DNA from: Aphrocallistes beatrix
Taxonomy: Eukaryota; Porifera; Hexactinellida; Sceptrulophora; Aphrocallistidae
Assembly (NCBI GenBank): GCA_963281255.1
Contig: OY725504.1
Location: forward strand, 930,001 to 994,000
Length of the DNA: 64,000 nt
Direction of reading: 5' to 3'
Part shown: positions 1 through 64,000 of the stretch, piece after piece
How positions within the stretch are numbered: position 1 is the stretch's first letter
Layout of the letters: each line of letters begins with the position of its first letter
The notes under the pieces: generated by a model
Told to the model about the DNA's origin: nothing
Database searches by the model: none
The model's input: only the letters and a program-made list of their open reading frames with translations
Position numbers and translations under genes: made by a program

Positions 1-275
1 GTATAATTGGCCTTGTTTTGGAACGAAAAATAAATTTATCATGCATGGGAATGCCAATATAAAGACTTTTATGTTCAATGTGTCTTGCTGTGGTAAAGGA
101 GTGCAACTTAAAACGTCATTACCTGACGAAACATTCTGTGAAATTCGATTCTCTTACTGGGGATGCACGTAAGAATAAGATAGAATTAGTATTCAACTTT
201 CAACCAAATCTACTTTTCTATCTTCGTGTCAATCAAATTAGGTTTGTTGCAAGATATTTCTACTCCCATTATTTT

Positions 276-442
276 GTCAAATAATCGCCACCAAATGTGT
301 CTGTGTCGAGTGTCACAATTTAATGGCATGCGATACATTTAGTATGGTAAGATCAGATGCAAATTTGTGTTATGCGCCATAAAATTATGTCGCATGCCAT
401 TAAAGTGTGACACTGGACACAATTTGGTAGTGATTGTTTGAC
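276..442. repeat. Inverted-repeat (MITE-like) hairpin
   Basis: The left arm, beginning GTCAAATAATCGCCACCAAA, is matched by the reverse complement of the right arm, which ends TTTGGTAGTGATTGTTTGAC. Similarity runs about 60 bases into each arm, past ATGGCATGCGA, with a short loop. There is no open frame. This looks like a non-autonomous DNA-transposon relic with a long hairpin. I saw no second copy in the window. Confidence 0.6.
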
Positions 443-470
443 TAAACTAATGGTAGTAAGAATATTATGG

Positions 471-598
471 TACAGTAGATGCCGGATATAAGAAGATTAT
501 ACTAGAAAACGGTTGACATATACCCCATATAATTTATGCCGGTTATAAGAACATTATATGCAGTTCCCAACGGTGTTCTTATACCGGCATCCACTGTA
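471..598. mobile_element. Pogo/Tigger-like MITE
   Basis: The ends are TACAGTAGATGCCGGATATA and, read inward from the other side, TACAGTGGATGCCGGTATAA. Each includes a terminal TA that would be the target duplication. CAGT ends with TA targets are typical of pogo/Tigger-type mariner relatives. The element is 128 bp and has no coding capacity. Confidence 0.7.
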
Positions 599-3500
599 CT
601 AAAAATCATGCAAGTGCAATAGCTACACCTTTCAACAGTATGAATCTAGAATTCATATTTGTATTGTAATCACTCCATTTCTGCGTACAGATACGCTCCA
701 ATCTGGAAACTAATCTTGTATAAATTAATCTGCATTTTTACCCATTATCATGCCACAACAATGGTACGATACATTCTGAATCTATACCATTAGCTTTGAT
801 TAATTTTTCAAGTAAATGAAAGTTCAAAAGTTCCGATTAATTTCAAAGAAAACCATCACCACTATTCTCTTACCTTAATGCATCAAATATTTTCTCGAAT
901 ATTTGGCACATTTTTAAATGATTGGAATGTAATCGAAATTTAGTTAATTAATTTGGAGAATTACGAATCCGTATAATTTAATAGACTGACCGCTGGTATG
1001 CTAATTTTGTGCTAGACGTTCATTCGTACCTGGCATCCATTTGTATATAAAGATTTCCATTGGCGATGTGTGAATAAAAATCATTTCAATGCTTCATTTT
1101 AAGATATTCAAGAAAACCTTTACAGTAAATATTCCTTATCATCGGTTTATAGACAGTTATGAAATCGAAGGTTTGTCTACACTTCTTTTTATTTGTATTG
1201 GTTGACTTCCTATTGTATTAAATTTATGATGTACCGTCGTTACCATATAATGGGCGTTTTTAATAGAGTTGTCTTATCTAAATCTTGACAGCGGGGTTCT
1301 TTTTGAACTAACTTTTATGTTCTGTTATCTCCACCAATCTCTCTTTCATCCAACGTAGACAAGACATCAATTCAATTATGCCTCATTCGTAATACTTTTA
1401 CATTCAATTTCATTATATTAAGTTAGCGGTGAGCTGTTACATGGGCCATTGAAAGAGGTGTTATCACCAAGCAATCAATCTAATTATTCCTCTAACTGGA
1501 ATTCTAATTGTTTTGCCCCAAACTGCATCCACTATGATCAATCGTTTACTTCGAAATGGGAAATCTTTCGCGAGCTTTCCTCACTATTGAATGCCGCTCA
1601 CGTCCATTCAGCTATCACTAATCTTTCAGATTAGAATCAGTAGAATGGTTTTATTCTAGCAATAATCAATTGTAACTTTCACAATCATATTATCTATTCA
1701 CACCATTGCCTAACTGTGATTCAAGTACGTGCCTGTGTGATTAGGCACCTCTCTAATATTATTTAAATAACTTTCAAAACGGACTAATATGGAATATAAT
1801 ATATTCTATTATCACCTGTTCCCTACAAGTATGCATTCTTCACCAAGTAACAGTAAGTTCCAACTGTTTACTGTGTTAGAATATTAGCTTCTCATTTTAC
1901 TTATTATACATATTTTCATGACATGGTTGTTACATCTGCCCTTCAATGTTATTCCTACACACTTGCGTTTTAGCATTGATCCTAGGCTACGAATCTTTAT
2001 AGCATCAGTGTGCGATCGAGTTGTACCACTATCTACAAGTGTATTATTCAAATGGGCTAGTTTCCAATATAATTTTCGAACATCTGTCCATTACCCCCAA
2101 GTGTGTCCTATTGTTCCACCACTCGGCTGACTTTATTATCTTTTAAAGCACAGACCTGTTTTAGGTTTAAACTAATTATGAAATTATTGATGCTTGTTCA
2201 CGGCGTTCTACGCTAATTGAAGGTAATGACTGTCTTATTCTGGTTAAATGAACAGATTGAGGAACAGTCAGATAAAAAATGAATCCCGAAATTGGTTTCT
2301 GTCGGAATTCTTTCCCTCCCACCAGCACTTTTTCAGCTCACCTCATTGCAATATCCTCTTACACTTGTTACACGTGTTTCCTTCCCTATGATCTTACAAC
2401 TCCAAACTGTCCATTGGTTCTCTTAACAACGCTGAACTATTCTACTTATTCAGCTGAAACAGTGTTCTTCTTATCACTGCGTTTAGGCAATTATGTTCCT
2501 GCAGATAAGAGAATTATCTGATTTGATCTAAAATTGAAAGGAGAGCCCGTAATAGAAATGAACAACCCCACTGCATCCCACCTGAAATAGCATATGACAG
2601 TATAGTCATTCTCAACCTAGGATATCCGTACTTTATATTAATGTCAATGGTAGGACCCGCGCGGATAGAGAAAATTAAAATAAGGGTCCACAAGATGAAA
2701 AAGGTTGTACCGCTGTGATAGTAGTACTTAGAAATAAGATGTTGAAAATATACTTGCATCGATCCTGGTTATATTAGAAGTTATTAACTCTTTATTTGAA
2801 GCACATATGGAGGGAAGTTAAGGTCTAACGAAAAAATGTTCTAAGTTAGTCTTTAGAAATTCTATTTGAGGATATTCGACTTACTAAGATATAACATTGT
2901 ATATAGTCTAGCATCTGAGTGAAAACTCCAAGTTTGTTCTTTAAGTATGGACAAGTATGCAATTTAAGATAAATGTGAAATTGATTGTTTTTGTCAATTC
3001 GTTATCAGCCATTTCTTATCAAAATCAAGAGATATGATCAAATTTAGCGAATCCATTTTTTTCCATATATTGCATAATTATTTGTGAATATCGTATTTTT
3101 CCTTCGTTATTTCACTGTACCGAATTAATTTACTTTAAACTATTGCCCTTTATTCGATCATTGAATACTTCAGCACATCAGTGTTATATCTATGCAAATT
3201 CAATTGGAACAGACTTCAGGTTCCCTCCACAATCACCTCGGCAGCATAATTACATAGATTCTCTAAGTTTATGCAGTGGGCTATGGCTTTCTTCGCCATT
3301 TCTTATTTCCATACTCTATCTATCCGTGCCATATGCTGGCTGTGTAGCGCCTGACACACTACATATGTGTGCGACCAACTAACTGACTAAATATGGTTCC
3401 ACAATCTGCGATTTTATCAGAGATCTATGGTTTCGATTATTAACATATTTTCTCTCTCTTACATCTATTGAGTTAATTGAACTAACTAGCTGTAGAATAC

Positions 3501-6500
3501 AACTTTCCAAATGTGTAACATGAACTCACTTTCCTCTTAAATTTATATAATCATACTCATAAAAAAATACCTCCACTTTGAAACTATTTATCTAAATATG
3601 CATAATTCTGAATATTTTTGAAATTACTTGTGAATATCAGGTCAGTGCGATAATAACACCGCCTACCATTTTACGACTTGATCTGTGATCTTAGTGGGCA
3701 CTTTCACAGAACTGTGTAAATAGCATTTGTGACCGTGATGAATGTTTATTTTCATTATTTAGCCTGTCACTGCTAACCTAGTTTGAACATACGTCTGCTT
3801 GTTATCTTCAGAATTACCATTTCATGTGGTGTGGTGGTCGTTTAGGGTGGTTGTGTACATGTAAATGTTAACATTGCTTCACCAATAATTTGATGATGGA
3901 GTTGTAACTGAAGTTTTGGTTGGTGTTTTTAAAAAATACCTTTCGACATTCATTATGCAATTTTTTTCGCTTAAAAATCTCACAGCTTCCAAGTTCAATT
4001 GTTTCCTATCTCCTTATTCATGCTTTTTTCTGCTACGACAACTAATTGTGAGGATCTAATTGTAATTAATTATTTTCCTGACTAAAGACATCTGTACGCA
4101 TTACTTGATACAATCCAAGCTGCACCCTAGACAAGGACTGCGGCTTGTAGCTAACTACTCCGATTTATCTGCGGTCTGAATTAATAAATGAACTTCTTAA
4201 TGCTATTTTAATGTCTATTCAATTGCTTTCCTACTCATTACAAAATCACCCACATCTCCATTATAGCATTATCCCATCATCCAATTCGAAAAGTATGTCT
4301 AATCATCAGAAACTCATCTACAAAGAAAATCTCGAGTTGTTGTGATTCCAATCCTTTAGTATATTAGGATGTTAGCTAGAATTGTTAACTAACTAACTGC
4401 TATAATTCCTTAGCAACACAAGGAATATCGAATCTATTCACTAGAATCGGACCTTTTGTCATTTAGATTTAGTACATCTTTCGTTCAAGGTTACGTGTAG
4501 AATTTCTTGGAAAAATGAATAATCTCCATCTAGTTCAAAGCTAATTTTTAGTCCTTCCTCTTAACTAACCTCATTTTAAAATGTAAGTTAGCATATTATG
4601 ATTTTTATCTCTAAATATTACATTGCATTTAAATGGCTGCTTAAATGCTTATTTGAATATGACTTAGTTAGTCACGAGTAAGACTGAGGCAAATATGATT
4701 AATTCAGTCGTGTAATGAATAATACATAATATTAGACAAAACTGTGTCTGGCATTTTGTTGATTTTTCTGAACTTCATATTTTCAAGTATTTTGTCCTAT
4801 TTTTTAAAATTTCACTTGCCCTGGCCCGAAGGAATAATAATTTGATGACAAGAATGCTAATCGTCTACCTAGACAAATGCAATAGAACAACTATATCATG
4901 TTTCCAAGCCGACCAGCGTCGTTTGAAAAACATTCTTACGTGGCCATATTCTCCTAATTTAAGTTAACATATCGTGTGCCCGTGTAGACGATTTGTTGAA
5001 ATATGCAAGGGAGGGGCGAGATAAGTTTAATTTGTTGATTGCATAGATCAAAAGTTACTTTATTATATTTTCAACTTGTTGAGCAAGTCAGCCCGAGAGC
5101 CAAAATGTTATGTGAGCAAATATTTGCAAGAAGTACGACAAATCTACTTCTCACAACCAGGGCAGCTGATACAGTTTCAAATTGCGACACAAACATACTC
5201 TTAACAACAACAAAAGTTCCTGGAAAATCTGATCCCATCTTGCATTTATATAATCATCACCAACGTGTTAATGAATCAATCAACAAATTGTTCTGGCTTC
5301 TCAGTAATATGTGAATCTTAATATTAATACGGTTGCATCCAGTGAGGACACGATCGACTTCTCTTGACTATTCAAAGTTTCTAATCACCATTCGAAAGAT
5401 TGTATGATTTAATAATTATGCACCTTTTAGCTTTTACATTTCTTTCAGGAAACCATTCTTCCAACTGTCACCTGTCATCAAGTCACAATGGTTTTATCGC
5501 GCATTAAAGTTGGACTGATTTATCGAGGAATCTGATGCACTATCCTGTTTTCGCTATCAATTATCAAATATGTAGAGTTTATAGTGACTTAATCGCGAAT
5601 AAACATTGCACTGGTCTATAGTTTCATAATATTTCTAGATAACTAATCATATTCAGTTCTGTATTTTTATGATGTAATGGACTGACTTGGTTTATGAAAA
5701 GCACTGATGCGATTTTGACTAGACTCGTGGACTGAATACTTACTAACTTGATATTATGCTGGGGTACGTCATAGCTCAGTATATCCTGTAGAACTCTGCA
5801 ATAATGTGCTTACTCAACATATTCAATACTGAGACATAGTCTTTTTCGAAAAAAACCCAGCATTTAACTATCGCATTCTGTAGTTTCTACCTAGGGCTTT
5901 CAGAAAGTTAGTATCAATCATCTACTCCTGAGAAACAATACCATAATTTCCCCCAAAATTCTCTTTATTTCGTCACTTTATTTTTTCACATATTGTTAAC
6001 GCACAATGTGACGACAGTATTGTATTCTGTAGCTCAGAGTGTGTATGGTAGTGCGTGCACTGAGATCGAATCATAACCATACAACGTAGTTTAGACATGC
6101 TCTCAGCATTATCGTCAATCCTTTCATACGCGCAGACTGTTTTTCCCAGCTGCTCTTCGTAATTTACACATCATACAGTTATGTGATATTATTTTACTTA
6201 TGAGAATCTGTCTGTCACGAGTTAAAAAACAAATCGAATTGATTGTAAATAAATTTCATGACTTCGTTCGTGAGATGGTTTACCTCAGAGATTCGGGATC
6301 ATTTTAATAGCTAGTTGACTCCCCACATAACTTATCCCAAACATAAGTCTCTTCACCACATCACAAAAGTCATACATTAACTTTGATAGAGATAAAAGGG
6401 CGAATTTCAAGATAAAATCACGAATGTGAATTCATTTAAATCTCAAGGTAATTTTGCAATAATCCTTGTTGGTTTTAATATTTTATAATATCAATAAATG

Positions 6501-6870
6501 CAAAATTTTACTTTTTACGTTCCAGATATTATTTTGCTGTATCTCGGTTTGAGTAAATTCATTAACTCATTTTCTCTTTAAATTCATCTTACTTCTCGTT
6601 AGCAACGGAATTCACAAAGAATGCATTGTATTTATCATCCTTAGTTTAAGTTTAAGACACACAGCAGATTCTCAGTTGTAATTATCTCCATTGCAATTCA
6701 ATACACACAATTCCTACTGATTCTTTTGATGCAGGATTCTATTATAGACGCACATATATATAATTCAGTTTTAATCTTGTTAAATAAACTCAAATTTGTG
6801 TGAACTTTGTTTGTGACTATTGAGCCATTAATTTTTGATTTACCAAACGTAAGAAGAGTAAGAGATGTAT

Positions 6871-6960
6871 TTCTGAGTATTTTCAAATGTAAATTTATAA
6901 TTTTGAGTATTTTCAAATGTAAAATTATAATATTGAGTATTTGGAAATGTAAAATTGTAA
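6871..6960 (+). repeat. Three tandem 30-bp units
   Basis: Three successive 30-bp units share the core GAGTATTTTCAAATGTAAA. Because the unit is a multiple of three, the repeats read as an open frame of repeated decapeptides; I take this as chance rather than a protein. The array ends about 60 bases before the splice acceptor of the first recognised exon. Confidence 0.7.
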
Positions 6961-7021
6961 TTAAAGTTTTTGAAAATTCACAATTATAAAATGAATCTTC
7001 ATTTATTTGTATAATTTTTAG

Positions 7022-10000
7022 GTGAAAAAATACTTTGTCCTGAAGACCATCCTTTATCTAGAAGCGAATCTAACTTTGGCTATAGCGAGAAATTTGGTTT
7101 TCTTTTGAAAGACAATCGAAAAATTGATCGGAAATCAAACCCTACAATTCCAGATTCGACACTTAGACTCAATAGGTAGGTTTCTGGCGTATATATATTA
7201 ATGAGAATCAATTTGTTAAATTCTCTTTACGCACTTGTTAAGGTCACTCTCTTAACAACACATGAAAATGAAGAGAAGAGTCACGAAATCTGTAATACGA
7301 AATAACTCAATCTTTATGACTTCCTGCATTGTATCTAAAATCTACATTACCATGCTTGTTTTTATAAGATTACACCTTTGATTTGCCTATAAAACTGTGG
7401 ACGAACTAACACTATAACATTAACATCCTTTTTTAGCTTTTTCTCCGGAGATTTCAAACTCACGCCTTCTTCATCTTCTAACTACAGCCTGGTATCTACG
7501 ATGAGTTCAGATTCTAGCAGTACGAATAACACTGGGAGCTCAACTCCGATGTTAAGTAAACCGTTTTTAACTCCAAATCTTACCCGCCGGAACAATAATG
7601 GCCCTACCACTACAGGACAAGCTAAATTTAACACTTCTGGGAGAGACAAGAGTTATTCGCGATCGAAAAGCATACAAATTCGTAAGAAAAGCAGTTTTGG
7701 TGGATTCTTCAAAAACAAAAGTAAAAAGAAAGATTCTGATGATCTAGAGCCGCCACAACAGGTTAGAAAATATTCTACTCTGCCACCGCCTGCCCTGGAC
7801 GAGTACGTGCACGCTTCTCTCTTCATTCCCATCCATATTTGCATTTTAAACGACTTAGAAAAACGGAACCATCCCACTAAACTACCTCTGACCCACGATT
7901 TAACTGTTGACAAGGCACTCTGCGATCTTTTAACCATGGAAGGGATCCCGAAAGATGAACACGAGTTGTACGGCTTGTACGAAATTCCGACCTGTGAATC
8001 GACATTTTCAGGCACCCCGAGAGTTCGATCTCGGTCTCTAGCCTGGGGGGATAGCAAGGTGAAGAGATTGGACGGCGGTGAAAAGTTGATCGCGCTACAC
8101 ACGTTAAGTAAAACCAGTCCTGCTGTCGAGAGGAGATTCGAATTGAGAAGGAATTCAAGTCTCTTAAGCAGCTCTAACCACGAGGTAGGCAATTAGTGGT
8201 AGTAATACAATGTAATAATACTTTGAAAATACCGCAAATGAATGTCTATTTTAAAACCAATTTCTATTTAGATTAAACCAATTATTCAACACATTCGTGA
8301 ATTAATTACTTAGTAATAATTGCTTTGATAAGTCTTTGTTGTCATTAAACATTATTATGGTTTCCACTCACCGCAATGCTTAATCAATTTTTGTCTCTGA
8401 TTTAGCACGTCATTAATCGTCGTTATAAGACCGTGAATTTCGGAGATGATTACTACAATGATGTGGATCCATCGCCTACTGAGAGTGAATGCATCTTAGA
8501 TCCTCCTTCAACTTTCTCAAGCCTAACCTCTCCAACTGAGGGTGAAACAACTGAGATAGAAAAACCGAAAGAGATGGAGTTTGCAAGTGAATCATCACTC
8601 TCGAACAAAGAAGCACGAGAAGAAGAGATAAATAACCTGTTAGACTATCCCACCCCTTCACAGTACCCATTCTTACTGGCTCTGAGGTCCTACCCCCTCC
8701 TCACCTCTTTGCTCATTCACCTCAACGATGCAGTAGTGTACATTGGAAGTGAATATCAAGAGGTATGTCTGCCTATTACATTCCTTAATGAAACCCTTAA
8801 CTATTTAATTTATCAAATTTGGTATTATTCCATACTCTACTCTCCATTTCATGGACCATCCTACATTCCCTCCTCTAGAAACCTAATCCATTGAATTTAA
8901 TGCGTGTACTGTATTTACATTTGTTACTTTAAGATAAGGCTATTACATGCAAATTCTTCTTTCACTTAACAATTTAACACACACACCTCTGTTCTCATAA
9001 TCTCCCTCTGCTGTATTGGTATTTACACAGCTAGGTCACGTTTGTAGACGTACCTTAATCAATTCTAACCACTGACTCGTTGCAAAATGCTTTGGTCCTT
9101 GTAATCAAGTTATTTGATACAAAGGAACAAGGGAGGTTCTGTATGAAATTCTAGACATTCCTCCTTCTCTTCAGTCCTGATGCAACTCAAAGGTTGGACA
9201 TACGTATCAATTTGCTTCAGATAGTAGAATAGTCTAAATATTTTAATAAATGGAATTCTAATTTCCTATAAGCTAATAATAAAATTGTATTGAAACGTGG
9301 CAAAATTTTATATTTAATTCATTACAGGATTTCTGAAAAGGTTATCGAGATTGGATTCTTTTATATCGTTTTACCTCATAATTACTTTTTACAAAAGAGA
9401 TTATTCCTTTTCTGTTCCATCCAATTGGAGCAATTAACTTAGCGTAGTACATTCATTTTATGTGTGTTTTTCAACATGTTGGTACTAGTATAACTCAAAC
9501 ACCTTTTCACCACAAAAGATATATTGTGTAATGAAAATAAGTTCAAAACACTCCTTTTGTACTTAAGAACATATTTCTGGATATTATGCTAAGCTATCTT
9601 CTGATAGGAGAGACTAGGAGATAACAGTACTTTCGTTTCAATCAAAGGCTCTGATATCAAGACAATTCATTGCCGCATTTCATTCTCTCCTCCCTCCCAT
9701 GACTCTTCCTACAGTGCCATGGCCATCGAACCGATCGCAGATGCTAAAGTTCTCCTCAACAGCAAACCCATTTTATTTTCAACAAAGGTATTGTGCACAG
9801 ACTTACATGAATAGTTTAATGTTAACAAGATATAATTATGTGTAACATCCAATATGCAATGTGGGTGGCTGGTTATCTATAAGGGCCTTTGTAGCTAGAA
9901 GTAGACAAAATTAAGAGTGAAATCCACTCTGCTGCAGCTACGTATCGCGTATCGGAACCAGAAAAACTTTAAATCATGTTCGTTTTATGTAGCAATTGTA

Positions 10001-13000
10001 AGGATAATCTCTTCCACGCGAAAGTTATGCCAACTAAATTATTTGGGCAATAACATTTACTCAGCTTTTTTGTGGTTCATTTTTAATTAATCTCATGTCA
10101 TTTCTAGGTTAATCCAGGCGATCTGATTCAGTTGGGAGATCATTTCTTATTCATGTACAGAGATCCTTTATTTGAGCATCAGCACCCTTCCTATCGACTG
10201 AACTGGACAGCTCAGCTCGACAGTTCTCTCCCACAAACGGACACCGCACACGTACTCTCTACCGCAAAGCTTAATGAAGCGAGCATTGAGAAATGCCGTT
10301 TGGATTCTCTCTCAGAAATAAACCTACAGAATCTGCATTCAACCTCAGTTAATTCGGATGACGGATTCCATTCGATCGGTTCACTTAGTCCTAATGAGAA
10401 AAAATCAATGCTCTTTAACCTGGCCAACTTGGATAGCCTTATAAAAGCTGTTACGAAGAATTTCGATATGGAATCTGAAAAGGGGAAATTAGTTCCCGCG
10501 TGTATTCTCTCTCAAGGATTCGAGCATTCGCACAAGACTGATATTTCGTGTGCCGTGGACTTTTTTAAACACGCAACGGCTTCTCTCACCGGATCGATCA
10601 AGGTAAAAGTTCATTTGATTTTAGATTTAACTTTATCATGACTTTGTATTGAATACTTATACGACACGAATCTTCTAGTCATAACGATGCTACCTCATTC
10701 GCATTAAGTAGCATTTGTGGATGCTAATTAAAATATTCAATTTTAGATTTTTTCAGCATTCCGCTAGATCGTATCATATGTTTCACACCTCGAAAATTGA
10801 TAGCCAAACATGAATATACCATGAACCATACTCATTTTTAAATATTTCTGGTTAACCATTAATTTATCTAATTCAAATTGAATTTAACAACAACCCAACC
10901 ATAAAAGAAATTGTTGAGCTACTCGAAATCTGACATCGGGAACGATTGCTTAACTACACCAATCAATATGAGGAATGCAGAGCATTCCCATTATCTTACC
11001 TAATTACTCAAATACCACGAAATTATAATTTTATTAGATTTTTTCTCAGAGAATTTTCATTTATTTTCTGATCTCTCTTTGTCTATAGATTGCCATTACC
11101 AAACTCAGCTACCTGAGGATAGAACACACGTTGTAAGTTCCCCGCTTTTCATCAATAGCTTTAAATCAGCTACTTTTCTCTAACATTTTGTTACACATGA
11201 CCCAACTCTTGTATTCTCCATCGATGGCACGCATATTCCCATTATGGTTATTCAGTGCTGACTTACCTGGATTCAAACATGCCCAGAAAGTATGCGAGTA
11301 GGAAATCAGTCACCTCATTCTCATGAATCAATTCATTAATGGACATTGCGCAGCAGTACACAGGGATTTGTCGCTTCCCAAAACTAGACATGTTACTTCA
11401 TAAAATATGTATAGACTTATGGGCTTAAGAGTCGAGATTATTCTAAACAACCGAGCTGTGGCCCTCCTACCACTTTATTAGTTGAAGCTTATTCGCTGTG
11501 ATTCGAATTATGCTAACTTTCTCGTTCAGGTGGCTTTGCATTTAATCTTTTGATTATTAACATAAGATTTAAGATTAATAGATATCCATTATATCCATCC
11601 ATTCAGTTTAAAACCATATTAGTCAATATTAACAGGTGATTTGAGTGAATATGATCTGGGTTAGGAAGACAAGGGCATCTTTGATCTAGTTCGTCCTTAC
11701 GCTTGATTATTAAACTGAGAGGGTTGTGGTGTGGGGTGCACACCTCTATTATATTGTGGTCGGTTGGTGTTTTGATCTTGGGCTTCTTATCCAATACATA
11801 TCAAATGACTTTGCTCTTCATGCACTTAGACGATGTCTCCTTTCTCTCAGATCATTTTGCTTTGCTCTGCCCTGTTCGAGATAAAGTACAAAATTAATAA
11901 TGTTTTAATAAAAGAGGATTGTTTGGACACAAACACTTTGAACTTGCCTACTGTAAGTATCGACGATGAAAGTTTAAGTCATTGCTGACCCTCACTAATT
12001 TCAAACCATATTGATGATATTTAGCGAGCCGTTTAGTCTAGATAATGAGTTGATGACCATTGTCAAATCGTGATACGATACATGGTTGATAAGATAATGA
12101 GTCATCTCTTAAACAAACTACAGTCAGGGTCGCTTATTATGAACCCGCTTAATATGAACATTCGTTTATTATGAACTAACCTCCTGGTCCCAATTTCATT
12201 TTTTAGATAGAATTTGTATTGAATCAAGTTCGCTTAATATGAAGTATCTCTATTATGAACATATTTTTGGTCCCCTGGTGGTTCACAATAAGCGACCCTG
12301 ACTGTATAATCAACTCGGCTTAATTGGGACAAGTCTCCAGGAACGGAATGGTTCCGATGCATAGAAGCTAATACTAAATTTCATCGGTTAATTGGAAACA
12401 CTGCTTAATCGGGACAAAATACACGGGACCAAAGTGTCCCGATTAAGAGTCACCTGTATTTAGATTATTTGATTTATTTATTTATAGTCCTTCACAAGCA
12501 CTGAACATCTACGAATCCATTTCCAATCAGTTTGAGTCAACACTGCAATGGCTGAACAACGGACTTGAGTTCATCAGGTACCCTGCCGCCTACTTCGCTA
12601 GTATTGACGTCACGGATGTACTTCCAGACGAGATCACACAGCAGACATCCAAACTCGAAGCTATCATCGCAGATGGCTTTAATTCAGTCATTGAATTCTT
12701 TGACAAAGTAAATACAAATATTTATCTTTAGATTATTGATAAAACAGTAGAACCCCATTAATACGAACACCAGGGGGGATGGTCGAAATGTATTCGTATT
12801 ATCCGGAATTCGTATTAACGAGGTTCTTGTATCTATTGGAAATCTGAAATTACTGTCTGAACACATTACCTTTGATTATCTCACTTCTTCAGATTCTTCG
12901 CCCATCCCTAGCTGGGTTGATCGACGAAAACCACGTGTTATTGAATCTGAGCCCTACAAGCTCTTGCACTGAAACGAGCGGCTACATCTCCAGCACCACC

Positions 13001-16000
13001 CCCACTCACTCACGAGGCTCGCCGTCACCCAGGAGAAATGCCTCCAACAATCCTAACATAGAAATCGTTATCGGTAATAACCTATTGAACTCGACCATTA
13101 AGGTTGATAAGATAAGATAGCATGGTGATACTAATTTGTTAACAAGCTGTTATTATTGTCCGGTTTAATTTTATCCCTAATCTTTTTATAGAATTGCTAC
13201 AACTATTCCACAAAACTCTACATGATACATATACTTCCAGTGAACTTATGCCGGAGTTATTCACTCGGTTGTTTGCAAGCATAAAAAAGTTTTTGTCGAA
13301 CTTTATTTTCGAGCACGGTGAAGAGTTGGCTCTGTATTCTCAGAGTAAAGGGCGCCAGATGAGCTATGCCATCGAGCAGATAGAGCAGTGGGCTAGCCGC
13401 ACAGGCTTGAAAGAGGAGTATGAGACACCGCAAACCTCTCTCAAAAGTGTCTTATACTTACTCTCTACCCCCGGTGAAGAGTTGATTAAGGTTGGTTGAT
13501 AGGATAAGTATTATAGATGCAATTATTATAATTTGATTGTTATCTATGGCTGAGGCAAAAATGCATCTTCCTTAATGGTAGAAATCCCCTCCTTGGGTTT
13601 AAAGTTGAACATATTTCATACTCTATAGTGCTTTTCCAGGGTAGATTATTCATTTTTATAGTATTCATGCACTCTACGTTATTTCTAACTTGTTCGTATA
13701 GATGGATTGGAATAAACTGAGGAAGCGTCACTCCAGTCTAACTCCTCCTCAGCTCCACCACATCCTCCTACACTACATCCTCCCGGGCATTCCAGGCGTC
13801 CCTGGTCTCCCTGGAGCCACTCTAGTCGATTCTGTCCCGCACATCCCGCTTGTCATCACTCCCGAGCACTGGATGCCTTCCATAACAGATGCCAGCTCTG
13901 CATTCAATAAAGGTAAGAATATAGTCATTCTTATATGGTACTATAAGTACAGAATTGTTCACAGTTCACAACAAATATTTGGTTTTGTAGAGAGTACAGA
14001 TGAGTTGGAATTATTTAGAATTAATTGAGTGCATTCGTTTAGCTTTATTGAAAGAACGTGGTTATCTCCCCCTTCCATTCACTTTCCCAAACAACCCATA
14101 CATTCTCCAACCGAAAAAAGTCCCAACTGACATTCCATTTGAACGGTATGTCGACAAACTCCTAGCCGACCTTAAGGACAAACCCCCCAGCAGTCCTGAG
14201 TCGTACAGATCTTCCAGTAATACCGTCTCCCCCGTCCCCGACCTGGACCTAGACTGCGGCCTTGATGATTTGGTCACTCACAGACGTTTCAAGTCGTTTG
14301 ATGATAGTGAGTTTGAGCAGATTTTTAATAACTACACTCGAAATCGGGGTTTTTTTCATTTGATTACACTTTCTAGGCAACAAAAAACGATATACAAAAA
14401 TATCCGAATATTTTATAATGAAATTACGTGAATAGAATAATTTACACTACAAAGATTTGATAAAAAATAAAATTGATGAGACAAAAAAAACGATTTCGAT
14501 GTATGTAAAGTTATTAATTAAACTTTTATTCAGAGATTTCTATGTGAATAATCTATCGAATCGCTTAATCAAATAAGAAACGAAAAGAAATGATATTTTT
14601 ATGATGAAATAATTTTAGTTATCGGGAATTCAGACTTGGAGTTAAGTTTCTCGAGTGCATTGGGGATAGAGAAACTCCCGGAATACCACCACCGCTCTTC
14701 AGAACACCATTTCTTCGACCATCACTACGACGATAATCCACTGAGTTACTCCTGTCAAGGGAATAGTTTACGGTTGAGACGTACTAATCTCGATAGACCG
14801 AAATCCCTCGAGTGCATACACAGGCACGAGAAGAGTGACAGTAGTCTGGCATCTGACAGCGAATGCAGGGTTAGTTTGGCTATTTAAGCTTAATTGTTAA
14901 AGCCATGTAGAGTATTTTATGCCAAATTGTTTTGTATTTCCGCTGAAATTAATTCATAATGTCTGGGAATTTCTACAAAACTTTCATACATACATATAAG
15001 GACATCAATTCATCTGAGAGCAAATGAACCAAACTATTACGAACTATTTTCTTCACACAAACCCTGTCAGTATCGAGCTTACGCCATTAGATGCTGCACA
15101 GATGCAATTTAATTGCTAGTTTACCATTGTCAGCAACCACCGGGCTAGCCTATTGTCTGTAAACAGTATTTTTTCACTGTTATTACCTTACATTGTCCCC
15201 ACCAATCTACAACTTCAAAGCAATATAATACTTGATCAATAAAAATGCGGTTGGGTGTGAGTGTAGGAGCATCAAGTTTGCAGGTGTCTGCCATGCAAAT
15301 GTTCAAAGTATTTAATTAGGCTGTGATATCTGTATCCCCCCTGATCGAAGCAATTCTCAGAGTTTTATGTGTACATCGATGCAGTTATTCTGATGACGAA
15401 TACCATAATACTCAGAGCCAAATTGTGACATGCATATGCACGCGCAGATTAAACGATTCAATTACTCTTGTTAGAAGTTATTTAACCAATTATTTTCACT
15501 GCAAATTTTAATTTAGTTACATGATACATCTGCTTCACACTACCAAGTCTCTGCTATCATGAATGGAATTCACAAAACACAGCCACCTCTGAAAACCCAC
15601 CCTCTAAGGGAAACCCATTCGCCTCTAAACGATTTAAAAAGTAAAAATATGGACGCAGATCTGTTAGATTTGCTTGGAACCCCGGAAGACTCGAGCGATT
15701 CTGAGGGCGAACTAACACCTAACACAATTCGAAAACAGATGTGTAGAACAACTCTGAGTTTCGATATAAAACCTTACTCTCCTCTACTCCCTCGCTCTGC
15801 TGTGTCAACAGAGGATGAAACAAAGGTATTTATATTGACTAAATCTAGTAATTACTTTTCAAATTGAACGAATTAAATGATTATAACATGAATACGTGAA
15901 TTATTGGAATTTTTATTACAGTCGGATTCTGATTCTACTACAAAAGTTAGCTCATTCATCAGTAGCTACAGAAATATACGACTGGCAAGAGATCCAATAT

Positions 16001-16538
16001 TCGGGTTCGGTGTGGTGATAGTTGGAGGAGAGAAAACGCGGGAACGAATTCCTGGAATATACGTCAGATCCATTAAGCCTAGAAGTCCTGCGAGTAAGGT
16101 GAGGATATATATTCATGAATAAATTGGTAATTCCAATCCTGAAAATATCAAATACTAAAATAATAATGATAATAATCCCAGATTAATTAAATATAAATTA
16201 AATGTTTGCAATGGGTTAATATTATTATGGGAAAGATATTGCTAAGATTTCAAATCAATTTTGAATATACTTTACATTAAATAAGTTTTGTGATTATTTT
16301 TATTTGTTTTTTGTTTGTTTCTAGTGTCGAGATCTGAGTGTTGGCTGTAAAGTTTTGTCAATAAACGGTGTTTCATTATTCCCGACAGATATCACAAAGT
16401 AAGTTCTATCTATGTAACTGAATAAAGTCCCTCTCTCAGATTTTTATTAATTTTCCATCCTTTAGAGCTAAAGAATTATTCCTAAATTCAGATGAAGAGA
16501 TACTCTTCAAAGTACTTCCTTGCCACAGAAATTTCTGA
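7022..16538 (+). CDS. Afadin/RADIL-like RA-RA-FHA-DIL-PDZ scaffold, 5' partial
   Basis: Likely a Rap/Ras effector scaffold of cell junctions or integrin adhesion, like afadin and RADIL. Sixteen exons join in phase: 7022-7175, 7437-8184, 8406-8762, 9608-9787, 10108-10602, 11089-11132, 12488-12707, 12893-13073, 13192-13490, 13702-13912, 14019-14306, 14619-14869, 15517-15825, 15922-16098, 16325-16398 and 16466-16538 (TGA). They give 1352 residues. The first exon holds the end of an RA domain (GEKILCPEDHPL then FGFLLKDN). A second RA domain spans about 175-290 and ends RRFELRRN. FHA spans about 405-510 (VYIGS, HCRI, GDLIQLGDHFLF). A DIL-like region spans about 620-920 (LTPPQLHHILLHY). PDZ spans about 1263-1349 (FGFGVVIVGG, SPASK) and ends almost at the stop. 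Two RA domains recall afadin; the terminal PDZ recalls RADIL. Acceptors for exons 4 and 11 were chosen by frame and domain fit. The start codon is not seen. Confidence 0.82.
12119..12306. mobile_element. Pogo-like MITE, 'TACAGTCAGGGTCGCTTATT' family
   Basis: The element runs from TACAGTCAGGGTCGCTTATT to the inverted counterpart GCGACCCTGACTGTA and is bounded by TA. It lies in a scaffold-gene intron (11133-12487). A second copy at 19418-19763 is interrupted by another element; this copy shows the uninterrupted state. Confidence 0.85.
12307..12458. mobile_element. Pogo-like MITE abutting the previous one
   Basis: It starts AATCAACTCGGCTTAATTGG and ends with the inverted motif TCCCGATTAAGAGTCACCTG, with the internal stretch ATAGAAGCTAATACTAAATT shared with copies at 21664 and 54915. 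Its left end has lost the CAGT. It directly follows the preceding element, as if one inserted at the other's TA. Confidence 0.7.
12743..12831. mobile_element. Short pogo/Tigger-like MITE
   Basis: The left end CAGTAGAACCCCATTAATAC matches the inverted right end GTATTAACGAGGTTC. About 89 bp, in the intron between 12708 and 12892. This end resembles the vertebrate Tigger terminal repeat in style. A related element is at 19763-19843. Confidence 0.65.
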
Positions 16539-16833
16539 ATCAACTCATCGCTTATTATAGTTAAATCGTTTCCATCAATTTTTTGTTTTACACCCTTCAA
16601 TACTACAATTAAGAAGAGCACACGACTGTACATTTATAGATGGCATATCTTTTAATTTTATAATGTTGTTATCACACTCGTGTAATGTTTGTTGTTTTTC
16701 AATGTTAATACGCTTTATGCATGAATTAATAAATCTTATTTCTCGTTTTATTTTGACTTATCTCGAGATGCATTGAATCACTCAATCAGAGGTTCAATCC
16801 TATATTTCATTAGTATTATATTATAATCTTATA

Positions 16834-17007
16834 TACAGTCGACTCCGCTTAATAGGGTCACATCGGTCAGAGGACATTTTGCCCCGATTAAGCGGAGAAC
16901 CCTATTAACCGAAAATATTTGTATTAGCTTCTATGTGTGGGAGCTATTTCGGTCCTGCCAAAAGTGGTCCGATTAAACAGTGACCCTATTAAGCGGAGTC
17001 GACTGTA
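16834..17007. mobile_element. Pogo-like MITE, 'TACAGTCGACTCCGCTTAAT' family
   Basis: Ends are TACAGTCGACTCCGCTTAAT and its inverse ATTAAGCGGAGTCGACTGTA. The motif CGATTAAGCGGAGAACCC also occurs internally, so the terminal motif is repeated subterminally in both orientations. Sister copies are at 53173-53335 and 60637-60795. Confidence 0.88.
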
Positions 17008-18634
17008 TTAAAACACTAGGATTTGTTTGTTTGTTCAATTGATTGAAGAATTGGCAAGTCGTAAGGATATGAAAATTGGCATGTATGTGTCAAATTTTGA
17101 GTCTACGATTAAGTTTTAATATCTAAGCGAAATGTTTACACCTCTGCAAAAAGTGTAAGGTTTTTAGGAGTGTAGATTTAGGCAGCCCAACTCATTCAAG
17201 AGTTTTTGTTCAAAAATGCTTACTCATCAGGGGTAAGTGTTCGCTAACCGTGCTACGATAAGATATGATCTCACCAATTAATCTTTTGCCTACTTGACAT
17301 GATGCATACCTGAAAGTATACACTGATATGCCATAGCACTTTATTACATCCACATCCCCCATAGGTTATTCTTGAAAAATATATACCGTAATCCAATTGG
17401 GATAAATTTTAGATAAAATTTCAAATTTATGCAATTCACAACTTGTCTGCTTATATCAAATACAATAATCAGGTAGTTTGAATATAAACATTCATTGAGT
17501 AGTAAAGCATTGTTTGCTCCTAACTCATCAATTACCATTTCTATTAAATTATCCAGCTGGTTTAATGAATTGAATTGCTTGAGCACTTTCCTAGTAATTA
17601 ATCAAATAATCTAATGAATATTAAGATTAATGAATAAAATTAGAATAGACGAAAGTCTATATTTGTGCCACAAACCAGAGCTTTTGAAGTATTCTTTCCA
17701 AGACTATTGATTGTGTAATTATGCTATGAATATTATAATCAATAGCGAAGTAATTACATCACCTGCTTCCATCATTTCCGTGAAACCTCTTGCTTAAAAC
17801 CAGTAGCTACCTCGAATAGCTCCATCTTATGTTGAGTATACACAGCTGAGATCTGCTAGGATATTCTTGTGTCTGTCTTCAGTCTTACGCCCCAATATTT
17901 ACTAATTAATTTTAACCCAACCTCTTTGTCTGCATCAATATGTTTTGGGCTGGCATTAGGTTATTACCACCAGACTTTCAAGAGCTCAGGTTATACCCTG
18001 ACTCCTGACTTGAATTTATTTGAACTGAAACAAGAATTCTCTTTTGGTCTGAGGCGTCTAAATTTCAATTCACTTAATCAGAAGAACTAAAATGTTCTGA
18101 AATTGTACTTAAAGTAATGAAATCGACTGAATTTTTAAAATGTTTTAATATCGATCTAACATTAATCTAACCTTCCTTTTGAAATTAATTAATTGACCTA
18201 AAATGACCTGATTGCAAATTTGATTTTACCTGACCTGACTTTATTTTATTGACAATTTGACAAATCTACCCGAGGGATCTGAATAAACGCCCCCACTTAT
18301 TATTTTATTGATTATCATCCCTCCCTCCCTCGTTGATTCAATTTCGTAATTGTTTTTGAAATTATTCTCCAACACAGCTTTTTACTGTATATTTTGTAGC
18401 AGAGATTTTCCATATGAATTATATGTAATATCTTATCATACAAAAATCCAATGAATTTGGCCAAGGTGTGAAAATTTTTTCCATTTTTTTGCAGAGGTGC
18501 GAAATTTCGCTTTGATCTTATAGCATAATCGTAGACACGTCATTTGCCACCTACATGCTAATTTTCATATATCTACGCCTTGCCAATTCTTCAATCAATT
18601 CGGACGAACACACAACACAATCCTTGCGTTTTAA
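17008..18634. mobile_element. Non-autonomous DNA transposon with ~150-bp terminal inverted repeats
   Basis: The left arm begins TTAAAACACTAGGATTTG and continues through GATTGAAGAATTGGCAAG, CTACGATTA and ACCTCTGCAAAAA. The right arm (about 18485-18634) is its diverged reverse complement and ends in TTAA. The interior of about 1.3 kb has no open frame longer than about 80 codons, so no transposase is encoded. TTAA at both ends could be a piggyBac-type target, but the inner bases are not the usual CCC. A fragment of the same family is at 60086-60163. Confidence 0.7.
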
Positions 18635-19417
18635 TATATAAATATTAAAGGATAGCAAAACATTTTATCTCTGATTAAGGACCGATTTTGATGGTACAGC
18701 TGCATTTAAACTAAGGATAATACTATATTGATCTTATCTCTAACACAGCCAGGCTCCTTTCAACCTGCTGTGATCATGTTAATCGATACTACGAGTGGTT
18801 AATGATGATTGATTAGGCCATCTCCAATCTCACAACGACACTTATAACAACAATTATCATAGTCATAACACAGTTAGCGAGTTGTTTGATTTAGATTATG
18901 CCTACACATTTGCCGGTATCAGATGTGTGATTGAATTATTTGAGAGGATTAGTATTCGAGGCTATTCTTGCCAGTTTATATTTTAATGAGATATCATGTG
19001 TTAGCCCATAGATTATATCATTTTATGCAAGTACAAAATTTAAATAGAGTATGTATATAATCCATCTTATTAAAAAATTTCATAAATTCAGTTTTATAAA
19101 GGGTGCTAGAAGTGAATCTCATGTCAGTGTGAGTTAAAAATAGGTGTTAATTTATGAAGCTTGAGAGCCACTATAATTCCACAACAACAATTAAATTATA
19201 CTTAGGCATTCTCAATATGACTAATTTCAGACATTTACCATTAACGTAGAATGGTCCTTCATGATTTTAGAAGGGCGAAATTCATATTACGTTATGAGCA
19301 GATCTCTCCATTCTGCTTGAATGTAGAATGTGACCTGTCTATCTATATGCTGGTTACACAATCTTTCAAAATTTACCTTTGAATCCAGACAAAGCAACAG
19401 TGAACTACGGAGGAAAA

Positions 19418-19763
19418 TACAGTCAGGGTCGCTTATTGTGAACCGCCAGGAGACCAAAAAATCTGTTCATAATAGAGATACAGTAGAACTCGGTTAGTAC
19501 GTACTCATTTCTCTGAACCAAAATTCATTTATTATATAGATTCCTATGTAATATCAACTCGGTTAGTACGTACTTACGGATAGTACGTACTTTTTTCCGC
19601 TTCCCGGAGGGGTACGTACTAACCGAGTTCTACTGTACTTCATATTAAGCGAACTTTGTTCAATACAAATCCTATCTAAAATATGAAATTGGGATCAGGA
19701 GGTTAGTTCATAATAAACGAATGTTCATATTAAGCGGGTTCATAATAAGCGACCCTGACTGTA
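19418..19763. mobile_element. MITE interrupted by another MITE (outer element)
   Basis: It starts TACAGTCAGGGTCGCTTATT and ends with the inverted GCGACCCTGACTGTA, as does the copy at 12119-12306. The reading AATAGAGATA continues after 19637 as CTTCATATTAAGCG, exactly as in the reverse complement of the 12119 copy. The sequence between is a separate element. Confidence 0.88.
19479..19637. mobile_element. Inner MITE, 'TACAGTAGAACTCGGTTAGT' family
   Basis: Ends TACAGTAGAACTCGGTTAGT and its inverse ACTAACCGAGTTCTACTGTA. It sits inside the outer element with a duplicated TA. Related copies are at 55732-55896 and 58863-59003. Confidence 0.88.
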
Positions 19764-19843
19764 CATATAAATCACTCTGGTTAATACGAATTCGAACCAA
19801 TTTCGATCGTCTCCTGTTGTTCGTATTAACGAGGTTCCACTGT
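19763..19843. mobile_element. Degenerate Tigger-like MITE just upstream of a gene
   Basis: GGTTAATACGAATTCGAA is partly matched by the inverted right end TTCGTATTAACGAGGTTC, followed by CACTGT. It abuts the outer element above. Only 27 bases separate it from the start codon at 19871. Confidence 0.55.
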
Positions 19844-19870
19844 CTTATCTAGCAGTCTTAGCTCGATAGA

Positions 19871-20335
19871 ATGACTCCCTGGTGGTTACACGCATTCACT
19901 CTCTGGTACGTGCTGACACTACTCTACATGGGGAAGAGATCTTGGTCAGGGGGCGTGTTTATCGGCGCCATTACGTGCTGGGGGATCATTGGAGGGATGG
20001 GAGAACATTTGAAGGTATATCTACTCGATCAGGAAGCAAGAGGAATTGATGATCGCTGGGTATTTATAGTATTTGACATTCCAATCATTTTATCACTACT
20101 TGCGATGTACATCAAGTTTGCACTCAAAACTACGGCCCCGATGAGTATGAGGATTGGTTTGGGGGTTTTGAGTATATTCCTCGTGTGGTTCTTCAACTCT
20201 ACCAATGAAGATGTCCAGGACTTTACATGGCATTCCAAACACTCCATACTGCATCTAACCACTGCCTCTGGAACAGGGATAATAGCCTTCTATTTGGACC
20301 GAAGTAAAGAAGAAGCAAATAAAAAAGTTGAGTAG
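19871..20335 (+). CDS. Multipass membrane protein, paralogue 1 (unrecognised family)
   Basis: An uninterrupted 154-residue protein with about five hydrophobic segments (roughly 5-21, 27-44, 64-84, 91-107, 122-143). I do not recognise the family. It shares with the neighbouring minus-strand gene the N-terminal pattern M-x-PWW-x-H-x-FT, the GGVF motif, WG-x-IG, an IP in the third segment, and a C-terminal D-x-TWH-x-x-HS-x-LH motif. Histidines plus an HSxxH motif in the last membrane helix recall the CREST superfamily (TMEM8, PAQR, ceramidase), but that is only a motif impression. The start is the first ATG and matches the paralogue's start in alignment. Acceptor-like TATCTAG and GTCTTAG lie just upstream, so a 5' UTR intron is possible. 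Confidence 0.75.
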   Translation: MTPWWLHAFTLWYVLTLLYMGKRSWSGGVFIGAITCWGIIGGMGEHLKVYLLDQEARGIDDRWVFIVFDIPIILSLLAMYIKFALKTTAPMSMRIGLGVLSIFLVWFFNSTNEDVQDFTWHSKHSILHLTTASGTGIIAFYLDRSKEEANKKVE

Positions 20336-20571
20336 AATTTTGCTCTTTTATCTCACGTATAGTTTGCACTGGATTGAATTTTGTTGTTATATGATTATAG
20401 GTTCGGTGGTACATTTTGTATTTTATCAGAGTAGCCAATAAGATTATTTTAGCTTCATTTTATACCTGAACCAAATTGATATGTTTAATAAATAATATAC
20501 CAATCAACTAATTGACACACGAAACTTGTAGTGAATAATATTAAGACTACAAACACTGTTGTTAAACTAAA

Positions 20572-21045
20572 TTAGTGCGTCTTTTCTCTGACAACTCCCT
20601 TAATGGGGTTCCTCATCTCCAAGTAATGCGAACACACTCCCAGGAAACACAAAGTGATGAAGTGTAATGCTGAGTGGTTGTAGTGCCAAGTTAAGTCTAT
20701 CAAGTTATCGTCTGTCTTGAAAACGACAAATCCAATCACAGTGAAAAGGAACAGGAATAGTTTTAAAGCTTTAGAAGCAGAAGAACCAATCGCGAATTTG
20801 AAGAATATAGAAATCAACGCCAACGCTGAAGGGATTCCAAACATCAGAAGAAAAATTTGAGGCTCTATTGCTTGAACTTCATAATCCCCAAATACATATG
20901 CCGAAAGATGCATCAATAGGTCCCCGATCAACCCCCACGTCATTAGCAAACCTGTAAAAACTCCACCACAGAATGATTTGCTGACATTATATGCATCTGT
21001 TGACAGGTAGAATATAGTGAAGAGGTGTACCCACCAAGGAATCAT
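20572..21045 (-). CDS. Multipass membrane protein, paralogue 2
   Basis: A 157-residue uninterrupted protein, convergent with paralogue 1 across a 236-bp spacer. It keeps M-x-PWW-x-H-x-FT, GGVF, WG-x-IG, IP and D-x-TWH-x-x-HS-x-LH at matching positions, with about five hydrophobic segments, and ends in a short basic tail. Elsewhere the two have diverged widely, so the duplication is not recent and the conserved His, Asp, Ser and Trp positions are candidate functional residues. Function and location are unknown; a membrane enzyme or receptor-like fold is possible but not shown. Confidence 0.75.
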   Translation of the reverse strand: MIPWWVHLFTIFYLSTDAYNVSKSFCGGVFTGLLMTWGLIGDLLMHLSAYVFGDYEVQAIEPQIFLLMFGIPSALALISIFFKFAIGSSASKALKLFLFLFTVIGFVVFKTDDNLIDLTWHYNHSALHFITLCFLGVCSHYLEMRNPIKGVVREKTH

Positions 21046-21940
21046 TTAGAATAATTTGGATAGATTTTACTGCAAGTATTGATAAATATCTTGAATTTAT
21101 AACAAGTCCATAAGGCTAATGGATACGCATAGATTTGAGAATGGAGTCAAATTGGTAATTGAATTATACTAACTAATTCAGGTCGATTCTAACACGCAAT
21201 TGATTGTTAATAATCTAGATAACACGCAGAATTGATTTGTTGGTCATTTCTATGCGTGGAGGTTAAGTGACGTTTCTATATTTCCGTCTGTGACGAGTGA
21301 GATGTTATATCAGCTCTGAGAAACTTCACTGAGAGCTGACGTTAACTCTCCATAGTTTGATAACGTCAGGGCTCTGATTCGATGTACGTGTACTTTCAAA
21401 ATGAGTAATTAACACATTTAAATATCTGGCGTCTCTATCTCCAGTGCGTATTTTGGTAGAAGAAAAAGTTATAATTCACAAAGACCCTTTTATACATGAA
21501 CAATACACTTTCACGAATTCAAACAAACTTACTGATTGAAACACTTCCTTGTCTTCACTTTAGCTCAGGACTGTTCGTTTAGCAAACAGGCTTAGCAGGG
21601 CTATTTGGTCTTAAAATAATATAAACTTAATCTGTAACTGATTTAATTGGGTAGGAGGGTTAATATGCAGATGACTCCGCTTAATTGGGACACTTTGGTC
21701 CTGGATATTCTGTCCCGATTATAAGCGGAGTCCCAATTAACCGATGAAATTTAGTATTAGCTTCTATGTATGGGAACCATTCCGTTCCTAGAGACATGTC
21801 CCAATTAAGCGGTTGTCCCGATTAAGTGGAGTTGACTGTAGTGATTAAAAGCTGCTAAATCTCCCAGTTACAGCTTACAATACACCAAATCCAAATCCAT
21901 GGTCATCTTGTGTTGCATAATCTAATCTCAAATTAGTATA
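21046..21940. other. Intergenic with one MITE
   Basis: This spacer lies between the start of paralogue 2 (minus strand) and the start of HGD (plus strand), so it probably carries divergent promoters. A MITE fills 21664-21840. No other feature is recognised. Confidence 0.5.
21664..21840. mobile_element. Pogo-like MITE, 'GACTCCGCTTAATTGGGAC' family
   Basis: The degraded left end ATGACTCCGCTTAATTGGGA is answered at the right by TCCCGATTAAGTGGAGTTGA then CTGTA. Further copies of the motif CCCAATTAAGCGG lie inside. It ends about 100 bases before the HGD start codon. Confidence 0.8.
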
Positions 21941-24135
21941 ATGGTAGATTCCGTAGAGAGCTGTGAAGCTGATTGGTCCTCTCTCGGCTACTCTCCTGGG
22001 TTTGGGAATGAGTTCTCTTCGGAAGCTCTCCCCTCAGCCCTTCCTATCGGGCAGAACAGCCCCCAGGTGTGTCCGTACGGTCTCTACCCTGAACAGCTGT
22101 CTGGCTCCGCCTTCACCTGCCCCAGGGAGACCAACAAGAAGAGCTGGCTCTACCGGATTCGTCCAAGTGCTGTGCACGAGCCCTTCTCCCCCTGGATGGA
22201 GCCACTGCCCTGCCACTTCTCTCACAACTGGGACGAAGTGGCGCCTAATCCCAACCAGACCCGTTGGAACCCTTTCCCTCTACCCGATGAGAAGGACAGA
22301 GTCGATTTCTTACAGGCAAGTTTAAATGGGGACCAGTCAACTCGTCCTTTTTTTGGTCAATTCGGTCCTTACTTTGGGGCTTTCAGTTTGTAATTGTTTG
22401 GGGGTTGTGTGGATTATTATAACCACGAATGGAATTAAGCTGACACGAGTTAACTTAGGACGAGTTGGTATAGGTACATTCGTTTAAATTATGCTCAGAA
22501 TGAGTTCATCCTTTTAATTCATATTCACTTCTCAAACATTTTAATGGAACATTGGTGGCGTTACTGTTGTATTCGTGTAGGGTCTACACACCGTAGCTGG
22601 GGCAGGAGACCCACGCACACGTCACGGTGTGTGCATATACGTATACGCTTGTAACGCCAGTATGAATGACAGGTGTCTGTACAACAGTGATGGAGACTTC
22701 CTGTTAGTGCCTCAACTCGGACCTCTCAGGATCTCCACAGAGTTCGGTAGGATGCTGGTAGAGCCGAATGAGATATGCGTTATACAGCAAGGAATGAGGT
22801 TAGAATTACGCACGAATCAAATACTGTTATGTCTGTTGTGTGATATTTCCCTATTTATAGGTTTTCAGTTGAGGTAACTGGTACTAGTCGTGGGTACGTT
22901 TTAGAAGTGTTTGATGCTCACTTCCAACTTCCAAATCTCGGTCCCATCGGGTCCAACGGCCTCGCCTCTCCACGGGATTTCTTAACCCCGACTGCCTCCT
23001 TCGAGAACAGGGAGGTACCCACAGGCTATCAGATAATCAACAAATACCAAGGGCAGCTCTTCGTTGCTAAGCAATTCCACTCTCCATTCGATGTTGTGGC
23101 TTGGCATGGCAACTATACTCCATACAAGTATGACCTCGACAAGTTTATGGTGATAAACGCTGTCTTATTCGATCATGCAGACCCCTCCATCTTCACCGTA
23201 CTCACTTGTCCGTCTGTGAGGCCAGGCGTGGCCGTAGCTGACTTTGTTATTTTCCCGCCAAGGTTGGTGTCCAAGTTTGTTTGAAAATTGTAAATTTCGC
23301 ATGTTCGGTATTCTCACTGAAGTTTAACTAGATGGATGGTACAAGAGCACACGTTCCGCTCTCCATACTTCCATCGGAACTGCATGTCTGAGTTTATGGG
23401 ACTGATAAAGGGGAAGTATGAAGCTAAGGAGGAGGGGTTCCGTCCTGGGGGAGGAAGTCTGCACTCGATGATGACACCTCACGGTCCTGATTCAGTCGCG
23501 TTTGAGAAATGCACTAACGAGAAGCTTCTACCTGTCAAGTCAGTTCTCATTGATATTTTATCATATGTACATATGTATATGTTACCCTCAAAATGTCAAA
23601 TCAGTTATTATGCAAAATACCTGAAAATTTGAGGCATTATAACTGATGGAAAATGCCTGGAAATTCCAGTTATTATAGATACAGTGGAATTCGCTTATTA
23701 GCAATATTGCTCTATTAGCAACCAATCTTCAGGTCCCAGGTGAAGATTTTGTGTTCATTCTGTTCCCTTATTAAAAACTTCGCGTATTAGCAACCATTTT
23801 ATGGCAAAACTCGAGTTGCTAATAAGCGAATTCCACTGTAATAACCAGGTATTTACATAATAACTGATTTAACGTTTCAACAGTAACATATACATATAGC
23901 AAACTAGAACTCATCCTATTATATGTCCTGAAATTTCTCAGTGCACAGATCGGCTTCTCTTACATTCTTCACTTCTAGATTACAAGATACGATGGCTTTC
24001 ATGTTTGAGTCGTCTCTCAGCCTGGCTATCACGAAGTGGGCAGACGATCCAGCCCTTAAGTTCCAGGACTACTGGAGGTGTTGGCAGCCGCTCAAGTCTA
24101 ATTTTAACCCTGATTGGAAACCAGATACGGCCTGA
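21941..24135 (+). CDS. HGD: Homogentisate 1,2-dioxygenase
   Basis: Opens the aromatic ring of homogentisate to maleylacetoacetate in tyrosine and phenylalanine catabolism. It is a cytosolic Fe(II) enzyme. Five exons join in phase: 21941-22315, 22581-22798, 22861-23262, 23332-23538 and 23979-24135 (TGA). They give 452 residues against 445 in human. Iron ligands fall at the expected spacing: His346 and Glu352 in FHRNCMSEF and His382 in MTPHGPD (human 335, 341, 371). The likely catalytic-base region [12 protein letters not shown] is intact. The first intron starts CAG|GCAAGT, a GC-AG intron; a GT donor four bases further on would break the frame. The last intron carries a nested pair of MITEs. 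The family match extends over the whole protein. Confidence 0.97.
23598..23870. mobile_element. Inverted-repeat element split by another MITE (outer)
   Basis: The left end AAATCAGTTATTATGCAAAA and ATACCTG are answered by the right end CAGGTATTTACATAATAACT GATTT, an inverted match of about 28 bases. The inner element at 23680-23840 interrupts it. Both lie in the last HGD intron. Confidence 0.72.
23680..23840. mobile_element. Inner MITE, 'TACAGTGGAATTCGCTTATT' family
   Basis: Ends TACAGTGGAATTCGCTTATT and the inverse AATAAGCGAATTCCACTGTA are near-perfect. A rearranged relative is at 25705-25900. Confidence 0.88.
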
Positions 24136-24861
24136 GTTACTGATCACTCCTATCCTTATCTACTTCGGATCAATCTTAATTTGACGTCGTGTCTTGTTAT
24201 TCTTTCTAATCGCTTATTATCAGTACTATTTATACTTCTAAAGTGATAAATTTCCACTTAATATATAGATCTCATGGTTAGAGTCAGTTCTAAAATGTTA
24301 TATTTCCTATGAGTCCGTTTTTTTATTGGAAATTTCAGTTTTTTTACTATAACTCAGCCTTTTAGGTGATAGAACGCTGAAATTTTAACAGAATGTGTAT
24401 ATTCATATACCTCACATATGATGCAACTATCGTCAAAAAATGATTACTCATCACTGTTATGACGTCATCATTAAACATCAAAAAAAAATTTTGTGATCTT
24501 TCGAGTAATTTCGATTATTACAGTAAGACAGACGTATTTAGAGATGTTATCTCCCTTACAATTAATCAATGTGAGCCTAGGCGCCTCTGGCGGACGTCAA
24601 GTGTCCTCCAACCCCGCAGCGCAAGCAAGCGAAGCGCGCTTGTGCACATTAAATGAAATATTAAAAGTGAGATCGCATATCCCTGGTCTTTTTTGAGGGA
24701 TTAGCAAGAATTTTTCAACTCATACCCTGATGGTGAGTATCGAAATATGCTAACCACTAGGCTACAATAGCCAAAGACTTTTTACAGATAGTTCTGATAT
24801 TAGTGTAATTTGTTACAAGCAAATACCGTTAAATCCCAGTAGCACATAACTATTAGTCTGC
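24136..24861. other. Intergenic with SINE-like and tRNA-like sequence
   Basis: No gene is supported between HGD and calpain-15. A GC-rich patch at 24575-24647 reads on the minus strand like a diverged copy of 59740-59800 (shared ACAAGCGCGCTT, then ACACTT and CGCC). A tRNA-like A-box follows at 24703-24773 on the minus strand. Confidence 0.45.
24703..24773 (-). repeat. tRNA-derived sequence (pseudogene or SINE head)
   Basis: The minus strand reads TAGCCTAGTGGTTAGCA, which fits the tRNA A-box and D-arm. A weak B-box-like GAGTTGAAA follows at about the right distance. The acceptor stem does not pair, so this is not a working tRNA gene. A tRNA-derived SINE or a tRNA pseudogene is the likely source. 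Confidence 0.35.
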
Positions 24862-27800
24862 ATGGACAATTCAGAGTTCAAATCCCTGGAACGCTGGACT
24901 TGTCATTCTTGCAAGACCAGCAATACTGCATTTTATTTTTATTGCATGAATTGTCACACTCCCTCTCCCGGAGACACACCCTATGTCCATATAAGGAATC
25001 CAACACAGGAGACAGAACTACCTTTTCAGGATCATGTCGAATTGCCTTTTCCAACCTCACAGACTATAGAGCCGTACAAATCCACAGGGTATGGACTAGA
25101 TCCGGAGACTCAGTATGCAAGAGAGAAATCTTCAAGCTACAGGCCTCAACCCTACAACCCAGCTGTCCCTGATAAAGACACTTTTGGTGGTATTTTAATA
25201 TTCTTATTGGAGAACACAAGGAACCGAGATGACATTCACTTTGCACTGATTTTATATAATATCTCTAACTAGGTCCGTCCTGTTTCATCCCACTTCAGAA
25301 TGATGTGTATTTGGACGAAAAGCATCTGATAGAGAACAGCGGGAGAGATCAGGAATGGACCGATGATCCCGTTTCACGCCCCCATGCCCCCCTCCCATAC
25401 GATCACGAAGACACGGTTCTCGTGCCGGACTACGACTACTCTTTTATGCAACCGCAAGAAATAGAGCAGATGTACTCCATACAATCTTTCTTCAACAATT
25501 CTCTGGTTAGCTCTGCTACTCTATTCTTGGAATTACAGTTTACTCTACCTAATTGGGACACCAGTTAATCGGGAAAACCACTAAACTGTGACATCTCCAG
25601 GAACGGAACAGTTCCAGTGCATAGAAACTTATACGAATTTAAGCGGAGTCAACTACATACTTTTGAGCCATGATTCTCCTGTATAATTTTAAATGAAATT
25701 AAAGTACAGTGAAATTCGCTTCTTAGCAACTCGAGTTTTGCTCATAAAATGGTTGCTAATACGCGAAGTTGCTAATAAGGGAACAGAATTAACACAAAAT
25801 CTTCACCAAATCTTTACAGTGATCTTTACATATCTTTACTTTACAGTGGAATTTACAGTGGAATCTTTACAGTGGAATTTGCTAAGCAAATTCCACTGTA
25901 GTAGGGATATCATCTTTTTCTTTGAAATCCCTAAACTGACTAATACTCAGTGTAGTGATTATTTAATGAACTTCATCGTAGTCTGCTGATGTTTGATGGG
26001 AATATCTTTTAGGGAGTAGTGCCTAATGTTCCCGTTAACCCTCCTCCTCCTCCTCCTCCTCCTGTTCAGAGAGAAAATAGCGAAGAGATGAGGTTCTCTC
26101 TAACAGAGAGTGCCAAGTATGAATTCCTCCACAAGCACAAGCCTCAAATCTACCCCAGACTTAGCAGTATCACTGAGAGAGAGGTTTTGCTATAAATCTA
26201 AATTTGTTAGAGAGAATTCATTTAATAGATTTACTCTTTAGAATAATTGGGCTCAGTTAGAGAGGGCAATTCCTGATTCAGTTGTCTCTGTACCTGTACT
26301 GCACCCCAGCACAGACCCAGCCATAGTTGTAATCCGAGATGATCCCCCTGTTCCTTCTCCTAGGAAACATGTCCCAGACCCCCCTGTTCCCACCCCGAGG
26401 AAAACTCCCACATCTTCACTCGTTATCCCTGACCCCACTGAACCAACTGCCCCCAATGTACCCACCGACCCTTTAGAAGTTTCGCTCGGACCAACCGATG
26501 CGCCCGCTCGTCGGAAAAAGAACGCTTCCTTACTGCAGACAGAGAAGTTGGACGCCGTGAATATGGAGGGCAAGACGCAGGTTGATGAAATAATGGCGTT
26601 TCTGAAAGAGCAGAGGTTCAACTTTATTGATCCTTCTTTCCATCCATCACCTAAAAGTCTCTTCATCAAGCCACATGCGCCTGCACGAACTATTACCCAG
26701 AAGGTATTAGTTTGTGTGATGTTAACACAATAAAGCATTTATAGTGTAACTAGCAGTCTTTTGAATTTTTTATTTTCTTTACAGCAAATACACACATACT
26801 ATGGCAGTGGTTCCCAACCTGGGGTCCACAGGATTCGAAATTTTGTGTTATAGTTAATTGGAGGGGGTCCACAGAATAGGAAAATCTTTATAGGGGGTCC
26901 ACAGCCCAAAAAGGTTGAAAACCGCTGTACTATGGTATGAATTAAAACTGTACGATTGTGTTCAAGGTTGTGTGGCTGCGTCCCGGAGAGATCAATACAC
27001 GAGCCGGAAGGATGAAATGGTCCATATTCAACCATCCTAACCCAGCGGACGTGTACCAGGGCACCCTGGGGAACTGTTGGTTCCTCTCAGCTCTCTCTGT
27101 GGTGGCTGAGAAGGAACAGCTGATTCATAACCTCGTTCTTACCAAGGAATTCAACAAGCAAGGAATCTATCAGGTTTAGATATTAACGTTAAAAAACAAA
27201 TCGCTATAAATATAATTTTATGTCGCACACGTGTCAGGTACGCTTGTGCATGTGTGGGGAGTGGCAGGTGGTGACAATAGACGACTACTTCCCGTGCAGA
27301 AGTGGGACTAACCGTCAGATGTACTCGGAAGCTGTGAGGAATCAGCTGTGGATGTGTCTCATAGAGAAGGCAGCCGCCAAACTCTACGGGTGCTACGAGG
27401 CGCTGAACAAAGGAACACTCGTGGAAGGACTCTCTACCCTTACAGGGGCCCCATGCGAGGTAACCTGTCCCCCAATTATAGTATTTTACTTTGTTTAATA
27501 GTTTTTCTCAAAACTTGGATACTAAACTAGTTATTTGGAACGCAGAATTATACTTTTCTGAATCTAGGACTTGAAAATAACTCACTTAGATCCAAACCTG
27601 AATCTAGAAATTTTAAGATTTTCTCTTTATTTTGATCGTTGCTTAAACTATTCACTAATATCATTTAACCTCTTCCAGTGACTTATTTTCTCTAAAAATA
27701 TTGCGCATACCTCTCTAATCTTCGACAGAGCTACAGTTCACCATCAAATATGGATATTTGAACTTTTTTATAGTACGGTATTTATTATTTAGGATTTTCG

Positions 27801-30800
27801 CACACAATTTTCTTATTAGTCACAATATGCCAACTTGAGCAATGATAAAGAGGGGCGTTGAATTTCGCGGGACGGCATGGAAGAGTACTACGTATACATG
27901 TAATTAAATAAACCCCGGACACAAATTTAGCTCAATGGAAATTAAGGAAGTGAAAAAATTGGGAGGTCAAGCCTAAAACGAAACGGTTGCCATGTATGTA
28001 TGTATGTATGTAGTCAATAAATCGCGATTGTAGCTTTTAGTAAAGTTTATTTATCCATGGTGTAGTTATTCCATGTTAATTCCTCTCTTCAATATTATTC
28101 TAGACACTCGGCCTACTTGGGATGATACAAGAATCTGGTTGCAACCAAAACGAGGTGAAGAATGTGATTTGGTCCCAGATAACCCACTTCAAAAGCTCCA
28201 ACTACTTGCTGGGAGCTTCCACCGGGAATCCTGACATCAGCGAAGAGGTCTACCATTCCGTCGGTCTGTCAGCCCACCACGCCTATGCTGTGCTAGACGT
28301 TAGCGAGATGGAAGGGAACAGGTACTGACTTAGTGTGCATTGATTAATAAATAATCCCATCAATCACTATGGATTTTGCTAACTCATTTCCGGTTAAGTC
28401 ATTTTGGGCGGGGAAACTTAGAAATGCGGGTCCATGCTATAAATAGAATGGACCCCAGGTCATTCTCGGGTTTAATGGAGTACCGTATATGCTCAAATAG
28501 GTAGCCGGGACTCGAATAATCGCCTCACAAAGAAAATTCTAAACTTATTGCTACCCCATGTAATAAAATTTTACAGTAAACGATTTCCTCTTTGCATTTA
28601 TCCGAACACTCTTCATTGAAAAATCTCTTACCGTTATTACTTCGAATAATCCCCCCCCACAAAGAGGGTGCTAAAATATTGTTGTTGCCCCCTTTGAATA
28701 AATATTAATGTTGAATTCTTCCCTTCTACTATTTGTTGAATCGTTGTGCGGTTATTTCCTAAAATTCTCTTAAATCTGAAATATTAATTTTTCTTCGTGT
28801 GGCAAAGGCAAATGGAGCTAAAATCAATAATCACCCCGGCTCCTATTCGAGTATATACCATACATCTGAAATAATTATTTCCATCATGTGGTGAGTGAGC
28901 TAAAGTTATAAGCTGTACTGTATTGTTCATGACTCACGATTCATGTAAGGTTGGTGTGCCTGAGAGATCCGAATGGAGTGAGTCGCTGGAAAGGGGATTG
29001 GTCGACTAAGAGTGAGAAGTGGACTCGTACAATGCGGCAACAGCTGATTCCAGGGGGTGAAGAGGGAATATTCTGGATTAGTATTGATGACCTTTGCAAC
29101 TACTTTACGACGGTGAGCTGAGTTATTCTTGAGCGAATACATTATTATGTGGAGATCAGCATGTGTGTGTTGATATACCGCGAAATCAATACGAACTAGA
29201 TCGTGTTTCGTTAGCAGAATGCATTTATTTTTCAATTAATCATAGTACTGGTTTGAACCTATATAATTGAACTATCAACTAAAACTGAAATTAAATTAAT
29301 TATTTGCATCTTGACCTGATGATCGAATAATTATAATCGCAACTAACAATTAATTGTTCTCTTTTTTGGACATTTATCGCTTCTCTCGACTCATTAGATC
29401 GCAAATTTGCTGAAATACCTGTGGACGAGTATACATATACAGATATGCCAATGAGAGTACGCATTTTCTTCTCATGTGTAAATGTAATTCATTGCCTGAA
29501 GAATTGAATTGGTCATCCGACACGTAATCGAGAGCATCTGATCATTGCATAGTTATTTGCCACATGTTAGAACAGCAGATGAACTCGATTACTTTCTTAG
29601 TAATTGATTCGATTTATTGCGAAATTTAAAAAATGCTAAGATACTGTATATATGTACGTATATTACTTCAAAATCAAATCGCCATCTCTCTATGATTCTC
29701 TTCCACATCCTATACCATTCAGGAGCACATGTGGATGTGTCTCATAGACCCTTTTATGCATGTAAAATACAATAATAGCAAAAAATGTAGATTATATTTA
29801 GTATAACATTTTGGGATAGCAGTAAATGTAGCGGAAATTATCATATAAAGACAAATGTAGGAAATATCGTTAAATCTTGAGAATAATCTTATATTGAGTG
29901 GAAGTCTAATTAATTACGTCAGTAGTTCAGTTCATCAATTCTTGCTTCTATTGTAGTGTATTGCCATACATTCTCATGTCTGTCTAGGTGGACGTATGTA
30001 AAGTGAGGTTGGATTACAATGAAGCTAGAGAGAGTGCGATATTCCCTCCCTTCCTGCAGTGTCACTCTCCGGTCTACCTCGTGGAGGTGTTTGACAAGAC
30101 AGAGTTCGACATTTCCCTCTACCAGCCTAACCGGCGTTTCAGAGAGAACGAGAAGAAGGAACAAGTGATGAACTACGCCACTGAACCTACAGACCTTTCC
30201 GTCGTTATCCTCCGAACGTTTGACCCAATGGAAGAGGAACGCTCAGCTCCAAACCCTACCAAATTCGTTGGCTTTATAGGTTAGTTCGTTTCAGAAGAGA
30301 ATAACTTTTCCTGAAATTCAAAAAAGTTAGATCCCAAGAATTAAAAATATTTTTATGAATAGACTCTTCTGCTATAGAAGAATTGTCTTGAAAAAGGAAC
30401 TCCTATTTCTAGGCCGTAAGAGGCAGGCTTGTGTTAGTCATTCGTTCCTACTGGATAAAGGACACTATCTGATTGTGCCACAGGCATTCTGCCATTGGGA
30501 CAGTGACTACATCGTTCCGTATACAATCGCTACATTCAGCTCTAAAGCTCATATCTTGGAATCTAGATCCACGCGTCCTGGTTTCTTTGCTGAGTGTCTG
30601 GTCATGCTCGCCAAAGCCAAAGGTACATCTGTAACCTCGGGATCTTCCTCTATACATCTCTACAAGATGGAGAAACATTTCAATGGAACTCTCTTTGTTG
30701 TGGAAAACAAGTCGGAACTTCATTTCAATGTAAGTTTCCATCGCATTTTGTCCTTGTAAATGTTGTTAGATAATCAAAGCTTGTTAGATAATCAAAGTTT

Positions 30801-31440
30801 GTGTGGGCATCTTTTGTACTTGTAACCATTATTAAACTCCGTTAATTTAGGCTACTTTTCCATGTCAGTTAATTACATTTATAGCCAACAAAGCACTTTT
30901 TATCTCTACAAGTTCTCTCTTTTTTGTAATGACCAAAACAGCAAAATAAATTGAACTTTAACCATACTTGTTTAATTTTCAAAATGAGATACAGAAAGTG
31001 TCAAATTTGTTAAAAGATCGTTTTTTAAATTTAAGAAGTTTACTAAATCTGGTCTACATGTCTAGTGGTACGTTTCTTCCGACACTTTTTTAACAAAATA
31101 TTCAACTACCATCTTCCAAATAATCAAATCATTTGATTGACACCACTAACGTTGTTAATACCATTTATTCAATGTCCGATTTCAGATACGGATAGAAAGT
31201 GTACATTGCATCAACTTGACAAGCACGAGAAGTTCCATCACAACACAGGATTGCGTTCCTCCTCACCACAAACAAGTACTCAACATCATTTCAGTCTCAG
31301 ATCCTTCTCTTAGCTATCTCACCTCATTCCGATACTCGAGATCTGTCTCACAGCAAAACACACAGGGAGATTACGGTTCTGTGAGCTTTCCTGAGTTGAC
31401 GTATAAAAATCGTGAAATCCACAACCCAATATTTATCTAG
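24862..31440 (+). CDS. CAPN15: Calpain-15 / SOL-type calpain
   Basis: Intracellular cysteine protease of the small-optic-lobes branch. Eleven exons join in phase: 24862-25189, 25273-25505, 26013-26183, 26242-26703, 26967-27173, 27238-27459, 28104-28321, 28950-29112, 29988-30279, 30413-30729 and 31186-31440 (TAG). They give 955 residues. Domains: one RanBP2-type zinc finger (Trp12, Cys14, Cys17, Cys28, Cys31), a low-complexity proline-rich linker, a calpain protease core with Cys435 in LGNCWF and His600 in SAHHAY, and a C-terminal SOL domain (STRSSITTQDCVPPHHKQVL). Human CAPN15 has several zinc fingers; I find one. The third triad position, normally Asn in RNPWG, reads Asp620 in LRDPNG. The exon 1 donor could instead be three bases earlier (25186), removing one residue. 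Calcium-binding EF hands are absent, as in this branch. Confidence 0.92.
25534..25658. mobile_element. Decayed MITE, 'CTCCGCTTAATTGGGAC' family
   Basis: TACAGTTTACTCTACCTAAT at the left, GGAACGG and CATAGAAACTTATACGAATT inside, and TTAAGCGGAGTCAACTA at the right align with the copies at 12307, 21664 and 54915. The centre is partly deleted. It lies in calpain intron 2. Confidence 0.65.
25705..25900. mobile_element. Rearranged MITE, 'TACAGTGGAATTCGC' family
   Basis: TACAGTGAAATTCGCTTCTT at the left is answered by CAAATTCCACTGTA at the right. Internally the terminal motif TTTACAGTGGAAT is repeated near the right end, so the end has been duplicated. It lies in calpain intron 2. Confidence 0.72.
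26805..26927. mobile_element. hAT-type MITE with perfect 8-bp target duplication
   Basis: Ends CAGTGGTTCCCAACCTGGGG and the inverse GGTTGAAAACCGCTG are typical hAT termini. The 8-bp flanks at 26797-26804 and 26928-26935 are both TACTATGG. The internal motif GGGGGTCCACAG is repeated. It lies in calpain intron 4. Relatives are at 43518-43663 and 58190-58225. Confidence 0.92.
27993..28013 (+). repeat. (ATGT)n microsatellite
   Basis: About five copies of the tetranucleotide ATGT in calpain intron 6. Confidence 0.85.
28371..28473 (+). repeat. Dispersed repeat with TTTTGGGCGGGG core
   Basis: GGATTTTGCTAACTCATTT, then TTTTGGGCGGGGAA, and ATAAATAGAATGGACCCC recur in reverse orientation at 46218-46308. 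This copy has an extra 15 bases or so near the start. The element class is not recognised. It lies in calpain intron 7. Confidence 0.65.
28481..28862. mobile_element. MITE with TACCGTATATGCTC ends
   Basis: TACCGTATATGCTCAAATAG then GTAGCCGGG at the left matches the inverted right end CCCCGGCTCCTATTCGAGTA then TATACCATA. It is about 380 bp, flanked by TA, with no open frame. It lies in calpain intron 7, a few bases after the preceding repeat. Confidence 0.72.
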
Positions 31441-31822
31441 TTTTGAAATTTTTTTTTGTGAACTAAAATTTTTGCATTGACTTGGCATTTAGGTTTGCTG
31501 TGTATAGTCAATAGTACTTTGAATTTCACTAAAGCGAATATTCGTCATAATACAGCTCAAAGTTTGTGTTATTTTGACTAGGTGTCCTTCTTTATTTGTA
31601 TAATCTCGCTTTTGTAGTTATTTTTTGTGATATATTTTATGCCTTTATCTTTGCTTAAAAATCTCAAAAAAAGTTTTTAGAATTGCGATTGCGAAATTTT
31701 GAGTTGTTTAAGGTTAATAATGTTGCAATTAATCCGAATGATTAACCGTTTTTATAAATTTGATGAACAATCTTTTGTTAACTAATCCACTTGCAATTCT
31801 AAGTTTATAATTATCTCATAAA
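31441..31822. other. Short spacer between calpain-15 and TBCC
   Basis: AT-rich spacer of about 380 bases between two plus-strand genes. It must hold the calpain 3' UTR and TBCC promoter. I see no repeat or other distinct signal in it. Confidence 0.4.
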
Positions 31823-34800
31823 ATGGCTACTAACAAGAGTAGTACGCAGCCACAACCCTTGCAGCCAGAGATTGCGCTGCCAGACGAGGAAGAGAAGTTG
31901 AGAAAACAGAGGGCTTACCAAGACAGAGTTATGAAACGGCAAGAAGAGAGAAAAGCTAAAATGCAGCAGCGAAAAATGACAAATGAACACAAGCAAGAAG
32001 AAACTGCAGACTTTTTTTGGAAAGAGTTTAACCAGCAACAATCGGATATCAATTCTCTTTTTGAGCAATTTTCTAGTTCCACTCCAGTCCCCACCACCTT
32101 GTTTAAGGTTAGTCAGGAGTTTAATTTCAATTTGATGTATAATCAAATAAATCCTCTTTGGAATTGTTGGCTTATTAAGATGGTAAAAATGCTGAAATAG
32201 ACTCAGGCTAGTCACTAAGATTAATCGACAATCTTTGTTTATTTTTGTAATACTAGTAATACTGTTTCTACAGATAGTAGAACTCAGAACATTTAACACC
32301 TCACCAGACACATGCTTATAACATCAATCTCTTAAATTTACAAAGCCTAAATTTGATGAATATCATTCTTCCATAAGAGAATGTGACAAATTTTCGTGTT
32401 CCTAAACACGATCAAGCGAAAAGTCATACGCCTAAAGGAGCGTCTCGCGCTCCTAGATAATTCCTTGCGAGGATCTGCATATCATAATCCCATGACATTT
32501 TTTCTTATAATGTCATGTCTTGTATGTTATAATGTAGTATCACTTATAAGACATTTTCTGTACATCTTTTGTACATTTTGAGAGTTGTCATTGTCAACTG
32601 ACGTTTTAATTAATGATCTTTTAATTCTTTACAACTTTCCTGCCTGATTTTATGATATCTCCATTTGAACTGCTACTTTCCCAATCCATCCCATTCCCTT
32701 ACAAGGGAAGATGAATATTTTAAGTATTTATTCTCACTATCAATTATAGTACATACATGCATATGGTATGGTAATTTTAGATTTATCCTGAATATAGTAA
32801 ATTCCCTGGAAAGATATTGAATTATTTGTGGATTTCGGGGTCATGCTGAAAGGTTCTCACTTCTTGAATTGGTTTGTACATTGTTGGATATTATGCATAA
32901 TTTCAGTTTTCAATTGGGTAATCTCGTCGATATACGTAATATCTAACGTTTCAGTTTTCAGGTTAAGTACTTTCATTTCTTAAAAACATTTTGTGAATTA
33001 TATTTTTCATTTCTTAAATTGATACTTGGCTGTCATTGTGTCGTCATCTCTCATGATATCCTTATTTCTTATCGTCAATCTCCAACGTTTTAGCATTCCT
33101 ATTAGTTTCAGTAGATATAAAGTTGTGAGATATAAGGTATGCTTTTAAATCCCCTGTATATGAGTGACACATACAAATACCACAATTTTCGATAATCCCC
33201 TGTATCCATACTAACAAGAGTCAACAGTACATTGTTCACCATTCTCCACTCCAAAATGTTTACATTTAGGTATGAAGAATGGCTGGCTCTACAGATGTAG
33301 ACACTATGTGGCTTGTTGCGAAATGCAGGTTTAATTAAACTGATTTTATTCATTCATAATTCACCGTTTTATTATTTGATGTTAGACAACATCAAAGAAC
33401 AATATGACAATTAAAGAATGATGATTTTGAAACTATTATAAAATTGCGAAACTTTATTGTTATTATAGAACGTAAAGTGATTCATGAAAACATTGCAGCA
33501 GCTAATTAAACTTTAAGAGTTTCCCTGGGATTCAGATATTACTGCTCACAAGCGAATGGCGGATGTTTCGTCACTGATATTTCTTTGAATGAAATTATTG
33601 AATCCCCACTTTCATTCTCCCATTCAAAATAATAAATGACAATCACCCACCCCCTCACGAAATAAAAATACCACTCTCGCGTGCCATTTTATATTATTTC
33701 AAACTCAAAATGCTCATTTTCTCTTTGCTCTTATACATAATACTCTCCAAAATGCTCACTCTCACTCTCCTATCAATTCTATTCATCTTTAGAACAAATT
33801 CATGTTTCCCAACAGTTTGTAATTCCATTCTAAAATATCAGCGACGAAACTTCCGTTTACCCTCACAAGCAAGTTAGTTGAAATATTGAATGACGGATGT
33901 GATCATCATAGACTGACCTACTATTAACCACTATTAACCACTATTAACCACTATTAACCACGTAATAAATATAATCTTTGAAGTGTACACTGTAGATTTA
34001 GGTAGGCAAAATATTCTTAATCTACATAAGTGTAATAATTACAGACATAGAAATGCAAATTGACGAATGAACACATAACTTCCATTTACACAATGAATTA
34101 GTCAATGACTTGACGATTAGTTCTGGTTACTTATGTCCACTTCAGTACACTTTAGTCTCAATCTGCAATATGTTATTCCACTGGCAGGTTTCAAAGGAAC
34201 TATTTTTCAATTACAGATTTTCCATACATTCCTGCTTTCAAACCTTACTTTACTTCCATTCTTTGTTCGAGTGAAAGAATCAAACTTGATTCAAAGCACT
34301 CTACGACTTGATGACTCGTTTTTGGTGAAGAAAGAACTTCACTGGCGTAATATTAGAAACCATTAAGTGCATCATAGTCATGCTGATTGGTTCACAGTTC
34401 AGTATTGTTTTGAACTTTGTTTTATTTGTTGGGATCATGAAGTTATTCTCGTGAACACTCTCTTAAAATAGCGAGTTTCAAGTAAAATGTATTCATTCTC
34501 TTTTTACAAGTATCATCTCTGTTAGTTGATACCATTTAGCGGCCTTTGTTTATATTCTTTTATGACCTCTCTTTGTGTAGGAGATTGATTGTAAGCTGGA
34601 GGCTCTTCAGAAATACATGAATGATTCTACGCTCTTTCTTAGTCCTTTTGATTTGAGAATCGCAAAATCGACTTTACAAAAGTTCCAATCCGATCTGGCC
34701 AAGGAACGGACAAAACACGTTCCAAAGTTTAGCTTCAAGAAAGGATCAAAAAAAGTCCAAAATGGGAACAGTGAAAATCCTAACTCGCAACCCCTTCCAG

Positions 34801-35351
34801 TCCCTGCAGCTAAAACCATTGTAGAATTTCCTGTGAGCAAAAATTCATTTGTTTTGAAAGATAGAAATGAAGAGAGTATAGTTATTAACCCAGGTGACGT
34901 TTCTCGTAAAGATCTATTGATTATGAATTTGAATAAATGCCATCTTATGATGCAAGGTAACCCTACAACTGTGCATATGAACAACATCTCTAACTGTAAA
35001 CTGGCAATCGGACCGATCAGCACATCAATAATGATACACAACAGTACAGAGTCTGTATTTTTCCTTGCATGTCAACAGCTTCGAATTCACACATCAGAGA
35101 AAGATGACTTTTACATTCACGTGACAAGTCGGGCTATCATTGAAGACTGTTCTAAACTGCGTTTTGCACCGTATACACTGACGTACCCAGATATCCAGGA
35201 AGATTACGTTAAGTCCGGTCTAGATACAGAGGTGAATAACTGGCAGTTGGTGAACGATTTTCATTGGCTCTCCATCTCAGAGGCGTCTCCAAATTGGTGT
35301 CAGATTCCGCCACAGGAGAGGATGGACTGGCGAGATGTGCAGTCAAATTAG
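31823..35351 (+). CDS. TBCC: Tubulin-binding cofactor C
   Basis: Last-acting cofactor in the tubulin folding pathway. With cofactors D and E it stimulates GTP hydrolysis by beta-tubulin to release the heterodimer. Two exons join in phase 0: 31823-32107 and 34581-35351 (TAG), giving 351 residues, as expected for the family. The N-terminal charged, helical spectrin-like region includes ADFFWKEFNQQQSDI. The C-terminal CARP/TBCC beta-helix follows. The catalytic arginine finger lies in CQQLRIH as Arg263, in agreement with the known Gln-Gln-x-Arg motif. The single intron of about 2.5 kb is long for this window. A 10-bp tandem repeat (33921-33960) is the only repeat I saw in it. Confidence 0.95.
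32108..34580 (+). other. TBCC intron, otherwise empty
   Basis: A 2.5 kb intron with donor AAG|GTTAGT and acceptor TTTGTGTAG|GAG. Apart from the CTATTAACCA repeat I see no exon, RNA gene or transposon in it. Several short inverted motifs such as GGAGCGTCTCGCGCTCC near 32438 are too small to call. Confidence 0.5.
33921..33960 (+). repeat. Four copies of CTATTAACCA
   Basis: Four perfect 10-bp units in the TBCC intron. There is no sign that they are transcribed into anything functional. Confidence 0.9.
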
Positions 35352-36202
35352 GAAAGGATTATCCGTATGCTAGCTCAGATTGTTTTAATCATTTCTTTCA
35401 ATCAAATTATATAATTTCCATTTGCTTTTAAATATTCCTTATGAAAGTGTGTTTAACTATCTACGGATCTTTTTCTCCAAAAATTGTACAAATTCGATGG
35501 GTTTTCTTCGTGTTTTAGGAGAGCCAACAAGTAATCGCACATGAGGAAATTATTTATATTCGCTTAGCTTTTATAACTAATAATACACAAGCTTCATCTG
35601 TAGTTTTAATAATTAATCTTCAACTCCTCCTTCCTTACCGATACCTAACCTTATCCGACTTTGTCCTCGATAATGGAAGATTTGTCTCCGTTTTAAAATC
35701 TTCACATCCAAAAGTATCGAATACAATTGTCATCATCAACTTTTCTATATATTGTCTCACTTTGACTCTCCTTTATTCCTGAAAACCTGTCTCATTATAC
35801 TAATCTTGCAGTTAATTCTCACTCTAAAATACATCCAATGGCTTTATCACTTGTAATGTACTTGCACACATTGCAGAACTATGGTGTTCTAATTCATTTT
35901 ATGTAGTGAAAATCAATCTGTACAGGTTCAGTACTCGTGTGTATCAAGTCATAATAATTACACTGTTTATGGCTTTGTTCTGATAGATATTCTTTGAGGT
36001 AGTACCGCACCAATTATTCATTTTTAGTGACTTCATTCAATAATTTATTCAAGTTTTCTGATAAGTTAATTCTTGAAGTAGGGATAATGACCTAAGTCTA
36101 AAGGTGAGATTGTCACTGAGATTTGTGGGCGTTCGATGTTTTATTGGTTTATGTTTAGGGGAGTTCTTCCTTATTTACGTAATATTGTGATAATATGTAT
36201 AT

Positions 36203-36829
36203 AAGAGCATGCTCTCGACCCAAGAGCATGCTCTCGATCGAAGAGCATGCTCTCGACCCAAGAGCATGCTCTCGACCCAAGAGCATGCTCTCGATCGAAG
36301 AGCATGCTCTCGACCGAAGAGCATGCTCTCGATCGAAGAGCATGCTCTCGACCCAAGAGCATGCTCTCGACCCAAGAGCATGCTCTCGACCCAAGAGCAT
36401 GCTCTCGACCCAAGAGCATGCTCTCGACCCAAGAGCATGCTCTCGCCCTAAGAGCATGCTCTCGACCCAAGAGCATGCTCTCGACCGAAGAGCATGCTCT
36501 CGACCGAAGAGCATGCTCTCGACCGAAGAGCATGCTCTCGACCGAAGAGCATGCTCTCGATCGAAGAGCATGCTCTCGACCCAAGAGCATGCTCTCGCCC
36601 TAAGAGCATGCTCTCGACCGAAGAGCATGCTCTCGACCGAAGAGCATGCTCTCGATCGAAGAGCATGCTCTCGACCGAAGAGCATGCTCTCGATCGAAGA
36701 GCATGCTCTCGACCTAAGAGCATGCTCTCGACCGAAGAGCATGCTCTCGACCGAAGAGCATGCTCTCGACCGAAGAGCATGCTCTCGACCTAAGAGCATG
36801 CTCTCGACCGAAGAGCATGCTCTCGACCA
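36203..36829 (+). repeat. 33-copy, 19-bp palindromic minisatellite (p53-family half-site-like)
   Basis: Thirty-three head-to-tail 19-bp units. Each contains the perfect palindrome AGAGCATGCTCT followed by CG. Sixteen of the 19 positions are invariant in all units by eye. The three variable positions are all in the spacer, giving variants CGACCCA, CGATCGA, CGACCGA, CGCCCTA, CGACCTA and a last CGACCAA. The core GAGCATGCTC fits the p53/p63/p73 half-site consensus RRRCWWGYYY with 9-bp spacing between cores. Because the unit has no stop codons, long open frames appear on both strands; I do not regard them as genes. Confidence 0.97.
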
Positions 36830-36949
36830 AACTGTCCATATAGAAGTCCCGGAGGCTGAGTGGGGAGGAATTCAGAAATTAGAATTGTCTGTATTAGAGC
36901 GAAAACATATAGTCTACTCTATTTTAATTGATATCTATGTACTTTAGTT

Positions 36950-37126
36950 GTAGATAACGGACACATTGGGGACATGGCTTTTGTCCATTGTAAAGAGATG
37001 TCCTCTTCTCGGAGAGTGCTTAACTATTGCATACGTATTTGGTAAATTAATTCCGTTCCACGAGGTTTGTCCGTTCTAGAGGAGTTGTCCGCTTTTCGGA
37101 GTGTCCGGTTTGGAAGACCCCACTGT
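36950..37126. mobile_element. Possible decayed Tigger-like element
   Basis: The right end reads CCGGTTTGGAAGACCCCACT then GTA, the CAGTGGGGTC style of a Tigger end in reverse. Internal GTCCGTTCTAGAGGAGTTGTCC and GTCCTCTTCTCGG look like repeated subterminal motifs. The left end is not clear. Confidence 0.4.
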
Positions 37127-37767
37127 ATACGGAGACACTTTAGTAAACATGATTGTTGGATATCTGTTTTGTTATAATCAATTCGCCTGATTTGTGAGTT
37201 AATTAAGTATCTAAAAATAGAGTTGTTAATGACATCTTGGTTTCAGTTCGATCCGTAATAATGATGCACTCATGTTGCAGTGGTGTAAAATTGAGATATT
37301 TTTAGTACGCATTACATCATATATGTCAGAAAGAAGTCTATTTATAATCCTGAAAAACTTCCCAGATTTAATATATTTCGTAGTTTGTATATTATTTCTT
37401 CAAACTAGTGGGTTATTTTCGCATTTCTTAAGGTGAGTATTACATTTTAAATTAAATAACTTTGCTTATAAATCTTCCTTTGTGTTGTTTGTACTATGTA
37501 AACATTTCTGTTTATGACCTTATAAGTATCGAACGCAATGCAAAATCCAAATCATTTATCTACATTGAAATCAGGACACTTCGAAACTAGATTCGCGAAC
37601 AGTTACCATATTATATGAATGCTCTTTATTCTGTTTGTTACCAAGCATTTATTCAGAGTTGATTTTCGATTTAATAAGATATGATACATATATATTGCAT
37701 AATATGATTGCGTTGGCATGGCGGCATAGCAGCATCACTTGTAATAATACAATGACAAAAAAATAAT

Positions 37768-39105
37768 TTACAATGCTGTGGCGAGATTGTCAGACATTAT
37801 GTCTTGAAGGAATTTGGAATCTTCTTTCAGCGCTGTGACCCACTTTCTAATTTCATTCATGTGTTGGTTGTATTCGGTGTCGCGGGACATCATTTCGCTG
37901 AAGAACTCTTGCCATTCGATGTCTAAATTTCTCACTTCTTTCTGAGTTTCGGAAAATTGGCTTACGAATGATACCCATTCAGTCTTGTTGAGAATTCTGC
38001 TTTTACTGACGTAATCCTTCTTTAGCTCTTTAAGTTTGATTTGTTGTGCAATGGTCCTACTTTCGAGTGATATTATTTTAAAGTCGCTACAGTCAAGGAT
38101 TGTGCTGTTAGTTTTCGCGAGGGGCCGCTTTTCTAAAAGGTTTTCCATTGAGTGAGACCTTTCGTATTTTCCATTCTCCTGTACTGTAGTCACTGGATCT
38201 TTTCTTCTCATTTCAACATGAGACCCACGCCCACTCTCTATGCCCAAAATTCGAGGCAGCGAATTTGAGTTAGAGCCATTCATATTCGTTTTATACATTC
38301 CAAATGCAGAACTCGATCTGTTTTGCTGTAACTGATTTGTGTTGATAATCCGAGCATTTGCCACTTCACGAGGATTAATCGCTCCACTTGATAGATGTGA
38401 GTACTTGACTTTACTTCTCACATCTCTACTGTCGTATCCACCGTCAGCGGTCCTGCTTCTATTTGACGTGATTCCTGTGCTCATCGCTTTGGAGATTGGC
38501 GATGGACGATTTTCAATGACTAATGCATTTTTCTTCTTAGGAATTGGAGAGTGATTGGGACATGGGTAGATATTTCTTGTATGGGGTCGTTCCATTTCGG
38601 AGCGGTATTCACTTGACTGTACTAGATTGTTTGCTGATCCGTGTTGGCTCCTCTTTATCTCGTGAGATTGGGGAACAGGTGACTGCACCTGTCGTCGCCT
38701 TGTTTCAGGCGTGACTGGGATAGCTCCCCTTTTAAGCCTTCGGTACTCGTAAGATTGGCTGACTCGCTGAAGTGGTGCATGTGAGAAATCATCACTGGAT
38801 CTGGTATACGGTTCCTCTTTGCTGAATTTTTGGACTTGTAAGTTGATTGCATCTTCAGGGTTAGATGTACTTCTTTGGTGGTAAATGCCTCCCATACTTT
38901 TCTTCTTCTGACTGGACATCTTATCTAGGGTATTTTCTAATAGAGATAGCTTTTTCTTGATATCTTTTTCCATTTGTCCGATTATTTGTATTTCACGTTC
39001 CTGTTTCTTGCGAATACTTTCTTCATTATTAATTTCTCGCTTCAAGCTATTCACCTTTTCCAGCAAATACTCATCATTCCCTTGGTTGTACACAAGTTCT
39101 GTCAT
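37768..39105 (-). CDS. Coiled-coil protein, unrecognised
   Basis: An uninterrupted 445-residue frame starting at the first ATG. Residues 10-70 are a highly charged heptad-like coiled coil (NSLKREINNEESIRKKQERE). Residues about 75-330 are polar, low-complexity and rich in Ser, Arg and Pro with repeated EYR motifs, so likely disordered. Residues about 340-445 form a second helical, coiled-coil-like region rich in Glu, Lys and Trp. I do not recognise a domain. A cytoskeletal, centrosomal or junctional adaptor is the kind of protein this composition suggests, but nothing proves it. It is divergent from eIF3G across 321 bp, and convergent with TBCC. Confidence 0.72.
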   Translation of the reverse strand: MTELVYNQGNDEYLLEKVNSLKREINNEESIRKKQEREIQIIGQMEKDIKKKLSLLENTLDKMSSQKKKSMGGIYHQRSTSNPEDAINLQVQKFSKEEPYTRSSDDFSHAPLQRVSQSYEYRRLKRGAIPVTPETRRRQVQSPVPQSHEIKRSQHGSANNLVQSSEYRSEMERPHTRNIYPCPNHSPIPKKKNALVIENRPSPISKAMSTGITSNRSRTADGGYDSRDVRSKVKYSHLSSGAINPREVANARIINTNQLQQNRSSSAFGMYKTNMNGSNSNSLPRILGIESGRGSHVEMRRKDPVTTVQENGKYERSHSMENLLEKRPLAKTNSTILDCSDFKIISLESRTIAQQIKLKELKKDYVSKSRILNKTEWVSFVSQFSETQKEVRNLDIEWQEFFSEMMSRDTEYNQHMNEIRKWVTALKEDSKFLQDIMSDNLATAL

Positions 39106-39426
39106 TGTCTTTGTCTATGCAATATTAAGTTTATTCAACTACAGCATTCCCTTGTATTTATACCAAATCCTGCCTTACCGATTAACTATGATGCAGGCCA
39201 GTGTGTGATGTAAGGAACTGCTTCAGGTACAGTTTTGTACGTATTGATCTATTCAACTCGTGATTGTCGATATTTTTTAGTTTTTATTAAACTGATTGAG
39301 GAAGTTGAACAGATAAGATTTGGTTCATAATCCTGTTTGAGTTGCAATTAATCCAATCATTTTTATTTAAAAATATTAAGGTTATAAACATAAATTGCAA
39401 CCCCTTAAATTTCACGTAGTTTCTAA
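39106..39426. promoter_or_regulatory. Divergent intergenic region, likely bidirectional promoter
   Basis: Only 321 bases separate the start codons of the minus-strand coiled-coil gene and plus-strand eIF3G, so both promoters must lie here or overlap. I see no clear core motif. The call rests on gene arrangement alone. Confidence 0.45.
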
Positions 39427-40272
39427 ATGGCGATGAAAAATCCAGATTTACCCCCTGCAGATGATAATGAATGGGGAGAAATGCCGATGGAATCGAGGCG
39501 TATCGATTGGGCCGACGAAATGGACAGGATTTCTCCTGATAGTCAGGCGAAAACTCGACTGCCCGAATCCCAAACTATTCTAGACGAAGAGAAGGGGATT
39601 CGAACTGAAATTAGCTACCGTTTCAATGCTAAAAATCAGAAAGAGAAAGTTACTCGTATCTTCCGAATTGAGAAGAAAAAGATTCCGAAAGCGATTGCCA
39701 CCCGCGAAGAGTGGGTTAAGTTCGGTCGGGCTTCTAAAGACAAACCAGGTGTCGACCCAGCCACTACTAATGACGGCGAAGAGACCTTCTTCAGTCTGAC
39801 CACGAATAAAGACGAACTGGAGTTAGGCATTCAGGAGCCGAAACTTAAAGCTACCGACATCCTCAGGAGTATAATCGAAGAAGATAAAGACAGAAGGGAA
39901 TCACAACCAGACCACTCAACTCAAGAAACTAGACAATCAGCTCTAGCCTATGTACCCCCTACAAGGAGACCCGGATATTACGACAGGGCCCCGCCCTATA
40001 GTCTAGATGAGCCTCTCCCTGCCGTGAAGATATCCAACCTCTCGATGGACACGACTGAACAGGATGTGAAGGAATTGCTAATACAATTCGGCAAGGTGAC
40101 CAGGGTGCACATGCCTAAGGACAAGAAGAATAGAGATGTACACAAGGGCTCCGCATTTGTGACATTCCAATACCGTAACAATGCTGAGAAAGCGATCTCT
40201 ATGTTGAACGGGTATCCCTATGACCATCTCATCTTAAAAGCTGGGTGGTCTAAACCCATGAGACGTAACTAG
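39427..40272 (+). CDS. EIF3G: Translation initiation factor eIF3 subunit G
   Basis: Subunit of eIF3, which recruits the 40S ribosome to mRNA and supports scanning. An intronless 281-residue protein (human about 320). The N-terminal eIF3G region contains WADEMD, ISYRFNAKNQKEKVTR and WVKFG. A linker follows, then a C-terminal RRM with RNP2 VKISNLS (200-206) and RNP1 KGSAFVTF (240-247). The CCHC zinc-knuckle segment found between these parts in human eIF3G is absent here: no Cys lies in the linker. RNP1 has Ser where an aromatic residue is usual at the third position. The start is the first ATG after GTTTCTAA. Confidence 0.95.
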   Translation: MAMKNPDLPPADDNEWGEMPMESRRIDWADEMDRISPDSQAKTRLPESQTILDEEKGIRTEISYRFNAKNQKEKVTRIFRIEKKKIPKAIATREEWVKFGRASKDKPGVDPATTNDGEETFFSLTTNKDELELGIQEPKLKATDILRSIIEEDKDRRESQPDHSTQETRQSALAYVPPTRRPGYYDRAPPYSLDEPLPAVKISNLSMDTTEQDVKELLIQFGKVTRVHMPKDKKNRDVHKGSAFVTFQYRNNAEKAISMLNGYPYDHLILKAGWSKPMRRN

Positions 40273-40804
40273 GTACAATTATTGAGAATTTGCTCAGGAA
40301 TTATTTAGTAAAAATTTGTATGTGGTGTGACAAATCTGTTGATGCTACAGTAAACTTTAGGAGAAATAGCATCACTTGATTCATTTGCTTTCCGATTACT
40401 GGGAAGTTAGACAATATATCTAAATAGAATATATTTTATCAAATTTGTTCATAACATTGCAATGATTGTTCAGAAAACTTAAAAATGCACTTTATGGATC
40501 TACTATGAATAAAAACAAACAAAAGATTTATCATATAGTTTCAAAAATAACAAATTCGAAATATACAAACCTAAAAATCATTAAAAATTAACAACCACAG
40601 TTTATTGCATTAATCTCAAGCAATTTCTTGAGAAATGTGTGCATACATTTATGCCTGTATTTATGGACAAATTTATCGATAAATTTATTGAGAAATTTGT
40701 AATTTTTTTTCACCCCAGCCAATCAGATTTAGCTGTTTTGCTGTATGTTTGATATCCTGTAATTCTCTTAATTTAGCACGAACTGTGAATTGATAAAGTT
40801 CAAA
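40273..40804. other. Spacer between eIF3G and RIOK1
   Basis: AT-rich, 532 bases. A pyrimidine-rich stretch ending TCTCTTAATTTAG lies about 25 bases before the RIOK1 start codon and looks like a splice acceptor, so a 5' UTR exon may lie upstream. No repeat is recognised. Confidence 0.4.
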
Positions 40805-42448
40805 ATGACGTCATCAGAACCTAGGAGCAAGGTGTGGGGGGGACAGCAACAAGCGTGTGTAGAGAATCAATCTCTGTCAGATGTCATGAGTGAGCAGTTA
40901 GTGCAGCATCTACAGACTCAGGATGACGCAATGTTTGCGAAATCCATCTCCGATGAAGTTCTACCTCAGAGCACTGGACAGGTCAATACAGACCAACCAG
41001 AAACCGTAACTGAAGATGCCGCAACCAATCTACTAACCGCAGAAAATGTGAATTCGGATTTTGCGATCGCACAGATGATGCAGCTAGAGTTTGAAAAGGA
41101 GAGAGATGAGACGATTCGGGTTTACGAGAAAGCGATGAATGGAGAGAGCAAGCTGGGAGTCTCCTATTCTAACTACAGAACGACTGATCACTTAGAGAGT
41201 GAAGATATCGATGATGATTTGGGTGCAGTGGACAATGCAGGTTTCGACGATGCCAATGTTAAGTCTCATACGGGTCCTAAGGGAAAGGGGAAGAACAAAT
41301 CTTCTAAAAACCCCACTAAACATGATCCAACCATTTGCGGTCGAAGGCATGTGGCTAATACTCAAGATTTCCCTACCGATTTCTCTTCTGGAGATTTGTA
41401 CGATACCAAGTACGATTTCAAACTGAATAACAGAGTTTATAACGAGCTGAAGCAGTTCTCGCAGAAAGAGAAGAAGCGGTATGCGAAGATTAAGGACAAG
41501 CATGACATATCAACTCAGGACCTAGCTGTAGATGAGAAGACTCGTATCACCCTCTTCAAACTGATCGACAATGGGACCTTGGACGAGATAACTGGGATCG
41601 TTTCCACTGGAAAAGAGGCCGTCATTGCTCATGCGATGGGTGGCGGACATTCTAACATCTCCATTCCAGAGGAAGTCGCTATAAAAATATTCAAAACGAC
41701 ACTGATCGAGTTTAAATCGCGTGAGAAATACATCAAGGATGACTACAGGTTCAGAGCTAGACTCAGACACTCCAACCCTCGCAAACTGATAGCCGCGTGG
41801 GTTGAGAAGGAAATGCACAATCTCAAACGCCTTGAGAAGTTTAACATTCCATGCCCACACGTGGTCCTGAATAAGAAGAATGCTATCATTATGGATTTCA
41901 TTGGCTCGAAAAGAGAAGCAGCTCCACAGTTGAAATACGCTAAACTTGATTCAGAACAGTTGAAATCTGCTTATGAGCAGTGCCTGGACGGAATGCGTAA
42001 GATGTACAAGGAAGCTCATCTCATCCACGCAGATCTCAGTGAGTATAATTTACTCTGGCATGAAGATGTGCTCTATTTCATCGATGTGAGTCAATCCATT
42101 GAGCCTTCACATCCAAACGCGCACTTTTTCCTCCATAGAGATTGTACTAATATCGCAAATTTCTTTTCACACAAAGCGTTACCAGGTGCACTCGATGCGT
42201 TGGAGTTGTTCAACTACGTAACTGACTTGAAAGTCAGCGAAGAGGCATTACAAGCCACTCTCCTCACAATGAACAGTACGCAGGACAAATCAGTGAAAGA
42301 TTTCCCAGATTATCAGCCCCAGCAGACTTCATTCGACTATCTCCACGAGTTCATCCAAACTAAGCGAGACAGCGAAGATTCAGAATCTACTGGGAGTGAT
42401 TCTGAATCAGAGGATGAGGATATCCCATTAGAAGCTAGTGAAAGTTAG
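40805..42448 (+). CDS. RIOK1: Serine/threonine-protein kinase RIO1
   Basis: Atypical kinase/ATPase for late maturation of the 40S ribosomal subunit in the cytoplasm. Uninterrupted, 547 residues from the ATG at 40805; the open frame extends five codons upstream with no ATG. The acidic N-terminus is poorly conserved. The RIO domain starts near residue 230. The flexible P-loop reads STGKEA (267-272), the catalytic loop HADLSEYN with Asp410, and the metal-binding loop IDVSQS with Asp427, all intact. The C-terminus is acidic and serine-rich (SESTGSDSESEDEDIP), a likely casein kinase 2 target. The family match is clear over the kinase domain. Confidence 0.96.
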   Translation: MTSSEPRSKVWGGQQQACVENQSLSDVMSEQLVQHLQTQDDAMFAKSISDEVLPQSTGQVNTDQPETVTEDAATNLLTAENVNSDFAIAQMMQLEFEKERDETIRVYEKAMNGESKLGVSYSNYRTTDHLESEDIDDDLGAVDNAGFDDANVKSHTGPKGKGKNKSSKNPTKHDPTICGRRHVANTQDFPTDFSSGDLYDTKYDFKLNNRVYNELKQFSQKEKKRYAKIKDKHDISTQDLAVDEKTRITLFKLIDNGTLDEITGIVSTGKEAVIAHAMGGGHSNISIPEEVAIKIFKTTLIEFKSREKYIKDDYRFRARLRHSNPRKLIAAWVEKEMHNLKRLEKFNIPCPHVVLNKKNAIIMDFIGSKREAAPQLKYAKLDSEQLKSAYEQCLDGMRKMYKEAHLIHADLSEYNLLWHEDVLYFIDVSQSIEPSHPNAHFFLHRDCTNIANFFSHKALPGALDALELFNYVTDLKVSEEALQATLLTMNSTQDKSVKDFPDYQPQQTSFDYLHEFIQTKRDSEDSESTGSDSESEDEDIPLEASES

Positions 42449-43814
42449 AGAATGCTTTGTCACATATAGGTAGCTATGGTGATAACTTGTTCTGTTGATA
42501 TTTATGTTTATATTACATCAATTTTCTGTCCTCAAATGGAGTGGTTGAGCATGAAAATTTTTCGATTCCACAGCTAAGAACAAAATAAATTTCGAGCCAT
42601 CTTTATTGATCGGTAATAAACCCTATTTTAGTTGGAGATGATAGTCACTGAAATCTGAATGGAAGTTGTCTCGTTATGAGTTGTAAGTTTATGCCGTGAC
42701 TATCAAATTTAGGGATTAGTAATCCGAAATAAAAATGAATATTGTCCATATTTATTATTTAATTTGTAAATTGGCAGCAAATCTTGTGCCAAGGTAATTA
42801 GCTACTAAGCCACTTTCACTCTCTAACAGAGTTTAACAGCTAGAGTCTATAATTGGCAAATAAAAGTTATGATGAACGCGACCAAATTTATTCTATATTT
42901 AGAACCATATGGTAATGATCTTTCCTATTTCAGTTCTGAACATGATAGGAATTGAAATAGGACAGACATTCCAACTTTTAATTCATCATCCTACACTATA
43001 TCGTTGCCAAATTCTGATTACATATTTTATTCAGTTGATTTGTATTAGCACTCTAGCCTAGCATATGTTGATGTTCTAACTTGATATTTTACAAATCTCT
43101 CCATGTTTAGATTTGCAAGAATTCCAGCTTATCATTGATAAATTTGACCTAAAACATTAATTATTATGACCCGAGACGACGCGAATATACACACGAGATA
43201 AACTCGACGAGTTAATGGGTGCATTTCTACTTTACTTAACACACACAGGCTGGGCTTCTTTTCCATTATTTGCAGATAGAGCCGTGCGTCTATTTTCACA
43301 CAATACACTCGACATAAGTTCGAAACCGTTTTCCTCGTTGCGTAATAGGCTTCCTCATACGCTCTGATTTGTCTGTGATTATATTAGATCAGTTTTCTCC
43401 TTTTCCGAACTTTTGTGTATTTCCTACTTACTTTAAGTGATCCTTTATTCTCATTACTTTTAACTGTCCGGAATTTAATGCTACAATGATCTGCAAAACT
43501 AAATTTAAAGTGTACGACAGCGATTTTCAACCTTTTTTGATATAAATAATTTTCCTATATTCTGTGGACCCCCTCCTATTAACCGTAATACAAAATTTGG
43601 AATCCTGTAGACCCCCTGATATCTTCAGTAAGGGGTCCATGGACCCCAGGTTGGGAACCACTGGATAGAATTTTGTATTTGTCTGTTGATTTTGTCGAAA
43701 AATGTTGCTTTTATTTTGTTAACTCGTAGTACTTGTGTTGATAGTAATTCAAATACTGCTCTACTCTATGTATTGTCCATTTCTGAGTGTATAAGGTGTA
43801 TATTGAGACCTGTG
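42449..43814. other. Spacer between RIOK1 and VARP with one MITE
   Basis: About 1.4 kb. A hAT-type MITE occupies 43518-43663. An imperfect hairpin CCTATTTCAGTTC / GAATTGAAATAGG lies near 42924-42962. Nothing else is recognised. Confidence 0.45.
43518..43663. mobile_element. hAT-type MITE
   Basis: It is the inverted relative of the element at 26805. It begins CAGCGATTTTCAACC, contains GTGGACCCCCTCC and GTAGACCCCCTG, and ends GGTTGGGAACCACTG. The flanks GTGTACGA and GATAGAAT do not match, so the target duplication has decayed. It lies about 150 bases before the VARP start. Confidence 0.85.
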
Positions 43815-46800
43815 ATGTCATATGATGAAGACATATCGACGAACCCAGTATTCAGAAGGATTGTGACCAGATTCCCTCAAATCACACGGGAGGCTCCTCT
43901 AAAGTCTCTCTTATTATGTATACCCAAAAGTGCGATTGCAAAGGAAATAGTCGCCAACCTACAAGATGGAGATCTCCTCAACTACGTCCTAAAGCCGACT
44001 AACAGCTCCCCCCAGACTGGAGTTGAAGTGTACTCTACTCTCACGAAGAAACTTGTCGAAGTGCGGGGCAGTACGCTGCTACTGAGGCATGGATTCAGTG
44101 AGGAGAGAACTGTGAGAGTCCTGTTTGAAGAGACTTTCTATAACACAGAAGACAAGTCCTTTCCTGTTCTGTGTGTCGACCAGCCTTTTGAAGGTATTTC
44201 CATCTTAGACTTTGCATGATTAAATCCGATATTTATATTTTCTATTTGGTTTGATATAAAAATTTGCATTTTAAACTCTCCGGAAGCTGATAGCGCACAC
44301 GAATTTAGCGAATTTGAATCCTAAACTTTTGCATATCAGTCTAGGACGGCTGAAATGGTGTAATTAAGCAGACTAAGGATGCATGTCAATTCCAAATACA
44401 ATGCCATTGACTTTTCATTGCTTAAGTTCAGTGATTTATAATTTTAGCTGGTCGGCTAGCATTTAAGGCTGCTTCGTGTCTGTTTACCTTTTTTGGGTTA
44501 CATAAATTTGAACTTTCATTTGTGAGTGACTCTGATAAGCAAATCGTACAAGTAAGGTTATCTTAAAGATTTTCTATTTAGTCATTCAAATACTTTTAGG
44601 AAAATCTACCATTCAAGTTGTCCTGCAGCCAGAACAGCTGTTAAACCCCCAGGAATGTTTCAGATTCCTTCTAACCGGTAATGATCCCGGTGAAAGTAAC
44701 CTGGAGAGCTTCCTCCAGATCCAACTCTCCAACCGATCGAACATGTCAAGGTTCAGACAGGGAGTTTCGCTGAGACACATGCTGGACATCGTGTCAGACG
44801 TCATCACGAAACTGGTGCGGGATTGCCTCAGGTACTCTCAGGTACACCGGAAGTACAGAGATGATAAGAGCTACATCGATATTCTCAGACTGGCCGTGGA
44901 GAATGTGGTGTATTTCGAGGTTAGAAGAATTATTGTTATTTGGAGCTGTTCAAAGGTTATGTCGAAAAAATCCTGAAAGTTGACCCCACTCCCTCTCTCC
45001 TTGATTATAATATTTAATAACGTGTAACAACTGTTGCATATCACCATTTAATACTTCTTTAGGCCAAGTAATGGGGGCATTCTGTACCCTCTGCTTAATT
45101 TACACATAAAATCATGAATATATTCGCCCTAGAATACCCAGTAGTCTTGAAATACGTTTCATAACGTGTAAATCAGATTGGAGTGTTTTAAAACTGTTAT
45201 TGTGAGATAGCTAATCAACTCACACATACCATTAGTCGTAAGAAACTAATGGTTGCCCGATCAATGAACGATGTCTAAAATTTAGTTTTTAATCGAAAAC
45301 TACATTTTTCAGATCTACCCCAAATTATTTAAAGTCGTGTGCGGGCTGGTGTCTCGGGAAGACGGGGAGCTGAACAAGGTGACGCGGAATCTGGCACACA
45401 TCGAAGCCAGTGACCTTGACATAAAGTCTCAGTTCTGCTTCAACTTCCCCAAAGCGAAACGGGAGTTGGCTAGAATGAACTCACTCTGCACTCCCTACCA
45501 AAAGCTGTCCTGTCTCCACCAAACTTTCCAGATTCTCTCTCAACCGACCCCTCACTCTAACGTAAGTAAGTAAGTACTTAATATTTTCGGATGGCAAACC
45601 CTTACAAAAGTATGATACATCACGTAACATTATCAATACTTCAACACAGAGAGATTGTTCAGTGGAATATGGCCTCTAGTTTGGTACCACATACCAACTA
45701 AGTCAACAGAAAATCCTACTTTTCGCTGTACTCTCGTACAGATATCTCGTCCAAAATGCTATAGAAATCGTACATTTCATTTTGGTAGTTGGTACGGGTT
45801 GACTGGTTCCCCTCTATTCACAGGAAGCTTTGAATGCAGACGATTTGCTACCGTTACTCGTCCTCCTGATCATCCACTCAGACATCCCCTGCTGGTACGG
45901 GAACCTCACCTTCATGGAGAACTTCTACCTCTCCCCCATCGACAAGGAGAGGCACAAGTACTGCGTTAGCTCGGTGGAGGCGGCGCTGGAATTCTTACGC
46001 TCTGGGAACCTCAAAGTTGACAGATCCAAAAAGTCCTGGCTCATTCAGGTGAGAAGTGCTGAGTTTTGTTAATCGAGCCTATTTGATTAATCACACCACT
46101 GAATAGTAGACTTGAGTTTATTTTAAGGCGTTTCTCAAGAGCTGAGAGTTGTAGTACAATAAATTGTGTGAGACGGTGAGACCGTATATTTTGATTAGAA
46201 ATGTGGAATTATGTAGTGTAACCCGATTTTACAGAGGGTCAATTCTATTTATAGAATAGACCCCACACTTTTAGGGTTCCCCCGCCCAAAATGAGTTAGC
46301 AAAATCCCTGGTCTCAGGTTAAAATTCCACTTTATGATCAAAACTCTAAATTGGTTTTCTGATCAAAATACAGTCTCATATTGCGTATCTATTTCAGAAC
46401 GAAGGTTCTCCTCTCGCACGGCGAAGAAGCCCGAGCAGTGACTACGGGATTAACGACTTTTTTGAGCTCATAATCCAGGAGAACGTCTCCAAACTCCAGG
46501 AATCCCTTGACTCAGCTCAGAACTCCCACCTGAGGAAGCTGTGCCACCCACTGTGCACTTGTGACAAGTGTCAAACCCATCTCAATCCCTCGAACCGGAG
46601 CTTAGGAGCTGCTACTCTCCGCTCGTGCGACGATTGGGGGAGGAATCCACTCCATGTAGCTGCTCTAGTCGGCAACGAGCTGGTGGTGGAACTTCTGCTC
46701 AACTACGGCGCTCAGGTTAATAGGCAGAATCTGATTGTTTGAAACTAAGATGTTTGGAATGAAAGTTCATAGACTAATTCTTCTCTCTCATAGAAGTTAG

Positions 46801-49800
46801 TTCTTATTGTGGTCGCATGTGATGGCCTTTCGTCGCTGGCTTAATTTTAATTGTCTGTCAAAGAAGGTTTATCATTTATTAAGCAATCATAATAGAAACT
46901 GATTTCTTTGAAAATTAGAATTTGTATAGACTTTCGTCAACCAACCCTCGCTAGTTAAGCTATCCACCAAGGTTGCAACCGAATAGTTCAATATTTGGTA
47001 AATAGTTGTTATTCGGTTGGGAACTGAATATCAGTATTCGAATTTGGTTGGAGTAACCGAATATTATCAGTATTCGGTTAAGGAATATTCATGAATACTA
47101 GCACATCCAGTTACTATCTGTAAAATAGGTCAACATACAGTACTATAACGATTTACACTCCTCTATTAAAGATTATTTCAGCCGCTCAGTATTAGAATTT
47201 AAATATCCGGATATTACCAGCATTCGTATTCGGTTAGACTAGAGTAACCGAATATTATTAGTATTCATATTCGGTTAGGGAACTTTTCATGAATACTGAT
47301 ATTCGGTTCAATCGGTTTCAACCTTGCAGTATCCACACACCCAAACCACCGAATTATCCACTTCACACAAGTATCATATATCATACTACTGCGTAACTGT
47401 TTTAACATTTACAGAGTACAGTTTTTTACCGTTAGACCCTCTATGAGTTTCCCCACTAATTTCCATTCAGCACATTATAAGCATTTTCCTTGAAATTGTT
47501 GCTTATTGTTAGATACTTTGTGTGGTGACTCTACAGTCGAATTCATTTATAACAAATGCAACTGTTTTAATTTAATACAGTAGAACCTCAATAATTCGAC
47601 TTTTCTTTTTCAGATATCAATGAGCTTCGTACCATGCGATTTGTACTGCATAATCCGACAATTTGGCAATCCCACACTTTTTTTCGTTTCCCAACAGTGT
47701 GGGATTAGGTCCCACTGTATAATTGTATGTGATTGCATCGCTGTTTAGCCGAACTCGCAAGACTACCACGGCAGCAGTCCGCTCCACATGTCCTGTCAGA
47801 GAGGACACCTCCGTGTGAGTATGATGCTCGTGGACAGAGGAGCTCCCACCAACCTGCAAGACAACGAAGGGAACACTCCTCTACATCTCGGTACGTATCC
47901 TCCTCTCCACTCAATTACATACTAAATTCTGCGTATTATATATATATATGTATTGTATTATGTATTGTAATTATGGAGACAGTCACTCGAAATGTTTTGA
48001 TTATAGCTTGTCTCTACGGGCATGATGGATGTGTGAAAGCTCTCATCTTCCAGTCTCCAGCTCGGAAACTGAACCCTTACAACGAGAAAGGAGACACACC
48101 TCTGCACATTGGTTGGTTATTAATACTGGATCTAGCATTTGTAGATGTATCATAGCATGGTTGTACTTCTACATCCACTCGACCTTAAGCTCAGACTGAT
48201 TAACCAGAGTTCCATTCCTGCGTAATTGGTGCCGTTTTGGTAGAACTATACCAATGATGTCCGTGTTTTCAAGCATTTGCAATTTGTTTCACAATAGTTA
48301 TGTACTGCGTTGAGAACAATTCTGAGTACTCATTTGAACTTACTACCACTATGCTTTGTAAGAATTTTAGTCTCAATCCATAATTACATCTAAAATAGTA
48401 CATACATGATATCACGGCCTCTTCGACATTTTGATGAAGTTTAAGATTTCTTGTAATTAGACCCATAGTTCCATTTTGCTACTGGAATGGAATAAGCAGT
48501 TGATTAATGTATTTAATTAATTTCAATAATTGGAACAAAAAATTACCAAACGAAATTCAGCCAACGAAAACGATGGATATTTACTTAGAGATTCTCTACA
48601 ATGTCAGACGAATACAGTGCATCTGAATATCTGAATATTTCCATCGTTCTTAAGAGATAGACAAGATCACCGCATTAAACTAAGTATTTGTCTTAGCTGC
48701 TAGGTGGGGGTATGAGGACATCGTGTTGCTATTGCTGGAGTTTGGGGCTAGCACAGAAGCGAGAAATAAGGAGAAGCAAATTCCAGAAGATTGTGCTCAC
48801 AACTCTGCTATCCAGACGATATTTAAAGATTTTATTTTGAGAATCAGTGATCATGATGTTGGAATTCTCTCCAGGAGGGATAGCATTAGAAAGATGGTAA
48901 ATTGAGAACATCGTTAATCCGAACACCCAAAATATAATCTTGTTCGCTTCTATACTTTGAATCAACATTAAAATCTTCAACAAAATTGAGAAACCGCGAT
49001 AAAAAGCAATCATAACAAAATAATATAACAATACAAATTTAATGTAGTTAATACCCATTTCACTAAACGAAAAAAATTCATTAATCCAGAATTTTGTGTT
49101 ATAACACGTGTTATAACCTATGTTGTAACACGTGTTGTAACAGTTTAAGGGTATTCTTTTATTAGGATTGCTTTTTATCGAGGTTTCTCAACAATTTTAT
49201 TAGAAGATATAGGATTATAAATGTTGATATTCAAAGTATAGAGGTGAATAAGATTATATGTTGGGTGTTTAGATTAGTGATGTACGGGTAACATATGTTA
49301 TAATCTCTCATAATCTCGAAATATAACAATTTGTATAGAGACATCCTTCACTAATTCGTTCAAGCACATTTGGCTACAGTCCTATGACATACCGGAGAGC
49401 TAACAACATGTCACGCACAATAACAGCTCTGCAGTTGAAGAATAATCATTTGATCGAGAAGGAAATGCATCTAGTCTTTGATGCCATTACCTTGGGAAAG
49501 GAGCGTATAGTTAGGGACCTGTTGGGATGGTCGGAAGATCATGAGAGTTATTTATCAGATAGTGGACTCAGTTCTGATTTGAGTGACACCATTAGTAATG
49601 GGTCCTGCCATCCATTGTGCAAGTGTAAGAGGTGCACTTCTGAATTGATAACAGAAACTCCACTCAATGTATCTATGGCTTCAAAGTCAGGTAGCTTACA
49701 CGAAACTATTTTAATTATAAATGTCTTACTTTAAATATCTTATATATTAAAACGCAATCTGTTTGTGCGAATTGATTGTTGTTAATTTCCCGTCATAAAT

Positions 49801-50912
49801 AATTTGAGCATAATGTTAATTTCCTGTCATAAAAAGTTTGAGCATAATTTGAGCATATTTTGAGCATAATTTGATCATATTTTAGGTTAATTTGAGCTTT
49901 TTTTTAGCCATGCGCCAATAATCTTCCCCAGATCAACTTACTATCCTATAGCATTTCACGAGATTTTTTAATTCACCAGGTCTTACATTCTTGCACATGG
50001 CCTGTCAGCACGGGAAGTACTCCCTCTCCAAGCTATTTATATCTAAGGGAGCAGACATCAACGCCCGCACGTACTCACTCAAACAGACACCATTGCATCT
50101 CGCCGCTCAGTACGACCACACAGATGTTGTGCAGCTCTTGATAGAGAATGGGTCCGAGTTGAATCCTAGAGATGTGAATGGATGCACTCCCCTGCACTAT
50201 TGTGCCACCAACGGACACAAGGAGAGTGCTGAGTGTCTCCTACAGCATGGAGCTAGTCCGAACGAGGCGAATTCACGTGAGGATATCCCGCTGCATAGCG
50301 CCTCTAAGTGGGGACATGGCGTTATGGTGGAGTGTCTGTTGGACCATGGCAGTCGTGTGGACACACATAACGCGGACAGTCTCGTACCGATTCAGGTAGC
50401 ACTACTTTATATTTATTTAGAACTTATCTTGTGCTATTAATTACTTTCCATCAACTAAGATGACTCAGTCTAATGAAGTTATCTCCATATTGGAGAGCAC
50501 AGCTGTCCCTCGCAAGCATTCAGGTTCTCAGTGTAGCAGCTTAAACACAGACTTAGATATCACCTCTTCCAACACTTCCCTGCCTCGTTCATCTCCCTCC
50601 TCGATACAGGAAAATGCACAGGTATTTTTTACTTTTTAAAACCTTTTGGTGCATAAAAATAACTGTTGCAAGAGTCATTACTTGCGCTGTGAAAGTAGCT
50701 GAGAATAATTAGAGTGGTTTTAAGTATCTATTTTTGCGATTTGAATAAGCACTTTGTTCTAGACTCAGATCGATGAGTCCCCACCAGAAACGGTGAGCAG
50801 CGTTTACAATTCTCTTTTGAAGATCGACAAACTCAGTATACAACGCGCGAAATCAGACGCTGAAGTAGGATCTAGCCTCATGTCAGCAGCCACACCCACC
50901 ATTCTGACTTGA
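43815..50912 (+). CDS. ANKRD27: VARP: VPS9-domain and ankyrin-repeat protein
   Basis: Rab21/Rab32/38 and VAMP7 partner on endosomes, recruited by retromer. Twelve exons join in phase: 43815-44193, 44600-44919, 45313-45561, 45824-46048, 46398-46715, 47749-47890, 48007-48111, 48697-48896, 49435-49690, 49980-50395, 50460-50621 and 50763-50912 (TGA). They give 973 residues (human about 1050). The N-terminal region keeps MSYDEDISTNPVF and VLFEETFYN. The VPS9 GEF core spans about 220-400 (FNFPKAKRELARMNS, ADDLLPLLVLLI). Two ankyrin blocks follow. Two zinc-fingernail motifs survive: CHPLCTCDKC (440-449) and CHPLCKCKRC (704-713), the known VPS29-binding sites. The acceptors of exons 9 and 11 lack a strong pyrimidine tract but keep phase. 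Introns 4, 5 and 8 carry transposons. Confidence 0.94.
46218..46308 (-). repeat. Dispersed repeat, second copy
   Basis: Reverse-complement relative of 28371-28473. It keeps GGTCAATTCTATTTATAGAA, CCCCCGCCCAAAATGAGTTA and GCAAAATCC. It lies in VARP intron 4. Confidence 0.65.
46968..47329. mobile_element. Inverted-repeat element with ATTCGGTT-rich interior
   Basis: The left end CAAGGTTGCAACCGAATA matches the inverted right end CGGTTTCAACCTTGCAG. Flanks share TATCCAC on both sides, fitting a 7-8 bp target duplication as in hAT elements. The interior repeats ATTCGGTT and AACCGAATATTA many times in both orientations. It lies in VARP intron 5. Confidence 0.78.
47576..47719. mobile_element. Tigger-like MITE
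   Basis: TACAGTAGAACCTCAATAAT then TCGAC at the left; GTGGGATTAGGTCCCACTGTA-type end at the right. TA-bounded. It ends only 29 bases before the acceptor of VARP exon 6, so it overlaps the likely branch-point region. Related to 60534-60635. Confidence 0.78.
48914..49276. mobile_element. MITE with AATCCGAACACCCAA ends and very long arms
   Basis: The left arm contains AATCCGAACACCCAAAATAT, CTATACTTTGAATCAACATT and GAGAAACCGCGATAAAAAGC. The right arm is its reverse complement with few changes, through GCTTTTTATCGAGGTTTCTC to GGGTGTTTAGATT. The centre has repeated ACACGTGTT palindromes. There is no open frame spanning it. It fills most of VARP intron 8. Confidence 0.82.
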
Positions 50913-51697
50913 TTTTGCTTCCTGGTTGTCTCTGTATATATGTAAGGTGTATTTTAATCGCTCTTCAATTGGCGCTCCTGATTGGTTCACTTTATTTTAT
51001 TGTGTGGCAATATAAAGTTTATGAATTCGAACTGTTTAATTAATCTTGTAGCTGGGCTGGGATTGGTTAACCGATTTTAGGGCTCGGTTATTTTGGTTTC
51101 CTCCAGGGCGGTTAACCGGTTAACCGATGTCAATACTAATTAGTGTAAATACGGATTTTTGGACTAATCTTTAACCTGGTATTAAAAATTTTGTCATTTT
51201 CAGTGTTCTCGAAATATACTGATTAGAAAATTGGAATTATACTGTATTATCAAATTTTTAGAAGTAATATTCATGAATATCCATCGAAAAACAATGAAAT
51301 TAGTGTAAATATTTAGAAAATAAAGCAGATCGGCTAACCAATCGAATATTTTCTTAACCGTTAACCGAGATTGATGGTGGTTAACCGGTTAACCGAATCC
51401 AGCCTTGCTTGTAGTATAGATGCTAGATAGATCTGGGTGGTGGAGAGGTTTCCCCTCATTCTTCTACATTTACTGCCTCTACTCTAGAATCTGCTGATGA
51501 GTTCAAATTCACAAACTCAATAAATTTAATATACATAACTAGTAGACAATTCCCTATGACAAATCACATCATAATCATTCTACCATACACGTATTAACTT
51601 TAACAGCATGGTGTGAATACGCACAATTTGTTTAAAACTTTCAGACACAATAGACATAATTATAATATTAGTCCTAGAGTTAAAATTTTCAGTTAAG
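50913..51697. other. Spacer between VARP and PTDSS2, half transposon
   Basis: An inverted-repeat element (51052-51407) occupies about 360 of 785 bases. The remaining part next to PTDSS2 must contain its promoter. TAAAATTTTCAG, an acceptor-like string, lies five bases before the PTDSS2 ATG. Confidence 0.5.
51052..51407. mobile_element. Inverted-repeat element with GGTTAACCG motifs
   Basis: CTGGGCTGGGATTGGTTAAC at the left matches the inverted right end GTTAACCGAATCCAGCCTTG. CTTGTAG flanks both sides (51045-51051 and 51408-51414), fitting a 7-8 bp duplication. GGTTAACCGGTTAACCG is repeated near both ends. No coding capacity. Confidence 0.8.
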
Positions 51698-53014
51698 ATG
51701 TCCAGTAAAATTACGAATAGGCGGAACAGTGAAGTTACATTATCAAAGTCCCAAAACGCAACCACGGAAACTTTATCAAACGGACAGCAGAACGAGACAG
51801 TTACTACAAATGGGAAGGCACCTCTCCCCTATGAGGAAGAGACAGACACCTTCTTTTGGAGAGCTCACACCCTCACGGCTCTAGTCCTAATTTCAGCAGT
51901 ATTCATCTATATAACTCTTTTCGAAGTTCCTTCATCAGACAACGACTATAACATGAAGAGAGGGATAATCGGGGTAGTTTTGGTGTTCATAGCAGTTGCG
52001 TCTATCCATATGCCAGACGGTCCATTCAAAAGGCCCCACCCTGTAATATGGCGCATCGTCATGAGTTGCAGCATAGTGTATCTCCTCGTGCTTATATACC
52101 TGCTGTTCCAGAATCACGATGGAGTGAGACATATTCTCTCTGTTTTTGATCCTAAACTGGGCCGTCCGTTACCTGAGCGTACTTACGCCGAAGACTGTGA
52201 TGTGTACACTCCAGAAAACAGAGATAATCCTTTTGCAAACCTCATTGACAAGATGGACGTTTTCGTTCCATCACATTTTTTTGGATGGTGGGTGAAGGCA
52301 CTGATTTTAAGAGATTTCTGGATTCTGAATATTTTAAGCTTCCTGTTTGAGATAATGGAATATCTGTTAGAACATCAGTTGCCAAATTTCGGTGAATGTT
52401 GGTGGGATCATTGGTTGCTAGATTTCTTATTTTGCAACGGGTTAGGCATTTGCTTCGGCATGCTCACTCTCAACTATTTGAGTGTCAAAACTTATCAATG
52501 GCGATCTCTTTACAACATCCCTACCTTCAAAGGCAAGCTCAAACGTGCAGTTGCCCAGTTCATGCCCTATAACTGGACCAGTTTCCACTGGGGGTATATG
52601 GAGAATTTGTATAGATGGTTGGTTATCTGGTGTATCATTATTTTCTGGATGATTTGTGAGCTCAATGCTTTCTACTTGAAAGCCATCCTATGGGTCCCCC
52701 CCAACCACGTGTTTAACCTGTACCGCCTCACTCTCTACTCCTTCATGGGTTCAGTTTCGATTAGAGAAATCTACGATTATTTAGACGGCAAAACACATAT
52801 ATTTGGTCGGCAAGCATGGATCACCGTTTTTATAATTATTGTAGAAGTTTTAGTTGAAATTAAATTCGGTGAAGAGATTTATAGTGTTCCATGGCCGAAT
52901 TGGGTTTTATTTGTTTTCTCAACAGCAGCTGTCGTCTGGACTCTTTACACTATTTTCTATTTCAACCCTTTTATTCGGAAATCACTCAAGAAATCGACTA
53001 AAAAGTCGAAGTGA
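51698..53014 (+). CDS. PTDSS2: Phosphatidylserine synthase 2
   Basis: Base-exchange enzyme that makes phosphatidylserine from phosphatidylethanolamine at the ER/mitochondria-associated membrane. Intronless, 438 residues (human about 487). A polar N-terminus of 50 residues is followed by TFFWRAHTLT and about nine hydrophobic segments. The family core is well kept: NMKRGIIGV, DGPFKRPHP, DPKLGRPLPER, EHQLPNFGECWWDHW and NGLGI. HQLPNF with WWDHW and the overall match point to PTDSS2 rather than PTDSS1. It ends in a lysine-rich tail (KKSTKKSK), possibly an ER-retention type signal. The acidic C-terminal extension of the human protein is missing. Confidence 0.95.
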   Translation: MSSKITNRRNSEVTLSKSQNATTETLSNGQQNETVTTNGKAPLPYEEETDTFFWRAHTLTALVLISAVFIYITLFEVPSSDNDYNMKRGIIGVVLVFIAVASIHMPDGPFKRPHPVIWRIVMSCSIVYLLVLIYLLFQNHDGVRHILSVFDPKLGRPLPERTYAEDCDVYTPENRDNPFANLIDKMDVFVPSHFFGWWVKALILRDFWILNILSFLFEIMEYLLEHQLPNFGECWWDHWLLDFLFCNGLGICFGMLTLNYLSVKTYQWRSLYNIPTFKGKLKRAVAQFMPYNWTSFHWGYMENLYRWLVIWCIIIFWMICELNAFYLKAILWVPPNHVFNLYRLTLYSFMGSVSIREIYDYLDGKTHIFGRQAWITVFIIIVEVLVEIKFGEEIYSVPWPNWVLFVFSTAAVVWTLYTIFYFNPFIRKSLKKSTKKSK

Positions 53015-53710
53015 TGTCGATCCTAAGAAGAAGCAGGGATTTCTAGAGAGAACTATTCGTATCGATTACATGAAACAGTACAGAGTTTAAGTGTTTTTTT
53101 CAATTAATTAGATTAGTCATTTCACATTTAAACTTTGAATCACACGTTCATATGTAACTATTAAATGTTATATACAGTCGACTCCGCTTAATAGGGCCAC
53201 ATCGGTCAGAGGACATTTTGGCCCGATTAAGCGGAGAACCCTATTAACCGAAAATGTTGTATTAGCTTCTACTAGTATGTGTGAGAGCTATTTCTGTCTT
53301 GCCAAAAGTGGCCCGATTAAGCGGAGTCGACTGTACTACGAATTTAGAAACTCGTAAATATTTTCAACTGCATTGTTTATATAATGCACAGCTGAAGCTA
53401 GCTGTCATTAGATTTAGTCTCAGACAATTTGTATAGATTCGATCAAATGCCAACATCCATTGATATTATAACATTTCAATGACAATTTCAGCCAATTTCT
53501 ATTTATTTTCTAAGACTCAAATGATCTGAAAGTTCTGTTTTTAGTACAGTTCTATTCTCATTGAGCTATTAACGTGTACTTAACAAACCTGATTAGAAAT
53601 TACCTTTTTGAAAATTAGACTTACATTCTCAATTTGAATACTCTAGAGTGACAGCAGAATAAATATTATAATCACTATAATTAGTCCGCCGTATTTGCTC
53701 TGCTGTCAAG
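53015..53710. other. Spacer between PTDSS2 and ABCD3 with one MITE
   Basis: About 700 bases. A pogo-like MITE fills 53173-53335. The rest is AT-rich and shows nothing else recognisable. The ABCD3 start follows GCTGTCAAG. Confidence 0.45.
53173..53335. mobile_element. Pogo-like MITE, 'TACAGTCGACTCCGCTTAAT' family
   Basis: Near-identical to 16834-17007 in both ends and in the internal CGATTAAGCGGAGAACCC and GTATTAGCTTCTA. The high similarity suggests fairly recent spread of this family. Confidence 0.9.
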
Positions 53711-56700
53711 ATGCCAACCCTCTCCAAGCTAACGCAGGCTCTCTCGAACGCCAAGATTCCCCTGGCAATAACCGCGGGGTTCGGAGGGGTCGGGTTTGCC
53801 ATTTATCTCTTCAGGATGATACAAGGAGCCGCGAGAAATGGTTTGGGCGCCAAATCTGGGGGGCTTGGCATAAAATTAACGGCATCTAAGAAATCTGAAA
53901 AAGTGAGTATAGACATGAAGTTCTTACGGAATTTGATGAAACTCCTGCGGATATGCATTCCTGGATTCTTCACTGTGGAGATGGCGTACCTCACCGTTGT
54001 TGCATTCGCACTCATTGCCCGCACTTACTGTGACCTCTGGATGATCACCAATGGAACAGCCATTGAGAGTTCGATTATTGACAGAGATCCCAAAGCGATG
54101 TGGGAACATGTACGTGTCTATGCTAATGTTATAGTATACTATGTTATATACCGCAATGTTCTCTCCAGACCATTTAGCATATAATCAGATACTCACTTTT
54201 AAATTGTCAACAGATCCGAATTGAATCATATTATCTTTGGTAATTCCGGAAATGGTTCGACTTTTCGAAAAAGGAAATAGTTCGAATTGCGGATTTAGGA
54301 AATAGTTCGACTTTTTATCATTAGGATTAATGGTGGGTTTTTTTTGCGAACTATTTCCTTTTTTGGATAGTCGAACTATTTCCACCATACCTTATGTTTG
54401 TTATAAAGGCATATTGGTCGCTATATCTCTTCGAAACCGTTAAAACTAATTTATTTCGTTACATTTTGATTTGTTCTTCTAGTTATCCAAGTTTATCATC
54501 GCTATGCCTATACTCTCCGTCATTAACAACATGCTCAAGTTCGGAACCGCAGAGTGCAAGATCAGGTTTAGGAAGCGGCTTTCAGACAGTCTGTACAAGA
54601 AATACTTGCAGAAACAGACGTACTATAAGATGGCTAACCTTGACAATAGAATAACGAATGCAGATCAACTGTTGACTCAGGATCTGGAAAAGTTCGCAGA
54701 TTCCCTCGCGGATCTCTACTCCAACCTCAGTCAGCCTGTCTTGAACATAATCCTATTCTCCACTATCCTGGCTAGGAATGTAGGGATAGACACACCCTTC
54801 AATGTTCTCATCTACATGGTGATATCTGGGATATTCCTGACCGCTCTCAGAAGACCTGTAAGTTGCTAGGAGGAATGTGTGTAGAGTGTGTGAGATAGAG
54901 CAGTCATTCGGATGTACAGTCAACTCCGCTTCATTGGGACACTGGTTAATCGAGAAAAACGTTTAATTGGGACAAATCTCCAGGAACGGAATAGTCCCGT
55001 ACATAGAAGCTAATACTAAATTACATCGGTTGACTAGAACTCCGCTTAATCCGGAAAAAATATCCGACGTGTTAAGCGGAGTCAACTGTATAGTATTTCC
55101 GTTGATTTGAAGATACGTTAGATAGTGATTGGTTGCCAACTGTTTTAATCTAATAGTTCAATAACAGCCATACTTTATGCAGCTTTTCCCCAAAATGTGC
55201 TATTTCGAATAAATCGTGGTTAAAACATTTCACGCTACAGAATAGTTTTTAAGTTCTTTAATATCCTCTGAGCGCATATATGTGTTGTGTAGATTGGAGG
55301 AATGACGGCGAAAGAGCAACAGCTGGAAGGAGAGTTCCGCTACGTAAACTCACGGATCGTAACCAACTCTGAAGAGATCGCGTTCTACCAAGGAGACCAG
55401 AAGGAGAGGTCCACCGTGGAGTTGTACTTCGGCAAACTCATCGCACACCTGCGAGCACTGATCAAGTTCCGGTTAGGGATGGGATTCGTGGACCACATTG
55501 TGGCTAAGTACCTCGCTACCACCGTGGGCTACCTCTCTGTCTCCATCCCATTCTTGGACCACTCAACTCCTCGCTTCCTCGAGGCTACCCCAGAGAAGCT
55601 GCGAGGAGATTACTACAGGTATGTGGTGCAGTCTCCACTGCATTTTCTAGGTTCAGTTCAGTTCAGTTCAGTTCAGATTCTCATTGTAATTTTAACCCCA
55701 AAATTTAAAACGGAAAATGCGAAGTATACAATACAGTAGAACTCGGTTAGTACTCAATACGTTATTCGGTTTAGTACGTAGTCATTTCTCTGAACCAAAA
55801 TCCATCTATAATATAGATTTCTATGTAGTACAAACTCAGCTAGTACGTACTAATAATTCTTCCCGAAGGGGTACGTTTTATCCGAGTTCTACTATAGTTA
55901 CAAATAAATAGGGACCATTCTCTTATCTCGAATTATTCCGAATTCCGTGAAAAAACACTTAACTCACTCCTTAAATCTTGAAAACGTTTGTCTTAAATAG
56001 TCAGCATTCCTGTTAAGCTATAACGTTGCTATGAACTGAGTGTGACAGGTCGGGGCGGTACCTAGTGAGACTGGCGCAGGCAGTGGGGCGGCTGGTGCTG
56101 GCTGGGAGAGACCTGACGCGTCTGGCCGGCTACACTCAGAGAGTCATTCAAATCCGTGACGTCATGCTGGACCTAGAGGTAGGCAAGTACCAGAGGACGA
56201 TGCTGCAGGATCAAGTGACTGGGAGAGCTTTGGAACCAGGGACTGGTCACATCGTCACACAGGATAGAGTCATACGGTTTGAAGGCGTCCCGCTTGTTAC
56301 ACCGAATGGAGACTGTCTGGTCAGATCTCTGGATTTTGAGGTTTGTATTACTAATTAAGCAACTAACATGAAGACCATTGATTCACCATACAATACTTCT
56401 AAAATCACGTTTCAGACCCAGACTGGCATTCAAACTCGTTAGTGCAGCTCTAGGAGATGCCTTATGTCATGATTGGTGTGTACGGCCGTTTGTCCGTCCG
56501 TTTGCTCGCTCCTGGAAATTCTATTGGACCAAATTGCACCAAATTTTGACCATATATTCCTTATATGGTGGAGATTGAACCTGGGTACAAATTCTGGAAA
56601 ATTTTCTCACCTTTTCACAAAAAGTGTCAAATGTATTATCCAATCAAAATCCAGGGTTAGAAACCTTTCATAGTCTGGTGTGTATGTATCAGTTAATCAA

Positions 56701-57680
56701 CTCCTAAAATTAGGTGAACTCAGGCATGAATGTGTTGGTGTGTGGTCCTAACGGGTGTGGGAAGAGCTCGCTATTCCGCATCCTCGGCGAGTTGTGGCCG
56801 TTGTTTGGAGGTAGACTGACTAAACCTAGCAAAGAAAACCTGTTCTACATCCCACAACGGCCCTACATGACACTTGGCACCTTCCGAGATCAGCTGATCT
56901 ACCCGGACAGTAAGGTCCAGATGGAAGAGAAAGGAGTCACAGATGAAGATCTGCTACAGTTCTTGCAGCAGGTAGATACTATAGCAGTGTTGATGACGCA
57001 TACTTGCCAACTGTCCCGTTTTTGGCGGGACGTCCCGCTTTTTTCACTCTTCTATTGAGCTAATTTTCACGAGTGTCGCGCTTTTATATGAAATTTCCCT
57101 ATTATGTCCCGCTTTTTAAAAAAATTCTATGTATAGTACGTTTCTATTGCGTCCCGCCATGTCCCGCGAAATTCAAAGCTGCGTCCCGATTTTATCATGA
57201 CTCAAGTTGGCATGTCTAATGACGTATCCCGAGATTTCGTATTGGTGCATGAGACGTTCCTCTAGGTGCATGGATTCGTGAGTCTAGCCTTTGTTAAAGC
57301 TTAATAATGCGAAATCTGAACCTTATTGATAACATGGTTAATAGGTGCAACTAGCCAACTTGCTAGAGAGAGAAGAGGGGTGGGATTCTGTTCAGGACTG
57401 GATGGATGTGTTAAGCGGCGGAGAGAAGCAACGAGTGGCCATGGCTCGTCTCTTCTACCATCATCCTCAGTTCGCTATCTTAGACGAGTGCACGAGTGCA
57501 GTTAGTATGGACGTAGAGGCCTCCATGTATCAGCACTGCAGACACGAGGGTATCACGCTGTTCACAGTCTCGCATAGGAAGTCTCTGTGGCAGCACCACG
57601 AGTACGTCATCCAGTTCGATGGAAGGGGCGCTTATGAGTTTAGGAAAATAGACGAAACCACTGATGAATTTGGGACTTAA
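53711..57680 (+). CDS. ABCD3: Peroxisomal ABC half-transporter PMP70
   Basis: Imports long branched-chain, dicarboxylic and bile-acid-precursor acyl-CoAs into peroxisomes as a homodimer. Six exons join in phase: 53711-54109, 54483-54857, 55293-55618, 56049-56340, 56714-56971 and 57345-57680 (TAA). They give 661 residues (human 659). The N-terminal transmembrane domain keeps SRTYCD-like [20 protein letters not shown] and [16 protein letters not shown] marks the EAA-like loop. The nucleotide-binding domain has Walker [10 protein letters not shown] (Lys481), signature LSGGEKQR (573-580), Walker B FAILDE (Glu598) and the switch His627 in TVSHRK. All catalytic motifs are intact. Introns 1, 2, 3 and 5 each hold a transposon relic. 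Confidence 0.97.
54239..54391. mobile_element. Inverted-repeat element with GGAAATAGTTCGACT motifs
   Basis: The left end GGTAATTCCGGAAATGGTTC matches the inverted right end GTCGAACTATTTCCACCATA then CC. GGAAATAGTTCGA occurs several times in both orientations. A half copy lies at 61805-61867. It lies in ABCD3 intron 1. Confidence 0.8.
54915..55090. mobile_element. Pogo-like MITE, 'CTCCGCTTAATTGGGAC' family
   Basis: TACAGTCAACTCCGCTTCAT then TGGGACAC at the left; GTTAAGCGGAGTCAACTGTA at the right. It shares CTCCAGGAACGGAATAG and CATAGAAGCTAATACTAAAT with 12307-12458. It lies in ABCD3 intron 2. Confidence 0.88.
55651..55676 (+). repeat. (GTTCA)5 microsatellite
   Basis: Five perfect copies of GTTCA in ABCD3 intron 3, about 30 bases after the donor site. 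Confidence 0.9.
55732..55896. mobile_element. MITE, 'TACAGTAGAACTCGGTTAGT' family
   Basis: TACAGTAGAACTCGGTTAGT at the left, inverted ATCCGAGTTCTACTATA at the right. Internal GTAGTCATTTCTCTGAACCA is shared with the inner element at 19479. It lies in ABCD3 intron 3. Confidence 0.85.
56999..57217. mobile_element. MITE with CATACTTGCCAACTGTCCCG end
   Basis: The left end CATACTTGCCAACTGTCCCG is answered by inverted AAGTTGGCATGTCT. ATGACG flanks both sides. GTCCCGC is repeated many times inside. The same left end occurs inverted at 60845-60955. It lies in ABCD3 intron 5. Confidence 0.75.
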
Positions 57681-58349
57681 ATCTGAGTCCGTTTTTTCAC
57701 GACTCAAAAATCTTTTTTGAGTCTTTCAATGTAGTCTAATTATCTATTCATATAACTAGTGATTGATTTAACTTTTAGAAGGGTTGTACTATGTTTTAAT
57801 AATTGCATATCTCATTATGAACAATCAATTACGTATTGTAGTATTTAGTATATTTATTGGACGAATTAGTTAATTGATTTAACTCCTACTTAGAGTAATC
57901 AACCTTCACTCTGCAACCCTTTCTATCAATTTCTTCATCACACGGACCTGTTATATCGTATTTTAGTCATGACCTGAGTTGAAAAAGAATATATAAGAAG
58001 TAGAAATTTTATGTTCAAAATATAAATAATTAATTCCTTTTTCGATAATTATACCTGAGTAACTCTGCGCTAATGCCTCATAATACGGTAGTATACACAA
58101 ATTCCAGTTGAGCATCCCTGGTCCAGTGATATAAACGATACAGCAGACCCATTTCATTAACCATTATATAAAGTGCATGTGCGTATCCCCTGATACAGTC
58201 TACGGACCCAGGTTGAGAACCACTGCATAGAAGTTATTACTCCTAAAACCAAAATCAATTCTTGATAAATGTCTCATTAATTCTTGCCGTTCAATCCAAC
58301 TGTCTCAATTGATGTCTATCCAATCTCTGCACTGATTAGTCGGATAGGG
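57681..58349. other. Spacer between ABCD3 and ETFB
   Basis: About 670 AT-rich bases. A truncated hAT-type end (58190-58225) is present. No gene signal is seen. Confidence 0.45.
58190..58225. mobile_element. hAT-type MITE fragment
   Basis: CTACGGACCCAGGTTGAGAA then CCACTG matches the right end of the elements at 26805 and 43518. Only about 36 bases survive. Confidence 0.6.
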
Positions 58350-59598
58350 ATGTCTCGCCGTATTCTGGTCGGCTGTAAGAGAGTCATTGACTTCGCTGTC
58401 AAGATTAGGATCAAACCCGATAAGAGCGGTGTGGTTACGGACGGAGTTAAACACTCAATGAATCCGTTCGACGAGATAGCTCTGGAGGAAGCGATTCGTC
58501 TCAAGGAGAAGAAAATCGCTTCGGAGGTAATCGCAGTCAGCTGTGGGCCTCCGCAGTGTCAGGAGACGCTCCGGACCGCCCTGGCCATGGGGGCAGACAG
58601 AGGGATCCATGTGGAGGTGTCTCCACCCGATTACGACACCTTGCAACCACTCGCTGTGGCTAGGATTCTGGAGAAGATCACTCAGAACGAGAAAGTTGAC
58701 ATTGTGATTCTAGGTTAATTAGAATAGTTGGGTCGATACTGGTAATAATAATCGTTGAGAGGAGCACTCTCCGATATAAACTATTCATAATAAACAGAGA
58801 TGAGCTAGCTATCCATTCAGTTAGATGTTAGCATATTCCATGTAAACTCAAGCTAGACTACATACTGTAGAACTCGGATAAGACGTACCCCTCCGGGAAG
58901 CGGAAAAAGAACGTACTAACCGAGTTGATATTACATAGGAATCTATATATTAAATGCATCTTGGTTCAGAGAAATGAGTACGTACTAACCGAGTTCTACT
59001 GTACGATGTTTTACAATGATCTTCCAAACACAATGTATCAGAAAAAATGTGCTGTTCTTAGCGATATATTGGCAATGAACTGAATAACTAGAATGTTCTC
59101 GTAGTCCACTGTAACACTTTCTGATCACTAATGAGATAGTATGGGACATCACCATGGTATTCTGATCAGCTGATTTAATATGTGTACTAATTCTTAGGTA
59201 AACAAGCAATAGACGACGATGCAGGCCAGACCGGACAGCTACTGTCAGGCATGCTGGATTGGCCGCTCGGGACCTTCATATCCAAGTTAGAAATCGTCGA
59301 GGGAAGAGCGGAAATAACTCGTGAGATCGACGGCGGTCTGGAAGAGCTAAGTCTTGAGTTGCCTTGCGTCCTCACAGCAGACCTCCGTCTCAACGAGCCG
59401 AGATACGCTACCCTCCCCAACATCATGAAAGCTAAGAAGAAGAAGCTAAGCGTGCTCAAGCCTGGGGACCTGGGAGTGGATATCACTCCGCGGTTAAAGA
59501 TATTAAGTGTTGAAGCACCGCCAGTTCGAAAGGCTGGGATTAAGGTAGCGAGTGTGCAGGAGCTGTACGATGTACTCAAGAAGGAAGGACATTTCTGA
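58350..59598 (+). CDS. ETFB: Electron transfer flavoprotein subunit beta
   Basis: Beta subunit of the mitochondrial matrix ETF, which passes electrons from acyl-CoA and other dehydrogenases to ETF-QO. Two exons join in phase: 58350-58713 and 59198-59598 (TGA). They give 254 residues (human 255). The N-terminal [25 protein letters not shown] and [12 protein letters not shown] and the AMP-binding [14 protein letters not shown] loop are conserved. The dehydrogenase recognition loop [19 protein letters not shown], which in human carries the anchor leucine and methylated lysines, is intact. As in other animals no cleavable presequence is evident. The frame continues upstream of the ATG but without another ATG. 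The intron carries a MITE. Confidence 0.97.
58863..59003. mobile_element. MITE, 'TACAGTAGAACTCGGTTAGT' family
   Basis: TACTGTAGAACTCGGATAAG at the left and inverted ACTAACCGAGTTCTACTGTA at the right. It includes CCCCTCCGGGAAGCGGAAAA, as in the inner element at 19479 in reverse. It lies in the ETFB intron. Confidence 0.88.
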
Positions 59599-60238
59599 GT
59601 TTCTGAGCGGTTTATTATGATTATAGTGAAATTATACGAAGCTTTTGAGGTGGTAGTTACTCGAAATTCTCTAATCATGTTAGTCATCACTAACGAAACT
59701 AATTCCACTTTGAAACGTGTTCATGTTTTACAAATATAACAAGCGCGCTTATAACTCAGCTAGGAACACTTTGTGTTCGCAGAGTCGCCCTGCGGGCTCC
59801 TGGGAATATAAAAAATTCAGAAGCACCTACAGGTGATAAATATTGATGCTTTCATGAATCCATTTCGATTTTTTTAGCTTTATGAATGCATTGTACAAAA
59901 AAAAATCCATGTAAGATCGGTAATATGATATTGGGAATCTACACCCCTAAAACCCCAGGTCAACAATTGAAAGTTAGTCTCTAGCTTATTTTTAGGATTT
60001 GTTTACATTATGTATCTATTGTAAACAAACCAAACCAAATATTTACCATAAACTACATCAAAATGCAGCTGTAATTACTCCAGTAATTACCAAATTTCAC
60101 ATTTCTAGCACTTCCCAGTTCTTCAATCAAGCACAAACAAACAAACAAAACATTGAGTTTTAATATTTAAGATTCATCTATCATATATACTTAGCTTTTA
60201 TTTCCATCGTCGCTACCTCAACAGTGTAGATAGAAATT
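59599..60238. other. Spacer between ETFB and the proline-rich gene
   Basis: It holds a GC-rich SINE-like patch (59740-59800, with TAACTCAGCTAGG like a tRNA A-box) and an end fragment of the long-TIR element family (60086-60163). Otherwise nothing is recognised. Confidence 0.45.
60086..60163. mobile_element. End fragment of the long-TIR element family
   Basis: Read on the minus strand it runs TTAAAACTCAATG, TTTGTTTGTTTG, TTGATTGAAGAACTGG and TGTGAAATTTGG, matching the terminal arm of 17008-18634. The other end was not found nearby. Confidence 0.55.
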
Positions 60239-63200
60239 ATGAATCCGCATTATCAAATGGCACCCCAGCCGCCCCCTCCTCCTCCCCCCGGGTACCCGAT
60301 GGGCATGGAGCAGTACGGGTACAATCCAGGTGTCCAAGAGCCCTGGGGACCTCCCCCCGCCCCTGCCCCCCCAGGCATGTCTCATCCTCTCTACGCACAG
60401 CCTCCTCCGCCGGGTGTGCCGCTCCCCCAAGAATGGAGCCAGCCCCCTGTCCCCCCTGGCACGGATCCATCCTACCCGATGCAGAACACAGGTTGCACTC
60501 TCAGCTCTGTATTCTTTGTAGCTGTATTTCTAATACAGTGGAAACTGCATAATCCGACACCCTTTGGGAAGCGAAAAAACTGTCCAACGCCAGTTATGGT
60601 AGAAAATGATGTCAGATTATGGAGGTTCTACTGTACTACAGTCGACTCCGCTTAATAGGGTCACATCGGTCAGAGGACATTTTTCCCCGATTAAGCGGAG
60701 AACCCTATTAACCGAAAATATTTTGTATTAGCTTCAATGTGTGAGAGCTATTCTGGTCCTGCCAAAAGTGACCCGATTAAGCAGAGTTGACTGTATTTTA
60801 TCCTTGTTACTGACTGCTTGAATATTTCCCTATAATTACTCGCATATATGCCAACCTCGCGCAAGGTAAAAACCGGGACATCAATAATATTTTAGCGGCC
60901 ATAGTATATTTGTATCAGTCTTATACACTGGAAAACGGGACAGTTGGCAAGTATGTTACTGACTCCTACTTCTAGCTGTTTCAGACAGCCAGCGATACTC
61001 CCCGACATTCCCTGACTTAGAAGAGAGAGTGGAACCAGAACCTGTCGAGCCTCAGACCACTGCCCAACTCCCCCCGCCAGAACCACCCCCATCCAAATGG
61101 TCCAGCGCGCCCATCCCCCCGGACATCAGGGGGCTAGAGATGGAGAGGACTCGGAGAGAACCGCCTCCAGGTCAGAAGGGTACCCACAATTATTCTTAAT
61201 TAGATATAAGGTTAAAACACGACGTGATGTTTTATCGAAAATATCCATTGTCCAAAAGTTATTAAGACTCGTTTGATATCCTTACAAACTGATTTCATTA
61301 CAAACTTGCCATAACTTCTCGGTTTTAAAAGGATTTCCTGCTCCTAGAGTTCACAATAAGCGATTCTGATCATCATTATATCAGAACATTATTTCACTGA
61401 TTGATTCAGCAGAAAATCGAGTTTTAATACAAAGTTATAAACCCACACAAACAGCTATATATCGCAGCACATAGAGTCAGTACATTACTTGTTGAACAAT
61501 CTCTCCAAGTGCTGTAGCTTAATGTTGATATCGTGCACCTCTTTAGCTAGCCTGTCCACTGCTTCGCCCTGCTTCTCTAGCACTTCGCACTTCGTCATGA
61601 TCATGTACATGCTCTTGATGCTCCCATCCAGTTCTAGACAGGTGTCATCTATTGTGTCTTTGTACAGCTGTGTGCACCTGTGAGAAAAAAGGTAACCACG
61701 TGGATAGTTCGTGTATGGAGATATTGTGTGTCTGCCTAAGTCACCCTTTGCGACTCGATCCTAGCACTTTTGTCTATAAGAAAAGCCAGTCTCTTGCATA
61801 CTCGATTAATGGTGGTTTTATGTGAACTATTTCCTTTTTTGGAAAGTCGAACTATTTCCACCATACCTGATACAAGAGTATTTACCTAAGACTGATGCTG
61901 GTAATATCCATGAGGCTGTGTTGCATGGAGAGGAGCATTCTGTCCAGACTGAGAGAGAACTTGGCAGCTTGGTGCTGGAGTTCTAACAGCTGTTGCTGTG
62001 TCTGAGGAATGTCTGAGGGTGTGTGCGGACGCAGGGGTGTAGACCGGAGCGGTTCAGGGTGTGGAGAGGGCTCCGGGGAGGCATTAATGTCCCGCGTGTC
62101 TGACTGAGTATCTGACTCTACTTGAGACCTGAGTACAATACAGATGTTCTATTTATATCATAGCTTCAATAACTGTTATCTCTCTATAGAGCTAATATTA
62201 TTTCCTAATATTATTGTCTATTTCTGAAAGTATTTTCCTGGTTAAATTTCGTATTTATTATTGATTACAGTGCTACCATCAATTCAAACACAACACAATG
62301 GTATCCACCTTATATCATTCTCATCACTGAGTATTTGATCGCTAGAATCTCCCGTGTCAGTGTCTCTCTGTGGGATATCTCTATCCTTCACAGCATCATC
62401 CCTATCCTCTGTGAGTTTCAGGTTACTCAGGTCCGCTGGTATGTTGCTGAGTTGGTCCCTCCGTACTGTGTCACTGGTCTCGTCTTGATCTGCCGTGTCC
62501 ATGGAATTGTCACTCAACTGGAGCTCAGCATCTGGATCGAATAAGCTCATTACTTGCTACTAGCGGGATAGCATTGTCTAGGGTAAAGTTCATTATTTTA
62601 GAAAGTATCAACGAAAAACAATAATACCCAAATAAACAAATACTTTAAGTCTTCTATCCACCTACTGTATTGAATATACAATCGATTAGTAATTACTCAT
62701 CTAGCTCAATCACTTTCTTTGCAGAATAATTACTTATATCGTGAATCTGGCGATTGTCCACTAATTAATTCTCGAGTCAGTATGTGTATACTTATGTAAC
62801 AAGATAGTATTCATTGCGAGACCAAAATTCCTCCGTTCGAGAATCCTATCTTTTAATTACAATAACATACTAATTAGCTCATATACCAATAATGTGCTTA
62901 TATACAATGATGTGTCCTGAATTTCACTACGTATCAGTACAAGATATATTCAGGAATCTTCTCTCTCTTGCGTATGGTTATGGAACAATACCTTCTCTGT
63001 GGCTTGATTCTTGAAGACTATCAAAGCCATGCATACAGTGAATGTATATGGTAGATGTGAATCAATGTTAATATTTACCTATATTAGCTATTCTATATAC
63101 AGTCATGTGCTTTCATGTAATCAAGTGCTTGCACTTGTACTACTCAATTGGAACAGTATGATTCTCTCTGTTGGCTGCAATAAACACTTAATTATCAATA

Positions 63201-63950
63201 AAATTACTTTGCACAGTTAACCAAGTCCACAAATAAACTCTAATTCGCTGCAAAGTAAAGTGTCATCTCTAAAGCTACTACAATCAAACCTTTTTTCTTA
63301 CTATTTATTTTTTTAAAAATTAACATATAGATTTGGAATTTGTTACACCCATAAATATTCTTAAATAGTAAGAAAAAAACGATTTCACTTGTACTTGTAG
63401 CAGACTTGAGTTTGAAATTATTCTTGTTCAAGCTATAAGGTTGCTAATAGTAATTTGTGATCATATCGAAATGATAAAATTATCCTTTCTAATGACTGGG
63501 TTTGATTCACTCGAATGAATCTCGCCGTGTTTAGATGCTAGACAGAGAGAGTCGCGCGTGGGAGACAGGAGGGAGAGACGCCGGAGGTCCGGAAGTAGGG
63601 ACAGATCTCCTCGAAGACGGAGATCCAGGAGTAGAGAGCGGAGGAGAAGACGCTCCAGGGAACACTCTCGGGGGAGGGAAAGGAGACGGGAGAGATCGAG
63701 AGAGAAAGAAAAAGAGAAAGAGAAAGAGAAAAAGAGGTAAATTCCGCATTCCTTAGCTCAAAAGCGATAATTCAATTATTGTGGCGTTTCATTATCAGCT
63801 GTGAAAGTAATGCTTATTAATGCACCTTGGTTTGCCGACTATGCTCTGTATAGCATAGTTTTATTTGAAATTTTATTTGTCTCTAATTCGGGATAGATCC
63901 ACATCACCACAAAAGGAGAGAAGAAAAAAGCCACGTCACAAACGGACAAA
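60239..63950 (+). CDS. Proline-rich N-terminus and RS-domain protein, 3' partial
   Basis: I do not recognise the family. Proposed exons: 60239-60491, 60976-61179 (or to 61170), 63535-63736 and 63897-63950, all phase-compatible, with a donor at 63951 so the gene continues past the window. The first 84 residues are over one-third proline with Gly, Tyr and Met (YPMGMEQYGY). The second exon is acidic and proline-rich and ends PPDIRGLEMERTRREPPP. The third is a dense Arg-Ser/Arg-Glu domain, then Glu-Lys repeats. Proline-rich plus RS composition suggests a nuclear splicing or mRNA-processing protein. The join from exon 2 to exon 3 crosses 2.4 kb that contains a minus-strand gene, and rests on phase and composition only; exons 3-4 could belong to another gene. 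Confidence 0.55.
60534..60635. mobile_element. Tigger-like MITE
   Basis: TACAGTGGAAACTGCATAAT then CCGAC at the left; inverted ATTATGGAGGTTCTACTGTA at the right. It lies in intron 1 of the proline-rich gene, one base before the next element. Confidence 0.85.
60637..60795. mobile_element. Pogo-like MITE, 'TACAGTCGACTCCGCTTAAT' family
   Basis: Near-identical to 16834-17007 and 53173-53335. It abuts the preceding MITE within the same intron. Confidence 0.9.
60845..60955. mobile_element. MITE with CATACTTGCCAACTGTCCCG end, inverted
   Basis: The right end CGGGACAGTTGGCAAGTATG is the exact inverse of the left end of 56999-57217. The left end CATATATGCCAACCTCG is a diverged partner. It is the third element in the same 484-bp intron. 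Confidence 0.78.
61485..62550 (-). CDS. BORCS6: BORC subunit 6 / lyspersin-like
   Basis: BORC is the lysosome-bound complex that recruits Arl8 and kinesin for outward lysosome movement. Three minus-strand exons join in phase: 62550-62309, 62128-61886 and 61677-61485 (TAA). They give 225 residues, shorter than human (about 357), which has a longer disordered N-terminus. The first half is acidic and Asp/Ser-rich, beginning MSLFDPDAELQLSD. The second half is helical and contains SIKSMYMIMTKCEVLEKQ, AVDRLAKEVHDI and LQHLERLFNK. These match the C-terminal lyspersin region (an SI-x-x-MY-x-x-M-x-KCE pattern). Identification rests on that C-terminal half. A half transposon (61805-61867) lies in its second intron. 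Confidence 0.8.
61805..61867. mobile_element. Half copy of the GGAAATAGTTCGACT element
   Basis: ATTAATGGTGGTTTTATGTG, CTATTTCCTTTTTTGGAAAG and GTCGAACTATTTCCACCATA match the right half of 54239-54391. The left half is absent. It lies within BORCS6 intron 2. Confidence 0.75.
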
Positions 63951-64000
63951 GTAAGCAAAATAATAAGCAATAGACCCACTATCTATTTCAGTTGATATAC

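What the first reader, a model, noticed from the sequence alone, without database searches (positions are those of the whole stretch)
36203..36829. Array of 33 palindromes that fit the p53-family half-site consensus
Every 19-bp unit carries AGAGCATGCTCT. Its core GAGCATGCTC satisfies RRRCWWGYYY with the favoured CATG centre, and cores are spaced by 9 bp, within the spacing allowed for paired p53/p63/p73 half-sites. Seen directly: 33 units, palindrome unchanged in all, variation only at three spacer positions. Inference: the core may be under selection, for example as a binding platform, decoy or boundary element for a dimeric factor. The alternative is plain minisatellite homogenisation of a sequence that happens to fit a loose consensus.
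Basis: partly seen in the sequence, partly recalled or inferred. Interest (0 to 1): 0.72.

Follow-up and report, generated by a model that had tools for sequence, protein, structure and literature searches.

The report
Transposon-derived array of short palindromes
A run of 33 identical short DNA palindromes that looks like a landing strip for the p53 protein is best explained as a leftover repeat from a family of small jumping genes scattered through this animal-like genome, so the p53 resemblance is probably a coincidence.

Summary
In detail: window 36203-36829 holds exactly 33 units of 19 bp, each with AGAGCATGCTCT, varying at three spacer columns only. The 12-mer is not peculiar to this place: the 100.5 Mb genome has 1,298 exact copies against 1 for the reversed control. 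In many loci read it is the tandem sub-terminal repeat (22-bp unit) of a small non-autonomous DNA transposon (MITE), with 8-bp target-site duplications abutting both ends in 20 of 29 loci tested. The window's 19-bp unit recurs on seven further contigs; on C20 such an array still has both transposon ends and the duplication AAATTCTG. The window array itself has no ends.

p53 reading: the fit is real and the genome has two p53-family genes. But in 12 arrays single-unit mutations are equally frequent in core and spacer (14 in 4,570, 14 in 4,387 cells), and 18 of 27 core variants break the consensus. Best reading: transposon-derived minisatellite; the palindrome is probably a transposase-binding site (inferred; transposase not found). 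A p53 role is unlikely but untested.

The parts
36203..36829 (.). Minisatellite, 33 x 19 bp, unit AAGAGCATGCTCTCGACC(G/C/T) with minor variants, each unit with the perfect palindrome AGAGCATGCTCT
36204..36823 (.). 33 palindromic cores (GAGCATGCTC), start-to-start 19 bp, fitting RRRCWWGYYY; same core as the sub-terminal repeats of a dispersed MITE family
36123..36202 (.). Left flank (80 bp): no direct repeat of 7 bp or more shared with the right flank; no transposon end within 35001-38500 at up to 6 mismatches in 20
36830..36909 (.). Right flank (80 bp): no direct repeat of 7 bp or more shared with the left flank
34617..35351 (+). Neighbouring gene, tubulin-binding cofactor C domain; its stop codon faces the array
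37768..39105 (-). Neighbouring open frame of 445 aa (no Pfam family at E 0.001); its stop codon faces the array, so the array is in a convergent gap
36195..36947 (+). Open frame through the array (250 aa); judged a by-product of the unit (one frame on each strand is stop-free across the array), no Pfam match

Best explanation
The array is a transposon-derived minisatellite. Shown: a family of short DNA transposons is scattered through this genome; their ends carry one to several tandem copies of a 22-bp unit centred on GAGCATGCTC, copies sit between 8-bp target-site duplications, and related 19-20-bp units form longer arrays elsewhere, one of which (C20, 1.3 kb from end to end, its middle not read) lies between both transposon ends and an 8-bp duplication. 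Inferred: the window's array is one such expansion that lost its element ends (or was seeded from one by recombination), and was then made uniform by unequal exchange or gene conversion. Inferred: the palindrome was kept at the element ends because it is a binding site of the (unfound) transposase, extra copies possibly helping mobilisation, as proposed for foldback elements. The fit to the loose p53 half-site consensus is then incidental.
For: 1,298 exact 12-mers genome-wide against 1 for the reversed control. Palindrome in 22-bp tandem units inside two kinds of end; 139 exact 24-nt ends (76 + 63) in 76 loci, 50 of them with two or more ends, 45 of these 50 spanning 150-860 bp. Exactly abutting 8-bp duplications in 20 of 29 loci tested, 22 of 29 allowing one mismatch, against 1 of 600 cross-pairs of flanks (for one of the 20, L013, the end motifs were taken from its own duplication). 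One copy sits inside a hAT transposase gene with AGGTTATG on both sides. Bridge to the window's 19-bp unit: the two-unit pattern is found on C4, C11, C12, C13, C14, C16 and C20 too (29 of 57 matches lie outside the window, control 0), and C7 has a 19/20-bp array with 235 exact cores in 4.9 kb. The C20 array has both ends and duplication AAATTCTG, C13 one clear end preceded by a 22-bp unit, C4 and C14 one degenerate end each. Window and C20 arrays share the ...GACCGAA and ...GATCGAA type variants. Singleton mutations: core 14/4,570, spacer 14/4,387 cells.
Against: The window array itself has no ends, no target-site duplication and no MITE interior beside it, so its transposon origin rests on unit identity; of ten 19-bp array loci whose flanks I read on at least one side, ends were seen in four. 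No autonomous element or transposase was found: 4 of 150 hAT, 1 of 121 MULE and 0 of 131 P-type hits lie within 5 kb of an exact end, the four being one nested insertion copied and the one a separate element; only part of the hAT candidates was scored (150 of 672). The core is the same across units whose spacers differ, and distinct variants per site are fewer in core than spacer (27/160 against 46/156, p=0.025), which leaves room for some constraint; but most loci were found by searching for the core. A first pooled count that included MITEs gave a larger core/spacer gap (61/5,440 against 449/5,431 cells), set aside because units in both orientations inflate the spacer differences. Transposase binding is not shown.
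Confidence: 0.85

Rival explanations
1. p53-family platform: one of the two p53-family proteins binds the array (tetramers across neighbouring half-sites 9 bp apart), and selection keeps the core as an enhancer or decoy.
For: Perfect RRRCWWGYYY in 33 of 33 units. Two P53-domain genes (E 6.6e-40 and 1.9e-25). In the L005 protein the aligned equivalents of human S241, R248, R273, A276, R280, R283 and the four zinc ligands are present (alignment, human numbering assigned by me). The array is 1.6 kb from the start codon of the TBCC frame and 2.6 kb from that of eIF3g, within the distances at which tandem p53 half-sites regulate mouse Rbl2, Ncoa1 and Klhl26 (PMC3386156; abstract, passages, sections 7 and 12 read). 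In the MITE form 7 of 15 changed cores keep the consensus (three of the seven are copies of one composite).
Against: Singleton mutations equal in core and spacer; 18 of 27 core variants break the consensus, 9 keep it (33%; uniform substitution would keep about 27%, my calculation). With the core left free in the pattern, 9 of 40 (19-bp form) and 15 of 100 listed of 120 (22-bp form) units have a changed core, and 16 of these 24 break the consensus. The array is in a convergent gap rather than at a promoter (weak). The L3 loop of L005 is two residues shorter than human, and L006 lacks the R248 equivalent.
Confidence: 0.07
2. Plain local minisatellite born by slippage here, unrelated to the dispersed repeats.
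For: No ends or duplication at this locus.
Against: The 35-nt two-unit pattern is found on seven other contigs and 0 times for the reversed control; the 12-mer recurs 1,298 times.
Confidence: 0.04
3. Structural or boundary element: the palindromes act through hairpins, cruciforms or another palindrome-binding protein.
For: The single strand folds far better than 20 shuffles (-239.7 kcal/mol, z -27), as any array of palindromes must.
Against: Folding follows from the sequence and says nothing on selection; arrays differ widely in length and place, and singleton core mutations are not suppressed.
Confidence: 0.04

Closest known systems
Tetris / TIR-220 of Drosophila virilis (foldback transposon whose internal tandem repeats became satellite DNA; PMC4079207, abstract and passages seen)
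   Same: Element without apparent coding capacity, with variable numbers of tandem repeats inside its inverted ends; the same repeats also form longer satellite-like arrays, some flanked by element ends and some not; transposase-bearing partner not found.
   Different: Unit is 19-22 bp with a perfect 10-12-bp palindrome rather than about 220 bp; ends differ; 8-bp duplications and mostly sub-kilobase size look MITE-like.
Bivalve and other satellites tied to DNA transposons (PMC8268682, PMC12628747: search listing and start of abstract only)
   Same: Dispersed arrays related to mobile elements.
   Different: Not compared in sequence here.
Fuzzy tandem repeats with p53 response elements (mouse Rbl2, Ncoa1, Klhl26; PMC3386156, abstract, passages, sections 7 and 12)
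   Same: Clustered half-sites fitting RRRCWWGYYY in tandem repeats, poorly conserved between species.
   Different: There the clusters are tied to p53-dependent regulation by reporter assay and ChIP; here the sites belong to a transposon repeat and no binding or constraint is shown.

Membership tests
MITE (non-autonomous cut-and-paste DNA transposon), for the dispersed family | Target-site duplication of fixed length abutting both ends | tested here: met
   8 bp exact in 20 of 29 loci tested (four had no usable pair of ends), 1 of 600 cross-pairs
MITE (non-autonomous cut-and-paste DNA transposon), for the dispersed family | Terminal inverted repeats | tested here: met
   AAAAGTCGAGA + palindromic units inverted at both ends; the outermost 9 bp differ between the two ends (CTTATAATA / GAGGTATTG), so the inversion is imperfect
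MITE (non-autonomous cut-and-paste DNA transposon), for the dispersed family | Short, multi-copy, no transposase frame | tested here: met
   76 loci with exact ends; 45 of the 50 with two or more ends span 150-860 bp; no frame over 134 aa in the three long copies listed (not run against Pfam, and some letters of the long copies are withheld)
MITE (non-autonomous cut-and-paste DNA transposon), for the dispersed family | Autonomous partner with the same ends | tested here: inconclusive
   none found near the listed hAT, MULE or P hits; the KDZ search rang nowhere, controls included
MITE, for the window array itself | Element ends and target-site duplication around the array | tested here: not met
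Satellite derived from a transposon repeat (Tetris type) | Same repeat inside element ends and in longer arrays | tested here: met
   22-bp units in MITE ends and 19-20-bp arrays; C20 array between two ends with AAATTCTG on both sides
hAT superfamily | 8-bp target-site duplication | tested here: met
   such a length also fits P and MULE elements (recalled)
hAT superfamily | Palindromic repeat shared with hAT transposase loci | tested here: not met
   0 of the 30 best hAT loci cut out (about 1.5 kb each side) carry the exact core
p53 response element | Two RRRCWWGYYY half-sites within 13 bp | tested here: met
   33 cores, 9 bp apart
p53 response element | p53-family protein in the genome | tested here: met
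   two genes
p53 response element | Constraint on the half-site | tested here: not met
   singletons 14/4,570 core against 14/4,387 spacer cells; 18 of 27 core variants break the consensus; distinct variants per site are lower in the core, p=0.025
p53 response element | Binding and p53-dependent expression | not testable with these tools
   needs gel shift, ChIP, expression

The most novel reading that the evidence does not exclude
A MITE family has sown well over a thousand near-perfect p53-family half-sites, singly and in arrays of up to more than 200, through a compact animal-like genome that keeps two p53-family proteins, so that the transposon acts as a sponge for, or rewires, the p53 network.
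Probability: 0.07. Interest if true: 0.75.

Novelty: new member of a known kind. Interest (0 to 1): 0.3.

Why it matters
It explains the array and shows a series in one genome from transposon end repeat, through expanded repeat between transposon ends, to free-standing minisatellite. It also cautions that a short palindrome fitting a loose consensus can reach high copy number through a transposon. If p53 did bind it, the same series would be a natural experiment on how a transposon seeds binding-site arrays.

Tried and rejected
Coding reading: the 250-aa frame over the array was dropped (no Pfam; open frame explained by the unit). Autonomous partner: the long copies L028, L038 and L075 show no frame over 134 aa; the best MULE hit, 4.3 kb from an exact end on C1, has inverted repeats of about 39 bp of its own; hAT hits beside MITE ends are one nested insertion, copied; the P/THAP gene near the C6 array has no such ends in the stretch held; KDZ rang nowhere. 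First pooled core/spacer count (core 61/5,440, spacer 449/5,431 cells) was set aside because MITEs with units in both orientations inflate spacer differences; one search uses 12 tandem arrays (units of 18-22 bp, length classes of at least 4 units, cores with up to 4 mismatches, so units with larger changes or indels are not counted; stretches L086-L096, fetched later, are not in it). Organism: not identified; the rRNA search did not complete. Literature: GAGCATGCTC (32 papers, 20 listed) and AGAGCATGCTCT (1 paper) gave nothing recognisable as this repeat in the titles and abstract starts listed; a subterminal/palindromic MITE search gave 3 papers, not opened; 100.5 megabases gave 0. On re-checking I weakened the position argument (distances to start codons are within the mouse range) and added that 7 of 15 changed MITE-form cores keep the consensus; for this the p53 reading went from 0.06 to 0.07 and the structural rival from 0.05 to 0.04.

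Full report
Observation. The window is G000:C18:930001-994000 of a 100,537,919-base assembly in 28 contigs; its genes (TBCC, eIF3g, RIO kinase, phosphatidylserine synthase, homogentisate dioxygenase) are eukaryotic, and two p53-family genes point to an animal or a close relative (inference; organism not identified). The array is 33 exact 19-bp units at 36203-36829 with the 12-bp palindrome unchanged in all 33 and three variable columns. It lies between two convergent frames, TBCC ending at 35351 on + and a 445-aa frame ending at 37768 on -.

Genome-wide. AGAGCATGCTCT occurs 1,298 times, its reversed control once. Reading loci shows 1 to over 200 cores per locus with periods of 19, 20 and 22 bp and several spacer families. 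In many loci the units sit between two kinds of end, CTTATAATAAAAAGTCGAGA and GAGGTATTGAAAAGTCGAGA, inverted relative to each other. Not all: L003, L012 and L014 have a single core without such ends. Exact 24-nt ends number 76 and 63, in 76 loci, 50 with at least two ends, 45 of these spanning 150-860 bp. I tested 29 loci for 8-bp repeats abutting the ends: 20 exact, 22 with at most one mismatch, three with two to six mismatches, four without a usable pair; identical 8-mers occurred in 1 of 600 cross-pairs (the best end pair per locus was taken, and for L013 the end motifs came from its own duplication). One copy interrupts a hAT transposase gene with AGGTTATG on both sides; hAT matches beside MITE ends at three other places, one of them read (L073), indicate that the composite was copied. 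This is a MITE family.

From MITE to minisatellite. The two-unit 19-bp pattern of the window is found 57 times, 28 in the window array and 29 on C4, C11, C12, C13, C14, C16 and C20, control 0. C7 has a related 19/20-bp array with 235 exact cores in 4.9 kb, still running at the end of the last stretch read. On C20, 1,309 bp lie between a left end with CTTATAGTA and a right end with CAATACCTC, with AAATTCTG on both sides; the stretches read at both sides and near the right end are 19-bp units, the middle was not read. C13 has one clear end after a 22-bp unit; C4 and C14 have one degenerate end each. C6, C11, C16 and the window show no ends; for C7 and C12 only the left outer flank was reached. 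So the window array is placed in the series by its unit, not by its own borders.

Is the core protected? In 12 tandem arrays (457 units in 16 length classes) variants seen in a single unit, the freshest mutations, are 14 in 4,570 core cells and 14 in 4,387 spacer cells. Distinct variants are 27 in 160 core sites against 46 in 156 spacer sites (p=0.025); the difference lies in variants carried by more than one unit (13 against 32), which are older and in part recur between arrays. Of 27 core variants 9 keep RRRCWWGYYY and 18 break it; uniform substitution would keep about 27% (my calculation). Patterns that fix only the spacer and leave the core free give 31 of 40 intact cores for the 19-bp form and 85 of the 100 listed (120 in all) for the 22-bp form; of the 24 changed cores 16 break the consensus and 8 keep it (1 of 9 and 7 of 15). 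In the arrays the core thus decays like the rest. Its sameness across spacer families (for example L004, L011, L015), and the 7 of 15 in the MITE form, are compatible with a role in transposition, but most loci were found by the core, so this is not a clean test.

p53. Two P53 domains are present (C12, E 6.6e-40; C1, E 1.9e-25). By the alignments, with human numbering assigned by me, the C12 protein keeps S241, R248, R273, A276, R280, R283 and the zinc ligands, has S for C277 and a loop L3 shorter by two; the C1 protein lacks the R248 equivalent. So a competent reader may exist. Tandem p53 half-site repeats can work in mouse (PMC3386156; abstract, passages, sections 7 and 12 read), at distances to start sites that this array would also meet (1.6 and 2.6 kb to start codons). 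Against a role here stand the mutation data and the absence of any general excess of half-sites in the window; the convergent position counts only weakly.

Mechanism. Most likely: tandem palindromes at the ends of a MITE served the transposase (inferred; proposed for Galileo and Tetris in PMC4079207, passages seen), were multiplied by unequal exchange, and some arrays outgrew or lost their element. The superfamily is open: 8-bp duplications fit hAT, P and MULE elements (recalled), but 0 of 30 hAT loci carry the core, and proximity of exact ends to hAT, MULE and P hits (4 of 150, 1 of 121, 0 of 131 within 5 kb) is explained by nesting or a neighbouring separate element. The hAT list scored 150 of 672 candidates, so a partner could be missed.

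Verdict. A real repeat with an ordinary origin: a new member of the class of transposon-derived satellites, with a very short and palindromic unit.

Noticed in passing
L072 295-895; C2 and C10 copies: A copy of the MITE lies inside a hAT transposase gene (duplication AGGTTATG), and hAT matches beside MITE ends are found at four places in all, so the composite was probably copied.
   Followed up: partly
L074/L007 (C1:7230050-7234313): MULE element with a 706-aa open frame and inverted arrays of about 39-bp repeats as its ends, about 1 kb from a palindrome array: tandem repeats in transposon ends may be common in this genome.
   Followed up: partly
L009 5545-5940 and 6395-8007: THAP/P-type transposase frames with short inverted tandem repeats upstream.
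   Followed up: partly
L003 1502, L014 4146: Two loci carry a single AGAGCATGCTCT with similar flanks but no tandem units (L003 also a nearby GGGCATGCCC), perhaps another dispersed repeat.
   Followed up: no
L028: A 3.1 kb copy of the element has the same frames on both strands, as in a long inverted repeat (fold-back form).
   Followed up: partly
window 19871-20335 (+) and 20572-21045 (-): Two small membrane-protein-like frames in convergent orientation, similar by eye, no Pfam family.
   Followed up: no
window 12130-12177 and 19706-19752: Short tandem repeats whose 15-16-mer units are reverse complements of each other (GTTCATAATAAGCGA), perhaps from another dispersed repeat.
   Followed up: no
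L005 and L006: Two p53-family genes with the DNA-binding domain in a single open frame; one has lost the R248-equivalent stretch.
   Followed up: partly
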